DNA from: Oscillospiraceae bacterium
GTDB taxonomy: Bacteria; Bacillota; Clostridia; Oscillospirales; Ruminococcaceae
NCBI GenBank assembly: GCA_024404815.1
Contig: JAKSPL010000012.1
Span: 1-51,619, forward strand
DNA: 51,619 nt
Direction: 5' to 3'
In this document: one piece after another, positions 1 through 51,619 of the stretch
Layout: every line of letters starts with the position of its first letter
Position numbering within the stretch: the stretch's first letter is position 1
Program-made: the position numbers and the translations under genes
Notes under the pieces: model-generated
What the model was told of the DNA's origin: nothing
What the model saw: the letters and a program-made list of their open reading frames with translations, nothing else
Database searches by the model: none

Positions 1-50
1 CCGCCCCCTCAACCCCTGCGATTTTTTGAAAAAAATCGAGTAAAACTTTT
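1..50 (-). repeat. Dispersed intergenic repeat, family B copy
   Basis: Read on the minus strand, this stretch nearly matches 30784-30832: an AAAGTTTTACTCG lead, a CGATTTTTT/AAAAAATCG inverted repeat, then a G-rich tail. I see one difference in about 48 bases. A shorter third copy is at 24302-24330. It lies about 73 nt after the stop of the leftward gene at 123-785, in that gene's sense direction. The copy may continue beyond the window edge. The rest of 1-122 shows no gene. Confidence 0.8.
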
Positions 51-122
51 GATATAAGAAACTTTAGCCCGCATTCTATACACGATTCCTGCCGCAGTCG
101 CAAATACTACTTTTTCGAGTGC

Positions 123-785
123 TTACTCGTCTTTGATGATCCACGGTCCGAACGAAATATATCTCACGCCGTTTATGACCAGCGTCGTGGTACCTGAATG
201 CTGATACATCGGACACCAGAACACATTCGGAGTGAATATCATTTCACTACCCTCCACAGCAGAAAATGCAAACGGTGTCATGCACGTCGCATTACCGGAA
301 TTGAACGCCGCACTAAGGGATGTGACCGCATTGGCAGCGATGTCCTCATAGTGCGCAATATATGCGCTTGTGCAGAGTGACAGTGTCGTTCTGCTGGAAG
401 ATGTATCCGACAATCTCGTCGATGATACAATAATCGTATCGCCGTGATTATCCTTTGTAAATATGATGACACCCTGTCTGATCGTATACGCACCGCCATC
501 TCCGCAATGCTGGATCGCCACACCGTTTTTACACGTATATCCGTATGTTCGGCTGATGGTCGATGTATTGCAGCTCACGTATCCGCTGCCGGTGCCATTC
601 GGATACAGATCCCATCTGGAACTGTTCAGCTTTGCAATGGTATTGCCGTCCTTGATGAGTGAATATTCCGTTTCTGCGGCGTTGGGTTCAATGCTGTCCA
701 CATAATCGGGCACAAGCTTCTCTGTGATCCACGCCAGAAAATCCGCATCGAAATAGTAGCCGATATATCCTTGTGTAATTGCCAT
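123..785 (-). CDS. Hypothetical protein, probable phage-tail-associated
   Basis: 220-residue protein without signal peptide or membrane segment. It is rich in Ser, Thr, Gly and aromatic residues, with many short segments that look like beta strands, as in tail-fibre or receptor-binding proteins. I recognise no named domain. The ATG overlaps the stop of the upstream leftward gene by one base (TAATG), so the two are probably translationally coupled. The phage-tail assignment is an inference from composition and from its partner, which resembles N-terminal domains of Firmicutes baseplate proteins. No capsid, terminase, holin or integrase gene is visible, so this is either the edge of a prophage or tailocin lying outside the window or a two-gene remnant. 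Confidence 0.55.
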   Translation of the reverse strand: MAITQGYIGYYFDADFLAWITEKLVPDYVDSIEPNAAETEYSLIKDGNTIAKLNSSRWDLYPNGTGSGYVSCNTSTISRTYGYTCKNGVAIQHCGDGGAYTIRQGVIIFTKDNHGDTIIVSSTRLSDTSSSRTTLSLCTSAYIAHYEDIAANAVTSLSAAFNSGNATCMTPFAFSAVEGSEMIFTPNVFWCPMYQHSGTTTLVINGVRYISFGPWIIKDE

Positions 786-1252
786 TATTCTTCCTCCTGT
801 TCTGCATATGCGATGACCGATTCAGCCACCGAGCGAATCACTTCGATATCCGCAACGCCCATATTGCCGTGCTGCAATGCCGCGAGATATTCCAGAAGCT
901 GATCGTACACATCAGGTGCAGGCAGGTCGTGCGGCGTATCGCCGCAGGTGATCGACGGAACACAACTGATACGTGCAGGCGTTGTCGTGTGAATATCTCC
1001 TGCGTACACACCGACCAGCACCTCGTAGACGCCGTGCAGTACAGGCACAGTCACCGTGTCGCCCTCGAACAGAATGTCCTGATGCACCGCAGCACCGTTT
1101 TGCAGATAGACAAACCGCGCAGTCTTTGCGTCATATGCGTCCCACTCCGCATCAAACACAAAGGTCAGCGTATAGTCGCTGTTGCCGCAGATGATCTGCG
1201 GACTCCCCTGCACCGCCGCTGTTTTGTCCGCGATCTGAATGAGAAAATTCAT
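785..1252 (-). CDS. Phage baseplate/tail-like protein (BppU N-terminal-like)
   Basis: 155 residues beginning MNFLIQIADKTA. The ATG at 1252 has an AAAGGAGG ribosome site 8 nt upstream. The first 100 residues read as a compact beta domain, with segments such as YTLTFVFDAEW and TVTVPVLHGVYEVLVGVYAG. This resembles the N-terminal domain of baseplate upper or tail-fibre proteins of Firmicutes phages. The C-terminal 50 residues are helical and acidic, possibly a trimerisation stalk. It overlaps the next gene by one base. No clear promoter was found between it and the rightward sseB promoter. The family call is from memory of the fold pattern and is moderate only. Confidence 0.5.
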   Translation of the reverse strand: MNFLIQIADKTAAVQGSPQIICGNSDYTLTFVFDAEWDAYDAKTARFVYLQNGAAVHQDILFEGDTVTVPVLHGVYEVLVGVYAGDIHTTTPARISCVPSITCGDTPHDLPAPDVYDQLLEYLAALQHGNMGVADIEVIRSVAESVIAYAEQEEE

Positions 1253-1431
1253 GGAAAAGACCTCCTTTGTTGTTGGCTTCGCCCTCCATACATGGTGCAG
1301 CAGCCACCGTTTCTTGTATCATTATGTACAAGTTTCGATAAAAAATTATATTTTATCAAAATGCGAACCGCTTTTTCAGCCGATTTTATCCGCTGTGTAT
1401 ATTTTCTGTCAGATATAATCTTCAAAAACAC

Positions 1432-1460
1432 TTGCTTTTTTGCGAAAAATATGTTAGAAT
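1432..1460 (+). promoter_or_regulatory. Promoter of the sseB-like gene
   Basis: TTGCTT (1432-1437), a 17-nt spacer and TAGAAT (1455-1460). The apparent upstream TTG start codon in the same frame is the -35 box itself, so translation must begin later, at the ATG at 1525. Confidence 0.75.
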
Positions 1461-1524
1461 AATAGTGAACGCCGAGAGGTTTTTGACATACTCACGGCGA
1501 ATCTCTGAATTGGAGGATTTCATC

Positions 1525-2439
1525 ATGCCAGAACCCAATCAGCCAATGCAGCACATCACGAATCCCGTGCTTGTGGATGCAATGGCAACCTTTAAGGTAG
1601 ACCTCACCAACCGTGAACACGAAAGAGCTTTTCTGGATGCAGCTTTTAATGCCAGATATCTCGTTCCTGCGTTGATTGAACAGCCTGCGGACGCTCCCGA
1701 AGGAGAACCCGTTCCGACACGTATCGCTTTCCAGATCATGACCAACCAGAAGGGCGACAAATTTATGCCTGCCTTTACTGACGAGATCGAACTGAGCAAG
1801 AACCGTAAGCCCGGCGAGCGTTTTCAGGTCGCAGTCATGGGCTTCATGGACATTTACCGTTTCTTGAAGAACAACGATGCCATCAACGGTATGGTCATCA
1901 ACCCGTTCGGCAGCAACCTCTGCATGATCCGCCGTCAGGTTCTCCTGATCGGCGACAACAACGGCGATCTGGATGCTGTTGCACAGGCAGTCGCTGCACA
2001 GGCAAAGCCTGTTTTCATGCATCAGACAAGCAATCCGCTCGGTGCGGCATCCAACAGCCGCGAACAGCAGCAGGCTGCCATCCGTCAGGCTATGGCAGAC
2101 ATGGAAGCTGCACAGAATGCTGCCGCAGAAGCACCAGACGATTCGGAGCTCATTACCGAGGACCTGCTTGCACAGCTCAAAGCCTGCCTCAAAAAGCAGA
2201 AGGCTGTCAAGAAAGGTTATATCAAAGTCGATACCGAAAGCGGCGAGCGTTATCTCCTTATCGCACTGGAAGCTGACGAAAATGCAGACCTCACCGAGAT
2301 CGGCAACACCATTTCGGCTGACTGCGCAGACTATGCTGATCTGCCGTTTGACTGCGTTCCTGCAAGCAACCCGCGTGCAAAGGAACTGGTCGCAAACGAA
2401 AAACCCTTCTACGAGAAGAAGCGTTTCGGTATCTTCTGA
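1525..2439 (+). CDS. SseB family protein
   Basis: 304 residues from the ATG at 1525, preceded by TTGGAGGA at good spacing. Upstream in-frame codons lie inside the promoter. The N-terminal half (about residues 10-140) matches the SseB N-terminal domain pattern: a FLDAAFNARYLVPAL segment, a strand around IAFQIMTNQKGDKFMPAFTD and the NPFGSNLCM motif. After an Ala/Gln-rich connector (about 165-205), residues 210-304 match the SseB C-terminal domain. No signal peptide, so cytoplasmic. SseB was named for serine sensitivity in E. coli and its biochemical role is not established. No partner genes are evident; the downstream cellulase gene follows after 112 nt. The family call is good, the function unknown. 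Confidence 0.8.
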   Translation: MPEPNQPMQHITNPVLVDAMATFKVDLTNREHERAFLDAAFNARYLVPALIEQPADAPEGEPVPTRIAFQIMTNQKGDKFMPAFTDEIELSKNRKPGERFQVAVMGFMDIYRFLKNNDAINGMVINPFGSNLCMIRRQVLLIGDNNGDLDAVAQAVAAQAKPVFMHQTSNPLGAASNSREQQQAAIRQAMADMEAAQNAAAEAPDDSELITEDLLAQLKACLKKQKAVKKGYIKVDTESGERYLLIALEADENADLTEIGNTISADCADYADLPFDCVPASNPRAKELVANEKPFYEKKRFGIF

Positions 2440-2457
2440 GCATTCCACTTGTATTTG

Positions 2458-2484
2458 TGCCGTGCAGGTTTCCGCCTGCATGGC
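2458..2484 (+). other. Hairpin between sseB-like gene and first cellulase
   Basis: TGCCGTGCAGG pairs with CCTGCATGGCA around a short loop, with one G-U pair. No T-run follows, so it is not a typical intrinsic terminator. It could be a weak terminator of the upstream gene or part of the cellulase 5' leader. I found no convincing promoter in the 112-nt gap. Confidence 0.5.
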
Positions 2485-2551
2485 ATCACCGCAGACTTCG
2501 CCTTAGCACACACGAAGTTCTGCCATCTGAATCATTGAGGGGGTATATCCT

Positions 2552-4447
2552 ATGAAACATCATCGCGTTTTACCGATTTCCCTTGCGGCGATTCTAGCGT
2601 TCAGTACAAGCAGTGTACTGTCGGACGGCGCATTGCAGAAAGCACCGATCGCCGCTGCCGCAGACGACACAGGCGATGACTGGCTCCACGCAAAGGGAAG
2701 CCGTCTTTATGACAAAAACGGCAATGAAGTCTGGCTGACGGGTGCCAACTGGTTCGGTATGAACTGTACCGAAAACTTCCCGCACGGCCTTTGGAGCGCG
2801 GATGTCGATGTCCTGCTCTCCTCTGTTGCAGACCACGGCATCAACATCATCCGCTTCCCTGTTTCCACAGAGCTTCTGCTCTCATGGATGAACGGAAAGC
2901 CGTACATGACCACAGGTCTGAACCCGAAAAACACCGATGCCTACAAATTCAACCCCGACTTCTGCCACGAGGACGGCTCGGAAATGAACAGTCTGGAAAT
3001 TTTCGATGTCATTCTCCAGAAGTGCAAGAAGTACGGCATCAAGGCTCTGGTCGATGTCCACAGCCCTGCATCCCATAACTCGGGACATAACTACAATCTC
3101 TGGTACTATGAACCGACCGCTGACGACTGCGCAGGCATGGCGACCATCGCAGAAGCCGCAGGCGACAAGGGCGCAGAGGTCACATGGGATGACTGGATTG
3201 ACAGCCTGACATGGCTCGCAAAGCGTTACGCAAACGACGATACGCTCATCGCCTACGACCTCAAAAATGAGCCGCACGGCAAGCGCGGATATTCAGGCAC
3301 GACCTGTCCCGACAGCGTTGCACGCTGGGACGACACCGAGAAGAAGAACAACTGGAAGTATTCCGCAGAGCAATGCGCAAACTCCATTCTCAAAGTCAAC
3401 CCGAATGCCCTGATCCTCATTGAGGGCATCGAGCAGTCGCCGATCACCGAAAAGGGTTACACCTTCGATACGCCCGACAAGTTCCAGCCGCAGCCCGGCG
3501 AGGAAACATGGTACGGCGCATGGTGGGGCGGCAACCTCCGCGGTGTCAGAAACTATCCTGTCAAGCCAACCAGCGGCACAAGTCAGATCGTCTACTCACC
3601 GCACGATTACGGCCCGTCTGTCTATGCACAGACCTGGTTCAACAAGGATTTCACCACGCAGACGCTCCTCGATGACTACTGGTACGATACCTGGGCATAT
3701 GTCAATGCCGAGGACATCGCACCGCTTCTGATCGGTGAGTGGGGCGGTCATATGGACGGCGGCAAGAACCAGAAATGGATGGAACTGCTCCGCGACTACA
3801 TGATCGCGCACCATATCAACCACACATTCTGGTGTCTGAACCCGAACTCGGGCGACACAGGCGGTCTGCTCAACGCGACCTTCTCCGAATGGGACGATGA
3901 AAAATACGCGCTGTTCGAGAAATCGCTCTGGCAGACATCTTCGTCCGGTAAGTACATCAGTCTTGACCACCAGACCGCACTCGGCAAGAACGGTATCTCC
4001 CTGTCGGAATTCTATTCGAAATATGCAAATTCTGAGGGCAGTAACCTGGACGGCGGTACGAAATCGACCGGCGGCACAGGCGATACCCAGCCGACTACTT
4101 CTTCTACCACCACAACTACTACAACCACTACCACGACGACGACCACTACCACAACAACCTCGACAACGACAACATCCACCACAACAAGCACAAGTTCGTC
4201 CGACAGCAGTGAGCCGGGCAGCGTTGTGACAATGTACGGCGATGCAAACTGCGACAACACCGTAGATATTTCCGATGTCATTCTCATTGCGAGAATCGCG
4301 GCGGAGGACACGCAGGTTTCGCTCACATCACAGGGCAAGCTCAATGCGGATGTGGACGGAAAGAAGGGTATCACCGCAGGCGATGCAAAGATGATCCTTC
4401 AGTATATCGCACAGCTGATTCCCACGCTTGATCCGCAGCCGGACTGA
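2552..4447 (+). CDS. Secreted GH5 endoglucanase with C-terminal dockerin
   Basis: 631 residues. A signal peptide (Lys/His/Arg start, hydrophobic core, cut after the alanines near residue 35) exports it. Residues about 45-470 are a glycoside hydrolase family 5 domain, probably subfamily 1 judging from GANWFGMNC and HGLWS near the start. It should cut internal beta-1,4 bonds of cellulose. The acid/base is E240 in DLKNEPHG and the nucleophile E396 in IGEWGGHMDGG; both are intact. A Thr/Ser linker (about 515-555) leads to a type I dockerin (about 561-625) with two calcium loops, DANCDNTVDISD and ADVDGKKGITAGD, followed by helices. The dockerin should plug into a cohesin on a scaffoldin. A paralogue follows. 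The start has a GAGGGGG site upstream. Confidence 0.93.
   Translation: MKHHRVLPISLAAILAFSTSSVLSDGALQKAPIAAAADDTGDDWLHAKGSRLYDKNGNEVWLTGANWFGMNCTENFPHGLWSADVDVLLSSVADHGINIIRFPVSTELLLSWMNGKPYMTTGLNPKNTDAYKFNPDFCHEDGSEMNSLEIFDVILQKCKKYGIKALVDVHSPASHNSGHNYNLWYYEPTADDCAGMATIAEAAGDKGAEVTWDDWIDSLTWLAKRYANDDTLIAYDLKNEPHGKRGYSGTTCPDSVARWDDTEKKNNWKYSAEQCANSILKVNPNALILIEGIEQSPITEKGYTFDTPDKFQPQPGEETWYGAWWGGNLRGVRNYPVKPTSGTSQIVYSPHDYGPSVYAQTWFNKDFTTQTLLDDYWYDTWAYVNAEDIAPLLIGEWGGHMDGGKNQKWMELLRDYMIAHHINHTFWCLNPNSGDTGGLLNATFSEWDDEKYALFEKSLWQTSSSGKYISLDHQTALGKNGISLSEFYSKYANSEGSNLDGGTKSTGGTGDTQPTTSSTTTTTTTTTTTTTTTTTTSTTTTSTTTSTSSSDSSEPGSVVTMYGDANCDNTVDISDVILIARIAAEDTQVSLTSQGKLNADVDGKKGITAGDAKMILQYIAQLIPTLDPQPD
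4093..4200 (+). repeat. ACN-codon (poly-Thr) linker tract of first cellulase
   Basis: About 36 codons are almost only ACA, ACC and ACT, with a few Ser codons, encoding the flexible linker between catalytic domain and dockerin. The degenerate triplet array resembles those at 6172-6313 and 42432-42510 and could change length by slippage or recombination. Confidence 0.85.
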
Positions 4448-4502
4448 GTTTTTTCCTCAGTTTTTCTCAACTTCACCAGCAACGAAGCATACATTGAAGC
4501 AC

Positions 4503-4537
4503 AAATACCTCCGACCATACAAAGTCGGAGGTATTTT
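4503..4537 (+). terminator. Intrinsic terminator after first cellulase
   Basis: AAATACCTCCGAC pairs perfectly with GTCGGAGGTATTT around an 8-nt loop and ends in a short T-run. It separates the two cellulase genes, so the second probably has its own promoter. Confidence 0.8.
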
Positions 4538-4586
4538 CCCAAGAACCCACAGCCCGTGTGCTGTGTTGTATTGTAACGGTTCGATT

Positions 4587-4641
4587 CGGTGAGATGTACC
4601 GCTCACCGTTCGCATATGCTCCGCACGCAGCAAATGCGGAG
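4587..4641 (+). promoter_or_regulatory. Two hairpins in the leader of the second cellulase
   Basis: CGGTGAG (4587) pairs with CTCACCG (4602), and CTCCGCA (4619) pairs with TGCGGAG (4635). The second stem ends about 13 nt before the AAGGGGG ribosome site. They may stabilise the mRNA or modulate translation. I could not place a confident promoter in 4538-4586. Confidence 0.45.
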
Positions 4642-4668
4642 TGAAATTCAAAAGGGGGTTTACACACC

Positions 4669-6558
4669 ATGAAAAAAGCAAAGCGTGTATTGTCGCTCGG
4701 TTTGGCGGCAATCCTCGCGGTCAGCTCCTCAAGTATGCTGACAAGCGACATTCTTCCGAGTGTGGATACCGTCGCCGCAGCCGCAGATGACTGCAATGAC
4801 GACTGGCTCCACGCACAAGGCAGCCGCCTTTATGACAAAGACGGCAACGAAGTCTGGCTGACAGGTGCAAACTGGTTCGGTCTGAACTGTAACGAAGCCG
4901 TTCCGCACTACCTCTGGAGCGCGGATATGGACGATGTTCTCCAGCAGATCGCTGACCGCGGCATCAACATCATCCGCTTCCCGATCTCCACGGAACTCAT
5001 TGTATCGTGGATGAACGGCAAGCCGAATCCCGTCAACAGTTTCTCCGCAAACAACGACCCGTCATTCACCATCAATCCCGACTGCGTCGAGGAGGACGGC
5101 AAAACGCTGAAAAACTCCATGGAAATCTTCGACATCATGATGGGCAAGCTCAAAAAGTACGGTCTGAAAGCGTTTATCGACATTCACAGCCCGCACACAG
5201 ACAACTCAGGCCATAACTACAACCTCTGGTACGGCAAAGCAGGCGTTACCACAAAGGTCTGGATCGACAGCCTCGTATGGCTCGCGGACAAGTACAAGAA
5301 CGATGACACCCTGCTCGCCTATGACCTGAAAAACGAGCCGCACGGCAAAGGTCAGGAAGGCACAGAGGCTGCAAAATGGGACGGCACAACAGACGAGAAC
5401 AACTGGGCATATGCCGCAACGCAGTGTGCAGATGCGATTCTCGATGTCAACCCGAACGCGCTGATTCTCATTGAGGGCGTTGAACAGTCCATGAGCGGTG
5501 CAATGGAGGGCGACTACTGGGGTATGCCTGACCGCCGCGACAACTCCCCGTACATCTGCGCATGGTGGGGCGGCAACTTCCGCGGTGCAAGAGAATATCC
5601 CATCAAACCGAAGCACGGCACTTCTCAGATCGTCTACTCTCCGCACGACTACGGCCCGTCCGTATATGCACAGACTTGGTTCGATAAGAACTTCACCGAA
5701 GAAACGCTCCTCAAGGACTACTGGTACGACACCTGGGCATATATCAATGCTGAGGATATCGCACCCGAACTGATCGGCGAATGGGGCGGTCACATGGACG
5801 GCGGCGACAACCAGAAATGGATGACGCTCCTGCGCGACTACATGATCAAGCACCACATCAACCACACGTTCTGGTGTCTGAACACCAACTCCGGCGACAC
5901 AGGCGGACTTTGGGATTCGCTCCAGTTCATGCAGGGTTCTGGCACATCTATCGTCTGGAATGAGTCGAAGTACAAGCTGTTCGAAGAAGCACTCTGGCAG
6001 ACCTCGTCCAGCGGCAAATACATCGGTCTGGACCACCAGACAGCACTCGGCAAGAACGGTATTTCGCTGTCGGAATTCTATTCGAAGTATGCAAGTTCCG
6101 AGGGCAGTAATCTGGACGGCGGCACGAAGTCGAACGGCGGCACAGGCAACAAACAGGATCCGCAGAGCGGTTCGACATCGACATCTACCACTACAACTAC
6201 AACAACGACGACTACAACAACTACTACGACCACTACCACAACAACTACTACAACGACAACCACGACTACAACAACTACTACTTCCACAACGACCACCAGC
6301 ACAACGCCCACGAGCAGTGACGATAATCGGTCTGAGAGCAACGTCCTCTACGGCGATGCAAACTGCGACGATACTGTGGACATCTCCGACGTTATTCTCG
6401 TTTCGAGAATCGCGGCAGAGGACACTCAGGTATCCCTCACAGCGCAGGGCAAGGTCAACGCAGATGTTGACGGCAAGAATGGCATTTCCGGCGGCGATGC
6501 AAAAATGATTCTCCAGTACATCGCAAAAATCGTCGATACCCTCAATCCGAACGGCTAA
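4669..6558 (+). CDS. Second secreted GH5 endoglucanase with dockerin (tandem paralogue)
   Basis: 629 residues, with the same architecture as the gene upstream: signal peptide starting MKKAKRVLSLGLAAILA, GH5 domain (about 45-470), poly-Thr linker (about 502-550) and type I dockerin (about 559-624). Acid/base E223 (DLKNEPHG) and nucleophile E371 (IGEWGGHMDGG) are present. Compared with its neighbour it lacks a loop of about 20 residues before TWLAKRY/VWLADKY and carries an extra segment (LQFMQGSGTSIV) late in the domain. These differences sit in surface loops, so substrate fit may differ. The near-identical dockerins suggest the same cohesin partner. The ribosome site is AAGGGGG. The pair looks like an old tandem duplication, kept and diverged. 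Confidence 0.93.
   Translation: MKKAKRVLSLGLAAILAVSSSSMLTSDILPSVDTVAAAADDCNDDWLHAQGSRLYDKDGNEVWLTGANWFGLNCNEAVPHYLWSADMDDVLQQIADRGINIIRFPISTELIVSWMNGKPNPVNSFSANNDPSFTINPDCVEEDGKTLKNSMEIFDIMMGKLKKYGLKAFIDIHSPHTDNSGHNYNLWYGKAGVTTKVWIDSLVWLADKYKNDDTLLAYDLKNEPHGKGQEGTEAAKWDGTTDENNWAYAATQCADAILDVNPNALILIEGVEQSMSGAMEGDYWGMPDRRDNSPYICAWWGGNFRGAREYPIKPKHGTSQIVYSPHDYGPSVYAQTWFDKNFTEETLLKDYWYDTWAYINAEDIAPELIGEWGGHMDGGDNQKWMTLLRDYMIKHHINHTFWCLNTNSGDTGGLWDSLQFMQGSGTSIVWNESKYKLFEEALWQTSSSGKYIGLDHQTALGKNGISLSEFYSKYASSEGSNLDGGTKSNGGTGNKQDPQSGSTSTSTTTTTTTTTTTTTTTTTTTTTTTTTTTTTTTTSTTTTSTTPTSSDDNRSESNVLYGDANCDDTVDISDVILVSRIAAEDTQVSLTAQGKVNADVDGKNGISGGDAKMILQYIAKIVDTLNPNG
6172..6313 (+). repeat. ACN-codon (poly-Thr) linker tract of second cellulase
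   Basis: About 47 codons, nearly all threonine, longer than the tract in the first cellulase. The array of ACA/ACC/ACT triplets is prone to length change. The antisense reading gives poly-valine, which is not a gene. Confidence 0.85.
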
Positions 6559-6567
6559 TACCAAACC

Positions 6568-6609
6568 AAACCGCCGCTGATACGCGAAAACGTATCAGCG
6601 GCGGTTTTT
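6568..6609 (+). terminator. Intrinsic terminator after second cellulase
   Basis: AAACCGCCGCTGATACG pairs with CGTATCAGCGGCGGTTT around a CGAAAA loop, followed by a T-run. A very stable stem 9 nt after the stop codon. Confidence 0.92.
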
Positions 6610-6621
6610 ATGAGTACAGGA

Positions 6622-6660
6622 AAATCCCGAAAGGCACATGGCTTTTCGGGATTGTTTTTT
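6622..6660. terminator. Terminator between convergent cellulase and pilin genes
   Basis: AATCCCGAAA pairs with TTTCGGGATT. On the plus strand GTTTTTT follows. On the minus strand, for the pilin gene ending at 6672, a shorter T-run follows. It probably works in both directions. Confidence 0.8.
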
Positions 6661-6671
6661 GCGATATTCAA

Positions 6672-7166
6672 TTAGAGTTCGCCGTCAATGGCATAGTCCA
6701 GTGCATTGGCAGCAGATGTGCCGTGGCAGGAATCATACATTTCAACAGGAATCTGATTGGGATGGCCACCGGGATACTGATTGGAGTCAACAACGCCAAC
6801 GGCTTCTGTTAAAGCATCATCAATTTTAATCTGAATTTGCTGTAACTTGCTCAAGTCATTGAAGTAATTGTAAACCTTGAACTTGAACTCATCCGTCGGG
6901 TTTGAGGAACGTGCAAAAGTTTCGCCATACGAGATTGTCACAACTCCATTGACACCGACCGAAGATGTGCTTGCAAGATTCTCAGCCGCGAGATCAGTCA
7001 ATGCAGCCTGAGATGCATCCCAAATGTGTTTTGCAGCAGAATTTGCCGATGCCATCTTGGATTTCTTGATATATCCCATCACTGCAGGAACAAGAATCGC
7101 TGCAAGAACACCAATAATCGCAATAACAACGATTAGTTCAATTAAAGTAAAACCTCTCTTCTTCAT
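6672..7166 (-). CDS. Type IV pilin (second pilin of pair)
   Basis: 164 residues from the ATG at 7166, with AGAGG upstream. Class III prepilin leader MKKRG, then FTLIELIVVIAIIGVLAAIL: cleavage is expected between Gly and Phe, with the needed Glu at position 5, and the first 30 residues form the hydrophobic assembly helix. The C-terminal globular domain shares a VGVVDSNQYPGG-P-Q-V-Y pattern with the pilin at 7263-7769. The ATG here gives a 5-residue leader of usual length; an earlier in-frame start adds 11 residues and lacks a better site. It follows the other pilin gene after a strong hairpin, so it is probably expressed less. Role: minor or alternative pilus subunit. Confidence 0.88.
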   Translation of the reverse strand: MKKRGFTLIELIVVIAIIGVLAAILVPAVMGYIKKSKMASANSAAKHIWDASQAALTDLAAENLASTSSVGVNGVVTISYGETFARSSNPTDEFKFKVYNYFNDLSKLQQIQIKIDDALTEAVGVVDSNQYPGGHPNQIPVEMYDSCHGTSAANALDYAIDGEL

Positions 7167-7197
7167 TACAACAATCCTCTCAATTTCTTCATACACC

Positions 7198-7223
7198 AAA
7201 TGCCCCCATTACTGGGGGCATTT
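7198..7223 (-). terminator. Hairpin (partial terminator) between the two pilin genes
   Basis: AAATGCCCCCA pairs with TGGGGGCATTT around TTAC. On the minus strand only TTT precedes GG, so termination may be leaky. It fits a design where the first pilin is made in excess and the second by read-through. Confidence 0.65.
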
Positions 7224-7262
7224 GAATTCATTTGATTATAAATGCTGTCAAAGTATCAAGCA

Positions 7263-7769
7263 TTAGTTCAGTTTAGTTGCGTCACCAGCTTCAGAATAAT
7301 CAGCAACCTTTGCAGCAGTCAAATTAGCCTGATAAAGGTCAACAGACATCTGGCTCGGGCTGGAACCCGGGTAACCGGAGTTGTCGATAACGCCAACGCC
7401 AACAGTAGCTTTGGTATTAGCATCAAGATGGATTTCAACAGAACCCAGCTTCTTGAGATCCTCAAAATACTGTGCAACCTTCTGACCATATACCTTGTCA
7501 GCAGCTTCTGTTTCTTCGCCGTGAGTAGCACCAGACCAAGTCTGTTTCGCACTCACATCTTTAACCGCAGCAGAAGCTCTGTCTTCTGCGTCCATATCAG
7601 TGATAGCAGACTGAGAAGCAGTGAAGATGGACTTAGCAGCAGCGTTAGCATTGGTGATCTTGGACTTCTTGATGTAGCCGAGCATAGCCGGAACCAGGAT
7701 AGCAGCCAGAACGCCGATGATAGCGATAACGACGATCAGCTCAATAAGAGTAAAACCTTTCTTTTTCAT
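7263..7769 (-). CDS. Type IV major pilin
   Basis: 168 residues. Leader MKKKG, then FTLIELIVVIAIIGVLAAILVPAM, with Glu5 and the prepilin cleavage site. The start is the ATG at 7769, 9 nt after GAGGAGG; a TTG just upstream lies inside the ribosome site. The globular part carries VGVIDNSGYPGSSPSQMSV near the C-terminus, shared with its neighbour. A textbook promoter lies upstream and a hairpin downstream, so this is probably the major pilin. In Ruminococcus albus, pilin-like proteins have been linked to adhesion to cellulose; that role is plausible here next to two cellulases but not shown by the sequence. Confidence 0.9.
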   Translation of the reverse strand: MKKKGFTLIELIVVIAIIGVLAAILVPAMLGYIKKSKITNANAAAKSIFTASQSAITDMDAEDRASAAVKDVSAKQTWSGATHGEETEAADKVYGQKVAQYFEDLKKLGSVEIHLDANTKATVGVGVIDNSGYPGSSPSQMSVDLYQANLTAAKVADYSEAGDATKLN

Positions 7770-7879
7770 GATAAAAAACCTCCTCAAAAAAGTTGTGCTT
7801 GAATTGACAAGCTTTGATTTTTTTAGAGTATCTAGGAGTTCACTCGACGTCTAAGTGTTCTCCTGTTCTCCATGTTTAG

Positions 7880-7908
7880 AGTATACCACATCCAAAGAGA
7901 AATGTCAA
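7880..7908 (-). promoter_or_regulatory. Promoter of the pilin genes
   Basis: On the minus strand TTGACA (7908-7903), a 17-nt spacer and TATACT (7885-7880). The leader to the pilin ATG is about 105 nt and A-rich near the ribosome site. Confidence 0.9.
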
Positions 7909-8157
7909 TAGATTTCAAGTTTTTTTCGAGATTATGAACAAACTTTTACGAAAGCGGTTTTTTTACACGCTTTTTCAGAATCGTTTTCGACGTTTTGCAC
8001 AAATTCCAACTGCATTTTGGAAGTTCAAAAACTTTATTCATCTGTCCGAAAGCCTGTTTCTTCGTACATTTCGCCCCAGATTGTAAAATTCTCTACATAT
8101 TTCGCGGGTTTTTGCAGGCGATTTTCTACGCCGTTTGTACACATTTTGCACAGTTTC
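7909..8157. other. AT-rich spacer without gene
   Basis: About 250 bp between the pilin promoter and the pilT terminator. I see no gene with a ribosome site. A 36-codon minus-strand frame at 8034-8144 lacks one. Confidence 0.6.
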
Positions 8158-8196
8158 TGAAAAAACAATTCCCCTCCGTTTTCGGAGAGGAATTGC
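8158..8196 (-). terminator. Intrinsic terminator of pilB-pilT
   Basis: On the minus strand CAATTCC-CTCCG pairs with CGGAG-GGAATTG, followed by TTTTTT. It begins about 10 nt after the pilT stop. Confidence 0.9.
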
Positions 8197-8204
8197 AGAA
8201 AATC

Positions 8205-9314
8205 TTAGCCGACAACGCCCTCACGGGTGATGACAGAAGTACCGCCCATCGCCGTCAGATAGCGATAGAATTCGGTCTTGTCCTGACACTTTTCGAGTGC
8301 GTCGATCTCGTTGACGGTGTTGTTCTTGACCAGACGAGCAAGCTCCTGGTCAAGGCACATCATGCCGTGTGCTTTACCTGCCTGAATGCTGGAAAGGATC
8401 AGGTGGATCTTACCTTCACGAATCATTGCAGAGATAGCGTCCGTAACAGCGAGAATTTCCATCGCTGCGATACGGCCAGTACCGTTTTTCAGCGGCAGCA
8501 GCGTCTGGGACACAACACCGACCAGAACGTTTGCGAGCTGGGTACGGATCTGTACCTGCTGGTGCTCAGGATAAACGTCGATGATACGGTTGATGGTGTC
8601 AGGCGCAGAGGTGGTATGCAAGGTCGAGAATACCAAGTGACCGGTTTCAGCAGCGGTAATAGCAGCCTGAATCGTTTCAAAGTCACGCATCTCACCGACG
8701 AGGATAACGTCAGGGTCTTCACGAAGAGCAGCTCTCAGAGCCATTGCGAAGCTCTCAACGTCAGAACCGACCTCACGCTGATTGATCATGCAGCGCTTGT
8801 GCTCGTGAACGTACTCGATCGGGTCTTCGATGGTGATAACATGTGCGGACTTGTTGCAGTTGATGTAGTCGATCATGCCTGCGAGGGTTGTGGACTTACC
8901 GGAACCTGTCGGGCCGGTGATGAGCACAAGACCACGGGGACGCATTGCAAATTCAGCCATGACAGGCGGCATGAACAGGTCATCCAGCGTCGGGATATCA
9001 TTGCGCAGCAGACGAATTGCGATCGCTGCGTGGTCGCGCTGGAAGAAGATATTACAACGATGACGGAAGTTGTTTCTGGTGACATACGAGAAGTCGGTGT
9101 CGATGTGCTGCGTAACGGTCTTACGCTGACGCTCGTTGGTCATCTGGTCGATGATCTCACCGATCATTTCGTCGGTCATTTCAGGGTAGCTGGACATTTT
9201 ACGGAGCTGACCATGCAGACGAACGACGGGGTTGATGCCGACGGTGAAGTGCAAGTCAGAGCAGCCGAGGGAACGGACATCGTCCAGAATTTTATTGATG
9301 TTAATAACAGCCAT
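8205..9314 (-). CDS. pilT: Twitching motility ATPase PilT
   Basis: 369 residues. A hexameric cytoplasmic ATPase that powers pilus retraction. An N-terminal PAS-like domain (about 1-100) precedes the RecA-like domain: Walker A GPTGSGKSTT near residue 134, Asp-box and Walker B DVILVGEMRD, His-box TGHLVFSTLHTTSAPDT. The C-terminal ISAMIREGK corresponds to the AIRNLIRE retraction motif, which separates PilT from PilB. The start is the ATG at 9314 with GGAGG 8 nt upstream; an ATG five codons earlier overlaps that ribosome site. The gene follows pilB by 38 nt and is probably co-transcribed with it, ending at a strong terminator. Its presence predicts dynamic, retractable pili. Confidence 0.95.
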   Translation of the reverse strand: MAVININKILDDVRSLGCSDLHFTVGINPVVRLHGQLRKMSSYPEMTDEMIGEIIDQMTNERQRKTVTQHIDTDFSYVTRNNFRHRCNIFFQRDHAAIAIRLLRNDIPTLDDLFMPPVMAEFAMRPRGLVLITGPTGSGKSTTLAGMIDYINCNKSAHVITIEDPIEYVHEHKRCMINQREVGSDVESFAMALRAALREDPDVILVGEMRDFETIQAAITAAETGHLVFSTLHTTSAPDTINRIIDVYPEHQQVQIRTQLANVLVGVVSQTLLPLKNGTGRIAAMEILAVTDAISAMIREGKIHLILSSIQAGKAHGMMCLDQELARLVKNNTVNEIDALEKCQDKTEFYRYLTAMGGTSVITREGVVG

Positions 9315-9352
9315 GGGGCTATCCTCCATTCATTTCAGTTTAAGCTACTATA

Positions 9353-11011
9353 TTATACAGCGTAGGTAACACGGACAAGCTCGTCCATGGAGGTAACGCC
9401 CTGCATAACGAGGTCAGATACGTTATCACGCAGCAGTTTGGTACCATTGCTTCTTGCGAGATTTTCGATTTCCTCTTTGCCTGCGCCGTTTGCGATCAAT
9501 GTCGAAATACCGGCAGAGCAGTGAATGATCTCGTGAATAGCAGTACGGCCGTGGTAGCCTGTGCCGCATTCCGAACAACCGACTGCATCGTAGATCGGTA
9601 CAGAGTGGTCGATGTGCATGAGTTTGTTTTCTTCAGGCGTAGACATTCTCTGCTTTCTGCACTTCGGGCAGAGAACCTTGACCAGACGCTGTGCAACAAC
9701 GCCGATGAGCGAAGAAGCGACCATGTATGCCGGAATACCCATATCGACCAGACGGACGATCGTGGAAGCAGCATCGTTGGTATGAAGTGTGGAGAGAACC
9801 AAGTGGCCCGTGATAGCAGCACGGATACCGATTTCAGCGGTCTCACCGTCACGCATTTCACCGATCATGATGATATCAGGGTCCTGACGCAGGATAGAAC
9901 GCAGAGCAGCCGAGAATGTCATGCCTGCCTTGACGTTAACCTGGCACTGGTTGATACCTTCCATCTGTTTTTCCACAGGGTCCTCAACGGTAACGACGTT
10001 AACGTCAGGACGAGCGATTGCGCCGAGTGCAGCGTACAATGTTGTAGACTTACCGGAACCGGTAGGACCTGTAACAAGGATAACGCCGTGCGGGCACTTG
10101 ATCATGCTGTTGAACAGTTCGTAGTTATAATCGGACATACCCAGATCCTGCAGACGGCGGGTTTTGATCGCGCCGGTGGAAAGGATACGGATAACGATCT
10201 TTTCGCCGTGTACCATCGGAAGTGCAGACACACGGACGTCGAGCGGAATACCGTCAACGGTCTGAGAGAAACGACCGTCCTGCGGGATACGCTTTTCAGC
10301 AATGTTCATGCCGGAGATGAGCTTCAAACGAGTAGAGAGCTGGTTCTGGACGTTACTGGAAACATTCATGAGCGGAACGAGGTCGCCGTTGACACGGACA
10401 CGGATCTGTGTATACTTCTCGAACGGCTCGATATGAATATCCGTTGCTTCCATACGGAACGCATTCTCAACGATCTGCGTAGCCAGCTTAACGATCGGGG
10501 CACTCTCGACTCTGTCCTTGGACTCGTCGTCTTCTTCGACAACCATGCCGCCCAGACCTTCGATATCGCCCAGATCAGACATCTGATAAGCTTTACCGAT
10601 TGCCTTTTTGATTGCGGAACGAGTCGCAAGAACCGGAATGGTATCATAACCGGTTTTTACCTTAATATCTTCAAGAATATTGAAGTTGATCGGGTCATCA
10701 GTTGCAACAGTCAGACGGCGGCCGGTCATATTGATTGCAATGACACAGTTCTTTTCCGCCAGATCCTGCGGGACCTTACGTGCGATTTCGCCATCGACTT
10801 CAACGCTGTTGAGATCGACATACGGAACCTTGAGCTTTCCGGAGAGTGCCTGTGCAAACTTGACATCAGTCATAAAGCCAAGCTCAACGACGACATCACC
10901 AAAACGCTTCTGGTCAGGCGATTCATGCTGCTTTTGCAGTACCTGCTGCAATTGCTCCGGTGTGATGTGACCTTCCTCGACGAGATAGTCACCGATGCGG
11001 ATGTTTCTCAT
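9353..11011 (-). CDS. pilB: Pilus extension ATPase PilB/GspE, with MshEN-like domain
   Basis: 552 residues from the ATG at 11011 (GGAGG, 6 nt spacing). Residues 1-60 hold two successive MshEN-type motifs: RIGDYLVEEGHITPEQLQQV and, after a seven-residue link, RFGDVVVELGFMTDVKFAQA. This arrangement binds cyclic di-GMP in MshE-type ATPases. A T2SSE ATPase domain follows: Walker A GPTGSGKSTT (about 313-322), Walker B DIIMIGEMRD, His-box TGHLVLSTLHTNDA. A zinc-binding tetracysteine is present (CPKC near 446, CSEC near 478). It drives pilus polymerisation with PilC at the membrane. I could not define its promoter in the 81-nt divergent gap with pilD. Confidence 0.95.
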   Translation of the reverse strand: MRNIRIGDYLVEEGHITPEQLQQVLQKQHESPDQKRFGDVVVELGFMTDVKFAQALSGKLKVPYVDLNSVEVDGEIARKVPQDLAEKNCVIAINMTGRRLTVATDDPINFNILEDIKVKTGYDTIPVLATRSAIKKAIGKAYQMSDLGDIEGLGGMVVEEDDESKDRVESAPIVKLATQIVENAFRMEATDIHIEPFEKYTQIRVRVNGDLVPLMNVSSNVQNQLSTRLKLISGMNIAEKRIPQDGRFSQTVDGIPLDVRVSALPMVHGEKIVIRILSTGAIKTRRLQDLGMSDYNYELFNSMIKCPHGVILVTGPTGSGKSTTLYAALGAIARPDVNVVTVEDPVEKQMEGINQCQVNVKAGMTFSAALRSILRQDPDIIMIGEMRDGETAEIGIRAAITGHLVLSTLHTNDAASTIVRLVDMGIPAYMVASSLIGVVAQRLVKVLCPKCRKQRMSTPEENKLMHIDHSVPIYDAVGCSECGTGYHGRTAIHEIIHCSAGISTLIANGAGKEEIENLARSNGTKLLRDNVSDLVMQGVTSMDELVRVTYAV

Positions 11012-11033
11012 ACTCAACCTCCAAAAAATAAAC

Positions 11034-11062
11034 TTGCAAAATTTGCTTTTCTGTGTTAGAAT
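11034..11062 (+). promoter_or_regulatory. Promoter of the prepilin peptidase gene
   Basis: TTGCAA (11034-11039), 17-nt spacer, TAGAAT (11057-11062). It lies in the 81-nt region divergent from pilB and gives a leader of about 25 nt. Confidence 0.8.
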
Positions 11063-11092
11063 AACAGTACAAACCATAAAGGAGGTACCGCT

Positions 11093-11995
11093 ATGTACCA
11101 AATGTTATTTCTTGCTGCACTCAAAATTGCAGCACCGCAAGGATTTGATGACTGGAAATACATGGAGCCGTCATTTTTCCTGTTTGCGATCCCGGTTGTA
11201 TTCCTCTACGGAATCTGCATTGGAAGCTTCCTGAATGTAGTCATCATTCGCCTGCCGCTTGGCGAGTCGCTGATCAAGCGCTCCTCGCACTGTATGACCT
11301 GCGGCGCAAAAATCCGCGTGATTGACCTGATTCCCGTATTCAGCTGGCTGTTTCTCAAAGGAAAGTGTCACAGCTGCGGGGAGAAAATCTCACCGCGGTA
11401 CCCGATCGTTGAAGCCCTCAATGGAATTCTCTACATTGCAGACTTCCTCGTCTTCGGCCTGACCGCGAATATGTTCATCATGTGTATTTTTACGTCAATA
11501 CTGGTGGTCGTGGGATTCATGGACTGGGATACACAGGAAATGGATCTGAGCGTACTGGCGATGATCGTTGTGCTGGTCATTCCGAGTTATTTCGTCACGG
11601 ATCTGACCATTCTCGAACGGCTCATCGGCGCAGCAGTCATCGGACTTCCGTTTTTCCTGATTGGTGAACTGACCAGACCCTACGCCAGAAAGAAAACCGG
11701 TGAAGATGTCCGCGGCATCGAGCTGGGAGATACGATTTTAATGACGTTCTCGGGGCTGCTGCTCGGTTGGAAGGCAATGGTGCCGTCCGCGTTCATCGGC
11801 ATTCTTTTTGCCGCAGTATTCGGGGCAATCCTGAAAAAGAAATCAGGCGAATCGAAATTTGCTTTCGGTCCGTATCTTTGTATGGGACTTTACATTGGTG
11901 CAATGTTCGGAACAATGCTGACCGAATGGTACATCTCAACATTACCGCAGCCTGAAACCATTGAATACGTTTCCAACTGCATACTGTTCCGATAA
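11093..11995 (+). CDS. pilD: Type IV prepilin peptidase (PilD family)
   Basis: 300 residues. Integral membrane aspartyl protease that cleaves the Gly-Phe bond of prepilins and probably N-methylates the new end. The start has GGAGG 7 nt upstream. The first membrane segment carries the GICIGSFLNVVIIRLP motif. A cytoplasmic loop has two CxxC pairs (CMTCGAK, CHSCGEK), as in zinc-binding bifunctional enzymes. Catalytic aspartates are expected in MDWDTQEM and in ELGDTILM (GxGD-like, with Leu before Gly-Asp). About eight hydrophobic segments. It is the only pilus gene on the plus strand and has its own promoter and a bidirectional terminator, so it is regulated apart from the two leftward pilus operons. 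It should process all pilins and pseudopilins of the locus. Confidence 0.93.
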   Translation: MYQMLFLAALKIAAPQGFDDWKYMEPSFFLFAIPVVFLYGICIGSFLNVVIIRLPLGESLIKRSSHCMTCGAKIRVIDLIPVFSWLFLKGKCHSCGEKISPRYPIVEALNGILYIADFLVFGLTANMFIMCIFTSILVVVGFMDWDTQEMDLSVLAMIVVLVIPSYFVTDLTILERLIGAAVIGLPFFLIGELTRPYARKKTGEDVRGIELGDTILMTFSGLLLGWKAMVPSAFIGILFAAVFGAILKKKSGESKFAFGPYLCMGLYIGAMFGTMLTEWYISTLPQPETIEYVSNCILFR

Positions 11996-12005
11996 AAAGT
12001 GTTTA

Positions 12006-12048
12006 AGAGATAGGCAGCCGGGCAACACCGGCTGCCTTTTTATCTCTC
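12006..12048. terminator. Bidirectional terminator between pilD and the pseudopilin operon
   Basis: GGCAGCCGG pairs with CCGGCTGCC, then TTTTT; the outer AGAGATA also pairs with TATCTCT. It serves pilD on the plus strand and probably the operon ending at 12060 on the minus strand. Confidence 0.88.
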
Positions 12049-12059
12049 AAATGTTTCAC

Positions 12060-13178
12060 TTATGTGGGGGTGACCTCATTCATCTTGAAATCAACAAATT
12101 CGCCGCTGTCCTCTGTTTCTTCAGGTAACGTGAAGATGAAGTAGAAACAGTTTGTGTCAAGAACTTCCGGATCATCCATGTCTGCATTCGGCAATGTGCC
12201 TGGTGCAATACCGCCATCAGCAACGTCCAAAGGACGGAATCTATTCACTTTCGTTGCCTCAAAATCAGAGCCATTATGATCTGCTTCAAGCTTTGCCGAA
12301 TCCAGTGTGATCTTAAAGTCATGACCGACACCCAGTGAACTCTCTGTTCCATTCGATTTGTCCAGAACATTCTTCATGGAAAACGAAGCGGTAGAAATCG
12401 TCGAGCAACTGGATTTTTTTAAAATACCCTGTATACCTGCATCTATATCCGCTTTAAGTTCATCTGATGTTTTCTTTCTGATTTCCGCTGCAAAAATCTG
12501 GATCTGGAAGTCCTGCGTGTTGAAATCATGTGCGATCGCATCTTTTCGATGTGCTTGGTTTGCCAAACGGAAAGAGTAATCATAATTGCCGTACATATTC
12601 CTGTTGACATACCAAGGAGTACCGTCAACCGTTGCTGCCACTTCATCGCCGTTGTCAAAATTAGGATCATAACAATCATAAGTGAACGTGTACATATCAA
12701 TTTCGCCGCGGTTCATTTCAAAATCATTATAATCCCTCAAGAGCTCCAAGTCGTTAAATGTTGTGGTATTATCTTTCGGACTCTTAGTTTTCACTCTATT
12801 GTCGAATACCATTAAACGAATTGTACCCTTTGTATCTGTGCAGTGTCTGCCTGCAAAGAAGTCATTATAGAATTCTTCGACATTGGCCAGTACTTCAGGC
12901 TTCAAAGCCTCACCACTATCTTTATCCGCGGTGGTAGCGTTTTCTTTATACGGATCATAGCCATAGAACACGCGAACGCGGTCAGCGTACTTCAGGTTGC
13001 CTTCGATCGCTCGCTTGATGTTGTCAACACAAGCAGTCGTGTTTTCGAAGTTGGTACTTCTGACAAAATAGTTTGATACAGGCTCAAGAAGCTGCAGAAC
13101 ACTAACCATGATCAGGCTGAAGATGCCCATAACAATGATCAGTTCCATAAGCGTAAAGCCCTTCAATTTCTGTTTCAT
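12060..13178 (-). CDS. Pseudopilin (prepilin N-terminal methylation site protein)
   Basis: 372 residues. The leader MKQKLKG is followed by FTLMELIIVMGIFSLIMVSV: Gly-Phe cleavage site, Glu5, hydrophobic helix. The long remaining domain (about 340 residues) is mostly polar with many Asp, Asn and Thr; I recognise no named domain beyond the pilin N-terminus. It resembles PilW/GspJ-type minor pilins in position and length class. The ribosome site is GGAAGGAG. Last gene of the pilC operon, 20 nt after the other pseudopilin gene. Minor pilins of this kind prime assembly or sit at the pilus tip. Exact role unknown. Confidence 0.82.
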   Translation of the reverse strand: MKQKLKGFTLMELIIVMGIFSLIMVSVLQLLEPVSNYFVRSTNFENTTACVDNIKRAIEGNLKYADRVRVFYGYDPYKENATTADKDSGEALKPEVLANVEEFYNDFFAGRHCTDTKGTIRLMVFDNRVKTKSPKDNTTTFNDLELLRDYNDFEMNRGEIDMYTFTYDCYDPNFDNGDEVAATVDGTPWYVNRNMYGNYDYSFRLANQAHRKDAIAHDFNTQDFQIQIFAAEIRKKTSDELKADIDAGIQGILKKSSCSTISTASFSMKNVLDKSNGTESSLGVGHDFKITLDSAKLEADHNGSDFEATKVNRFRPLDVADGGIAPGTLPNADMDDPEVLDTNCFYFIFTLPEETEDSGEFVDFKMNEVTPT

Positions 13179-13198
13179 CTGAAATCACGCTCCTTCCA

Positions 13199-14128
13199 TT
13201 ATGTCGGACTGCTGGGATTCGGGATCAGTGTCGGAGCAGAACTATCCACTGCCTTGACATTGTAACCGTCAAACGAGTAATTTGCAAATAAGTAGTAATA
13301 CCACTTTTCATCGACACCCGTTGTTTTATAATGCTCGTGAACATCCAGATTCCATATCGCATACGGTTGGTCTTTTGCTGAGTCTTCCATAGTGTATGAA
13401 CTATCAAATTCAGGATAGAATTTGATGATTACATCCACCTCAGGATTTATCCAATCATACGCAAGATTGATTGTCAGCAAATTATTTGTTTCGCCGTCTG
13501 TATAAGCATCAATAAAATCTTGGAAATCATATTCATCTTGACCCTCATCAGAACCATATGTAAGAGTACTCACATTATTTCCGTTTTTGTCGACCAAGAG
13601 ATTGGCCGGCAGTTTATCGATGAAATTATTGACAGTCGTTACTTCAATCTTTTTGATTCCAACCACGCCTTTTGTTGCGTACTCCGGAAGAGCTTTGAAG
13701 TTTCTGAGATCCCTCGACATATTCAGATTCAACTGGAACGGTGATTCACCCAAAGAACCCATGGGAGTATCATGGTGCTGATAATTCATGTAACGAAAAT
13801 GCACAGCACTCTCACTATCAGACATTGTAGTTGCACCTGACGGACTATACTCAAGGACAGCATCGTTCAGCTCGAATTTTTTGTTATGACCATAGCCGTC
13901 AAGATGACAGGATACAACAACGCCTCTCGTACTAGAAGCAGAAGTCTCTTGGTTATCCGCGATCTTTCCTTCAACGGCAATACGCTCACTCAGATGATTC
14001 GTAAATGTCATCATATTGTTGACACAGCCCATGATCTCAGCCAAGAGCAACGAAATAACACCATACACAGCAATCGAGATTACGACTTCCATTAACGATA
14101 TGCCTTTTAAGGTTTTCTTACGTTTCAT
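13199..14128 (-). CDS. Pseudopilin (prepilin N-terminal methylation site protein)
   Basis: 309 residues. The leader MKRKKTLKG is followed by ISLMEVVISIAVYGVISLLL: the residue after Gly is Ile instead of Phe, and Glu5 is present. Such a PulG/GspI-like N-terminus is still a prepilin peptidase substrate. The globular domain has no recognised family. The start has GGAGG 9 nt upstream, and the gene begins 15 nt after the pilX-like gene stops. It is likely to form a tip or priming complex with the proteins encoded on either side. Confidence 0.8.
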   Translation of the reverse strand: MKRKKTLKGISLMEVVISIAVYGVISLLLAEIMGCVNNMMTFTNHLSERIAVEGKIADNQETSASSTRGVVVSCHLDGYGHNKKFELNDAVLEYSPSGATTMSDSESAVHFRYMNYQHHDTPMGSLGESPFQLNLNMSRDLRNFKALPEYATKGVVGIKKIEVTTVNNFIDKLPANLLVDKNGNNVSTLTYGSDEGQDEYDFQDFIDAYTDGETNNLLTINLAYDWINPEVDVIIKFYPEFDSSYTMEDSAKDQPYAIWNLDVHEHYKTTGVDEKWYYYLFANYSFDGYNVKAVDSSAPTLIPNPSSPT

Positions 14129-14143
14129 AAAGTCACACCTCCA

Positions 14144-17100
14144 TTAGTTCGCGCCCTGGTGGTCATTGCCGAAGCTGCCGGATGCGCCGCCATCCAGCTT
14201 AGTTTTACTGCCTATGCCTTCGCCCATATCAAAGTTCCATGTAGGCTTGTCATCAGGCGGAGTCGTAGTAACAGTCGTTGTCTGACGGAAATAGTCGCCA
14301 ACGTAGATGCACATCGGGATGTTATTACCCTGATAGTCGTATACGCACATGGTACCGACACCGTTACAGTTGTATTTACCGGATTCCAGCGTGTATTCCG
14401 AAGAATTGTAGTACTCGCGGTATGTACAGCCGGCTTTCGACTCTGCGGTACCGGAAGGAGAATAGAACGTAGAAAGCGGCATCAATACTTCTGCACAAAC
14501 CTGGATACCGTTCTGAGCCTGATAGGTTTCGTTTGCCCAGCCAAAGACCTCAATGTTCGGAACGAGTTCGTACTTATAGCGGTCACGAATGGACAGCCCG
14601 TCAAAGCCCGACTGACCCGGATAGTACGGGTTGCTGACTACATCATATGCGCCGGCTTTGAGCTGTCTGTATGCACCGGTCGTTGTGATGTTAAATACGT
14701 TGTTCGAGATAAATCTCTGTACGGACTGAGACGAATGACCGGTATTATCCCAGGAAGTAACTGTTTGTGTCATGTTATCCAGGAAGATAACACAGTCATC
14801 TCTGTTTGCATACTTCAGGCCCTTATAATCAGGCAGTTTCACCATGTCAGCATAGGATTTCGGGTTGCTGTAATCTTTGACGCCATTGACGCCGATTGCT
14901 GCATCCGGGTAAACGGAAGAATTGTTTACGACAAAATCAATCGTGTGATTGAGATAGCCGCCGCCCGTCAATACAACAGGCATTTGTGGACCGTAAGCAG
15001 CCGTATCGACATAGAGGAATGTTCTGCTTTCGCCTGCAAACTCAGTAAGGTCGATTGTGCAGGGCTTATTGATGATGTAAGCGTCAGCAATGGTCATTGA
15101 TTCATCGCCGGTTCCATCTGCGGAGTGGCTGATGAATGTAACATTGCTCTTCGGAATGCTTGCTTTTGCAACCGCAGGAATATCATTGCCGCCATAGAAT
15201 GTGGCTTTGAATGCATCGAGACTCTGCGGAATATCACCGATCGCGCTTGCAGATTTAACCGTTTCCAGTTCTTTGATGAACGAATGCGAAGACTGTTTGC
15301 CAGCAACAGGGTATGTGCAAGGAACCCAAACTGTACCTGCATCAGAATCTTTCCGCACCACAGACCAGGTATGGCCTGCTGCGATACTTTCCTTAATCAG
15401 AGGATCCGAGTCGATATAGCCATTTGCGGTTCCGCTGTCCGGAGATGCAAGATCCCAACGGATATAGCATTCAAAGATCTCATCCAGACGGCTGCAGAAC
15501 GGGAACAGACCATAGTAGTATGCGCTGTCAGTTCCGATTGCGGTCTGATAGCCCTGATCATAGCCTTTAAATGGATTTGTCCAGAAGTCGCTTGTAGCCA
15601 TGCCCGTGACATTCAGCAGTCCGCAGTCGATGGTTGCAGGGTTTGTTGTGTCCTGACCTTTGACATAGACTCTCTGCGGGTTCGTTTGATTGCCGCTGTC
15701 ATCAACAGTAATGATGGAACCGTTATTCTGAAGTGTGCCGGCGCAGATAAACGAACCGTGAACCTTCAGAGTCACGCCATCAGCAATCGTCACAACACCG
15801 GCAGGATTCGTAAAGAGGAAGTCACCGCCGATCTCGGAATTCTTACCGAAGTTCAGAGTTGCATTGTTACAAACAATATTACCGCCAACAATGCCGACCT
15901 TGCCATAATCTGCACGGCTGACATTATTCTTGACAAACAGGGAGAGATTCGTACCCGAGTTACCGCTCAGGTCAGAATCCTGTTCCGGATCGTACAGGTA
16001 AATATCCGAATAGTTTTCACCTGAAAACATATGCTCGCCGGTGGTTGTCATGCAGCCTGCATAGATATTGACAGGCTGACCTGCGTCACCAAATGTTGTA
16101 TGGTTGAGTGTCAAACGACCGTCAACATACACATAAGCCAGCTTATTATATGGAACTGCGGGGAAGTCAGCCTGACTTTCGCCATCCAGCTGAAGTTTGT
16201 ATACAGCAGGGTTAAAGATCGACTTGAAACTTACTTCGTTTGTCGCACTGCTGCTCTTGTTCAGGTTGCCATAGAAGACAGCACCCTCGCCCGGTTCCTG
16301 GAAGTAGAAATTGGAGTGCGTAACAATTTCAAAGTTACCAACGCTGGTATACTGACCGACATTGATCATGTCGTTGCGGGAGAAGTCGTAGTCGGTATAC
16401 AAGTCGTAGTTACCTCTGCCGTTCGGCAGTGTGTTGATCTTTGAAGTCTGCGGACCAAGGCAAGCCAGGTTGTTCGAAGCAGCACCGTGAACTGCGGACA
16501 TGGTGTAGATCGCGTGTGCCTTTGAGCCGGGGTCTACGCCTTCTTCGTTCACGACCGTTGTAATCGTACCCGGAGTGTGTATGGGTGTGCCCTCCTTCAG
16601 TCCTGATATGACGTTACCCGCCGCACCATTCTCTGGAGAATTGCCGTTTGTTTCAGTATCCGGTTCTTTTTGATAGATGTAGTTGCAGATCGTGTATTCA
16701 GCCTGGTTTCTGCCCGTGCCGACAGTTGCCGTTGCTGTGATTTTCCACTGATCCTGTGCAACGACCGATGCATGTTCGTCATCCCACAGAATGTTCTTCT
16801 CGGGGAGCTTTTCAATAAAGCAGCTGACGATGGTGTCACCAGTTGAGGATTGAGGCGCAAGGTTCAGAACTCGACCGTTAGCACCTGCATCTTTATACTC
16901 GAACTCGATATCGATTGCCTTTCCGTTTTCATGTCCGGGAACAGTAATCGTTTGCGTAACCCAGTTATAGAACGATGTTTTTCCTTCAAAAGCATTTGTC
17001 GCTTCTGCGTTCGAGGGATTTACTTTATATGTATAAAGTTCTTCTGAAATCGCATCCAGAGCAGACTGACAAGCAAACTGTGCCTGCTTCTGGTAGTAGG

Positions 17101-17236
17101 TATAATACGTACGCCGCTGAGCGGACGCAGTGATGGCAAGAGTGGACAGCAGGAATACAACCATTACCATCATGATGGTAACAACCGTAAACAGGACTGT
17201 ACCCTTGACCTTTCCATTCCTATTTTGTTTTTTCAT
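14144..17236 (-). CDS. Giant PilX/GspK-like minor pilin, candidate tip protein
   Basis: 1030 residues, several times the length of PilX or GspK. The ATG at 17236 has AAAGGTGG upstream. The N-terminus KVKGTVLFTVVTIMMVMVVF forms one hydrophobic helix. After the possible cleavage Gly there is no Glu at position 5, as in GspK-type subunits that cap the filament. The next segment, RRTYYTYYQKQAQFACQSAL, fits PilX. The middle region (about 430-570) has repetitive short strands such as SEIGGDFLFTNPAGVVTIAD, like a polymer-forming beta-helix. The rest is Tyr-, Asn- and Gly-rich with no domain I know and no recognised carbohydrate-binding module. It lies in the pilC operon between pilO and the pseudopilins. 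Possibly an adhesive pilus tip; that is inference. Confidence 0.75.
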   Translation of the reverse strand: MKKQNRNGKVKGTVLFTVVTIMMVMVVFLLSTLAITASAQRRTYYTYYQKQAQFACQSALDAISEELYTYKVNPSNAEATNAFEGKTSFYNWVTQTITVPGHENGKAIDIEFEYKDAGANGRVLNLAPQSSTGDTIVSCFIEKLPEKNILWDDEHASVVAQDQWKITATATVGTGRNQAEYTICNYIYQKEPDTETNGNSPENGAAGNVISGLKEGTPIHTPGTITTVVNEEGVDPGSKAHAIYTMSAVHGAASNNLACLGPQTSKINTLPNGRGNYDLYTDYDFSRNDMINVGQYTSVGNFEIVTHSNFYFQEPGEGAVFYGNLNKSSSATNEVSFKSIFNPAVYKLQLDGESQADFPAVPYNKLAYVYVDGRLTLNHTTFGDAGQPVNIYAGCMTTTGEHMFSGENYSDIYLYDPEQDSDLSGNSGTNLSLFVKNNVSRADYGKVGIVGGNIVCNNATLNFGKNSEIGGDFLFTNPAGVVTIADGVTLKVHGSFICAGTLQNNGSIITVDDSGNQTNPQRVYVKGQDTTNPATIDCGLLNVTGMATSDFWTNPFKGYDQGYQTAIGTDSAYYYGLFPFCSRLDEIFECYIRWDLASPDSGTANGYIDSDPLIKESIAAGHTWSVVRKDSDAGTVWVPCTYPVAGKQSSHSFIKELETVKSASAIGDIPQSLDAFKATFYGGNDIPAVAKASIPKSNVTFISHSADGTGDESMTIADAYIINKPCTIDLTEFAGESRTFLYVDTAAYGPQMPVVLTGGGYLNHTIDFVVNNSSVYPDAAIGVNGVKDYSNPKSYADMVKLPDYKGLKYANRDDCVIFLDNMTQTVTSWDNTGHSSQSVQRFISNNVFNITTTGAYRQLKAGAYDVVSNPYYPGQSGFDGLSIRDRYKYELVPNIEVFGWANETYQAQNGIQVCAEVLMPLSTFYSPSGTAESKAGCTYREYYNSSEYTLESGKYNCNGVGTMCVYDYQGNNIPMCIYVGDYFRQTTTVTTTPPDDKPTWNFDMGEGIGSKTKLDGGASGSFGNDHQGAN

Positions 17237-17258
17237 GTGGCATCCACCTTTCCCGTTC

Positions 17259-17290
17259 GGCAAACCCTTTCTCTCTAAAAAGGGTTTGCC
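17259..17290 (-). other. Intercistronic hairpin before the pilX-like gene
   Basis: GGCAAACCCTTT pairs with AAAGGGTTTGCC around an 8-nt loop. No terminal T-run on the minus strand. It sits 23 nt before the ATG and may protect or process the mRNA, or adjust the dose between pilO and the pilX-like gene. Confidence 0.65.
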
Positions 17291-17330
17291 ATTTCCTCTC
17301 AATCACGTGAATAGGTATCAGGCAGGAAGA

Positions 17331-18251
17331 TTACTGCTCAGCAGTGTCGGCACCAGCCGAAACATATTTCGACTGATAGGTTTCCCATTCCTTATCCCAC
17401 ATAGAAGCGTCATAAGGATCGCCGATACTGTTTTCGACCTCAGTCGGTTCCTGCATATAGAATACCTGATACTTAAAGTTTGCTTCAGTATAGCCCGGAG
17501 TCACGCCTTCTTGACCGTTGTTTGCAGTCTGCTGAGGAGCGATCGGATTGCCTTCCTCATCAGTCTGAACTTCGGCAGCCTGACCTACGGGTTGGCCGTT
17601 GAAGTCATAATCTTTCAATGTCACAGATTGAATCAGCATTGCATCATTGTTCTTTTTTGCATAGTCATAAACCGAGTCAATGAACTTCATAGTATCCTCT
17701 CGGTTGATGTGAAGTGTCAGATCCACGTTGCCGACGCCGACGGTTTCAGCAGGACGAGCGCTGAGTGCAGTTGCTTCCTCACGCATCTTTTCGATTTCCT
17801 TCTGAAGGGAACCGTCAAAGTCTGCGCCCTCGTACAGAGGATACGTTACAACGTCAGGAGAATAGTAGTAGTAGCCAAGAGATGTGGTAGATCCACCCGT
17901 AATGGTTGCAGTACCACGAATCTGAACATTATCCTTCTTATACTGCTCATCCACATTCAGGAATGTCTCCTGCATAAATTTATCGAGTTCCATTGCATCC
18001 ATTTCATCAGTAAAATTCTGAGAAAGATTATATGCTTCGTCACGGCGTGATGTAATATTGTCTCTCATGGTATTGATGGAATCAAACTGGATCAGCTGTT
18101 GATTCCATTCCGTTTTCAATTGTTCACGCTTTTCCTTATTCTCCTTCAGCTTCGTCCACTGCGGCTTTACCAAAAGAACACCGCCGAGAACAAGAATCAA
18201 CAGGACAAGGACTACAAGTAAAATAATTCGATCACGATAACTTAATTTCAT
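17331..18251 (-). CDS. pilO: PilO-like pilus assembly protein
   Basis: 306 residues. A short cytoplasmic start, MKLSYRDR, then one membrane segment (about 9-28), then a charged coiled coil (about 30-80) and an alpha/beta domain outside the membrane: the bitopic PilO/GspM layout. The ATG overlaps the stop of the pilM-pilN fusion gene (ATGA), so translation is coupled. PilO pairs with PilN to connect PilM and the motor to the pilus. The C-terminal third is acidic and Gln-rich, with an insertion (GQPVGQAAEVQTDEEGNPI) of low complexity. Sequence identity to characterised PilO cannot be judged by eye; the call rests on topology and neighbours. Confidence 0.75.
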   Translation of the reverse strand: MKLSYRDRIILLVVLVLLILVLGGVLLVKPQWTKLKENKEKREQLKTEWNQQLIQFDSINTMRDNITSRRDEAYNLSQNFTDEMDAMELDKFMQETFLNVDEQYKKDNVQIRGTATITGGSTTSLGYYYYSPDVVTYPLYEGADFDGSLQKEIEKMREEATALSARPAETVGVGNVDLTLHINREDTMKFIDSVYDYAKKNNDAMLIQSVTLKDYDFNGQPVGQAAEVQTDEEGNPIAPQQTANNGQEGVTPGYTEANFKYQVFYMQEPTEVENSIGDPYDASMWDKEWETYQSKYVSAGADTAEQ

Positions 18252-19939
18252 TGTGCTGCCTCCTCGCTTGAGCCTACGGAATTATCCTCGAGAGAAATGC
18301 CGTCGCCTTTCATAATAACATTCAAACTCATATTGATCAGATACGGCTTTTCATCATTCTGCTGGTTAGCAACAGCGCCTTCGATCGGATTGCCTTCTGC
18401 GTCCACCTGCGGCGCAGCTGCCTTCTGCTGTTGTTCACCTTCATGCAGCGGAGCCTGCGCAATATCGTAACCGTCATATGAAACATTGTAGACTTCATTC
18501 AGACCATTCAATGCTTCATAAACCTTTTCCGGGAAGACTTCCATCGGCAGTCCCTGTGCAAGCGACTTCATATCGAGAGTGAAAGTACCTGCCTGATAGT
18601 CCATCTTTTCAATGACGTAGAATTGATCGACAGTGTCTTCGGTAATGCCTTCATCAGCATATACTTCCAGAGCTACCTTCTTGATGGTATCCTCGATGAG
18701 GGTGTAATCCTCGGAAAGCAGATACGGACGGCTCTTGTAAGCTTCGTTTGCAGAATAAACACCGTTATAATAGTTGTTAACTGCAACGCGGAGCTCTTTC
18801 AGGTCTGCAAGCTGCTGTGTAAGGTCGGTACACAGTGCGGAACTCTTCTTTTTCTCGAGTTCCTCAATGTCGCTCTTGACCTTCATATTGCTGAGACCGA
18901 AATATGCGGTTCCCAGTGCAACAATACCTGCTGCGGCTGCGAGGCTGGTGAGCAGGATCGCAATATAGCCGGAGTCGGACTTGATCTTGTTGTTGTTGAT
19001 GGTGTCTGTTTCAAGCAGGTTGATACGCTCGGTTTCCTTGTTACGCTTGAACATTGCGCCGATGGCGTTCGCGTAGGAGGAGAATTCCAAGTTCTCATAG
19101 CCGTGGATCTGCGGAGGAACATTGATGATGCTGGTACGGATACCCATTTTTTCCAGCTCGTTTGTCAAACGAACATATTCGTGCGTATCGCCGTAGAAGA
19201 TGACGTTCTCAATGTTTTCGCCGTCCGTCTTGGACTTCTGGAACTGGAGCATACGGAAGATGTTCTCGTTGACTGCTTCGAAAACGTAGTCAGAAGAACC
19301 TGCATAGTCTTCTGCGGAGATCGAAGCGAAACGGGAGAACGAAAGCTGACCTTTTTCATAAAGGTTCAGGGAGATGAAGTTGTTGTCGATCTGAACAGCA
19401 AGCAGCGGCATCTTGGACTTGACCTTGGTGTCTGCGAGCAGAACCTTTGTGATGCAGTTACAGCCGATCATAACGCTTCTCAGGTTGATCTGAAGCATGG
19501 AGAAGACGCGCTTGTAGGAATCAACGACCTCGTACGGGCAGGCAGTTGCGAGAACCTTAACGCCGCCGTCCAGCTGGTCGGAATCGCCGACGATGATGTA
19601 AGAAACGGAGTAAGAATCATCGATGCCGAGTGCAGCAGACATCTCTGCACGAACCATCTTCATGAAATCCTGTTCCTTAGTAGCCTTCTGAATATGCAGC
19701 TCCTTGAAAATGGTCATGTTGGAGGAGATGCTGACGATTGCTTCCTTGTCAGCGAGCTTGTTGGTGCGGAGCACCTGGTTGATCTGAGTTGCGAGTCTGG
19801 GAACGTCACAAACGTGACCGTTTTCAATGATATCAGCATCCAGATTCAGGGTAGCAGCGGAATTGATACGAATTTTACCGTTACTCTCAGTACCCTTAAT
19901 GATTCGTATATTTCGGTCGGTAATGTCAAATGAAAGCAT
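18248..19939 (-). CDS. PilM-PilN fusion protein
   Basis: 563 residues. The N-terminal part (about 1-300) is a PilM-type actin-like ATPase (MLSFDITDRNIRIIKG, then VSISSNMTIFKELHIQ). At about residue 305 comes INLLETDTI, equivalent to the IN-LLP peptide at the start of PilN that binds PilM. One membrane segment follows (about 325-348, YIAILLTSLAAAAGIVALGT), then a coiled coil and a PilN-type domain. In most bacteria these are two adjacent genes; here they are one chain, with the docking peptide directly tethered. The tail (about 505-525) is Gln/Ala-rich. The gene lies between pilC and pilO. No frameshift or stop is seen at the junction, so the fusion looks genuine. Confidence 0.82.
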   Translation of the reverse strand: MLSFDITDRNIRIIKGTESNGKIRINSAATLNLDADIIENGHVCDVPRLATQINQVLRTNKLADKEAIVSISSNMTIFKELHIQKATKEQDFMKMVRAEMSAALGIDDSYSVSYIIVGDSDQLDGGVKVLATACPYEVVDSYKRVFSMLQINLRSVMIGCNCITKVLLADTKVKSKMPLLAVQIDNNFISLNLYEKGQLSFSRFASISAEDYAGSSDYVFEAVNENIFRMLQFQKSKTDGENIENVIFYGDTHEYVRLTNELEKMGIRTSIINVPPQIHGYENLEFSSYANAIGAMFKRNKETERINLLETDTINNNKIKSDSGYIAILLTSLAAAAGIVALGTAYFGLSNMKVKSDIEELEKKKSSALCTDLTQQLADLKELRVAVNNYYNGVYSANEAYKSRPYLLSEDYTLIEDTIKKVALEVYADEGITEDTVDQFYVIEKMDYQAGTFTLDMKSLAQGLPMEVFPEKVYEALNGLNEVYNVSYDGYDIAQAPLHEGEQQQKAAAPQVDAEGNPIEGAVANQQNDEKPYLINMSLNVIMKGDGISLEDNSVGSSEEAAQ

Positions 19940-19987
19940 TTTACGAGTTCCACCTCTCTATAAAATTTGAGAAATTACAGGTTCTCT

Positions 19988-20011
19988 GCGGCGGTGGGAA
20001 AACCGCCGCAA
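19988..20011 (-). other. Intercistronic hairpin between pilC and the pilM-pilN fusion
   Basis: TGCGGCGGT pairs perfectly with ACCGCCGCA around GGGAAA. No T-run follows on the minus strand. It lies in the 106-nt gap within the operon and may act as a processing or mRNA-stability element. Confidence 0.65.
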
Positions 20012-20045
20012 AGATTGATTTTGAATACGCTTCGGGATTCGGAGA

Positions 20046-21236
20046 TTAGCCGATGTTGTCGAATGCGCCGTAGAGTGCGGGGAAGAACGCACCGCAGACG
20101 AGACCGATGACGACACCGAGAACGATGAGCATGACAGGCTCGAGCAGCGCACACAGACGCTTAACTGCGGAGTCCGCTTCTTCATCGTAGTACTCAGCGG
20201 TCTTTTCGAGGATCTCATCGAGTGCACCTGCTTCTTCACCGACATAGATGATAGAGCAGAACATCGAGTCGAAAATATCAGCTCTCTGAATCGAAGAACT
20301 CAAGGTTTCACCACTCTTGACCTCGTCCACGATATCGCGGAACTTCATAGTGATGTAAGAGTTGTTCAGAGTATCGGAAGAACGTTTCAGACATTCGACC
20401 ATTGGCAGACCGGACGAATACAGGGATGCCATTGTCTGTGCAAAACGTGCGGTGTAAATTTTAACGACAAGTTTGCCGAAACCGGGTCCCTTGATAATGA
20501 AGCGGTCCCATTTTAGTCGGACATCGGGCAGCTTCAGGGAATAGATGATGACGAACGTACCGACAACGACCAAGCCAATCACTATGAACCAATAGTTGAC
20601 TAAGAAGTTGCCGATGGCAACCATGACTTTGGTCAAGAGCGGCATATCTGCGGGGTCGTCGTAGAGTTCGGTGAACGTCGGCATGATAAATACGAATACG
20701 CCGATGACGACCGCAACAGTCAGGACAACGAGGATGATCGGGTAGACCATCGCACTTTTGATGGTGTTCGAGATCTTGTTCTGGTTTGCGTAGTAGTCGC
20801 TGAGTCGCTGCATGATGACATCCAGAGAACCGGATGCTTCACCGGCACCGACCATAGCCGAGAACAGCGTCGGGAATACGCTTCCGTGCACTTCCAGCGC
20901 ATCGGAGAAGGATTCACCCTTTTGGACGTTTTCATAAACATCGCGCCATACATTTCGAGCAGCTTCGCTCTCCTGCTCTCTACAAAGAATGTCCAGTGCT
21001 TTTACAAGGGTCAAACCGGATGTCAGCATTGCTGCAAGTTGTCTTGTACTGAATGCCAGATCTTTTGTCTTAAACTTTTTGACTGTCTTAGCATTCGAAC
21101 TTCGTTCCTTGTAGGTGCTGACGAACAATCCCTTTTCTCTGATTTTTGCCAGAAATTCCTGCTCATCTTCTGCATAGAGATTACCCTCGCGGACATTGCC
21201 CTGGGCATCTTTTGCTTTGTAAGCATAACTCGGCAT
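20046..21236 (-). CDS. pilC: Pilus assembly inner-membrane platform protein PilC
   Basis: 396 residues from the ATG at 21236 (GGAGG 7 nt upstream); MPSYAYKAKDAQGNVREG is the usual family start. Two T2SSF domains: one around residues 65-190 (LAFSTRQLAAMLTSGLTLVKAL) and one around 265-390 (YTARFAQTMASLYSSGLPMV), each followed by hydrophobic segments; three membrane helices are expected. It forms the membrane platform on which PilB and PilT act. It is the first gene of the long leftward pilus operon, directly after the structured leader. Length and motifs are those of a normal, intact family member. Confidence 0.95.
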   Translation of the reverse strand: MPSYAYKAKDAQGNVREGNLYAEDEQEFLAKIREKGLFVSTYKERSSNAKTVKKFKTKDLAFSTRQLAAMLTSGLTLVKALDILCREQESEAARNVWRDVYENVQKGESFSDALEVHGSVFPTLFSAMVGAGEASGSLDVIMQRLSDYYANQNKISNTIKSAMVYPIILVVLTVAVVIGVFVFIMPTFTELYDDPADMPLLTKVMVAIGNFLVNYWFIVIGLVVVGTFVIIYSLKLPDVRLKWDRFIIKGPGFGKLVVKIYTARFAQTMASLYSSGLPMVECLKRSSDTLNNSYITMKFRDIVDEVKSGETLSSSIQRADIFDSMFCSIIYVGEEAGALDEILEKTAEYYDEEADSAVKRLCALLEPVMLIVLGVVIGLVCGAFFPALYGAFDNIG

Positions 21237-21391
21237 AAAACCACCTCCTGCAAGCCATAATTTGAGTTTTCCGAGCGTGAGGTGAGCGAACCTCCGCGTC
21301 GGTCTATTCCGTGTGTAAGGGCTTTCGCCAAAGCGATTGCTGCACCCTGCTGCGGGTACAAAAGGGCATAGCAATGGCTACACTACGAACC
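21237..21391 (-). promoter_or_regulatory. Long structured 5' leader of the pilC operon
   Basis: About 155 nt between the probable transcription start and the pilC ATG. Read on the minus strand there are successive hairpins: ACCC/GGGT (21344-21357), GCTTT/AAAGC with a GGCG loop (21321-21334), and a long imperfect stem at 21271-21302 built from CCGA, GCG and GAGGT with their complements. The pilC ribosome site comes shortly after the last stem. Such a leader suggests a cis-acting RNA. I compared it by eye with cyclic di-GMP class I and II riboswitches and found no matching core motifs. Confidence 0.5.
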
Positions 21392-21397
21392 ATACAT

Positions 21398-21426
21398 ATT
21401 ATATCATAGATTTTTTTCGATTGCAA
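21398..21426 (-). promoter_or_regulatory. Promoter of the pilC operon
   Basis: On the minus strand TTGCAA (21426-21421), 17-nt spacer, TATAAT (21403-21398). It lies downstream of the lacI-type gene and drives the pilC to pseudopilin operon. Confidence 0.88.
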
Positions 21427-21499
21427 CAGTTTTTTAGCCAAAATTTGTCCGTGATTTTTAGTTGTTTCGCCAATACTGTTTCAATGGAAAAAAGATATA

Positions 21500-22534
21500 T
21501 CAATGGGACGGCGCATCCGTCATGGAATCCTTAATGATCATCTTTCCGGGTATCACATGGCGGCGTGCGGGTTTGGTCGGATTTTGCAGCCGTTCCACCA
21601 GCAAAGCCACCGCTGCGCGAGCCATTTCCGTGAGGTTGACCTCGATCGTGGTAATGGCAGGAACGCACATATCGGAAACCGTATAATTATCGTAACCCGT
21701 GACCGAAATATCCTCCGGAACACGGAAACCGAGCCGCTGCAGTTCACCGATGACGCGGAATGCGGTTTCATCGCAGTTGCAGACAAAAGCGGTCGGCATA
21801 TTATCCAGCGGAAAATCGAACTGATTGAACACTCTGCCGTCCGGATAACGGTCATCGAGCACCCATGCCTTGTCGATCGGGAGATTATTTTCCATCATGC
21901 ACTTGACATACCCCAGACAGCGGTCGTGGATGCTGCTGGTCGCGGTCACTGTGCCGATGAAGCCGATTTTCTTGTGTCCCTTTTCGACCAGACGGTCGGT
22001 CATCAGGTAGCTGTCATAGAAATTATCAGACACCACAGCGTCAATATCGCTGTGCTTGTCGTAGAAATCAAGAAACAAGATCGGGATATGCATTTCAGCC
22101 AGACGGTCAAGGTAGGTTCTTGCGAGTTGTCCGACGATGATCAGACCGCGCACCTGCCGTTCCGTGACAATTCTCGGGAGTGTGCCGCTTTGTTCGTCCG
22201 CCACAGAAACGCTCTCGTAGACGGAATAGAGATTGCAGCGCGTCAGTTCTTTCGACACGCCTGCGGTCAGGAACCAGTAGAATGTACCGCGAACACCTGC
22301 AAAGCGTTCGCTGGTCAGGATCCCGATGCTGCCGCTTTCGGTCAGGACATTTGTCGCAGGCTTGCGCGGTGTACGGGGTGCAGACGGACGGTAGCCGAGC
22401 TGGGATGCACGTTCTCTGATTTTGCGGCGCATCTCATCGCTGACACCGCCGCGGTCATTGAGTGCATTGGATACTGTAACAACGCTGACGTTCAGTTCTT
22501 TGGCAATGTCGGACATTCGGATTCCGTTTTTCAC
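21500..22534 (-). CDS. LacI family transcriptional regulator
   Basis: 344 residues from the GTG at 22534, which has GGAGGAGG 5 nt upstream; an ATG eight codons earlier overlaps that ribosome site and is less likely. The helix-turn-helix covers about residues 7-28 (MSDIAKELNVSVVTVSNALN), followed by the hinge (ASQLGYRPSA). A periplasmic-binding-protein-like sensor domain covers about 60-340 (SVTGYDNYTVSDMCVPAITT is the typical C-terminal signature). LacI proteins usually repress sugar-use genes until a sugar binds. No transporter or catabolic gene sits next to it, so its ligand is unknown. It could control nearby glycoside hydrolases; that is a guess. A palindrome covers its own promoter. Confidence 0.92.
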   Translation of the reverse strand: MKNGIRMSDIAKELNVSVVTVSNALNDRGGVSDEMRRKIRERASQLGYRPSAPRTPRKPATNVLTESGSIGILTSERFAGVRGTFYWFLTAGVSKELTRCNLYSVYESVSVADEQSGTLPRIVTERQVRGLIIVGQLARTYLDRLAEMHIPILFLDFYDKHSDIDAVVSDNFYDSYLMTDRLVEKGHKKIGFIGTVTATSSIHDRCLGYVKCMMENNLPIDKAWVLDDRYPDGRVFNQFDFPLDNMPTAFVCNCDETAFRVIGELQRLGFRVPEDISVTGYDNYTVSDMCVPAITTIEVNLTEMARAAVALLVERLQNPTKPARRHVIPGKMIIKDSMTDAPSH

Positions 22535-22570
22535 AGAAACCTCCTCCTCCCGTTTCATACATCTTTCTGC

Positions 22571-22611
22571 ATACTATTATATATAGTATATTTACGCCTT
22601 TGTAATAGTAT
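22571..22611 (-). promoter_or_regulatory. Promoter and repeated half-sites before the lacI-type gene
   Basis: On the minus strand TTACAA (22605-22600), 18-nt spacer, TATAAT (22581-22576). The 7-mer ATACTAT/ATAGTAT occurs three times: 22571-22577 and 22583-22589 form a palindrome over the -10 box, and 22605-22611 lies at the -35 box. This may be an operator, though LacI-type operators normally have a central CG. Confidence 0.55.
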
Positions 22612-22900
22612 CATCTTTTACCAGAAGTCTTAATTTTCATCTAATATGTGTTTCTCATTATACCACAAATATTTCCATTTGTAAATACCTGACGAAAAAA
22701 AACTTTCCGTATAATTTTTCTTCAAATCCTGTAAAAATTAACTTTATACACGCCAAATTTTTGCAATTTAAGCTTATGAAAGCTGAAAAATATGACAGTC
22801 TGTTGAATTTTTGGCAGAAGTCGGCGTTTTGTACAAAAACAGAGCTGAATTTTCTGCATATTGACCATATGATCGGACGGTATGCGACTGTAAGGATATA
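22612..22900. other. AT-rich spacer without gene
   Basis: About 290 bp between the lacI promoter and the rlmH terminator. Only short frames without ribosome sites are present. Confidence 0.6.
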
Positions 22901-22930
22901 GAAAAAGGGCGGAGTATCGCAGCTCCGCCC
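22901..22930 (-). terminator. Intrinsic terminator of walJ-rlmH
   Basis: On the minus strand GGGCGGAG pairs with CTCCGCCC, then TTTTTC. It starts about 13 nt after the rlmH stop. The stem sequence resembles the terminator module of repeat family A. Confidence 0.9.
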
Positions 22931-22943
22931 AAAGAAAACCATC

Positions 22944-23414
22944 TTATTTATGATACTTTCCGCCCGTTGAGATCTGATACGCACGGTAGATCTGCTCCAT
23001 CAGCAGGACACGGGCGATCTGATGCGTAAAGGTCATAGGCGACATCGACAGCCGCAGGTCTGCTCGCTGCTTGACAGAATCATGCAGCCCGAAACTGCTG
23101 CCGATCACAAAGCAGAGTGTTCCGCTTTCCTGCGAAAATGCGTCAATTTTCTGTGAAAGCTGTTCGCTGGAAAGCTGTTTGCCCTCAATGCACATGGCGA
23201 TGACTTTTCCCTCACAGCGTTTGAGGATCTCCTTCCCCTCCGCATCGAGTGCCGCCGCAATTTCCGCGGAGGACGGATTCTCCGAAAGCCGCGCTTCTGC
23301 CAGTTCCACCAGTTCCAGCTGACAATATCGCCGCAGACGCTTGGCATATTCATCGTAACCGTCGCGCAGCCATTGCTCTTTCAGCTTGCCGACCGTAATC
23401 AAACGCAGGTGCAT
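22944..23414 (-). CDS. rlmH: 23S rRNA (pseudouridine1915-N3)-methyltransferase
   Basis: 156 residues, the normal size for this small SPOUT methyltransferase (about 159). It methylates pseudouridine 1915 in helix 69 of 23S rRNA using S-adenosylmethionine. Landmarks: MHLRLITVGKLKEQWLRDGY at the start, FVIGSSFGL at the knot, and the C-terminal MTFTHQIARVLLMEQIYRAY and GGKYHK. The ATG at 23414 overlaps the stop of the upstream hydrolase gene (TGATG), so they are coupled. Confidence 0.95.
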   Translation of the reverse strand: MHLRLITVGKLKEQWLRDGYDEYAKRLRRYCQLELVELAEARLSENPSSAEIAAALDAEGKEILKRCEGKVIAMCIEGKQLSSEQLSQKIDAFSQESGTLCFVIGSSFGLHDSVKQRADLRLSMSPMTFTHQIARVLLMEQIYRAYQISTGGKYHK

Positions 23415-24196
23415 CAAAACGCAATCATCTCCCCTGTTGTTTCGACTTTCGCCACCGAAAGCAGATAATCCTGTCCGCGCACGTACTCCGACAGCGCAGA
23501 CACCACCGCCTGCTCTGCGAGTTCAGGGCGGTTGTTCTCCTGACTCAGATGTCCGAGCAGCAAGCGTGTTGTACCGCCTGCAACCAGTTTTTTCGCCTGT
23601 GCCGCACTCATCTCATTGGATAGATGCCCCGACTCCGACAGGATCCGCGCCTTGACATAGGGCGGATAAGGGCCTGTTTTCAGCATTTTCTCGTCATAAT
23701 TCGCTTCCAACAGCACCAGATCGCAGCCTTGCAGCGCATCGTCCACGGTTTTTGTGACATAGCCCAGATCCGTACACACCGCACAGTATCTTCCGTCAGG
23801 CATCGCAATACGATAGCCGCAGCTTTGCACCGTGTCGTGAGGAGTATCAAATGCGGTCAGCGACAAATCTGCCGCACAAATCGTTCCATTCATCTCCGCA
23901 AGTACCGCCGACGCCGCCACCTGCTCGGTATCTATCAGATTTCGCAGAGTTTTCCCCTGTGCATAAATCGGAATCTTATGCCGCTCAGTCAGCACTTTCA
24001 GGCCGCGCACATGGTCGGAGTGGTCATGCGTGATAAACACGCCCTGCACCGCATCCATCGAAAGACCACAGCGTTCCATTGCCGTTTCCAGCCGCTTGTA
24101 TGTCACACCTGCATCAATCAGTACGCCGCCCTGCGGTGTCCCGATAAATGTCGCATTGCCCTTGCTGGAACTAAAAAGTGAGTAAATTCGTGCCAT
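23414..24196 (-). CDS. walJ: MBL-fold hydrolase, WalJ/YycJ family
   Basis: 260 residues. Metallo-beta-lactamase fold with metal ligands in THDHSDHVRG (about residues 56-65), and further His/Asp in CTDLGYVT and LGHLSQENN. The start MARIYSLFSSSKGNATFIG matches WalJ/YycJ. In Bacillus and Streptococcus the gene sits with walRK and affects cell-wall homeostasis and DNA maintenance; the biochemical substrate is thought to be nucleic acid. Here walRK is absent and the neighbours are murA upstream and rlmH downstream. YycJ beside rlmH is common in Firmicutes. The ribosome site is AGAGGA, 7 nt before the ATG. Confidence 0.85.
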   Translation of the reverse strand: MARIYSLFSSSKGNATFIGTPQGGVLIDAGVTYKRLETAMERCGLSMDAVQGVFITHDHSDHVRGLKVLTERHKIPIYAQGKTLRNLIDTEQVAASAVLAEMNGTICAADLSLTAFDTPHDTVQSCGYRIAMPDGRYCAVCTDLGYVTKTVDDALQGCDLVLLEANYDEKMLKTGPYPPYVKARILSESGHLSNEMSAAQAKKLVAGGTTRLLLGHLSQENNRPELAEQAVVSALSEYVRGQDYLLSVAKVETTGEMIAF

Positions 24197-24229
24197 TTTG
24201 TGTTCCTCTTTTTCTGTGGGGGATTATTC

Positions 24230-24262
24230 TTGGGGACTCTGTCCCTTTGGAATCCCATTTTG
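24230..24262 (+). repeat. Collapsed copy of repeat family A
   Basis: TTGGGGAC-TCT-GTCCC runs directly into TTTGGAATCCCATTTT. This equals the left arm of the first hairpin of family A joined to the right arm of its second hairpin, as if the part between had been deleted. It lies in the walJ leader, on the opposite strand to the genes. Confidence 0.7.
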
Positions 24263-24301
24263 AGGATTTGTCAGCGTAACAAAGCCTCATATCAAAATTG
24301 C

Positions 24302-24330
24302 AACTCGATTTTTTCAAAAAATCGCGGGGA
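24302..24330 (+). repeat. Short copy of repeat family B
   Basis: ACTCGATTTTTTC followed by AAAAAATCGCGGGG. It matches the hairpin part of the copies at 1-50 and 30784-30832 but lacks their long G-rich tail. Confidence 0.7.
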
Positions 24331-24364
24331 TAAACTGCACCGCAGACAATTCCCCATACATATT

Positions 24365-24396
24365 GAAAAAGGGCGAACAGAATTCGCCCTTTTCTC
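24365..24396 (-). terminator. Intrinsic terminator of murA
   Basis: On the minus strand AAGGGCGAA pairs with TTCGCCCTT and TTTTTC follows, about 10 nt after the murA stop. Confidence 0.88.
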
Positions 24397-24405
24397 AGTA
24401 TTTGA

Positions 24406-25713
24406 TTATACGGCATTCTGCTGCGTGTGTTCTGCTTTTGCAGCATTCGAAACAGTTTCTTTCGTAATGCACGCGCCCAGCGCATTCAGCTTGCCCTCCA
24501 TATCGGAATAGCCGCGCTCGATATGGAAAATATCCTCGATATAGGTGACACCTGTCGCCGCAAGTCCTGCAATCATAAGTGCAGCACCTGCTCGCAAATC
24601 GCAAGCCTTTACCGGTGCGCCGGTCAGCTTGCCGGTGCCTTCGATAACAGCGACCTTGCCGTCCACCTGAATATCCGCGCCCATTCTCCGCAGTTCATCG
24701 ACATACTGGAATCTCTGCTCGGAAACGCCCTCTTTGATCATGGACGTACCCTCTGCAAGACACAGCAGCGCAGAGATCTGCGGCTGCATATCGGTCGGGA
24801 AACCGGGATGCGGACGGGTTTTGATGCTGGTTTTGACGAGCGGACCGTCAACGCTGACGCGCACGCTGTCGTCGTACTGGTCGATATTGACACCGATTTT
24901 CTCCATCACAGAAATGATGGATTCGAGGTGTTTCGGAATGACATTCTTCACAAGCACATCGCCGCCTGTTGCAGCAGCCGCTACCATGTAGGTGCCTGCT
25001 TCGATCTGGTCGGGGATGACAGCATAGTCTGTACCGCGCAGATACTTGACACCGCGAATCTTAATGGTATCGGTGCCTGCGCCCATAATGTCCGCGCCCA
25101 TCGAGTTGAGGAAGCTTGCCAGATCGACAATATGCGGCTCTTTTGCAGCATTTTCGATAATGGTCAGTCCCTCTGCCTTGACGGCAGCGAGCATTGCATT
25201 CATGGTTGCGCCGACTGTCACGACATCAAAGAAGATCTGATTGCCGCACAGCCCCTCGGACGTAATATCCACCATGCCGCGGTCGAGTTTGCAGTCCGCA
25301 CCCAGCTTCGCAAATGCTTTCATATGCTGGTCGATCGGACGGTCGCCAAGCGGACAGCCGCCGGGCATCGACACTCTTGCATGGCCGAATTTTCCAAGCA
25401 ATGCACCCATGAAATAGTAGGATGCACGCATTTTTCTTGCACTCTCATACGGTACGCAGCAGCTGTCCACACCTGTCGTATCAACACGGAAAGTGTGCGG
25501 TGCAAGCTGTTCGACAGTCGCGCCCAGTTCAGTCAGAATGCGGAAACAGATCTCGACATCGCTGATGTCGGGAACATTTTCAATCACGCACGGCTCATCA
25601 GCCAGAATTGTGGCAGGAAGGATCGCAACAACAGCGTTTTTCGCGCCGCTGATCTCCACCTCGCCGCAAAGTCTGCGTCCGCCGCGGATGACAAATCTGT
25701 CAGATGATTTCAC
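24406..25713 (-). CDS. murA: UDP-N-acetylglucosamine 1-carboxyvinyltransferase
   Basis: 435 residues. First committed step of peptidoglycan synthesis: transfer of enolpyruvate from PEP to UDP-GlcNAc. The start is a GTG at 25713 with AAGGAG upstream, giving VKSSDRFVIRGGRRL; a TTG 30 codons earlier has no good site and would add a non-family extension. Motifs: SGAKNAVVAILPATIL (substrate loop), catalytic Cys in GGCPLGDRPIDQH (fosfomycin target), and YVDELRRMGADI late in the chain. Cytoplasmic. The gene lies 109 nt after a cyclophilin lipoprotein gene with no evident terminator between, so read-through is possible, and it has its own terminator. Confidence 0.95.
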   Translation of the reverse strand: MKSSDRFVIRGGRRLCGEVEISGAKNAVVAILPATILADEPCVIENVPDISDVEICFRILTELGATVEQLAPHTFRVDTTGVDSCCVPYESARKMRASYYFMGALLGKFGHARVSMPGGCPLGDRPIDQHMKAFAKLGADCKLDRGMVDITSEGLCGNQIFFDVVTVGATMNAMLAAVKAEGLTIIENAAKEPHIVDLASFLNSMGADIMGAGTDTIKIRGVKYLRGTDYAVIPDQIEAGTYMVAAAATGGDVLVKNVIPKHLESIISVMEKIGVNIDQYDDSVRVSVDGPLVKTSIKTRPHPGFPTDMQPQISALLCLAEGTSMIKEGVSEQRFQYVDELRRMGADIQVDGKVAVIEGTGKLTGAPVKACDLRAGAALMIAGLAATGVTYIEDIFHIERGYSDMEGKLNALGACITKETVSNAAKAEHTQQNAV

Positions 25714-25822
25714 GGTATGATCTCCTTGCTCTACACAAAATTTTGTATTCGGAGCATTCGCGTTCTGTTTGTTTGTATCGCTTGCTCCGCCGATTATATC
25801 CAATGGGATTCATCATCCTTAT

Positions 25823-26608
25823 TCATTTTTTCATGATGTCCGCAGGATCGACCTGCTCACCTTTGAGGTTCATATAATTGACACCGCTGCCATCGTACTC
25901 GACGATCTTCGCCTTTTCGATGATCACGCTGTCGATCGGTTTGCTGTTCGACATATCGACAGCAACGTCCTGAATTTTGAGACAGACGTCCAGACCGTCA
26001 AAGACCTGACCGAACACCTCATAATCGTTATCGAGGAAAGGCTGTCCGCCGAATGCGTAATAAGCATTCTGGACAGTTTCGCTGAACGACTTGCCGTAGC
26101 TTGCGGCAAGGTTCTTGAGGTAATCCTCGTTGATGCTTTCGCCTGTTACAATATAGAACTGACTGCCGTTGAGTTTGTCCATTGCGTTGACCGCATAGGC
26201 AACTGCACCGACAAAGTGATGCAGATTCGGGGAAATGCACTGATCGAAGCCCTTGTTGCCCCAGCAGTCCTCACCGCCGCCGCCTGTACCTGTCGGGTCG
26301 CCGCCCTGAATGACAAAATCCTTGACGATACGGTGCATGATCAGTTCATCGTAATAACCGTTTTCGATGTGCGTCATGAAATTCTCGACGCCTTTTTCAG
26401 ATTCTTCGGGGAACAGTTTAATCTTTACGTCACCGAAGTTCTTAAATGTTACGACAGCAATTTTTTCGCCCTGTTCAGGTGCCTGAAAATTGAGGACTGA
26501 CTCGTTTTCCAGATTCACCTTTTTCTGTTCGCAGGCAGTCAGCGCACAAAGCGATACTGCGCCGCAAACGACAGCTGCCGTCATTCTCGCAAGAAAATGC
26601 TTTCGCAT
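25823..26608 (-). CDS. Cyclophilin-type peptidyl-prolyl isomerase, lipoprotein
   Basis: 261 residues. Signal peptide with lipobox LTAC (Cys about residue 26), so it should be anchored on the outer face of the membrane. Residues about 45-240 form a cyclophilin domain with the key catalytic motif HRIVKDFVIQGGD (Arg and Gln present) and GSQFYIVTG. Such extracytoplasmic isomerases help fold secreted proteins, plausibly including dockerin enzymes. Its promoter lies 48-76 nt before the ATG; the ribosome site is AAGGGAG. It is adjacent to a second, diverged cyclophilin-like gene on the same strand. Confidence 0.92.
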   Translation of the reverse strand: MRKHFLARMTAAVVCGAVSLCALTACEQKKVNLENESVLNFQAPEQGEKIAVVTFKNFGDVKIKLFPEESEKGVENFMTHIENGYYDELIMHRIVKDFVIQGGDPTGTGGGGEDCWGNKGFDQCISPNLHHFVGAVAYAVNAMDKLNGSQFYIVTGESINEDYLKNLAASYGKSFSETVQNAYYAFGGQPFLDNDYEVFGQVFDGLDVCLKIQDVAVDMSNSKPIDSVIIEKAKIVEYDGSGVNYMNLKGEQVDPADIMKK

Positions 26609-26655
26609 AAGAACAATCTCCCTTTAACTTGAGATAGCAATACAAATATACTGCT

Positions 26656-26684
26656 ATTATATCACGAATCTTCGCATTTGTAAA
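26656..26684 (-). promoter_or_regulatory. Promoter of the cyclophilin lipoprotein gene
   Basis: On the minus strand TTTACA (26684-26679), 17-nt spacer, TATAAT (26661-26656). Confidence 0.85.
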
Positions 26685-26743
26685 GCGGATTTTAACTTTT
26701 TTGTAACTTTTTTCAAAGTTTTTTTGAATCCGCCGTCCGAAAA

Positions 26744-27583
26744 TCATTCGGTTTTCTCTGTTTCTTCCGTATATACGCCGATTTCGACAGATTCAATGCG
26801 GATATCCTCTTTCGGACGCTTTGCATCGGAATCGTCTGTCAGCTCGGCATGGGTGATCGCATCCAGAATTTCGAAGCCGTCGTAGAGCTGTCCGAACACA
26901 GTGATCTGCTGTGCGTAATTCGGAATGCCGCCCTCTTTCAGAAAAAGGGATGCCACGGGGTTCTTTTCGGATGCCTCGGTCAGTTCCTTCGTGACCTCCT
27001 CGGTCATCTCGATGCTGTTTGCGACCAAGAATCTGCTGCCGTTGTAAACCGTCTGTTTTCCAGTAAGTGTGCGGAAAAATCCGCCGTCTTTCTTTGTTTG
27101 GAGTGCACAGAGTGCACCGCGGATCGGCCACAATTTCGGGGACAGTTCACGCGGTATCGACTCCTCGTGTGCATCATTCTGCACATCCTCGTCAAGAGAG
27201 CCGTCAGGGTTGGGAGAACCGCCTGCAAAGAAGATACCGTCCTCCACCCGAAAGACATACGTGCCGTCGTAATATCCGTTTTCAGCAAGTTGCACAAAAT
27301 TTTCGACTGCTTGCGGACATTCAGATGGATACAAACAATATTTCATGTCCCCTGCCGTTGTGTGCATGGTAGCGATGGTGTCGCCTGCTTTCGGGGGTTC
27401 CAGTTGAATCACGTCCACCGCATTCATATCGACAACTGCGGAATAGGTGTTTGTATAGGTATACCAAAGGCCGCAGCCAATGGAAAGTACAAGTGTAAAA
27501 ACGGCGATGAGTGTGAGCGCACGTATCGTTTTTGCACGTTTTTTCGGCATTCCTGAGGTACGGTGGGCAAAGCTGTATAACAA
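26744..27583 (-). CDS. Membrane-anchored cyclophilin-like protein with degenerate active site
   Basis: 279 residues if translation starts at TTG 27583 (AAAGGA 11 nt upstream); an in-frame ATG at 27550 has a weaker site, so the start is uncertain. One membrane anchor (about 22-44, LTLIAVFTLVLSIGCGLWYT) puts the domain outside. The cyclophilin fold is recognisable (CPQAVENFVQLAENGYYDG, GSRFLVANSIEM, VFGQLYDGFEILDAI). The catalytic region, however, reads FRVEDGIFFAGGSPN, where active cyclophilins have HRV--FMIQGGD: the Gln is replaced by Ala. It may be a binding or chaperone protein instead of an isomerase. It has its own promoter and no clear terminator before the next cyclophilin gene. Confidence 0.82.
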   Translation of the reverse strand: MLYSFAHRTSGMPKKRAKTIRALTLIAVFTLVLSIGCGLWYTYTNTYSAVVDMNAVDVIQLEPPKAGDTIATMHTTAGDMKYCLYPSECPQAVENFVQLAENGYYDGTYVFRVEDGIFFAGGSPNPDGSLDEDVQNDAHEESIPRELSPKLWPIRGALCALQTKKDGGFFRTLTGKQTVYNGSRFLVANSIEMTEEVTKELTEASEKNPVASLFLKEGGIPNYAQQITVFGQLYDGFEILDAITHAELTDDSDAKRPKEDIRIESVEIGVYTEETEKTE

Positions 27584-27630
27584 AGTTTTGTCATTCCTTT
27601 CGGGAAGTAGTTTCTGAAAACACTCCTACT

Positions 27631-27659
27631 ATTATACAGAATCCAAATGAAATTGTCAA
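27631..27659 (-). promoter_or_regulatory. Promoter of the membrane cyclophilin-like gene
   Basis: On the minus strand TTGACA (27659-27654), 17-nt spacer, TATAAT (27636-27631). Confidence 0.9.
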
Positions 27660-27672
27660 GGCTTTCCTGTTT

Positions 27673-27816
27673 GCATATGAACACGCGAAAAGGGCGAAGA
27701 ACCAAATCTCCGCCCTTTCTATATAATCGTTCGTGCTGAAATGGGATTTCAAAGGGACAATGTCCCTTTGGTGGGGTTTGGGGCGAAGCCCCAATATCAA
27801 TCCATCGGAGATACCG
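27673..27816 (-). repeat. Repeat family A, full copy after aspS
   Basis: Read on the minus strand it starts 9 nt after the aspS stop with GGTATCTCCGATGGATTGA. Then come hairpin 1 (TTGGGGC/GCCCCAA), hairpin 2 (CAAAGGGAC/GTCCCTTTG), the segment AATCCCATTTCAGCACGAA, and hairpin 3 (AAGGGCGGAG with CTTCGCCCTT, then TTTT). It aligns along its whole length with 30624-30778, with differences mainly in loops and paired stem positions. Hairpin 3 at 27687-27719 is the probable aspS terminator. Confidence 0.9.
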
Positions 27817-27824
27817 CAATCCCC

Positions 27825-29564
27825 TCACGCATCCTCACGGATCTGGATATTTGCCTCGCGGAGCTGCAATTCGGTGACCTGTGACGGTGCGCCGAGCAGC
27901 AGATCCTGTGCATTGCCGTTGAGCGGGAACGCGATGACGTTACGAATCGTTTCCGTATCAGCCAGCAGCATGATCATACGGTCGATACCGGGAGCCATGC
28001 CTGCGTGAGGCGGTGCGCCGTACTGGAATGCCGTATAGAGTGCGGAGAATCTTGCAGCAAGTTCTTCCTCAGAATAGCCTGCGAGCGAGAATGCCTTCTT
28101 CATGATCTCAACATCGTGGTTACGGACTGCACCAGAAGCCAGCTCGATGCCGTTGCAGACGAGGTCATACTGGTAAGCGAGAATTTCCAGCGGATCCTGA
28201 TTGTTCAGCGCGTCCAGACCGCCCTGCGGCATAGAGAACGGGTTGTGGGTAAAGTCGAGTTTGTGCGATTCTTCGTTGATCTCGTACATCGGGAAATCAA
28301 CAACAAAGCAGAAACGGAACGCATCCTTTTCGATGAGTTCGAGCGTTTCGCCCAGCCATGTGCGGATCTGACCTGCATAGATATCGACCGTGCGCGGTGC
28401 ATCGGAGATGAAGAATACAGTTTCGCCCTCTTTGATGCCTGTGATCTGACGAATCTCTGCACGCTGTTCATCGGAGAGGAATTTGTCGATCGGGCCCTTG
28501 AAAATATCGCCTGCGGCAGTCAGATAGCCCAAGCCCTTCATGCCGATAGAGGTTGCGAATTTCAGCGAGTTCTCGAAGAATTTCTTCGAGCATGCAGAAC
28601 AGTCAGCCACGATACCGCGGACAGGACGTCCCTTGAATGCCTTGAATTCGACATTTGCAAAGAAATCGGTCAGGTCGATGATCTCCAGCGGGTTGCGGAG
28701 GTCAGGCTTATCGGAACCGTATTTGAGCATTGCATCACGGTAGGTAATGCGCTCAAACGGTGCATCGGAGATCTTCTTGTCAGGTGCAAAGGTCTTGAAG
28801 GTATCGGAAATGACCTGTTCGCAGACAGCCAGAACCTCGTCCTGTGTTGCAAATGCCATTTCAAAGTCGAGCTGATAGAATTCTCCGGGGGAACGGTCCT
28901 GTCTTGCATCCTCATCGCGGAAGCAGGGAGCGACCTGATAGTACTTGTTGAAGCCCGATACCATCAAAAGCTGCTTGAACTGCTGCGGAGCCTGCGGCAG
29001 AGCGTAGAACTTGCCCTTGTGCTTGCGGCTCGGAACGAGGAAGTCACGCGCACCCTCAGGGGAAGATGCGGTCAGGATCGGTGTCTGAATATCGAGGAAT
29101 CCGAGATCCTCCATCTTTCTGCGGAGATGCGCGATGACCTTGGAACGCAGAATGATGTTCTCGTGTACCCACGGGTTGCGCAGGTCGAGATAACGGTACT
29201 TCAAGCGAACTTCCTCACGGGTTTCCATGGAATCCGCAGGAATGAACGGAAGCATGGACTTGCACGCGCCCAGCACCTGCATTTCGGTGACATGGACTTC
29301 GATCAGACCGGTTGCGAGCTTGGTGTTGACGGTCTCCTCGTCACGCTTGACGACTTCGCCTGTGACGGTGATAACGGTTTCTCTGCCGATGCCGTCTACC
29401 AGCGAACCGTCCTGAAAGACGACCTGTGTGATGCCTGTTTCGTCGCGCAGATCGAGGAAAATGACGCCGCCGTGGTCGCGGATGGTATCAACCCAGCCGG
29501 CGAGGGAAACGGTCTGTCCGATGTTCTCAACGCGCAGATCATTGCACATTACGGAACGATACAT
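27825..29564 (-). CDS. aspS: Aspartyl-tRNA synthetase
   Basis: 579 residues, class II synthetase of the bacterial type. The start ATG at 29564 follows AGGAGG at 8 nt. An N-terminal OB-fold anticodon domain (about 1-110), then the catalytic domain with motif 2 FRDEDARQDRSPGEF and motif 3 GAPPHAGMAPGIDRMIML near residue 530, and the GAD insertion domain (about 290-410) typical of bacterial AspRS. Motif 2 has SPGEFYQLDFE instead of the common QPEFTQID, a variant I associate with gut clostridia. Expression is under a T-box leader. A copy of repeat family A follows the stop and provides a terminator. Whether it also charges tRNA-Asn cannot be read from the sequence. Confidence 0.95.
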   Translation of the reverse strand: MYRSVMCNDLRVENIGQTVSLAGWVDTIRDHGGVIFLDLRDETGITQVVFQDGSLVDGIGRETVITVTGEVVKRDEETVNTKLATGLIEVHVTEMQVLGACKSMLPFIPADSMETREEVRLKYRYLDLRNPWVHENIILRSKVIAHLRRKMEDLGFLDIQTPILTASSPEGARDFLVPSRKHKGKFYALPQAPQQFKQLLMVSGFNKYYQVAPCFRDEDARQDRSPGEFYQLDFEMAFATQDEVLAVCEQVISDTFKTFAPDKKISDAPFERITYRDAMLKYGSDKPDLRNPLEIIDLTDFFANVEFKAFKGRPVRGIVADCSACSKKFFENSLKFATSIGMKGLGYLTAAGDIFKGPIDKFLSDEQRAEIRQITGIKEGETVFFISDAPRTVDIYAGQIRTWLGETLELIEKDAFRFCFVVDFPMYEINEESHKLDFTHNPFSMPQGGLDALNNQDPLEILAYQYDLVCNGIELASGAVRNHDVEIMKKAFSLAGYSEEELAARFSALYTAFQYGAPPHAGMAPGIDRMIMLLADTETIRNVIAFPLNGNAQDLLLGAPSQVTELQLREANIQIREDA

Positions 29565-29582
29565 AGATGTTACCTCCTGTAA

Positions 29583-29890
29583 AAAAATGGGATAAAATGG
29601 AAACGGAAAAAGAAAAACGCCCCAAAGCAGTCCGCTGCAATACAGCGAACAGCTTCGGGACGAGCGTTTTTTGAAGAACAACCCGCGGTGCCACCCGAAT
29701 TAACAGCGTCCGTTTGACGGGATACTGTTCTCTTTCATATGGGGCATTTTCGGTGCTCTGCCGCACGGCAGAAGCCCTGTACGAGAAACATACAGGCGAG
29801 TGTTGCTGAATCTGCTACTCTCCGCGGCGGTGCTTTCAGCCGATGACACCAGCCTCTCTGATCGGATTTCCATGCAGAACAGGTCTCTGC
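29583..29890 (-). promoter_or_regulatory. T-box riboswitch of aspS
   Basis: Leader of about 300 nt. On the minus strand the T-box core TGGCACCGCGG is at 29693-29683. The terminator stem-loop at 29672-29613 pairs AACGC, CCC, AAGC and CGCTG with their complements and ends in TTTTTC. Upstream, the stem I signatures AGAGAGG and GCTGAAAGCACC are visible around 29850-29820. Uncharged tRNA should stabilise the antiterminator. I could not fix the specifier codon; a GAT in the stem I 3' side is one candidate. Confidence 0.92.
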
Positions 29891-29895
29891 CTATT

Positions 29896-29924
29896 ATTTT
29901 ATGCATTTTCGGCGGCTTTGTCAA
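29896..29924 (-). promoter_or_regulatory. Promoter of aspS
   Basis: On the minus strand TTGACA (29924-29919), 17-nt spacer, TAAAAT (29901-29896), directly before the T-box leader. Confidence 0.92.
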
Positions 29925-29974
29925 GCGTTTTTTTCGTTTCCTCCACATTTCTCTAAATATTCACAAAAATCCGC

Positions 29975-30002
29975 TTGACAAATCCGCCGCGAATGGTATA
30001 AT
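29975..30002 (+). promoter_or_regulatory. Promoter of the rubrerythrin gene
   Basis: TTGACA (29975-29980), 16-nt spacer, TATAAT (29997-30002). The leader of about 75 nt holds two small hairpins (TGGGA/TCCCA near 30008 and an ATGGATCCG stem near 30034). Confidence 0.88.
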
Positions 30003-30083
30003 TTGAAGGTGGGATGTCAATGCTCCCATCAAACATGGATCCGCACGGATTCATGAAATTACATCATGGAGGTATCATATAAT

Positions 30084-30623
30084 ATGGAACTGAAAGGCTC
30101 TAAAACCGAAGCGAATCTGCAGGCGGCTTTCGCAGGCGAATCGCAGGCAAGAAACAAGTACACTTATTTTGCATCGAAAGCCCGCAAAGAGGGCTATGTC
30201 CAGATTGCAGAGATCTTCGAAGAAACTGCAAACAACGAAAAAGAACACGCAAAAATCTGGTTCAAGGAATTGCACGGCGGCGAAGTGCCTGACACCATCG
30301 CAAACCTGAATGCTGCGGCAGACGGCGAGAACTTTGAGTGGACAGATATGTATAAGGAATTCGCCGCAACAGCACGCGAGGAGGGTTTTACTCGTATCGC
30401 AGCACTGTTCGAACTGGTCGGCAACATCGAAAAAACACACGAGGAACGCTACCGCAAGCTGCTCGCAAATGTCGAGGGCGGACTAGTGTTCTCGCGTGAC
30501 GGCGACATGATCTGGGAATGCAGCAACTGCGGACATATTGTTGTCGGCAAGAACGCGCCGTCCGTATGCCCTGTCTGTGCGCATCCGCAGGCATATTTCA
30601 AACTGCGTGCGGAGAACTATTAA
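30084..30623 (+). CDS. Rubrerythrin
   Basis: 179 residues from the ATG at 30084, 11 nt after GGAGG; an ATG six codons upstream is part of that ribosome site. The N-terminal ferritin-like four-helix domain carries the diiron Glu/His set ([38 protein letters not shown]). The C-terminal rubredoxin-like domain has two CxxC pairs (CSNCG, CPVC) for one iron. It reduces hydrogen peroxide with electrons from NADH via rubredoxin-type carriers, a standard oxidative-stress defence of anaerobes. Monocistronic with a strong promoter; a repeat family A copy follows the stop. Confidence 0.95.
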
Positions 30624-30778
30624 GCTGTATCTCCGATGAATTGATATTGGGGACGCTGTCCCCAAACCCCTGCCAAAGGGACATTGTCCCTTTGGAATCC
30701 CATTTTAGCACGAATGTTAGCATGATAAGGGCGGAGATTCGGTTCTCCGCCCTTTTTTCGTGTGGACACGCGAAGCGC
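30624..30778 (+). repeat. Repeat family A, full copy after rubrerythrin
   Basis: It starts at the stop codon with GCTGTATCTCCGATGAATTG. Hairpin 1 is TTGGGGAC/GTCCCCAA, hairpin 2 CCAAAGGGAC/GTCCCTTTGG, then AATCCCATTTTAGCACGAA, hairpin 3 and ACACGCGAAGCGC. It aligns along its length with 27673-27816 (minus strand). Hairpin arms differ between copies but stay complementary. Confidence 0.92.
30727..30760 (+). terminator. Terminator module of the family A repeat (rubrerythrin)
   Basis: AAGGGCGGAGA pairs with TCTCCGCCCTT and TTTTTT-like sequence follows. It is hairpin 3 of the repeat and the only obvious terminator for the rubrerythrin gene. Confidence 0.88.
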
Positions 30779-30781
30779 AAC

Positions 30782-30840
30782 GAAAGTTTTACTCGATTTT
30801 TTTCAAAAAATCGCAGGGGTCGAGGGGGCGGCGCCCCTCG
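30782..30840 (+). repeat. Repeat family B, longest copy
   Basis: It begins GAAAGTTTTACTCG, then a CGATTTTTT/AAAAAATCG stem, GCAGGGGTCGAGG and a GAGGGG/CCCCTC stem. It follows the family A copy directly, so the two families form one composite here. Near-identical to 1-50 (minus strand). Confidence 0.85.
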
Positions 30841-30972
30841 CCGCTGACCGCAGTCAGCGGAATCCCTTTCTCCTACCAAAAGATCAGGAGGGGGTATGGG
30901 GGAACCCTATCAAGGGGTTCCCCCATACTTTTTCGATAGACTGAGGGCGGAGATTGCGTTCTCCGCCCTTTC
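30841..30972 (+). other. Run of three further hairpins before the PARG-like gene
   Basis: CCGCTGAC/GTCAGCGG (30841-30860); GTATGGGGGAACCC with GGGTTCCCCCATAC (about 30894-30928) followed by TTTTTC, a terminator-like unit; and AGGGCGGAGA/TCTCCGCCCT (30944-30970), the same stem as hairpin 3 of family A. The 370 bp after rubrerythrin are almost wholly palindromic and contain no gene. Confidence 0.8.
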
Positions 30973-30992
30973 TGTTTGCTATCACCGAGGCA

Positions 30993-31021
30993 TTGCTTTT
31001 TTCTCTCAAATATGCTATAAT
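30993..31021 (+). promoter_or_regulatory. Promoter of the PARG-like gene
   Basis: TTGCTT (30993-30998), 17-nt spacer, TATAAT (31016-31021), 38 nt before the ATG. Confidence 0.85.
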
Positions 31022-31058
31022 AAAAAGAAACCATTTTTACGGAAAGGACGGAAAGCGT

Positions 31059-31829
31059 ATGCCAATGCCCATGCCGCTCAATCTGCGCATTGCCGCAGAA
31101 AACCGCACGATCGCAAAAGCCGGCTGTTACTACCTCACCAATCGGACAAAAGTCCTGCTCCCTGCGGACGGCAAAGCCCTCGCTGAACGTACAAAACTGC
31201 TGGATATCGAACTGCCGCAGGCGCATCAGCCGCGTACAGAACAGTACCGCCACACAGAACACATCGAACCGCTTGACACGATCTCCTGCATCCTGCAATT
31301 ACGGGCGGATGGCGTACAGGGCGAGATCCTTGCGCTGAATTTTGCCAACGCCAATGTCGCAGGCGGCGGCTATATCCTCGGCGGAAATGCGCAGGAGGAA
31401 TCCCTTTGCCGCGCATCGCTTCTCTACCACGCGATCGCACCGCACAAAGAATACTATACCTATCACCGCCTGCATCCGACACCGCTTTACAGCGACAAAA
31501 TGCTCTATTCCCCTGACGTGCCCGTTTTTCGAAACGCCAAGGGAAAACTGCTGGAAGCACCGCAGATATGCAGCTTTCTGACTGTCGCAGCCGTCAACCG
31601 TACCCTCGCAAAGCCGCTTGTTGCCGAACAGAAGATCACCGATGCAATGCAGCGCCGCACGGCAAAGATCATTGCCGCCGCCGCAGATCTCAAACCCGAA
31701 GTGCTGGTTCTCGGCGCATTCGGCTGCGGTGCATTCGGCAATCGCCGCGAGGTCGTGCTGCCGCAGTTTGATGATGCGATCAACCGCTATCTGCCATCGG
31801 ATATGCGCGTCATTTTTGCGATCCCCTAA
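31059..31829 (+). CDS. TIGR02452 family protein, bacterial poly(ADP-ribose) glycohydrolase-like
   Basis: 256 residues from the ATG at 31059 (GGACGG upstream; in-frame codons before it lie in the promoter). The region NFANANVAGGGYILGGNAQE followed directly by E holds the GGG-x(n)-QEE signature of PARG enzymes, with both catalytic glutamates. GAFGCGAFGN near residue 220 fits the macrodomain-like fold. Bacterial-type PARGs hydrolyse ADP-ribose polymers or ADP-ribosyl groups; the substrate in this host is unknown. Cytoplasmic. It precedes an LRR gene by 27 nt and then addBA, so it may belong to a DNA-damage-linked transcription unit, though that is inference. Confidence 0.88.
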   Translation: MPMPMPLNLRIAAENRTIAKAGCYYLTNRTKVLLPADGKALAERTKLLDIELPQAHQPRTEQYRHTEHIEPLDTISCILQLRADGVQGEILALNFANANVAGGGYILGGNAQEESLCRASLLYHAIAPHKEYYTYHRLHPTPLYSDKMLYSPDVPVFRNAKGKLLEAPQICSFLTVAAVNRTLAKPLVAEQKITDAMQRRTAKIIAAAADLKPEVLVLGAFGCGAFGNRREVVLPQFDDAINRYLPSDMRVIFAIP

Positions 31830-31856
31830 AAGATTCTGAGAAAGAAAGGTCATCCC

Positions 31857-33182
31857 ATGGAGCAAGAAAAGACAATTCTCATCGGAGTGGTTTGGTATCA
31901 GATATTTGCAGACGGTCATGCCGAAGCCGTCGGCTGCATCCCGTGTGTCAATCAGCTTGATCTGCTTGCGGCGGTGGAAAATGTCCCTGTCACCGCCATT
32001 GCCGATGAAGCATTTTCGGGAAATTTCTTCCTGACCGAAGTCCGCTTTCCCGACACGCTTGAACGCATCGGAAAAGAAGCATTTCGCGGCTGTGAAAAAC
32101 TCCGCGAACTGACCTTTCCGACGGGACTGAAAACGCTGGAGGATTCCTGTTTTGCGCAGTGCTTCCAGCTCAGAGATATCAGTCTCCCCGACAGTCTGGA
32201 AACGATCGCAGACTTTGCATTCAAGGACTGCATTTCCCTGCGCTCTGTCACACTTCGAAAAAACTGCCGTGAGGTTTCTCCGACCGCTTTTCAGGAATGT
32301 CCGAGTCTGGAACGGTTCTTTGTGACCGATGACAACGAATACTTCACCTCCGACGACGGCATTCTCTACAACAAGGATATGACCATACTGCTGCGGTGTC
32401 CCGAAACGAGAAATACCCCTGTCCGTCTGCGCGAAGATATGGACTTTCAGCCCGATGCCTTTGACCGCTGTATGTGGCTGCCTGCGGTGATCGCGGACGA
32501 TGACCACCCGATGTACAGCACGCTGGATGACGGAGTGCTGTACAGCAAAGACGGCACACAGCTCATGCTGGTACCGCAGGGCAGAAAACAGCCGCTCCAT
32601 ATCGAGGAAAATGTGACGGATATCGCGGAGCGTGCGCTCGACCAGAGTTTTGTTCCCGTCATGCAGGTCAAGGATGATGTGGTAGATTTCGCATGGATCG
32701 ACTGCTGTTCGCTGCCGCGCTTCGAGGTCAGCGAGTATAACCCTGCATTCTGCGATGTGGACGGCATTCTCTACGACAAAGAACAGACCGTTCTGATCGC
32801 CTGCTACGGTGCATTCAAGGGCGTTCTGGAACTGCCTGACACAGTCACGATGATCGACTGCGGCGCGGTATCGGGCTGCGGCGGCGTTACGGGTGTCGTT
32901 CTCCCCGATGCGCTCTTTTTGATCGACAACGCGGCTTTTGCCTGCTGTACCGCATTGAAGGAAGCGGACATCCCATCGGGGGTCACGACCATCGGGGACG
33001 AAGCATTTTTAAGTTGCTTCTCGCTGGAAACCGTCCGCATTACAAACCCCGATACGGAAATCGGCACCGATGCGTTTCTCGGCTGTCTGAATCTCACGAT
33101 TTACGCGCCGAGCGGCAGTACCGCAGAAGAATACGCAAACACACACGAAATCGCCTTTCAGCCTTTGGAAACATCTGACTGA
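31857..33182 (+). CDS. Cytoplasmic leucine-rich repeat (BspA/LRR_5 type) protein
   Basis: 441 residues. Repeats of about 23 residues follow the LRR_5 pattern (for example AFRGCEKLRELTFPTGLKTL and CFAQCFQLRDISLPDSLETI) at about residues 45-155 and again at 335-430. The middle section has two copies of a D(D/V)DGILY(N/D)K motif (about 163 and 300, with a variant DDGVLYSKDG near 223) that often interrupts such repeats. There is no signal peptide and no anchor, unlike surface BspA proteins, so it should stay in the cell. Ribosome site AGAAAGG. It lies between the PARG-like gene (27 nt) and addB (28 nt), so all are likely co-transcribed. Function unknown; probably protein binding. Confidence 0.85.
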   Translation: MEQEKTILIGVVWYQIFADGHAEAVGCIPCVNQLDLLAAVENVPVTAIADEAFSGNFFLTEVRFPDTLERIGKEAFRGCEKLRELTFPTGLKTLEDSCFAQCFQLRDISLPDSLETIADFAFKDCISLRSVTLRKNCREVSPTAFQECPSLERFFVTDDNEYFTSDDGILYNKDMTILLRCPETRNTPVRLREDMDFQPDAFDRCMWLPAVIADDDHPMYSTLDDGVLYSKDGTQLMLVPQGRKQPLHIEENVTDIAERALDQSFVPVMQVKDDVVDFAWIDCCSLPRFEVSEYNPAFCDVDGILYDKEQTVLIACYGAFKGVLELPDTVTMIDCGAVSGCGGVTGVVLPDALFLIDNAAFACCTALKEADIPSGVTTIGDEAFLSCFSLETVRITNPDTEIGTDAFLGCLNLTIYAPSGSTAEEYANTHEIAFQPLETSD

Positions 33183-33210
33183 ACCCTGACTAGAAACGAG
33201 GTGCAATACC

Positions 33211-36200
33211 ATGCTGCATATCGTATGCGGCGGCGTGGGCGCAGGAAAATCCACGCTGCTGATGCAGAAGCTCTCCGCCGATCTGGAATGCGGCAAAACC
33301 GTCCGCACGCTGGTTCCTGAACAGTTTGCATTTACCTACGACAAAAATCTGTACGGTCTGCTGGGTGTGACAGCATTCAACCGCGTGAAAACGGGAAGCT
33401 TCCGCAGTCTGACCGCAGAAATTCTCTCGGACATCGCCTGTGCGCCGCGTGACGCCGCAGACGATGTCGTAAAAACAGTTGTCCTGCACCGTGTTTTGCA
33501 GTCGCTCACAGACAGTCATGCCCTCCGTTACTACGGCGGACAGGCAGATCAGCCTGCGTTTTTTGCGGAACTGCAAAAGCAGCTTGCGGAACTGATGCAG
33601 TCGGGCAGTACCCCCGAACTGCTCGCAGATGCCGCAAGCCGTATGCAGGGTGCGCTCCCCGAAAAAATTCTGGACATCGCACGTATCTACGCAGATTATC
33701 TTGACGAATTGGAACGGCTCGGACTGCGTGACGCGCTCTGCGACACCGTCACCGCGGCAGCCGCAGCGGACGGTTCGAAAATGTTCTGCGGCAGCACCGC
33801 CTACCTCGATGAATTCGAATCGTTTACGGGCGACCAGTATATCCTGCTGGAAGTGCTGCTCCGCGACTGTGACGATGTGTGGATCGCCCTGCGCACTGAC
33901 GACCCCGATGCCCCCGATTATTCCCGTTTCGACGCGGTCAACCAGACCTGCCGCCGATTCCGCAGGCTGGCACAGGAGCTGAATGTCCCCTGTGCGGTGC
34001 AGATTCTCGATACACTTCCGCGCTTTCATGACGCATCTCTTGCACACCTCGGAACATACATCCTCACGCCGCAGCTTCCGCCCTACGAAGGGGAATCTGC
34101 CGTGACGGTCTGCGAGGCACGGGACATGACGCTGGAAGTCGAGTACACCGCCGCGATGATTCGCAGACTGCTGATGCGCGGCAAAGTGTCCTGCCGCGAT
34201 ATTCTTGTAGTCACACACGACCTCTCTGCCTACGGCGCACAGCTCGAAGCGGCGTTCGGACGCTATGAGATCCCGTTTTTCATGGACCTGCACCGAAGTG
34301 TTTTGCATACGGCTGTGATGAAACTGCCGCTTTCTCTGCTGACACTTTGCTGCCGCACCACCACAGAACAGCTTCTGCTCTTTTTGAAAACACAGCTTTC
34401 GCCGCTCTCCCCCGAGAACGCGGCAAGGCTCGAAAACTACGCATTTATATGGGATATTGAAAACGAACAATGGGAACGCCCCTTTGCCGCTGAGACCGAT
34501 CCCGACGGCGAAGCGGAAGCCCTCCGTCAGCAGGTCATGGAACCGATCCTCGAACTGCGGAAACGCTGCGGCGGCGGAAAGAATGCCGTTTCGGGCGCAA
34601 AGCTCTGCATGGCACTCTATAACTGCATCGACGCGCTGGGAATCCCTCTGCGTGTCGGCGGTCTGGCATCGCGCATGAAGGACGGCGGCGATGTCGCAGG
34701 CGGCAGAGCCATGCGCAAGCTCTGGAACCGCTTCACGGAAATTCTCGATGCGCTCCATGATGCGCTCGCCGACACAGAAGTCACGCCCTTACAGCTGGCT
34801 TCCCTGCTGACAACCGTACTGCGGCAAAACCAGATTGCCCTGCCGCCGCAGACGCTCGATGCCGTGACCATACAAAGTGCCGCGGCTGCCCGTTTTGATG
34901 CACCGAAAGTCGTGTTTGTGCTGGGTGTCAATGAGGGGGCATTCCCTGCCGACATTGCAGGCGGCGGATTCTTCTCCGAACAGGAGCGCACGCTTTTGTC
35001 GGCTGAGGGAATCGAACTTTCCCGTTCGGTGCGCGACCTCTGCGCGGACGAACGGCTGATCGTCTGCAAAACGCTTTCTGCACCGTCTGAACGGCTGTTT
35101 CTCTGCTATCCGCTGACCGATGAGGGCGGAAAACACTTACAGCCGTCATCGGTTTTGCAGCAAATTTATCAATTACTCCCGACCACACACACCGATTTCG
35201 CTGACCGCATGGGAACGGCATTCTATGTAACAACAAAAGCAGCGGCGTATTACAGTTTTGTACAGGATTACGCGATTTCCAAACGTGACCGCGAAACCGT
35301 CCGTGCCATGCTGGCAGAGTCCCCTGAGGATGCCGCACGGCTCGAACGTCTGCGCCGCACCGCAGAGCCAAGCCGTCTGCGTGTATCTGACAAGGCACAG
35401 CTGAAAAAACTGCTGGGAGAAAATCTCCTTGTATCCTCCACGCAAATCGAAAACACGATGCAATGCCCGTTCAAGGGATTTTGTGAGAACGGTCTGCGGC
35501 TCTATCTGCGGCGAAAAAATAATATCAATCCGCTTTCGGCAGGCAATCTTGTCCACTACTGCATGGAGCAGTTGTTTATACAGTACCCGACCAGAGAGGC
35601 GTTTCTTGCGCTCTCCCACGCAGAACTCCGTGCCCACGCGGAACAATGCGCTGCGAATTTCCTCAAAAACGAACTGGGCGGCGCACAGGGCAGACCGCTG
35701 CGTTTTCTCCAGAGCTACCGCCGCCTGACCAACCGCATGATCGGACTGCTCATCCACACACAAGCGGAGATGGCACAGTCAAAATTCTCGCCCGATGCCT
35801 GTGAACTGGTCATCGGCAGACTGGGGGATACCGTTGGTACCGCTCCCTACCGCCTGACGCTCCCCAACGGCATGGAACTGACCATGAACGGAAAAATCGA
35901 CCGCGTAGACCTCTGTGAGCAGGACGGACAGCAGTACCTCCGCATCGTGGACTACAAAACAGGCAGCAAACAATTCCACCTTGCTGACATCTACTACGGC
36001 TTGAATTTGCAGATGCTGCTGTATTTATTTGCCATTCTGGACGGTGCGGAGCAGTACGCGGAAATGCAGCCCGCAGGTGTTTTGTATATGCCATCGGATG
36101 CACCGAAAGGCAACCGCTCGCGCGACGATGCCCAGTCAGTCGCGGAGTATGTCAACCAATATTTCCGCATGAGCGGTACAGTTCTCTGCGACAGAGGCAT

Positions 36201-36585
36201 TCTCTCCGCAATGGAAGAAAACATCGCAGGTGTGTATATTCCTGTACAGCTTGCCGCCGAGGACACAGGCGAAGGCACGCCCGTCCTGACGAAAGAATCA
36301 CAGGTATTTGACAAGGAACAGCTTGCCCGTCTGCGCCGCCATGTCGAACAGACCGTTGCAGAATGCATTCAGCAGTACGCAGAGGGCGAAATTGCACCGT
36401 ACCCGATGAAAAAGCGGAGTGGTGATGATAAATTCTACGTAAATGCGTGTGATTACTGTGACTACAAGAGCATCTGCGGCATCGACACGGAAAACAAGGA
36501 ACTTTGCCGCATTCCCATGACCGAAAAAGAATCCCTTGCCGCTATGCAGGCAATCATGAACGGAGAGGAGGCGGATGCACAATGA
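33211..36585 (+). CDS. addB: ATP-dependent helicase/nuclease subunit B
   Basis: 1124 residues. Partner of AddA in the double-strand-break resection complex that loads RecA, the Firmicutes counterpart of RecBCD. The N-terminus has an ATP-binding loop, VCGGVGAGKSTLL. The C-terminal nuclease domain has the DYKTGSK motif (near residue 915), with upstream KIDRVDL. An iron-sulphur cluster is implied by Cys in QCPFKGFC (about 751) and in CDYCDYKSIC near 1085. The start has CGAGG. The stop overlaps the addA ATG (ATGA), which couples the two subunits. Length matches the family. Confidence 0.96.
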   Translation: MLHIVCGGVGAGKSTLLMQKLSADLECGKTVRTLVPEQFAFTYDKNLYGLLGVTAFNRVKTGSFRSLTAEILSDIACAPRDAADDVVKTVVLHRVLQSLTDSHALRYYGGQADQPAFFAELQKQLAELMQSGSTPELLADAASRMQGALPEKILDIARIYADYLDELERLGLRDALCDTVTAAAAADGSKMFCGSTAYLDEFESFTGDQYILLEVLLRDCDDVWIALRTDDPDAPDYSRFDAVNQTCRRFRRLAQELNVPCAVQILDTLPRFHDASLAHLGTYILTPQLPPYEGESAVTVCEARDMTLEVEYTAAMIRRLLMRGKVSCRDILVVTHDLSAYGAQLEAAFGRYEIPFFMDLHRSVLHTAVMKLPLSLLTLCCRTTTEQLLLFLKTQLSPLSPENAARLENYAFIWDIENEQWERPFAAETDPDGEAEALRQQVMEPILELRKRCGGGKNAVSGAKLCMALYNCIDALGIPLRVGGLASRMKDGGDVAGGRAMRKLWNRFTEILDALHDALADTEVTPLQLASLLTTVLRQNQIALPPQTLDAVTIQSAAAARFDAPKVVFVLGVNEGAFPADIAGGGFFSEQERTLLSAEGIELSRSVRDLCADERLIVCKTLSAPSERLFLCYPLTDEGGKHLQPSSVLQQIYQLLPTTHTDFADRMGTAFYVTTKAAAYYSFVQDYAISKRDRETVRAMLAESPEDAARLERLRRTAEPSRLRVSDKAQLKKLLGENLLVSSTQIENTMQCPFKGFCENGLRLYLRRKNNINPLSAGNLVHYCMEQLFIQYPTREAFLALSHAELRAHAEQCAANFLKNELGGAQGRPLRFLQSYRRLTNRMIGLLIHTQAEMAQSKFSPDACELVIGRLGDTVGTAPYRLTLPNGMELTMNGKIDRVDLCEQDGQQYLRIVDYKTGSKQFHLADIYYGLNLQMLLYLFAILDGAEQYAEMQPAGVLYMPSDAPKGNRSRDDAQSVAEYVNQYFRMSGTVLCDRGILSAMEENIAGVYIPVQLAAEDTGEGTPVLTKESQVFDKEQLARLRRHVEQTVAECIQQYAEGEIAPYPMKKRSGDDKFYVNACDYCDYKSICGIDTENKELCRIPMTEKESLAAMQAIMNGEEADAQ

Positions 36586-39500
36586 GCCGCTGGACACCCG
36601 AACAGGAAGCCGCAATTACCGCACGCGGCGCATCGCTGGTCGTCAGCGCGGCGGCAGGCAGCGGAAAAACCTCTGTCCTTGTCGAACGCCTGATCCGTCT
36701 GCTGTCCGATACCGAGGCGCGTACGCCTGCTGAGGCGTTGGTCGTTGTAACATTCACCAACGATGCCGCCGCAGAAGTCCGCAGCCGTCTGAACCTTGCG
36801 CTGACGCAGAAAATGACACAGGAACCCGAAAACGACTGGCTCCGCCGTCAGCAGACGATGCTCCAGAGCGCACATATCTCCACGATCCACAGTTTTTGCT
36901 TTGACCTGCTCCGCGAACAGTTCGCTGCCGCAGGACTTTCCGCAGGCTTCCGCATTATTGACGAAAACGAAGAAAAGGTACTGCGCGGCGAAGCACTCTC
37001 TGCGGTTATGGAAGCGTTCAGCAAGGCGGCAGAGGAGGACAAGGATACTGCGGCACAGCAAAAGCTGCTCCTGTCGGCATTCTGTCCCAAAGACGATCTT
37101 CCGCTGGAAACGCTGATACTGGATATTTTCCGCTGTGTCGAAGCCGCACCGTTCGGCGAAAATCTTCTGTTGGATGCCGCAGATGCCTGTCAGGGAGAAA
37201 AGATGCGCGATGCCGCGATCAACTATATCCTTACACAGCTTGATGCAGTAAAAACCTTGCAGGATCGCGCGAAAGAACTGATGCTGCCGATCTGTACGGA
37301 GAAGCAGACTGCCGTGCTGGTCGATGTGATCGTCATGGCGGACAAGCTCCGCTCTGCGGCAGAGGCAAAGGATACCGCACAGCTCGGCGCACTGCTCAAA
37401 GGAATGTCGTTCGATAAGCTGACGCTGCCGCGCAAACAGGAGTCAGCGTACATCAAAGCCCTCCGCGACCACGCAAAAGAGCTCCTGCTCAGCTTGCAGG
37501 AACTTGCCGTTCCGCTGTCCTATGCGGACAAAGACCTGCCGCGCCATGCAGAGATCCTGCGTGCGCTATACCGACTGGTAAAAGAATTCGACGATACGCT
37601 GTTTGCCATCAAGCAGGAGCGCGGTGTCATCGGGTTCGGCGATGCCATGCGGCTGGCACTCAGACTGCTCGCAGAACGCAAAGAAAACGGCGAAATCGTC
37701 AAAACACCGCTCGCGGAGCAGCTTTCCGAGCAGTATGCCTGTATCATGATCGACGAATTTCAGGATGCGGACAACCAGCAGGACCTGATCTTCCGAATGC
37801 TCTCCCACGGCGGCGATGCGAACCACTACGGTGACAATCTTTTTGTAGTTGGTGACAGCAAACAGTGCATTTACCGCTTCCGCAACGCGAACCCCAATAA
37901 TTTTTACCGCGCGATGCGTGAGGGCGCACCGTATGTGTCCCCGAAGCTCGAACAGAATACCTGCATTCACCTCAACCGCAATTTCCGAAGTGCAAAAGAA
38001 GTCGTCGAAACGGTCAACGGCATTTTTACGCCGCTGATGACCGAACAGGTCGGCGAAATCCGGTATGATGACACACAGAAGCTTGTTCAGGGCGCGGTCT
38101 ATCCCGACGGAAACCGTCCGCTCTCCCTGTTGCTGCTGCACACATCCAAAGAGGAAGATACTGACGAACCGCGTGCCGTTGCCGCACAGATCGCAAGGCA
38201 TCTCGCGGAGGGCACAGAAGTCACAGACCGTGACGGAACAAAGCGTCCCTGCCGCCCGAAAGACTTTCTGATCCTGCTTCGCACCGCAACGAGAATGCCG
38301 CGTTACGCACAGGCACTCGCCGATGCAGGTGTTCCTGTCTGTCCGACCGAACAGTCGGGCTACCTCGATTCACAGGAGATCCGCCTTCTGCTGGATATGC
38401 TCCGCACCGTGGACAATCCCCTGCTGGACATTCCTGCGGCGGCATCCATGCTTTCCCCGATGTTCGGTTTTACCGTGGACGATATGATCGCCGTGCGGCT
38501 GACAGGCAAAAAAAAGCCCCTGTTTCACGGTGTCAGGATGCTCGCAGAGGACGAAAGCACTCCCGACGCACTCCGCACAAAATGTCAGGAATTTCTGGAT
38601 TTTCTGGAATCCATGCGGCTGTTCTCGGCAATGGAAACACCCGAACAGCTCATCCGCCGCATCTATCAGCAGACGGATTTTCTCGGCCTGATGCAGATGT
38701 CGGCAAACGGCGAACAGAAAAAGGCGAACCTCCGCACCCTGACCGTCTATGCCAGACAGTTCGAGGAGAACCGCGGCGGCGGACTCTCCGCATTCCTGCG
38801 CTATCTCGATGCGATCCTTGCACGAAAGAGCGACCTTTCCGCATCGAGCGCACCTGCCGTTTCCGAAGATGTTGTCACGCTCAAAACCATCCATAAATCC
38901 AAAGGTCTGGAAGCCCCGTTCGTAATTCTCGCGCACAGCGACACGGCATTTTCCAAAGAGGATGATAAGAAAACATTCCAGTTCCACAGCGACTGGGGAT
39001 TCGGTTTTCAGCTTCATGACGCCGAGGAACTGACCTGCGGCAAAACGCTCCCCTATCATATGATCGCCCTGCAAAACCGCAGGGAAGCCGTCAGCGAAGA
39101 ACTCCGCCTCTTGTATGTCGCGCTGACACGCGCAAGAGAATATCTGATCCTGCCGCTGACATACAGCAATAACTACGTCACAAAGAAAGCAAAACCGTTT
39201 ATCTGCGAACAGTATGCGTTTGGCGGACAGACCGATCTGCTGACTGCCTCCGCAGGTTCTATGCGCGACTGGCTGATGATGGCTTTGCTGCGGAATCCGT
39301 CCTGTTATCAGCTCCGCACAGCACTAGGACTTGGTGACTTCGATGCGGATGATGCACAGCCGCCGCTTTCAGTAGTGACGGAAACAGTGGAAGCGGAAGA
39401 TGCACCTGCATCCGCAGAAAACGCGGCAGACACGGATGTTCCGAATATAGACGAAGCACTTTTGCAAGCGATAACGACACAATGCAGCTGGCACTACGAC

Positions 39501-40145
39501 AGTCCGCAAGCTGATCTGCCTGCAAAATACGGTGTTTCGGAGATCGCACACGGCGAGGAATTTTCCGCACCGCTGCGGCGTCCGCTGTTTGTCCGCGAAC
39601 GCAGAGGGTTGTCAGGTGCAGAGCGCGGCACCGCCCTCCACACATTTATGCAGTATGCGGATTTCGCCGCGGCAAGCGAAAACTTGGAACAGGAAGTTGC
39701 CCGTCTGGAAACCGAGGGACGCCTTTCTGCAAAGCAGGCAAAGGCAGTCCGAACTTCCACCATCTCCGCATTTTTTGAATCCGACCTGTACGCACGGATC
39801 TGTCGGGCGGACACACTGCGGCGCGAGGAAAAATTCACGGTACGGCTGTCAGATCTGGAACTGGACGGCGACCTCTCCGATTTACAGGCACAGTATCAGG
39901 ATACCGAGGGAATGCTCATCGGCATCATGGATCTGGTCATCGAAGAAAACGGCAGCACGATCCTTGTCGATTACAAAACCGACCAGGTACATACAGGCGA
40001 AGAACTGCTGGAACGATATACCGAACAGATACGGCTGTATGCGCGTGCGCTGCGGCTGCTGGACGGTCATGCCCCGAAAGAATGCTGGCTCTACTCGTTT
40101 GCATTGCAAAAGGCGATCCCTGTTTTAGGCATCACAACCGAATAA
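36582..40145 (+). CDS. addA: ATP-dependent helicase/nuclease subunit A
   Basis: 1187 residues. UvrD-type superfamily 1 helicase with a C-terminal RecB-family nuclease. Walker A SAAAGSGKTSVLVERL near residue 24; helicase motif II MIDEFQDAD near 390; motif VI VALTRAREYLILPL near 850; nuclease motif LVDYKTDQV near 1130. The start ATG overlaps the addB stop, preceded by GGAGAGGAGG. In the cell AddAB unwinds and trims DNA ends until it meets a Chi site. An Ala/Glu-rich segment (about 940-970) links helicase and nuclease parts. A strong terminator follows directly. Confidence 0.97.
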   Translation: MSRWTPEQEAAITARGASLVVSAAAGSGKTSVLVERLIRLLSDTEARTPAEALVVVTFTNDAAAEVRSRLNLALTQKMTQEPENDWLRRQQTMLQSAHISTIHSFCFDLLREQFAAAGLSAGFRIIDENEEKVLRGEALSAVMEAFSKAAEEDKDTAAQQKLLLSAFCPKDDLPLETLILDIFRCVEAAPFGENLLLDAADACQGEKMRDAAINYILTQLDAVKTLQDRAKELMLPICTEKQTAVLVDVIVMADKLRSAAEAKDTAQLGALLKGMSFDKLTLPRKQESAYIKALRDHAKELLLSLQELAVPLSYADKDLPRHAEILRALYRLVKEFDDTLFAIKQERGVIGFGDAMRLALRLLAERKENGEIVKTPLAEQLSEQYACIMIDEFQDADNQQDLIFRMLSHGGDANHYGDNLFVVGDSKQCIYRFRNANPNNFYRAMREGAPYVSPKLEQNTCIHLNRNFRSAKEVVETVNGIFTPLMTEQVGEIRYDDTQKLVQGAVYPDGNRPLSLLLLHTSKEEDTDEPRAVAAQIARHLAEGTEVTDRDGTKRPCRPKDFLILLRTATRMPRYAQALADAGVPVCPTEQSGYLDSQEIRLLLDMLRTVDNPLLDIPAAASMLSPMFGFTVDDMIAVRLTGKKKPLFHGVRMLAEDESTPDALRTKCQEFLDFLESMRLFSAMETPEQLIRRIYQQTDFLGLMQMSANGEQKKANLRTLTVYARQFEENRGGGLSAFLRYLDAILARKSDLSASSAPAVSEDVVTLKTIHKSKGLEAPFVILAHSDTAFSKEDDKKTFQFHSDWGFGFQLHDAEELTCGKTLPYHMIALQNRREAVSEELRLLYVALTRAREYLILPLTYSNNYVTKKAKPFICEQYAFGGQTDLLTASAGSMRDWLMMALLRNPSCYQLRTALGLGDFDADDAQPPLSVVTETVEAEDAPASAENAADTDVPNIDEALLQAITTQCSWHYDSPQADLPAKYGVSEIAHGEEFSAPLRRPLFVRERRGLSGAERGTALHTFMQYADFAAASENLEQEVARLETEGRLSAKQAKAVRTSTISAFFESDLYARICRADTLRREEKFTVRLSDLELDGDLSDLQAQYQDTEGMLIGIMDLVIEENGSTILVDYKTDQVHTGEELLERYTEQIRLYARALRLLDGHAPKECWLYSFALQKAIPVLGITTE

Positions 40146-40148
40146 TCG

Positions 40149-40182
40149 AAAAAGGGAATCCGCAGACAGGATTCCCTTTTTC
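40149..40182 (+). terminator. Intrinsic terminator of addBA
   Basis: AAAAAGGGAATCC pairs with GGATTCCCTTTTT around a 7-nt loop, 3 nt after the addA stop. Confidence 0.93.
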
Positions 40183-40220
40183 TGTCTTGTCAATCTCCAC
40201 AAACACAAATCCATTCACTT

Positions 40221-40234
40221 AAATCATGTGATTT
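40221..40234. promoter_or_regulatory. Palindrome upstream of the pectate lyase promoter
   Basis: AAATCA-TG-TGATTT, a 6+6 inverted repeat 38 nt before the -35 box. Possible activator or repressor site; no regulator can be assigned. Confidence 0.35.
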
Positions 40235-40271
40235 GGAAGATAAAAAGACAGTTCAGAAGTATCTTTCATCA

Positions 40272-40300
40272 TTGAATTTCTCGGAAAAAACGTGTATATT
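40272..40300 (+). promoter_or_regulatory. Promoter of the pectate lyase gene
   Basis: TTGAAT (40272-40277), 17-nt spacer, TATATT (40295-40300). The leader carries a small GGGC/GCCC hairpin (40310-40321). Weaker boxes than the housekeeping promoters nearby fit an inducible gene. Confidence 0.65.
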
Positions 40301-40375
40301 ATTAAGAAAGGGCAATCGCCCATATGGAGAAATAGAACAGTACCCCACCGTATGTTTTTAGGAGGAATTTGAGTT

Positions 40376-42736
40376 ATGAAGAATCCACGCTTTGCAAAGC
40401 GGCTCTGTATCTGTACCGCAGCAGTTATGGCATTGTCTGCGCTGACAGTCACAGCACCGCAGTCACCGCACGCATGGCTGTCCCTCGCATCCGTTTCCGC
40501 ATACAATGCCATCGGAAGCCCGGTCAGCCACAATTTCACAACACAGGGATTAAACGACAGCAATTTTGACATTTCAGGCAATCTCTCTACGGCAAAAGGC
40601 ACCATGACCTACAACGGTCAGACTCTGACACAATGCCTGAAAATGGAAACCGAAACGTCCATCCGCTTTGAAACAACTGTCGGCGGCACACTTTCACTCG
40701 CCATCAAGGACGGCGACACGGTCTATATCGATGAGGTGAAAACTGCAATCAGTACCAGCGGTATCACAACCGTTTCGCTCGGTGCAGGTGCTCACAGCAT
40801 CCGCAAAGGCAGCGGCACCTCAAACCTTTTCTACATCGACATACAGACAACAGGCGGCTCGGTCGGCACAACTACCACAAGCACCACGACACAGACCTCC
40901 GCGACAACAATGAACACATGGAACGGCGGTGATTCCGCATCTGTGGGCGACATTAAACTGGTAACCGCAGGCGGCTGGAACGAAATGCTGTTTGCCGTAC
41001 TGTCGGGTGTCAGCGATTCACAGATCACAGGCGTGTCGTACAGCGGCGCGGCAAACGGCACACTCACAGGTGAAGATTTGCAGTACCTTGTCCGCGATAC
41101 CGACAAGGGTGCAAGAATCGACATTCCCGGTCTGCCGTCAGGAACATACACGCTCTCGGTCGCAACCGCAAAAGGCAATGTGTCCGTAGACGGCATTTCT
41201 GTCGGCGCACAGGACCGCTCAGGCTATGCCCATTTCAACTATACCGCAGGTGTCGGCGCATACAATGACAACGGTACGCTGAAAACCGATGCAGTCATCC
41301 TTTATGTCACAAACGACAATAAAAACACCGTTACGCTGAAATCCAAAGACGGCACGACTGTCACGGGCATCGGCAATATCTTAAACTCGGTCGGACAGGA
41401 TGCAGGCGGCGGTAAAACATCAGGCGGCGGCACCGCCAACTCCAACGCAGGCATCATCAAGAAAATCGCGCAGGACGGCACACCGCTCGTCATCCGTATT
41501 CTCGGCAATGTCACCGCGCCAAACGGTCTGACTGCCTACGATTCTGTCGATTACGGCGGTTCGGTCGGCGATAACGGCTTTATGGCACGCATCAGATCGG
41601 GCAAGGACATCACCATTGAGGGCATCGGTTCGGATGCGGTCATGAACGGCTGGGGTATCCATTTCATCGCGGAATCCTCCGGCAAGGATTTCGGCAAAAG
41701 CTTTGAGGTCCGCAACCTGAAATTCCGCAATGTTCCTGAGGACTGCATCGGCATGGAAGGTGTACAGAGCGGCACCGAACTGACTGCCCCCGTCGAACGC
41801 TGCTGGGTCCACAACAACGAATTCTACAAGCCGACCATCGCAAATCCTGCGGAATCGGACAAGGACGGCGGCGACGGCGCGTGCGATTTCAAGCGCGGTA
41901 TGTACTTCACCAACAGCTACAACTACTACGAGGGCTACCACAAGACCAACCTCGTCGGCGCTTCCGACAGCAATATGCAGTACCACATCACTTTCCACCA
42001 CAACTACTGGAAAGACTGCGAATCCCGCGGACCGCTCGCACGGCAGGCAAATATCCATATGTACAACAACGTATTCGAGGGGCAGACAAGCTACTGCCAG
42101 AATCCGCGCGCAGATGCGTATATTTTCTCAGAATATAACGTGTTCAACAACTGCAAGAATCCACAGCAGATCAAACAGGGCGCGATCAAGAGTTTCCACG
42201 ATGTTCTCAACAACTGCCGCGGCGATATGCAGGCAACGGTGGTGTCAAGCAAAACACAGCTTGTGTCCAGCGCGAACAAATACGGTGATTTCGACACAAA
42301 TGCTTCACTTTCCTATATTCCGTCGGGCAAGTATCTACTGCAAACCGACACCTCCAAGCTGCTGAGCGATTTTGCCGCAATGGGCGGAACGCTTGACGAC
42401 TCCGCTGTGTCGGGTACATTGAAAGCGGATGTGACTACTACCACAACAACTACGACCACTAATACAACGACTACCACTACCACCACAATGACTACCACAA
42501 CGGCCACGGAATCCGAACCGCAGACAAACATATACCTTGGCGATGCGACTTGCGATGAAGTGATCGACATTTCGGACGTGATCCTGATCTGCCGTGTCGG
42601 TGCGGAGGACAGCACCGCAGAAATTACGCTTCAGGGCAAGAGAAACGGCGACTGCAACCGCGACGGAAAGCTCAATGGTTCCGATGCGTCTTTGGTATTG
42701 CAGTTTATCGCACAGCTGATCTCGACATTTGAATAA
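40376..42736 (+). CDS. Secreted pectate lyase (PL1) with dockerin
   Basis: 786 residues. Signal peptide (MKNPRFAKRLC, hydrophobic core, cut near residue 40). Residues about 45-160 form a beta domain often found before pectate lyases; a short Thr linker and a second beta domain (about 180-310) follow. The parallel beta-helix catalytic domain spans about 320-650, with metal-site candidates in DGGDGACDFKRG and the catalytic Arg near 551 in ESRGPLARQANIHMYNN, the PL1 signature. It should cleave polygalacturonate by beta-elimination. A Thr linker (about 686-705) leads to a type I dockerin (about 718-782: LGDATCDEVIDISD, GDCNRDGKLNGSD), so it joins the cellulosome. RBS AGGAGG. The dockerin differs from those of the two GH5 enzymes. 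Confidence 0.93.
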   Translation: MKNPRFAKRLCICTAAVMALSALTVTAPQSPHAWLSLASVSAYNAIGSPVSHNFTTQGLNDSNFDISGNLSTAKGTMTYNGQTLTQCLKMETETSIRFETTVGGTLSLAIKDGDTVYIDEVKTAISTSGITTVSLGAGAHSIRKGSGTSNLFYIDIQTTGGSVGTTTTSTTTQTSATTMNTWNGGDSASVGDIKLVTAGGWNEMLFAVLSGVSDSQITGVSYSGAANGTLTGEDLQYLVRDTDKGARIDIPGLPSGTYTLSVATAKGNVSVDGISVGAQDRSGYAHFNYTAGVGAYNDNGTLKTDAVILYVTNDNKNTVTLKSKDGTTVTGIGNILNSVGQDAGGGKTSGGGTANSNAGIIKKIAQDGTPLVIRILGNVTAPNGLTAYDSVDYGGSVGDNGFMARIRSGKDITIEGIGSDAVMNGWGIHFIAESSGKDFGKSFEVRNLKFRNVPEDCIGMEGVQSGTELTAPVERCWVHNNEFYKPTIANPAESDKDGGDGACDFKRGMYFTNSYNYYEGYHKTNLVGASDSNMQYHITFHHNYWKDCESRGPLARQANIHMYNNVFEGQTSYCQNPRADAYIFSEYNVFNNCKNPQQIKQGAIKSFHDVLNNCRGDMQATVVSSKTQLVSSANKYGDFDTNASLSYIPSGKYLLQTDTSKLLSDFAAMGGTLDDSAVSGTLKADVTTTTTTTTTNTTTTTTTTMTTTTATESEPQTNIYLGDATCDEVIDISDVILICRVGAEDSTAEITLQGKRNGDCNRDGKLNGSDASLVLQFIAQLISTFE
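42432..42510 (+). repeat. ACN-codon linker tract of the pectate lyase
   Basis: About 26 codons, mostly ACA/ACC/ACT with single Asn, Met and Ala interruptions. Shorter and less pure than the tracts in the GH5 genes. Confidence 0.8.
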
Positions 42737-42742
42737 TCGACT

Positions 42743-42775
42743 AAAAAGGCGGAGCTGCCATGCTTCGCCTTTTTG
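42743..42775 (+). terminator. Intrinsic terminator of the pectate lyase gene
   Basis: AAAAAGGCG-AGC pairs with GCT-CGCCTTTTT around TGCCAT, 7 nt after the stop. Confidence 0.88.
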
Positions 42776-42839
42776 TTTTCGGACAATCCCCCGTCAGCCG
42801 TCAAGGGATGGGAAAGAACCATTTACATCGTCAAAACGC

Positions 42840-42868
42840 TTGACAAGAAAACAATTTTGCGGTATACT
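42840..42868 (+). promoter_or_regulatory. Promoter of pheS-pheT
   Basis: TTGACA (42840-42845), 17-nt spacer, TATACT (42863-42868). The leader is only about 45 nt, too short for a T-box, unlike aspS. Confidence 0.9.
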
Positions 42869-42918
42869 AGAAAGAGTGTTTTTTGCTCCGAAAGCTAACG
42901 TGGAGAGGAAGGTATACA

Positions 42919-43944
42919 ATGGACGAGCAAATCAAAGCGATGCAGGCGGAAATCGAAGCCGCTGCCGCATCCATTACCGATTCGAAAGAGATGTATCTGC
43001 TGAGAAAGCAGTATCTCGATAACAAAACAGGCAAGATCTCTGCGCTGATGAAGAATATGCGTGACCTGCCGCCCGAAGAACGCCCTGCATTCGGCAAGGT
43101 GGTCAACGTGCTGAAAGACTGGGCGCTGAATTTCTTCACCGAACAGGACGCACGCCTCAAAGCTGCTGAACTTGCACAGAAAAATGCCGCTGAACAGATC
43201 GACGTCACGATGCCTGCGAGCAAGCATTTCTGCGGTGCGCTGCATCCGCAGACGCTGATCGCAAATGAACTGATCGATATTTTCGCAGGTATGGGCTTTA
43301 CCATTTTTGAGGGACCGGAAATCGAAAACGACTACTACAACTTCACCGCCCTCAACACCCCGAAAGACCACCCTGCACGCGATATGCAGGATACGTTCTA
43401 TGTGTCGGAGGAATTCCTGCTCCGTACCCAGACCTCCGCAGGTCAGATCCGTGTCATGGAGAATGCCCAGCCGCCGATCAAAATTCTGTCGCCCGGCAAG
43501 GTGTTCCGTTCAGACGATGACGCGACCCACTCCCCGATGTTCTCCCAGATGGAGGGCTTGGTCGTAGATAAGGGCATTACCCTCTGCGACTTGCAGGGTA
43601 TGCTCGACGTTTTTGCACAGAATATTTTCGGCGAGAATGTCAAAACCCGTCTGCGTCCGTCCTATTTCCCGTTCACAGAGCCGTCTGTCGAAGTCGATGT
43701 CAGCTGCTTTGCGTGCGGCGGCAAGGGCTGCCGTCTGTGCAAGGACACAGGCTGGATCGAGGTGCTCGGCGCAGGCATGGTCAACCGCCATGTACTCGAA
43801 AACTGCGGACTGGATCCCGATGTTTACACAGGCTTTGCATTCGGCATGGGCATTGAGCGTATCGCTATGCTGAAATACGGCATCCCGAACATCAAGATGC
43901 TGTTTGAATCCGATGTCCGCGTGCTGGAACAGTTCAGAGGATAA
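42919..43944 (+). CDS. pheS: Phenylalanyl-tRNA synthetase alpha subunit
   Basis: 341 residues from the ATG at 42919 (GGAGAGGAAGG upstream). An N-terminal coiled coil (about 1-85) that binds tRNA precedes the class II catalytic domain: [18 protein letters not shown] (motif 1 region), [19 protein letters not shown] (motif 2) and [14 protein letters not shown] (motif 3). It forms an alpha2-beta2 enzyme with Phe[12 protein letters not shown] is a Cys-rich loop of the kind seen in many Firmicutes PheS. A repeat copy separates it from pheT by 143 nt, an unusually long gap for this pair. Confidence 0.97.
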
Positions 43945-43946
43945 TG

Positions 43947-44052
43947 GTGCCTGCGGCGCATTGAGAATGGAGCTCCGCTCCAAACCTCGCCAAAGGGACA
44001 TTGTCCCTTTGGAATCCCATTTTGATAGTGGGTACACACGCGAAGCGCGAAA
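43947..44052 (+). repeat. Repeat family A copy between pheS and pheT, without terminator module
   Basis: It starts 2 nt after the pheS stop. Hairpin 1 here is TGGAGC/GCTCCA, hairpin 2 CCAAAGGGAC/GTCCCTTTGG; AATCCCATTTT and ACACACGCGAAGCGC follow. Between these last two, where the copies at 30624 and 27673 carry the GGGCGGAG terminator hairpin, this copy has only about a dozen bases. Loss of that module would let RNA polymerase continue into pheT. Confidence 0.9.
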
Positions 44053-44087
44053 CTCTCTTTGAAATACACAGAAAGGAATCATTCATT

Positions 44088-46517
44088 ATGCTGGTACCAC
44101 TTAGCTGGCTGAAAGAATATGTTGATATTAACGTCACACCGCAGGAATTGCAGACAAAACTGTTCGACTGCGGCTTTGAGGTAGAAACCCTCACACAGCT
44201 TGGCGGCGAGATCGACGGCGTGGTCGTCGGTGAAGTCACCAAATGTGAACCCATCCCCGAAACACACCTCCATGTCTGTCAGGTCAACTGCGGCGACAAG
44301 GGCGAGTTCCAGATCTGCTGCGGCGCGGATAATGTCCGTACAGGCGGAAGATACCCCGTGGCACTCGTCAATGCGACCGTATACGCCACTGCAAAAGACC
44401 ATGTCACCATCGAGGGGACAATGAAAATCAAAAAGGGCAAGCTGAAAGGCTTTGAGTCCCATGGTATGCTCTGTTCGGGTACGGAGATCGGTCTGAATGA
44501 AGATCTGTTCCCGGGTGCAGGCTATAACGGTCTGCTCGAACTCCCTGCGGACACGCCCCTCGGCGCAGACATCAAGCCGATCACCGGTCTGGATGACTGG
44601 ATGTACGATATTTCGATCACCGCAAACCGCCCCGACTGCCAGTCGATGCTCGGTATTGCGCGTGAAGTCGCGGCAACCCTTGGTCAGCCGCTGAAAATGC
44701 CTGCAACCGACTACAAAACAGACGGCTCGAAGCTCGATGGCTTCACCGTTTCGGTTGAGGCACAGGATCTCTGTCCGCGCTATCAGGCACACTATGTCAA
44801 GAATATCAAGATCGGTGAAGCACCTGCATGGATGCGCCGCCGTCTGGCTCTTGTCGGTATCCGTTCCATCTCCAACATTGTGGACATTACCAACTATGTC
44901 CTGAAAGAGATCGGTCAGCCGATGCACGCCTTTGATCTGCGCGATCTGGAGGGCAAACAGATCGTTGTCCGCCGCGCAAAACAGGACGAGCCGATCGTCA
45001 CCCTCGACGAAAAGGAATTCAAGCTGAACCCCGCAAACCTCGTCATCTGTGACGGCAAAAAGCCTGTTGCACTCGCCGGTATCATGGGCGGTCTGAATTC
45101 GGAGATCAAAGAAGATACCGCAGATGTTTTGTTCGAAGCTGCGAAGTTTGCGCGTGACAATGTCCGCCGCACCGCAAGAGCACTCGGTCAGCATTCCGAC
45201 AGCTCCTCCCGTTTTGAAAAGGGTGTGGACGAATATGCGACCGAACTCGGCATGAAGCGTGCGCTCCATCTCATCGAAGAACTCGGCTGCGGTACTGTCA
45301 CAGACGCCGCTTTTGCAGTCACCACAGGCAACTCGCTCGAACGCCGCAAGCTGACGGTTTCCATCGCAAAAGTCATGTCTTTGCTCGGCATCGAGATTCC
45401 GCAGGCAGACGTTCTCCGCATCATGCAGAACCTCGATTTCAACCCCGTCATCGACGGCGACAGCCTGTCCATTGAGATTCCGCCCTACCGCGAGGACATC
45501 GAAAATGCCCCCGACATCGCAGAGGAACTCATCCGTATGTACGGCTATGACCATATCCAGCCGACATTCCTTGCACAGGCTTCTGTCACAAGCGGCGGCA
45601 GAAATCCCCAGCAGAACGCGCTGATGAAGCTGAAAAACACGCTCTGCGGACAGGGACTTTATGAAACCGTACACTACTCGTTCTTCTCGCCGAAAGACCT
45701 CGATATGCTCCGCATCGCAGAGGATGCAAAAGAACGCAAAGCCATCCGCATTCTCAACCCGATCTCCGAAGATCTGTCCATCATGCGCACAATGCTCGCA
45801 CCGTCGATGGTCAATGCCATGATCCGCAACGTCCGCCGCGGCAACGATGCAGGCAGACTGTTCGAAGTTGCAAAGCTGTTCCTGCCTGAAGAACTGCCGC
45901 TCACAAAAGAACCCGAAGAACGCGAATCGCTCTGCATCGGACTGTTCGACAGCAAGCTGAGCTTCTTTGACGGCAAGGCTGTCCTCGAAGCGGTCGCAGA
46001 TGCGTTCCGTCTGGAATTCACGTACAAAAAGCCGGAAGATGCGGCAAAATATCCGTTCCTGCACCCCGGCATGAGTGCTGTGGTTTCGCTCGACGGCAAA
46101 GAGATCGGCTGGCTCGGTATGCTCGCACACGACCTGACCGACAGCCTGATCCCTGAGCACGCGGCTTTCCTCGCAGAACTCGATCTGACCGCACTTCGCC
46201 CGTATCTCACGAAAGAACTGCGGTTTGCGGCTCTGCCGAAATTCCCTGTGGTCCAGCGCGACATTGCCCTGCTGGTCAACACGGATGTCACCTGCGGCGA
46301 ACTGGAAGCTGTTATGAAATCTGCCTGCAAGTCCCTCGACCGCGTACAGCTCTTTGACGTCTATCGCGGCGAACAGATCGCGGCAGGCAAACAGTCGCTT
46401 GCATTCTCCCTGTTCTTCCGCGGCGATGACCATGCGTTCACCGACGAGGAAGTCGATCAGTTTGTCGCAAAGATCCTCAAGAATCTCGGCAAGCAGTTTG
46501 AGATCGCACAGCGATAA
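44088..46517 (+). CDS. pheT: Phenylalanyl-tRNA synthetase beta subunit
   Basis: 809 residues from the ATG at 44088 (GAAAGGA upstream; in-frame codons before it lie in the repeat). MLVPLSWLKEYVDI is the usual start. Domains in order: EMAP-type tRNA-binding OB fold (about 40-150), B3/B4 editing domain (about 205-390) that removes mischarged tyrosine, B5 domain (about 400-470), a catalytic-like core (about 480-690) and a C-terminal FDX-ACB anticodon-binding domain (about 715-809, KFPVVQRDIALLV). No own promoter was found, so it depends on read-through from pheS across the repeat. Confidence 0.96.
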   Translation: MLVPLSWLKEYVDINVTPQELQTKLFDCGFEVETLTQLGGEIDGVVVGEVTKCEPIPETHLHVCQVNCGDKGEFQICCGADNVRTGGRYPVALVNATVYATAKDHVTIEGTMKIKKGKLKGFESHGMLCSGTEIGLNEDLFPGAGYNGLLELPADTPLGADIKPITGLDDWMYDISITANRPDCQSMLGIAREVAATLGQPLKMPATDYKTDGSKLDGFTVSVEAQDLCPRYQAHYVKNIKIGEAPAWMRRRLALVGIRSISNIVDITNYVLKEIGQPMHAFDLRDLEGKQIVVRRAKQDEPIVTLDEKEFKLNPANLVICDGKKPVALAGIMGGLNSEIKEDTADVLFEAAKFARDNVRRTARALGQHSDSSSRFEKGVDEYATELGMKRALHLIEELGCGTVTDAAFAVTTGNSLERRKLTVSIAKVMSLLGIEIPQADVLRIMQNLDFNPVIDGDSLSIEIPPYREDIENAPDIAEELIRMYGYDHIQPTFLAQASVTSGGRNPQQNALMKLKNTLCGQGLYETVHYSFFSPKDLDMLRIAEDAKERKAIRILNPISEDLSIMRTMLAPSMVNAMIRNVRRGNDAGRLFEVAKLFLPEELPLTKEPEERESLCIGLFDSKLSFFDGKAVLEAVADAFRLEFTYKKPEDAAKYPFLHPGMSAVVSLDGKEIGWLGMLAHDLTDSLIPEHAAFLAELDLTALRPYLTKELRFAALPKFPVVQRDIALLVNTDVTCGELEAVMKSACKSLDRVQLFDVYRGEQIAAGKQSLAFSLFFRGDDHAFTDEEVDQFVAKILKNLGKQFEIAQR

Positions 46518-46534
46518 ATCAAACGCAATGCCCC

Positions 46535-46563
46535 TTGACAGCCGTTTGATTTTATGGTATACT
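46535..46563 (+). promoter_or_regulatory. Promoter of the citrate synthase gene
   Basis: TTGACA (46535-46540), 17-nt spacer, TATACT (46558-46563), 18 nt after the pheT stop. Confidence 0.92.
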
Positions 46564-46603
46564 TAAAATGTTCTTAACAAGGGACGTTATGATATTGAAA
46601 TAT

Positions 46604-46637
46604 TGCGGCAGGCAGCGCGAAACACGTACCTGCCGCA
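46604..46637 (+). other. Hairpin in the citrate synthase leader
   Basis: TGCGGCAGG pairs with CCTGCCGCA around a 16-nt loop. No T-run follows. It may end pheT transcription poorly or affect mRNA stability; the leader is about 115 nt. Confidence 0.5.
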
Positions 46638-46686
46638 TTCCATACCAAAATAAATCAATGTAATTAACAGAAAAGGAGGTCGCACA

Positions 46687-48051
46687 ATGGGCGAATACAA
46701 TAAGTTTGCAATGCAGACAAAAGTTGAAAAACTATCAGAACTCTGTAAGGAGAATTATCAGATCGACCCTGAACTATACGCAAAATACGATGTCAAGCGC
46801 GGTCTGCGCGATATCAACGGAAAAGGCGTTGTCGCAGGCTTGACCAATATCAGCCAGATCATCCCCGGCAAAGAGGTCAACGGTCAGACAGAACTCGGCG
46901 ACGGACAGCTTTTGTTCCGCGGCTACCATATCGAAGATCTCGTCGGCGGATTTATTGCGGACAATCGCTTCGGATATGAAGAAACGGTGTATCTGCTGCT
47001 GTTTGGTGTTCTTCCGACAAAATCGGAGCTGGACGAATTCAGTGCGCTGCTGAGAAGCTGCCGCACCCTGCCGCCCTCCTTCACAAGAGATGTCATTATG
47101 AAATCGCCGAGTGAGGATATGATGAACACCCTCGCACGAAGCGTCCTGACACTCTACTCCTACGATTCCAACCCGAACGATACTTCCATCCCGAACGTCC
47201 TGCGCCAGTGCATCCAGCTGATCGCACAGTTCCCGTCGATCGCGGTTTACGGCTATCAGGCATTCCGTTACTATAAAAATGACCAGAGTTTGTTCCTGCA
47301 CCAGCCTGACTGCACGCTTTCCCCTGCGGAAAATCTGCTCAGTATGCTGCGTCCCGACAGACAGTACACCGAGCTGGAAGCGAAAATTCTCGACCTCGCG
47401 CTGGTGCTGCACGCAGAACACGGCGGCGGAAACAATTCCAGCTTCACCGTCCATGTCGTTTCCTCGTCGGGGACAGACACCTACTCCGCGATCGCTGCGG
47501 CACTCGGCTCGCTGAAAGGTCCGAAACACGGCGGCGCAAACATTAAGGTCGTCCAGATGTTCGAGGACATGAAAGAACGTGTCAAGGACTGGACAGATGA
47601 AGAAGAAGTCGGCACATATCTCCGCAATCTTCTGCACAAAGAAGCCTTTGACCGTGCAGGTCTGATTTACGGCATGGGACACGCGGTCTATTCGCAGAGT
47701 GACCCGAGAGCAACGATTCTGCGCGGATTTGTCGAAAAGCTCGCCGCAGAAAAGAACTGCCTGAAAGAATACGCGCTGTATGCAATGGTCGAGCGGCTCG
47801 CACCGCAGATCATCGCAGAAGAACGCCGCATCTACAAGGGTGTTTGTGCGAATGTCGATTTCTATTCGGGATTGGTCTATGAAATGCTCGGACTGCCGAA
47901 AGAACTGTTCACACCGATTTTTGCGATTGCAAGAATTGCAGGCTGGTCGGCGCACCGCATTGAGGAATTGATGTGCGGCAACAAGATCATTCGTCCTGCA
48001 TACAAAGCAGTGCGCGAATGGAGCGACTACACACCGCTCGATCAGCGATAA
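46687..48051 (+). CDS. gltA: Citrate synthase
   Basis: 454 residues, a hexamer-type length. It condenses oxaloacetate with acetyl-CoA to citrate, in anaerobes mainly to make 2-oxoglutarate for glutamate. Catalytic residues: His in LHAEHGGGNNSSF, His in GPKHGGAN and Asp in CANVDFYSGLVYEMLGLP. YGMGHAVYSQSDPRA is also typical. Start ATG with AAAGGAGG 8 nt upstream. It is alone between its promoter and a bidirectional terminator; no aconitase or isocitrate dehydrogenase gene is adjacent. The protein resembles clostridial Si-citrate synthases; a 2-methylcitrate synthase role cannot be excluded by eye. Confidence 0.93.
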   Translation: MGEYNKFAMQTKVEKLSELCKENYQIDPELYAKYDVKRGLRDINGKGVVAGLTNISQIIPGKEVNGQTELGDGQLLFRGYHIEDLVGGFIADNRFGYEETVYLLLFGVLPTKSELDEFSALLRSCRTLPPSFTRDVIMKSPSEDMMNTLARSVLTLYSYDSNPNDTSIPNVLRQCIQLIAQFPSIAVYGYQAFRYYKNDQSLFLHQPDCTLSPAENLLSMLRPDRQYTELEAKILDLALVLHAEHGGGNNSSFTVHVVSSSGTDTYSAIAAALGSLKGPKHGGANIKVVQMFEDMKERVKDWTDEEEVGTYLRNLLHKEAFDRAGLIYGMGHAVYSQSDPRATILRGFVEKLAAEKNCLKEYALYAMVERLAPQIIAEERRIYKGVCANVDFYSGLVYEMLGLPKELFTPIFAIARIAGWSAHRIEELMCGNKIIRPAYKAVREWSDYTPLDQR

Positions 48052-48072
48052 GACTTTTTTGCATAGAAAACA

Positions 48073-48118
48073 AAAAGTTTCGCGCAAGCCCTTAAAACGG
48101 CTTGCGCGAAACTTTTAT
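48073..48118. terminator. Bidirectional terminator between citrate synthase and tgt
   Basis: AAAGTTTCGCGCAAGCC pairs perfectly with GGCTTGCGCGAAACTTT; TTTT on the plus strand and TTTTTG on the minus strand serve both convergent genes. Confidence 0.92.
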
Positions 48119-48147
48119 TATAAGCATATGTCAGCGAGAAATGATTT

Positions 48148-49284
48148 TCACTCGCGTCTGAGTTTTCCGAGCTGTTCGGAATGTTCCGCACGGAACTGCG
48201 CAAATCTGCCCTCGTCCAGTGCCTTTCGGATCTCCGACATCAGGTTGTTATAAAACCAGAGGTTATGCTGAACGGCAAGTCTGCCGCCAAGCTGTTCGCC
48301 CGACTTGAACAGATGCCGGATATAAGCACGGGAAAAATGCTGACAGGTCGGACAGCCGCATCCCTCCTCGATCGGACGGGGATCCGTTTCAAAACTGCGG
48401 TTGGTCAGGTGCATAATACCGCCCCATGTGAACACCGTTGCATGACGCGCATTACGGCTCGGCATCACGCAGTCAAACAGGTCGATGCCGCGTGCGACAC
48501 CCTCCACAATGTTCTGCGGTGTACCGACACCCATCAGGTAGCGGATCTTCTCCTGCGGCATATACGGTTCTACGTGTTCGATAATATCATACATCACAGG
48601 TGCAGGTTCTCCGACAGCCAGACCGCCGATCGCGTAGCCGTCCAGATCCAGTTCTGCGATCTCTTTCATATGCTTGATACGCAGGTCAGGGAACGTACAG
48701 CCCTGATTGATGCCGAACAAAAGCTGATTGGGATTCAGCGTATCGGGAAGGCTGTTGAGACGTGCCATTTCCTCCTTGCAGCGTTTCAGCCAGCGTGTTG
48801 TTCTGGCACAGCTTTGTGCCGCATAGAGATATGTTGCAGGGTTCTCGACACATTCATCGAATGCCATCGCAATGGTCGAACCGAGATTCGACTGGATCTG
48901 CATACTTTCCTCAGGTCCCATGAAAATCTTTGCACCGTCTACATGGGAGCGGAACGTGACGCCTTCTTCTTTGATTTTTCGCAGTTTTGCGAGGGAAAAC
49001 ACCTGAAATCCGCCGCTGTCGGTAAGTGTCGGGCCGTCCCAGCCTGTAAAGCCATGCAAGCCGCCCATTGTGCGGACAACTTGATCGCCGGGGCGGACAT
49101 GGAGATGGTAGGTATTGCAAAGCATGACCTGACAGTTGACGGCTTTCAGGTCATAGGCAGACAGCGCACCCTTAATGGCACCTGCGGTTGCAACATTCAT
49201 AAAACAGGGTGTCTGAAAATCGCCGTGTACAGTATGGAACATTCCGCGGCGTGCGGCACCCTCGCTTTTGATCAGCTGATACAT
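48148..49284 (-). CDS. tgt: Queuine/preQ1 tRNA-guanine transglycosylase
   Basis: 378 residues. It exchanges guanine-34 of GUN-anticodon tRNAs for preQ1. Catalytic Asp in TLTDSGGFQVFSL and nucleophile Asp in DLFDCVMPSRNARH; zinc ligands in CGCPTCQHF with the downstream His. Length is normal. ATG at 49284 with AAGGGAG 7 nt upstream. It follows the peptidase gene on the same strand by 48 nt without terminator, so it may be co-transcribed with that group. No queuosine biosynthesis genes are nearby. Confidence 0.96.
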   Translation of the reverse strand: MYQLIKSEGAARRGMFHTVHGDFQTPCFMNVATAGAIKGALSAYDLKAVNCQVMLCNTYHLHVRPGDQVVRTMGGLHGFTGWDGPTLTDSGGFQVFSLAKLRKIKEEGVTFRSHVDGAKIFMGPEESMQIQSNLGSTIAMAFDECVENPATYLYAAQSCARTTRWLKRCKEEMARLNSLPDTLNPNQLLFGINQGCTFPDLRIKHMKEIAELDLDGYAIGGLAVGEPAPVMYDIIEHVEPYMPQEKIRYLMGVGTPQNIVEGVARGIDLFDCVMPSRNARHATVFTWGGIMHLTNRSFETDPRPIEEGCGCPTCQHFSRAYIRHLFKSGEQLGGRLAVQHNLWFYNNLMSEIRKALDEGRFAQFRAEHSEQLGKLRRE

Positions 49285-49332
49285 GGATAAACTCCCTTGC
49301 GTTTTGTGAGATAGAGAAATGTCAGAAACGGC

Positions 49333-49776
49333 TTACTTTTTCCGCAGTTTGCGTTTGAGTGCGGCGAGTTTCCATTTCGTCCGCAGAAGAACGGCACGAA
49401 TCGGGAAAAAGTCACACCAGATATGCGAATACAGGCGGAATTTCCAGTCTGTGACCGAGATTTCCTTTCCGTCGCGGACAACTCCCGTCAGCACACCGAT
49501 GATATGGCGATCGGTAATGCCGTATTCGAGTGCGTAGCGATTGTCGCCGCAGATCACATAATCATCCTTGCGGACACGGAGAATGCGGTGCAAAACATAC
49601 TGTCCGCTGTCACGCTTATAGAGCGGAACATCGTAGCGTTTCAGTCTGCCCTCAGGCTTTTTGGAAATGATCATCAAATCGCGGTGCTGACGCAAAAGCG
49701 GCATCATGCTGTCCCCGACATTGGTGTAGATCAGCTTGCCTGATTCTTCGATTTCCTGTTCAAAAGTCTGTTTCAT
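49333..49776 (-). CDS. S24/S26-type serine peptidase (SipW-like catalytic motifs)
   Basis: 147 residues. The motif YTNVGDSMMPLLRQ carries the nucleophile Ser, and YVLHRILRV resembles the HRI box that supplies the base in SipW-type (Ser/His) signal peptidases; GDNRYALEYG is the later conserved box. There is no clear N-terminal membrane helix, and the basic C-terminus (KWKLAALKRKLRKK) could lie against the membrane. The ATG overlaps the stop of the PqqD-like gene (ATGA), so the two are coupled. In LexA-type relatives the peptidase acts on itself, in SipW types on exported proteins. The target here is unknown; the adjacent PqqD-like protein suggests a peptide substrate. Confidence 0.8.
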   Translation of the reverse strand: MKQTFEQEIEESGKLIYTNVGDSMMPLLRQHRDLMIISKKPEGRLKRYDVPLYKRDSGQYVLHRILRVRKDDYVICGDNRYALEYGITDRHIIGVLTGVVRDGKEISVTDWKFRLYSHIWCDFFPIRAVLLRTKWKLAALKRKLRKK

Positions 49777-50030
49777 TCGTCGATTGCTCCGATACTCCGA
49801 AGCTGTTCGATCAGCTTGGCAGTGTCTGCCGCGATACGTTCCCGCGGTGCATCGTAACGCTTGCACATTTCATCAACGATTGCTTCTTCGGTGGTTTCTT
49901 TTTCCAGACAGCGGAGAATGAAGCCAGCGGTCTGGTTGCCTTTTGCGAGTCCGCGGAATCGGCTGAATGCGTCTACGACAACAGTTTCGCCGCCCGAATT
50001 ATGTGTCAGGAATCCTTCTTTCAGTTTCAT
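49773..50030 (-). CDS. PqqD family peptide-binding protein
   Basis: 85 residues with the PqqD winged-helix pattern: MKLKEGFLTHNSGGETVVVD (beta strands), a central hydrophobic stretch (NQTAGFILRCLEKETTEEAI) and a helical end with YDAPRERIAADTAKLIEQLR. PqqD proteins bind leader peptides for radical-SAM or other maturases of ribosomal peptides. No radical-SAM enzyme or precursor gene is visible in the neighbourhood. It lies 12 nt after the lipoprotein gene and overlaps the peptidase gene, so the three form a compact unit. The pairing of an orphan PqqD with an S24/S26 peptidase is known by co-occurrence in clostridia to my memory, but no function is established. Confidence 0.85.
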   Translation of the reverse strand: MKLKEGFLTHNSGGETVVVDAFSRFRGLAKGNQTAGFILRCLEKETTEEAIVDEMCKRYDAPRERIAADTAKLIEQLRSIGAIDE

Positions 50031-50042
50031 GATGTCTTCTCC

Positions 50043-50624
50043 TTATTCAAACGGTACAAACGGCAGAACGATCGCGCCGTCCTCGTTGGTGGAAAGCTTA
50101 AAATCGTCGTCCTGTTCCTGTGCCTTGGATGAGGTGGTTTTCTGTTCTGCTTCCGACTGTTTCTCGGTCGATTTTGCAGTGGAAACGGTTGTTTTCTGTC
50201 CCGCATCGGAATTCGGAAGTGTGGCAGGTTCGGTCTGCTTCGGCGGTTCAAGCGTCAGGATCACTTCGCCTTCCTCCGTCTGAATCATTCCGCCCTGCTG
50301 TCCATCCTTGTTTCCGGATTTGGAACCATTCTTCGCTGTTGTCGCGGTCGTTCCGGAAGCGTTGGCATTTTTGCTGTCTGTACTGTCACCGCCGCTCTTG
50401 TCGTTGGACATAAGCGGTGTTTCGTCGTCGTCCTCATCCTTGACCTTGCTGCCGCCGTCTGCTGCGGTAGTGTCTGCAGTATCGGTGGTTTCAGCGGTCG
50501 TGGTGACGGCTGTGGTGGTTTCGGCAGGCTGATTGTTCTTCTTATCGCCGCAGCCGCCAAGCAGGCAGACAGATGCCAGCAGCAGCACAGTCAGCGTCAG
50601 ATTTCGTACTTTTGTGTTTTTCAT
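50043..50624 (-). CDS. Thr/Ser/Asp-rich lipoprotein
   Basis: 193 residues from the ATG at 50624 (GGAGAGGG 6 nt upstream). Signal peptide with lipobox LLGGC, Cys at about residue 25. The mature part is low-complexity: Thr/Ala-rich (TTTAETTDTADTTAADG), Asp/Glu-rich and Ser/Lys-rich segments, mostly disordered, with a short less repetitive piece (MIQTEEGEVILTLEPPKQTE) and a C-terminal end NEDGAIVLPFVPFE that looks ordered. No known domain. First gene of the unit with the PqqD-like protein and peptidase. It could be a surface spacer or a substrate of the peptidase; both are guesses. Confidence 0.78.
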   Translation of the reverse strand: MKNTKVRNLTLTVLLLASVCLLGGCGDKKNNQPAETTTAVTTTAETTDTADTTAADGGSKVKDEDDDETPLMSNDKSGGDSTDSKNANASGTTATTAKNGSKSGNKDGQQGGMIQTEEGEVILTLEPPKQTEPATLPNSDAGQKTTVSTAKSTEKQSEAEQKTTSSKAQEQDDDFKLSTNEDGAIVLPFVPFE

Positions 50625-50728
50625 ATGGAACCCTCTCCATTCTGTTTGTATTCTCAAAAATGGATATATATTGTCATTATAACACAGAACTTGTCAAAAG
50701 TAAAGAGGAAACTGCCAGATTCTCAAAA

Positions 50729-50757
50729 TTGACAGTTTCAGAAAACGGTGTTATAAT
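50729..50757 (+). promoter_or_regulatory. Promoter of the sirtuin gene
   Basis: TTGACA (50729-50734), 17-nt spacer, TATAAT (50752-50757). The region is divergent from the lipoprotein gene, whose own promoter I could not define with confidence. Confidence 0.92.
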
Positions 50758-50809
50758 ATGTGCAGGTGCGGTACTCCGCAGCCAATCAAGTGAATGGAGG
50801 GCAATCTTT

Positions 50810-51526
50810 ATGGAAGAACTGGAAAAATTACGCGCAGCGATCGAAAAAGCACAGAAAATGGTATTTTTCGGCGGTGCAGGTGTTTCGACAGAAAGCGGCA
50901 TCCCCGATTTTCGGAGTGTGGACGGTCTGTACCATCAAAAGTACGATTTTCCGCCCGAAACAATTCTCAGCCACAGCTATTTCAAACGGCATACAGAGGA
51001 ATTCTACCGTTTCTACCGCGACAAGATGCTCTACACAGATGCCGAGCCAAATGCGGCGCATAAAAAGCTCGCAGAATGGGAAAAATCAGGCAAACTGACT
51101 GCGGTCATTACGCAGAACATTGACGGACTTCATCAGAAAGCGGGCAGCAAAAACGTGCTGGAACTGCACGGAAGTGTTCTGCGGAATTATTGCATGGACT
51201 GCCGCGAATTTTACGGGCTGGACGCGATCACGGACAGTCAGGGTGTTCCGCGCTGCGCAAAATGCGGCGGTATCATCAAGCCCGATGTGGTACTCTACGA
51301 AGAAGCACTCGATGATACGGTAATGGGACAGGCGATCCGACATATTTCAGAAGCAGATCTCATGATCATCGGCGGCACATCGCTGGCAGTATACCCTGCG
51401 GCAGGACTGATCCGCTTTTTCCGCGGCGATACGATCGTTCTGATCAACCGCGATGCAACGCCGTTCGATTCCAATGCGGACATTGTCCTGCACGAAAAAA
51501 TCGGCGCAGTCTTTTCGGAATTGTAA
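50810..51526 (+). CDS. cobB: NAD-dependent protein deacylase (sirtuin)
   Basis: 238 residues from the ATG at 50810, 9 nt after GGAGG. NAD-binding GAGVSTESGIPDFRS (about 18-32), TQNIDGLH (about 103-110), catalytic His in LELHGSVLRNYC, zinc site CMDC and CAKC, and the late GTSLAVYPAAGLI motif. It removes acyl groups from lysines, with NAD cleaved to nicotinamide and O-acyl-ADP-ribose. Size and motifs fit the bacterial class III/U sirtuins. Monocistronic with a strong promoter; a repeat family A copy begins 16 nt after the stop. Confidence 0.95.
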   Translation: MEELEKLRAAIEKAQKMVFFGGAGVSTESGIPDFRSVDGLYHQKYDFPPETILSHSYFKRHTEEFYRFYRDKMLYTDAEPNAAHKKLAEWEKSGKLTAVITQNIDGLHQKAGSKNVLELHGSVLRNYCMDCREFYGLDAITDSQGVPRCAKCGGIIKPDVVLYEEALDDTVMGQAIRHISEADLMIIGGTSLAVYPAAGLIRFFRGDTIVLINRDATPFDSNADIVLHEKIGAVFSEL

Positions 51527-51542
51527 ACCCTGCATTTTAATG

Positions 51543-51619
51543 TTGTATCTGCGATGCATTTATCATGGAGCTCCGCTCCAAACCTCGCCAAAGGGTATGA
51601 TATACCCTTTGGAATCCCA
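51543..51619 (+). repeat. Repeat family A copy after the sirtuin gene, cut by window end
   Basis: It starts TTGTATCTGCGATGCATTT. Hairpin 1 is TGGAGC/GCTCCA. Hairpin 2 here is CCAAAGGGTAT/ATACCCTTTGG, where other copies have GGGAC/GTCCC: both arms changed together. AATCCCA follows and the window ends. Confidence 0.9.

Follow-up and report, generated by a model that had tools for sequence, protein, structure and literature searches.

DDE transposases normally generate a short target duplication of fixed length. In reviews, the target duplications of the IS1182 family are given as 0–60 bp, so that long and variable duplications may partly be on record already. IS1272 and TnSha1, elements of this family in staphylococci, were described as inserting into stem-loops without primary sequence preference (Furi 2016 PMC4923244; Wan 2017 PMC5678879), and five of seven sequenced TnSha1 targets were confirmed terminators (Furi 2016 PMC4923244). 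In both papers, the stem-loop was reported as partly deleted or replaced, with no target duplication (PMC4923244, PMC5678879). In Wan 2017, some targets were also described as lacking inverted repeats, and stem-loop duplication was drawn as a possible branch of the model (Fig. 13, pathway b; PMC5678879). MITEPye1, which occurs with ISPye18 (IS1182 family) in Paracoccus yeei, was described as a 159-bp intergenic element with predicted long stem-loops; 4-bp flanking direct repeats and one to three copies per chromosome were given, and the passages on this element do not mention hairpin duplication (PMC11578231). SPRITE, BOX and RUP were described as repeats dispersed in Streptococcus pneumoniae, of which one is terminator-like, and nested insertions occur among the elements (PMC3049150, PMC10969869).

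The window analyzed here, i.e. the whole stretch of 51,619 nt, contains a dispersed repeat with several hairpins, family A. When compared with the described systems, this repeat is very likely a MITE family whose mover is, or once was, a DDE transposase of the IS1182 group, with insertion at stem-loops and duplication of these stem-loops. An IS1182-family transposase and stem-loop targets are common to family A and to IS1272 and TnSha1, whereas the hairpin was duplicated here and deleted or replaced there. Replacement of the IS1272 type, with the hairpin deleted and no duplication, was not the pattern of the present loci, which look like the duplication branch of the IS1272 model. Family A resembles MITEPye1 in small size, intergenic position, IS1182-type ends and folding, and differs by hairpin duplication in place of 4-bp repeats. 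Set beside SPRITE, BOX and RUP by descriptions only, it is similar in interspersion, a terminator-like member and nested insertion. To our knowledge, duplication of terminator hairpins has not been reported for these pneumococcal repeats. The original prediction knew no named element of this form; no Rfam family matched the window at gathering score and no paper on this repeat was found in a literature search, whereas the kind of element is a known one, since an IS1182-group MITE has the same ends, target and autonomous partner as the complete relatives.

The five copies originally placed in the window were all present on inspection of the sequence (Table 1). Positions 30624–30762 folded at −57 kcal/mol, whereas their shuffles averaged −35.5 (z = −5.8). 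The left motif of the main copy started directly after the stop codon of a rubrerythrin gene (30621–30623; gene assigned by Pfam), and in congeners the same motif came right after CAGNNTGTMGAWAAAG. The first base of the minus-strand copy was located 7 nt past the stop codon of the neighboring tRNA synthetase gene. The copy in the pheS–pheT gap lacked hairpin 3, the terminator-like stem of most copies in the own genome, a lack that would be expected if a terminator at this position were to block pheT. Hairpin 3 was also not seen in the sequence after the collapsed copy. Collapsed copies of this type recurred in the own genome (C25:149, C32:17062 and C33:6239) and at three further loci (L116, L156 and L157), and look as if they were deletions between shared arms.

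Table 1. Positions of family A copies, of the parts of the main copy and of adjoining features in the window
Feature	Position	Strand	Description
Collapsed copy	24230–24261	+	5′ arm of hairpin 1 fused to 3′ arm of hairpin 2
Copy	27681–27817	−	Hairpin 1 TTGGGGC/GCCCCAA, hairpin 2 and hairpin 3
Class II (D/K/N type) tRNA synthetase gene	27825–29681	−	Pfam
Main copy	30624–30760	+	
Copy	43947–44023	+	Hairpin 1 TGGAGC/GCTCCA, mirror ACCTCG; between pheS and pheT (genes by Pfam); without hairpin 3
Copy cut by window edge	51543–51619	+	Hairpin 2 AAAGGGTAT/ATACCCTTT; 3′ of Sir2-family gene (Pfam)
Left motif	30624–30646	+	GCTGTATCTCCGATGAATTGATA; matches the inner portion of the ends that bound complete elements in congeners
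Hairpin 1	30647–30665	+	TTGGGGAC-GCT-GTCCCCAA; from sequence and fold; covaries across copies
Mirror repeat	30658–30672	+	GTCCCC-AAA-CCCCTG; 3′ arm of hairpin 1 and its mirror image; candidate triplex third strand
Hairpin 2	30673–30695	+	CCAAAGGGAC-ATT-GTCCCTTTGG; from sequence, fold and stem comparison
Conserved segment	30696–30706	+	AATCCCATTTT; right border of 81-nt core; from alignment and covariance model search
Hairpin 3	30727–30758	+	Terminator-like stem of 11 pairs, then T run
End repeat	30928–30943	−	CAGTCTATCGAAAAAG; differs from the pattern at one position; right end of an element that extends to the left
Stem-loop adjoining the end repeat	30944–30969	+	AGGGCGGAGATTGCGTTCTCCGCCCT; 24 of 26 positions identical to the hairpin 3 stem-loop (30728–30753)

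The stem-loop beside the end repeat at 30928–30943 is possibly an old duplicated target inside a composite. A second repeat of the own genome, with the end CAGTCTGTCGAAAAAGTATGGGGGAACC in several variants, was observed at C31:12255, C59:21511, C49:7165 and window position 30943, each time adjoining a stem-loop; three of these four were located downstream of a family A copy, as a right end. In other own-genome copies (C18:18818, C25:15330, C27:16993, C31:11977 and C49:7018), the loop of hairpin 1 was swapped for larger branched hairpins, e.g. GAGTTTGCAAGCAAACTC within a GGGG/CCCC stem, and similar branched forms were present in L148 and L154.

The family was abundant outside the window. Of the two outcomes originally named as refuting the prediction, a lack of copies elsewhere in the genome and a lack of covariation once more copies are aligned, neither occurred. 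The own genome (1.97 Mb, 59 contigs, 84% complete) was matched by positions 30624–30778 in BLASTN at no fewer than 41 places at E < 1e-29, a lower bound with 40 of 125 candidates scored, and 41 copies spanning hairpin 2 were present in the own-genome stretches examined. BLASTN matches were obtained in 22 of 24 other genomes of the genus and in none of 16 genomes from other families of the order. Most of the congener matches listed stopped near query base 83. Hairpin 3 was present in own-genome copies and not in the congener copies inspected; the third hairpin predicted for some copies thus exists, but is the terminator-like stem of the own-genome form. For a covariance model of 81 positions, 12 copies of the same length were used, as a first MAFFT alignment had misplaced the short type of hairpin 1. 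With the best 150 candidates per genome, the model found the family in 29 of 30 genomes of the genus, with at least 146 matches in the richest. A class-wide scan, with the best 15 candidates per genome and stricter filters, matched at least six of 291 genomes, the own genome included (five of the 290 others). Multicopy relatives were found in three genomes of the class sample (G203, G250 and G295); the inspected loci kept hairpins 1 and 2, and the left motif was gone.

Complete copies in two congeners, G042 and G022, were inverted doublets bounded by CAGNNTGTMGAWAAAG, with a length of 204–256 bp in the nine elements that had an exact hairpin duplication. A complete element consists of end repeat, left motif, hairpin 1, mirror segment, hairpin 2 and a short spacer, followed by the same parts inverted, and one such element folded with z = −9. 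Near-identical multicopy sets were present in G042 and G008; in the latter, six near-identical left halves with the CAGNNTGTMGAWAAAG end each ran to a contig end. The CAGNNTGTMGAWAAAG pattern had 443 exact matches in the 30 genomes of the genus, against eight for the reversed pattern (summed rows). As in MITEs, the complete congener copies had inverted terminal repeats, of which the left one was missing in the window copies, the hairpin at the target was duplicated in nine congener elements, the ends were shared with an autonomous element, and no transposase gene was carried, since 204–256 bp is too short for a transposase of 499 residues. In G008, 172 exact end repeats were counted, many of those listed less than 250 nt from a contig start, and a large recent expansion seems to fragment this assembly.

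At contig ends of G042, an element with the same ends as the MITE contained a promoter-like stretch along with the beginning of a transposase gene. A complete insertion sequence in G007 (~1.64 kb, 499 residues, one mismatch in the right end) was flanked by an exact 28-bp stem-loop duplication. Its transposase scored 426 bits against NF033551 (IS1182; cut-off 270), which assigns it to the IS1182 family. Any IS1182 match was obtained in only 10 of 30 genomes of the genus, two of them above the cut-off, and a search of the own genome gave no IS1182 transposase at E ≤ 1e-10. The small number of matches in the genus is perhaps due to multicopy elements that break MAG contigs.

To examine the targets of the MITEs, 63 distinct end repeats were used whose flanks were long enough. 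Of these, 55 had a stem of ≥6 pairs no more than 6 nt away, compared with seven of 62 at a control position 100 nt further out; the other eight adjoined no stem. For 13 of the 63 end-repeat matches, from the nine elements mentioned above, the flanking hairpin recurred exactly (≥15 nt) beyond the other end of the element, with mismatches disallowed and some of the remaining 50 running into a contig end. At one locus in G022 (L144, 1774–2291), two MITEs stood in tandem, and copies of one terminator-like hairpin were present on both outer sides and in the gap between the two elements. MITE ends were also observed at older family copies: two of the 63 end repeats (L275 1287 and L276 1028) were located within their hairpin 2 or directly beside it. 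Hairpins of the family itself can accordingly be used as targets, a possible contribution to the mosaic arrays.

When close relatives of the transposase were examined, 80 loci were collected and 28 were dropped for short flanks. Among the 52 retained loci, 39 had flanking direct repeats of 19–39 bp forming a stem, which consisted of at least seven pairs in 38 of them, and 13 had no hairpin repeat. The best score in 120 random flank pairings was 13, with no stem of seven pairs or more. Hairpin targeting, reported for some IS1182 members, was therefore observed at 39 of 52 loci, with hosts that included Gemmiger, Clostridium, Butyrivibrio, Bacillus and Sporosarcina and were mostly Firmicutes. 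The position of the hairpin was measured at 38 of the 39 loci (L202 was dropped because its repeat has mismatches), and the hairpin was sought in the duplication extended by 15 nt of genomic sequence in both directions. The centers of hairpin and duplication were at most 1 nt apart in 37 of 38 loci and coincided in 30, compared with six of 36 control windows. The duplication in these related insertion sequences was thus variable in length and centered on the hairpin. Both feet of the hairpin were within 3 nt of the duplication edges in 24 of 38 loci in this wider context, so that the whole stem was not always duplicated. The lengths of duplication and hairpin were correlated at 0.49; the value of 0.92 with the hairpin sought inside the duplication is partly built in. 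Of the stem pairs outside the duplication, 89 of 107 were A–T, as if the duplication edges fall where the G+C-rich stem turns into A and T tails. Right flanks started with four T in 14 of 38 loci, and left flanks ended with three A in 16.

Comparison of empty sites in relatives had originally been proposed as a check for mobility, and filled and empty versions, which support mobility, were found at the one orthologous site compared, the 3′ end of one conserved gene. In G042, the stop codon was followed by a hairpin, the element, the same hairpin again and a T run, whereas in G010 it was followed by a single hairpin and the T run. In G004, a doublet was located between stop codon and terminator; G024 and G020 were empty and alike at and beyond the terminator, and the short spacer of their empty form was missing from G004. 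G019 was interrupted just past a hairpin; in G023 and G018, the sequence past this hairpin runs on unbroken. An end repeat came right after a hairpin in G005, as did a degenerate form of it in G043. The own genome had a family copy at this site, and G003 seems to hold a remnant. Transposition of the window copies themselves is inferred from these congeners.

These junctions suggest the following course of insertion. The transposase would direct insertion to the feet of stem-loops, most of which resemble intrinsic terminators of genes. As a DDE transposase, it would join the 3′ ends of the element to the target, and with the target extruded as a cruciform, both element ends would be joined to the two 5′ feet of the hairpin. 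Joints at both 5′ feet would cause repair to copy the stem-loop. The left copy would be parted from the downstream sequence, and the right copy would keep it, including the T run where present. A full terminator should remain behind the gene, which probably retains its stop signal after insertion. This would be, apparently, a tidy strategy for a parasite, with the terminator used as landing site, copied, and the gene end left working. The variable hairpin-centered duplication of 19–39 bp at 39 loci makes the joining of cruciform 5′ feet directly testable. The same reading would account for a class of dense hairpin repeats in these gut bacteria and supplies an annotation rule.

The pairing of the arms was compared in 105 distinct aligned copies, obtained from 136 matches with 96 loci as the source. 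Among perfect stems, hairpin 2 had at least five outer types (CC/GG, CTT/AAG, CGT/ACG, CCC/GGG and CTC/GAG) and at least six inner types (GAC/GTC, GAT/ATC, GGT/ACC, GCT/AGC, GTC/GAC and GGC/GCC). A perfect stem of seven or more pairs was present in 97 of the 105 copies, and some of these stems were hairpin 1. The claim that both arms change together with pairing preserved therefore holds across these copies, but within the own genome the changes in hairpin 2 were mostly one-sided. There, 31 of 41 copies had one of two intact forms, and the other 10 had nine one-sided changes and one loop insertion; a third paired form, GGGTAT/ATACCC, was observed in the copy at 51543 and at C7:13570. Compensation thus separates subfamilies and not single resident copies. 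The left end, predicted as a shared sequence, is present as a motif that is itself structured: ATC-TCC-GAT-GGA varied in interleaved complementary triplets. In 78 of the 105 copies, picked by two fixed motif letters so that complementarity was slightly favored, triplets 1 and 3 were complementary in 73 (permutation maximum 47) and triplets 2 and 4 in 61 (permutation maximum 56), both uncorrected for relatedness.

Most copies were positioned behind genes. Among the 34 of 41 own-genome copies with enough flank, an open frame of at least 100 codons ended 11–63 nt before hairpin 1 on the same strand in 26, compared with four and four in two controls. In other genomes, an open frame in sense orientation ended no more than 150 nt upstream of 67 of 99 distinct copies, compared with 19 of 97 in the control. 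Such sense orientation 3′ of genes would fit a family of regulatory 3′-UTR RNAs of the host (terminator, mRNA stabilizer or attenuator) that was spread by recombination and selected for RNA structure, the mobile form being a side branch; targeting of terminators would account for the same position without regulation. The covarying stems would suit such RNAs as well, but hairpin 2 of the resident copies changed mostly without compensation. The terminator-like stem with TTTT after hairpin 2 in 38 of 41 own-genome copies (simple rule), with none after the pheS–pheT copy, is a further point in its favor. Since complete mobile copies have end repeats and duplicated hairpins, and near-identical multicopy sets occur in G042 and G008, a host RNA family seems rather unlikely as the origin.

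Insertion by an IS1182-group transposase would make the own-genome copies older descendants. The own-genome copies inspected were in sense orientation, from a few up to some tens of nucleotides past stop codons, and had no end repeat on the left; most own-genome copies were without the end repeats, and exact end repeats numbered only 11 in this genome. These copies may now serve as 3′-UTR or terminator modules. In other genomes, copies without the end were concentrated 0–7 nt past the stop codon, a pile-up not explained by erosion alone; the left hairpin, being redundant, could conceivably have been deleted together with the end. At a junction past a stop codon in G004 (L300), the gene end CAGATGTAA was observed to resemble the MITE end CAGNCTGTAGA. 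Both the end and the left hairpin could have been lost at this locus through a deletion between short homologies.

REP or REPIN-like elements moved by a Y1 (RAYT) transposase, i.e. small inverted intergenic hairpin doublets, share with family A the inverted doublets of hairpin units, the hairpins, the intergenic position and the high copy number. However, Y1_Tnp (PF01797) was found in two of the 17 genomes of the genus searched and not in the own genome, and the IS1182-type ends and the duplications contradict this origin. The target hairpins were duplicated here, unlike in RAYT elements, for which we know of no target duplication. In G001, the sole Y1 gene (C240:262–618) was located 226 nt from a family copy on the other strand (C240:844–922), but this copy comes after the end of another reading frame on that other strand. 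With no Y1 gene in 15 of the 17 genomes, RAYT was rejected as the mover, and such an origin is highly improbable. That ordinary intrinsic terminators became alike by convergence is scarcely credible, for hairpin 3 and its T run would fit, but the 81-nt core was kept in 29 of 30 genomes with its non-terminator parts, the complete element folded far below its shuffles, and unpaired sequence and element borders were shared.

As a separate observation, a single-contig genome of the order (G032) carried four equal-scoring Y1 genes (L078, L083, L085 and L087) and no family A match.

The segment after hairpin 1 was compared with the 3′ arm in the 89 of 105 distinct copies in which hairpin 1 could be parsed. 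It was a perfect mirror of the arm in 59, against a permutation mean of 19 and a maximum of 30 in 2000 (uncorrected for relatedness), a direct repeat in one and a reverse complement in none. The arm/mirror pairs were GTCCCC/CCCCTG, GCCCC/CCCCG, GCCCTC/CTCCCG, GTCTCC/CCTCTG, GCTCC/CCTCG and GTCCTC/CTCCTG. An arm start of GT or GC tracked a mirror end of CTG or CCG (counts 38, 2, 8 and 27; Fisher p = 4e-11, uncorrected for relatedness). The mirror failed in 30 of 89 copies, including all three GCCTCC arms, 10 of 21 GCCCC arms and four of seven GCCCCC arms. The arm GCCCTC with the mirror CTCCCG was found in this genus and also, at L119, in a genome from a different family; L117, L118 and L123 had further A-interrupted arms, each with a mirror of its own. 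The other strand of this segment is a purine mirror repeat. At neutral pH, this strand could form an intramolecular triplex of the purine motif by folding back, and a triplex would explain the covarying mirror. The inner hairpins of the MITE might accordingly be kept as structure-only modules including a third strand, a tentative proposal that is open to considerable doubt. The mirror covariation is a separate and checkable hint of a selected triplex. If true, a conserved triplex in a bacterial transposon would be a new kind of part, perhaps recognized during transposition or used as a landing pad for nested insertion.

Elsewhere in the window, two neighboring GH5 cellulase genes (2552–4447 and 4669–6558) were 74–84% alike over long blocks and contained ACN-rich repeats; their similarity indicates a tandem duplication. 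A similar stretch was present at the C-terminal end of a CBM77/pectate lyase gene (40376–42736).
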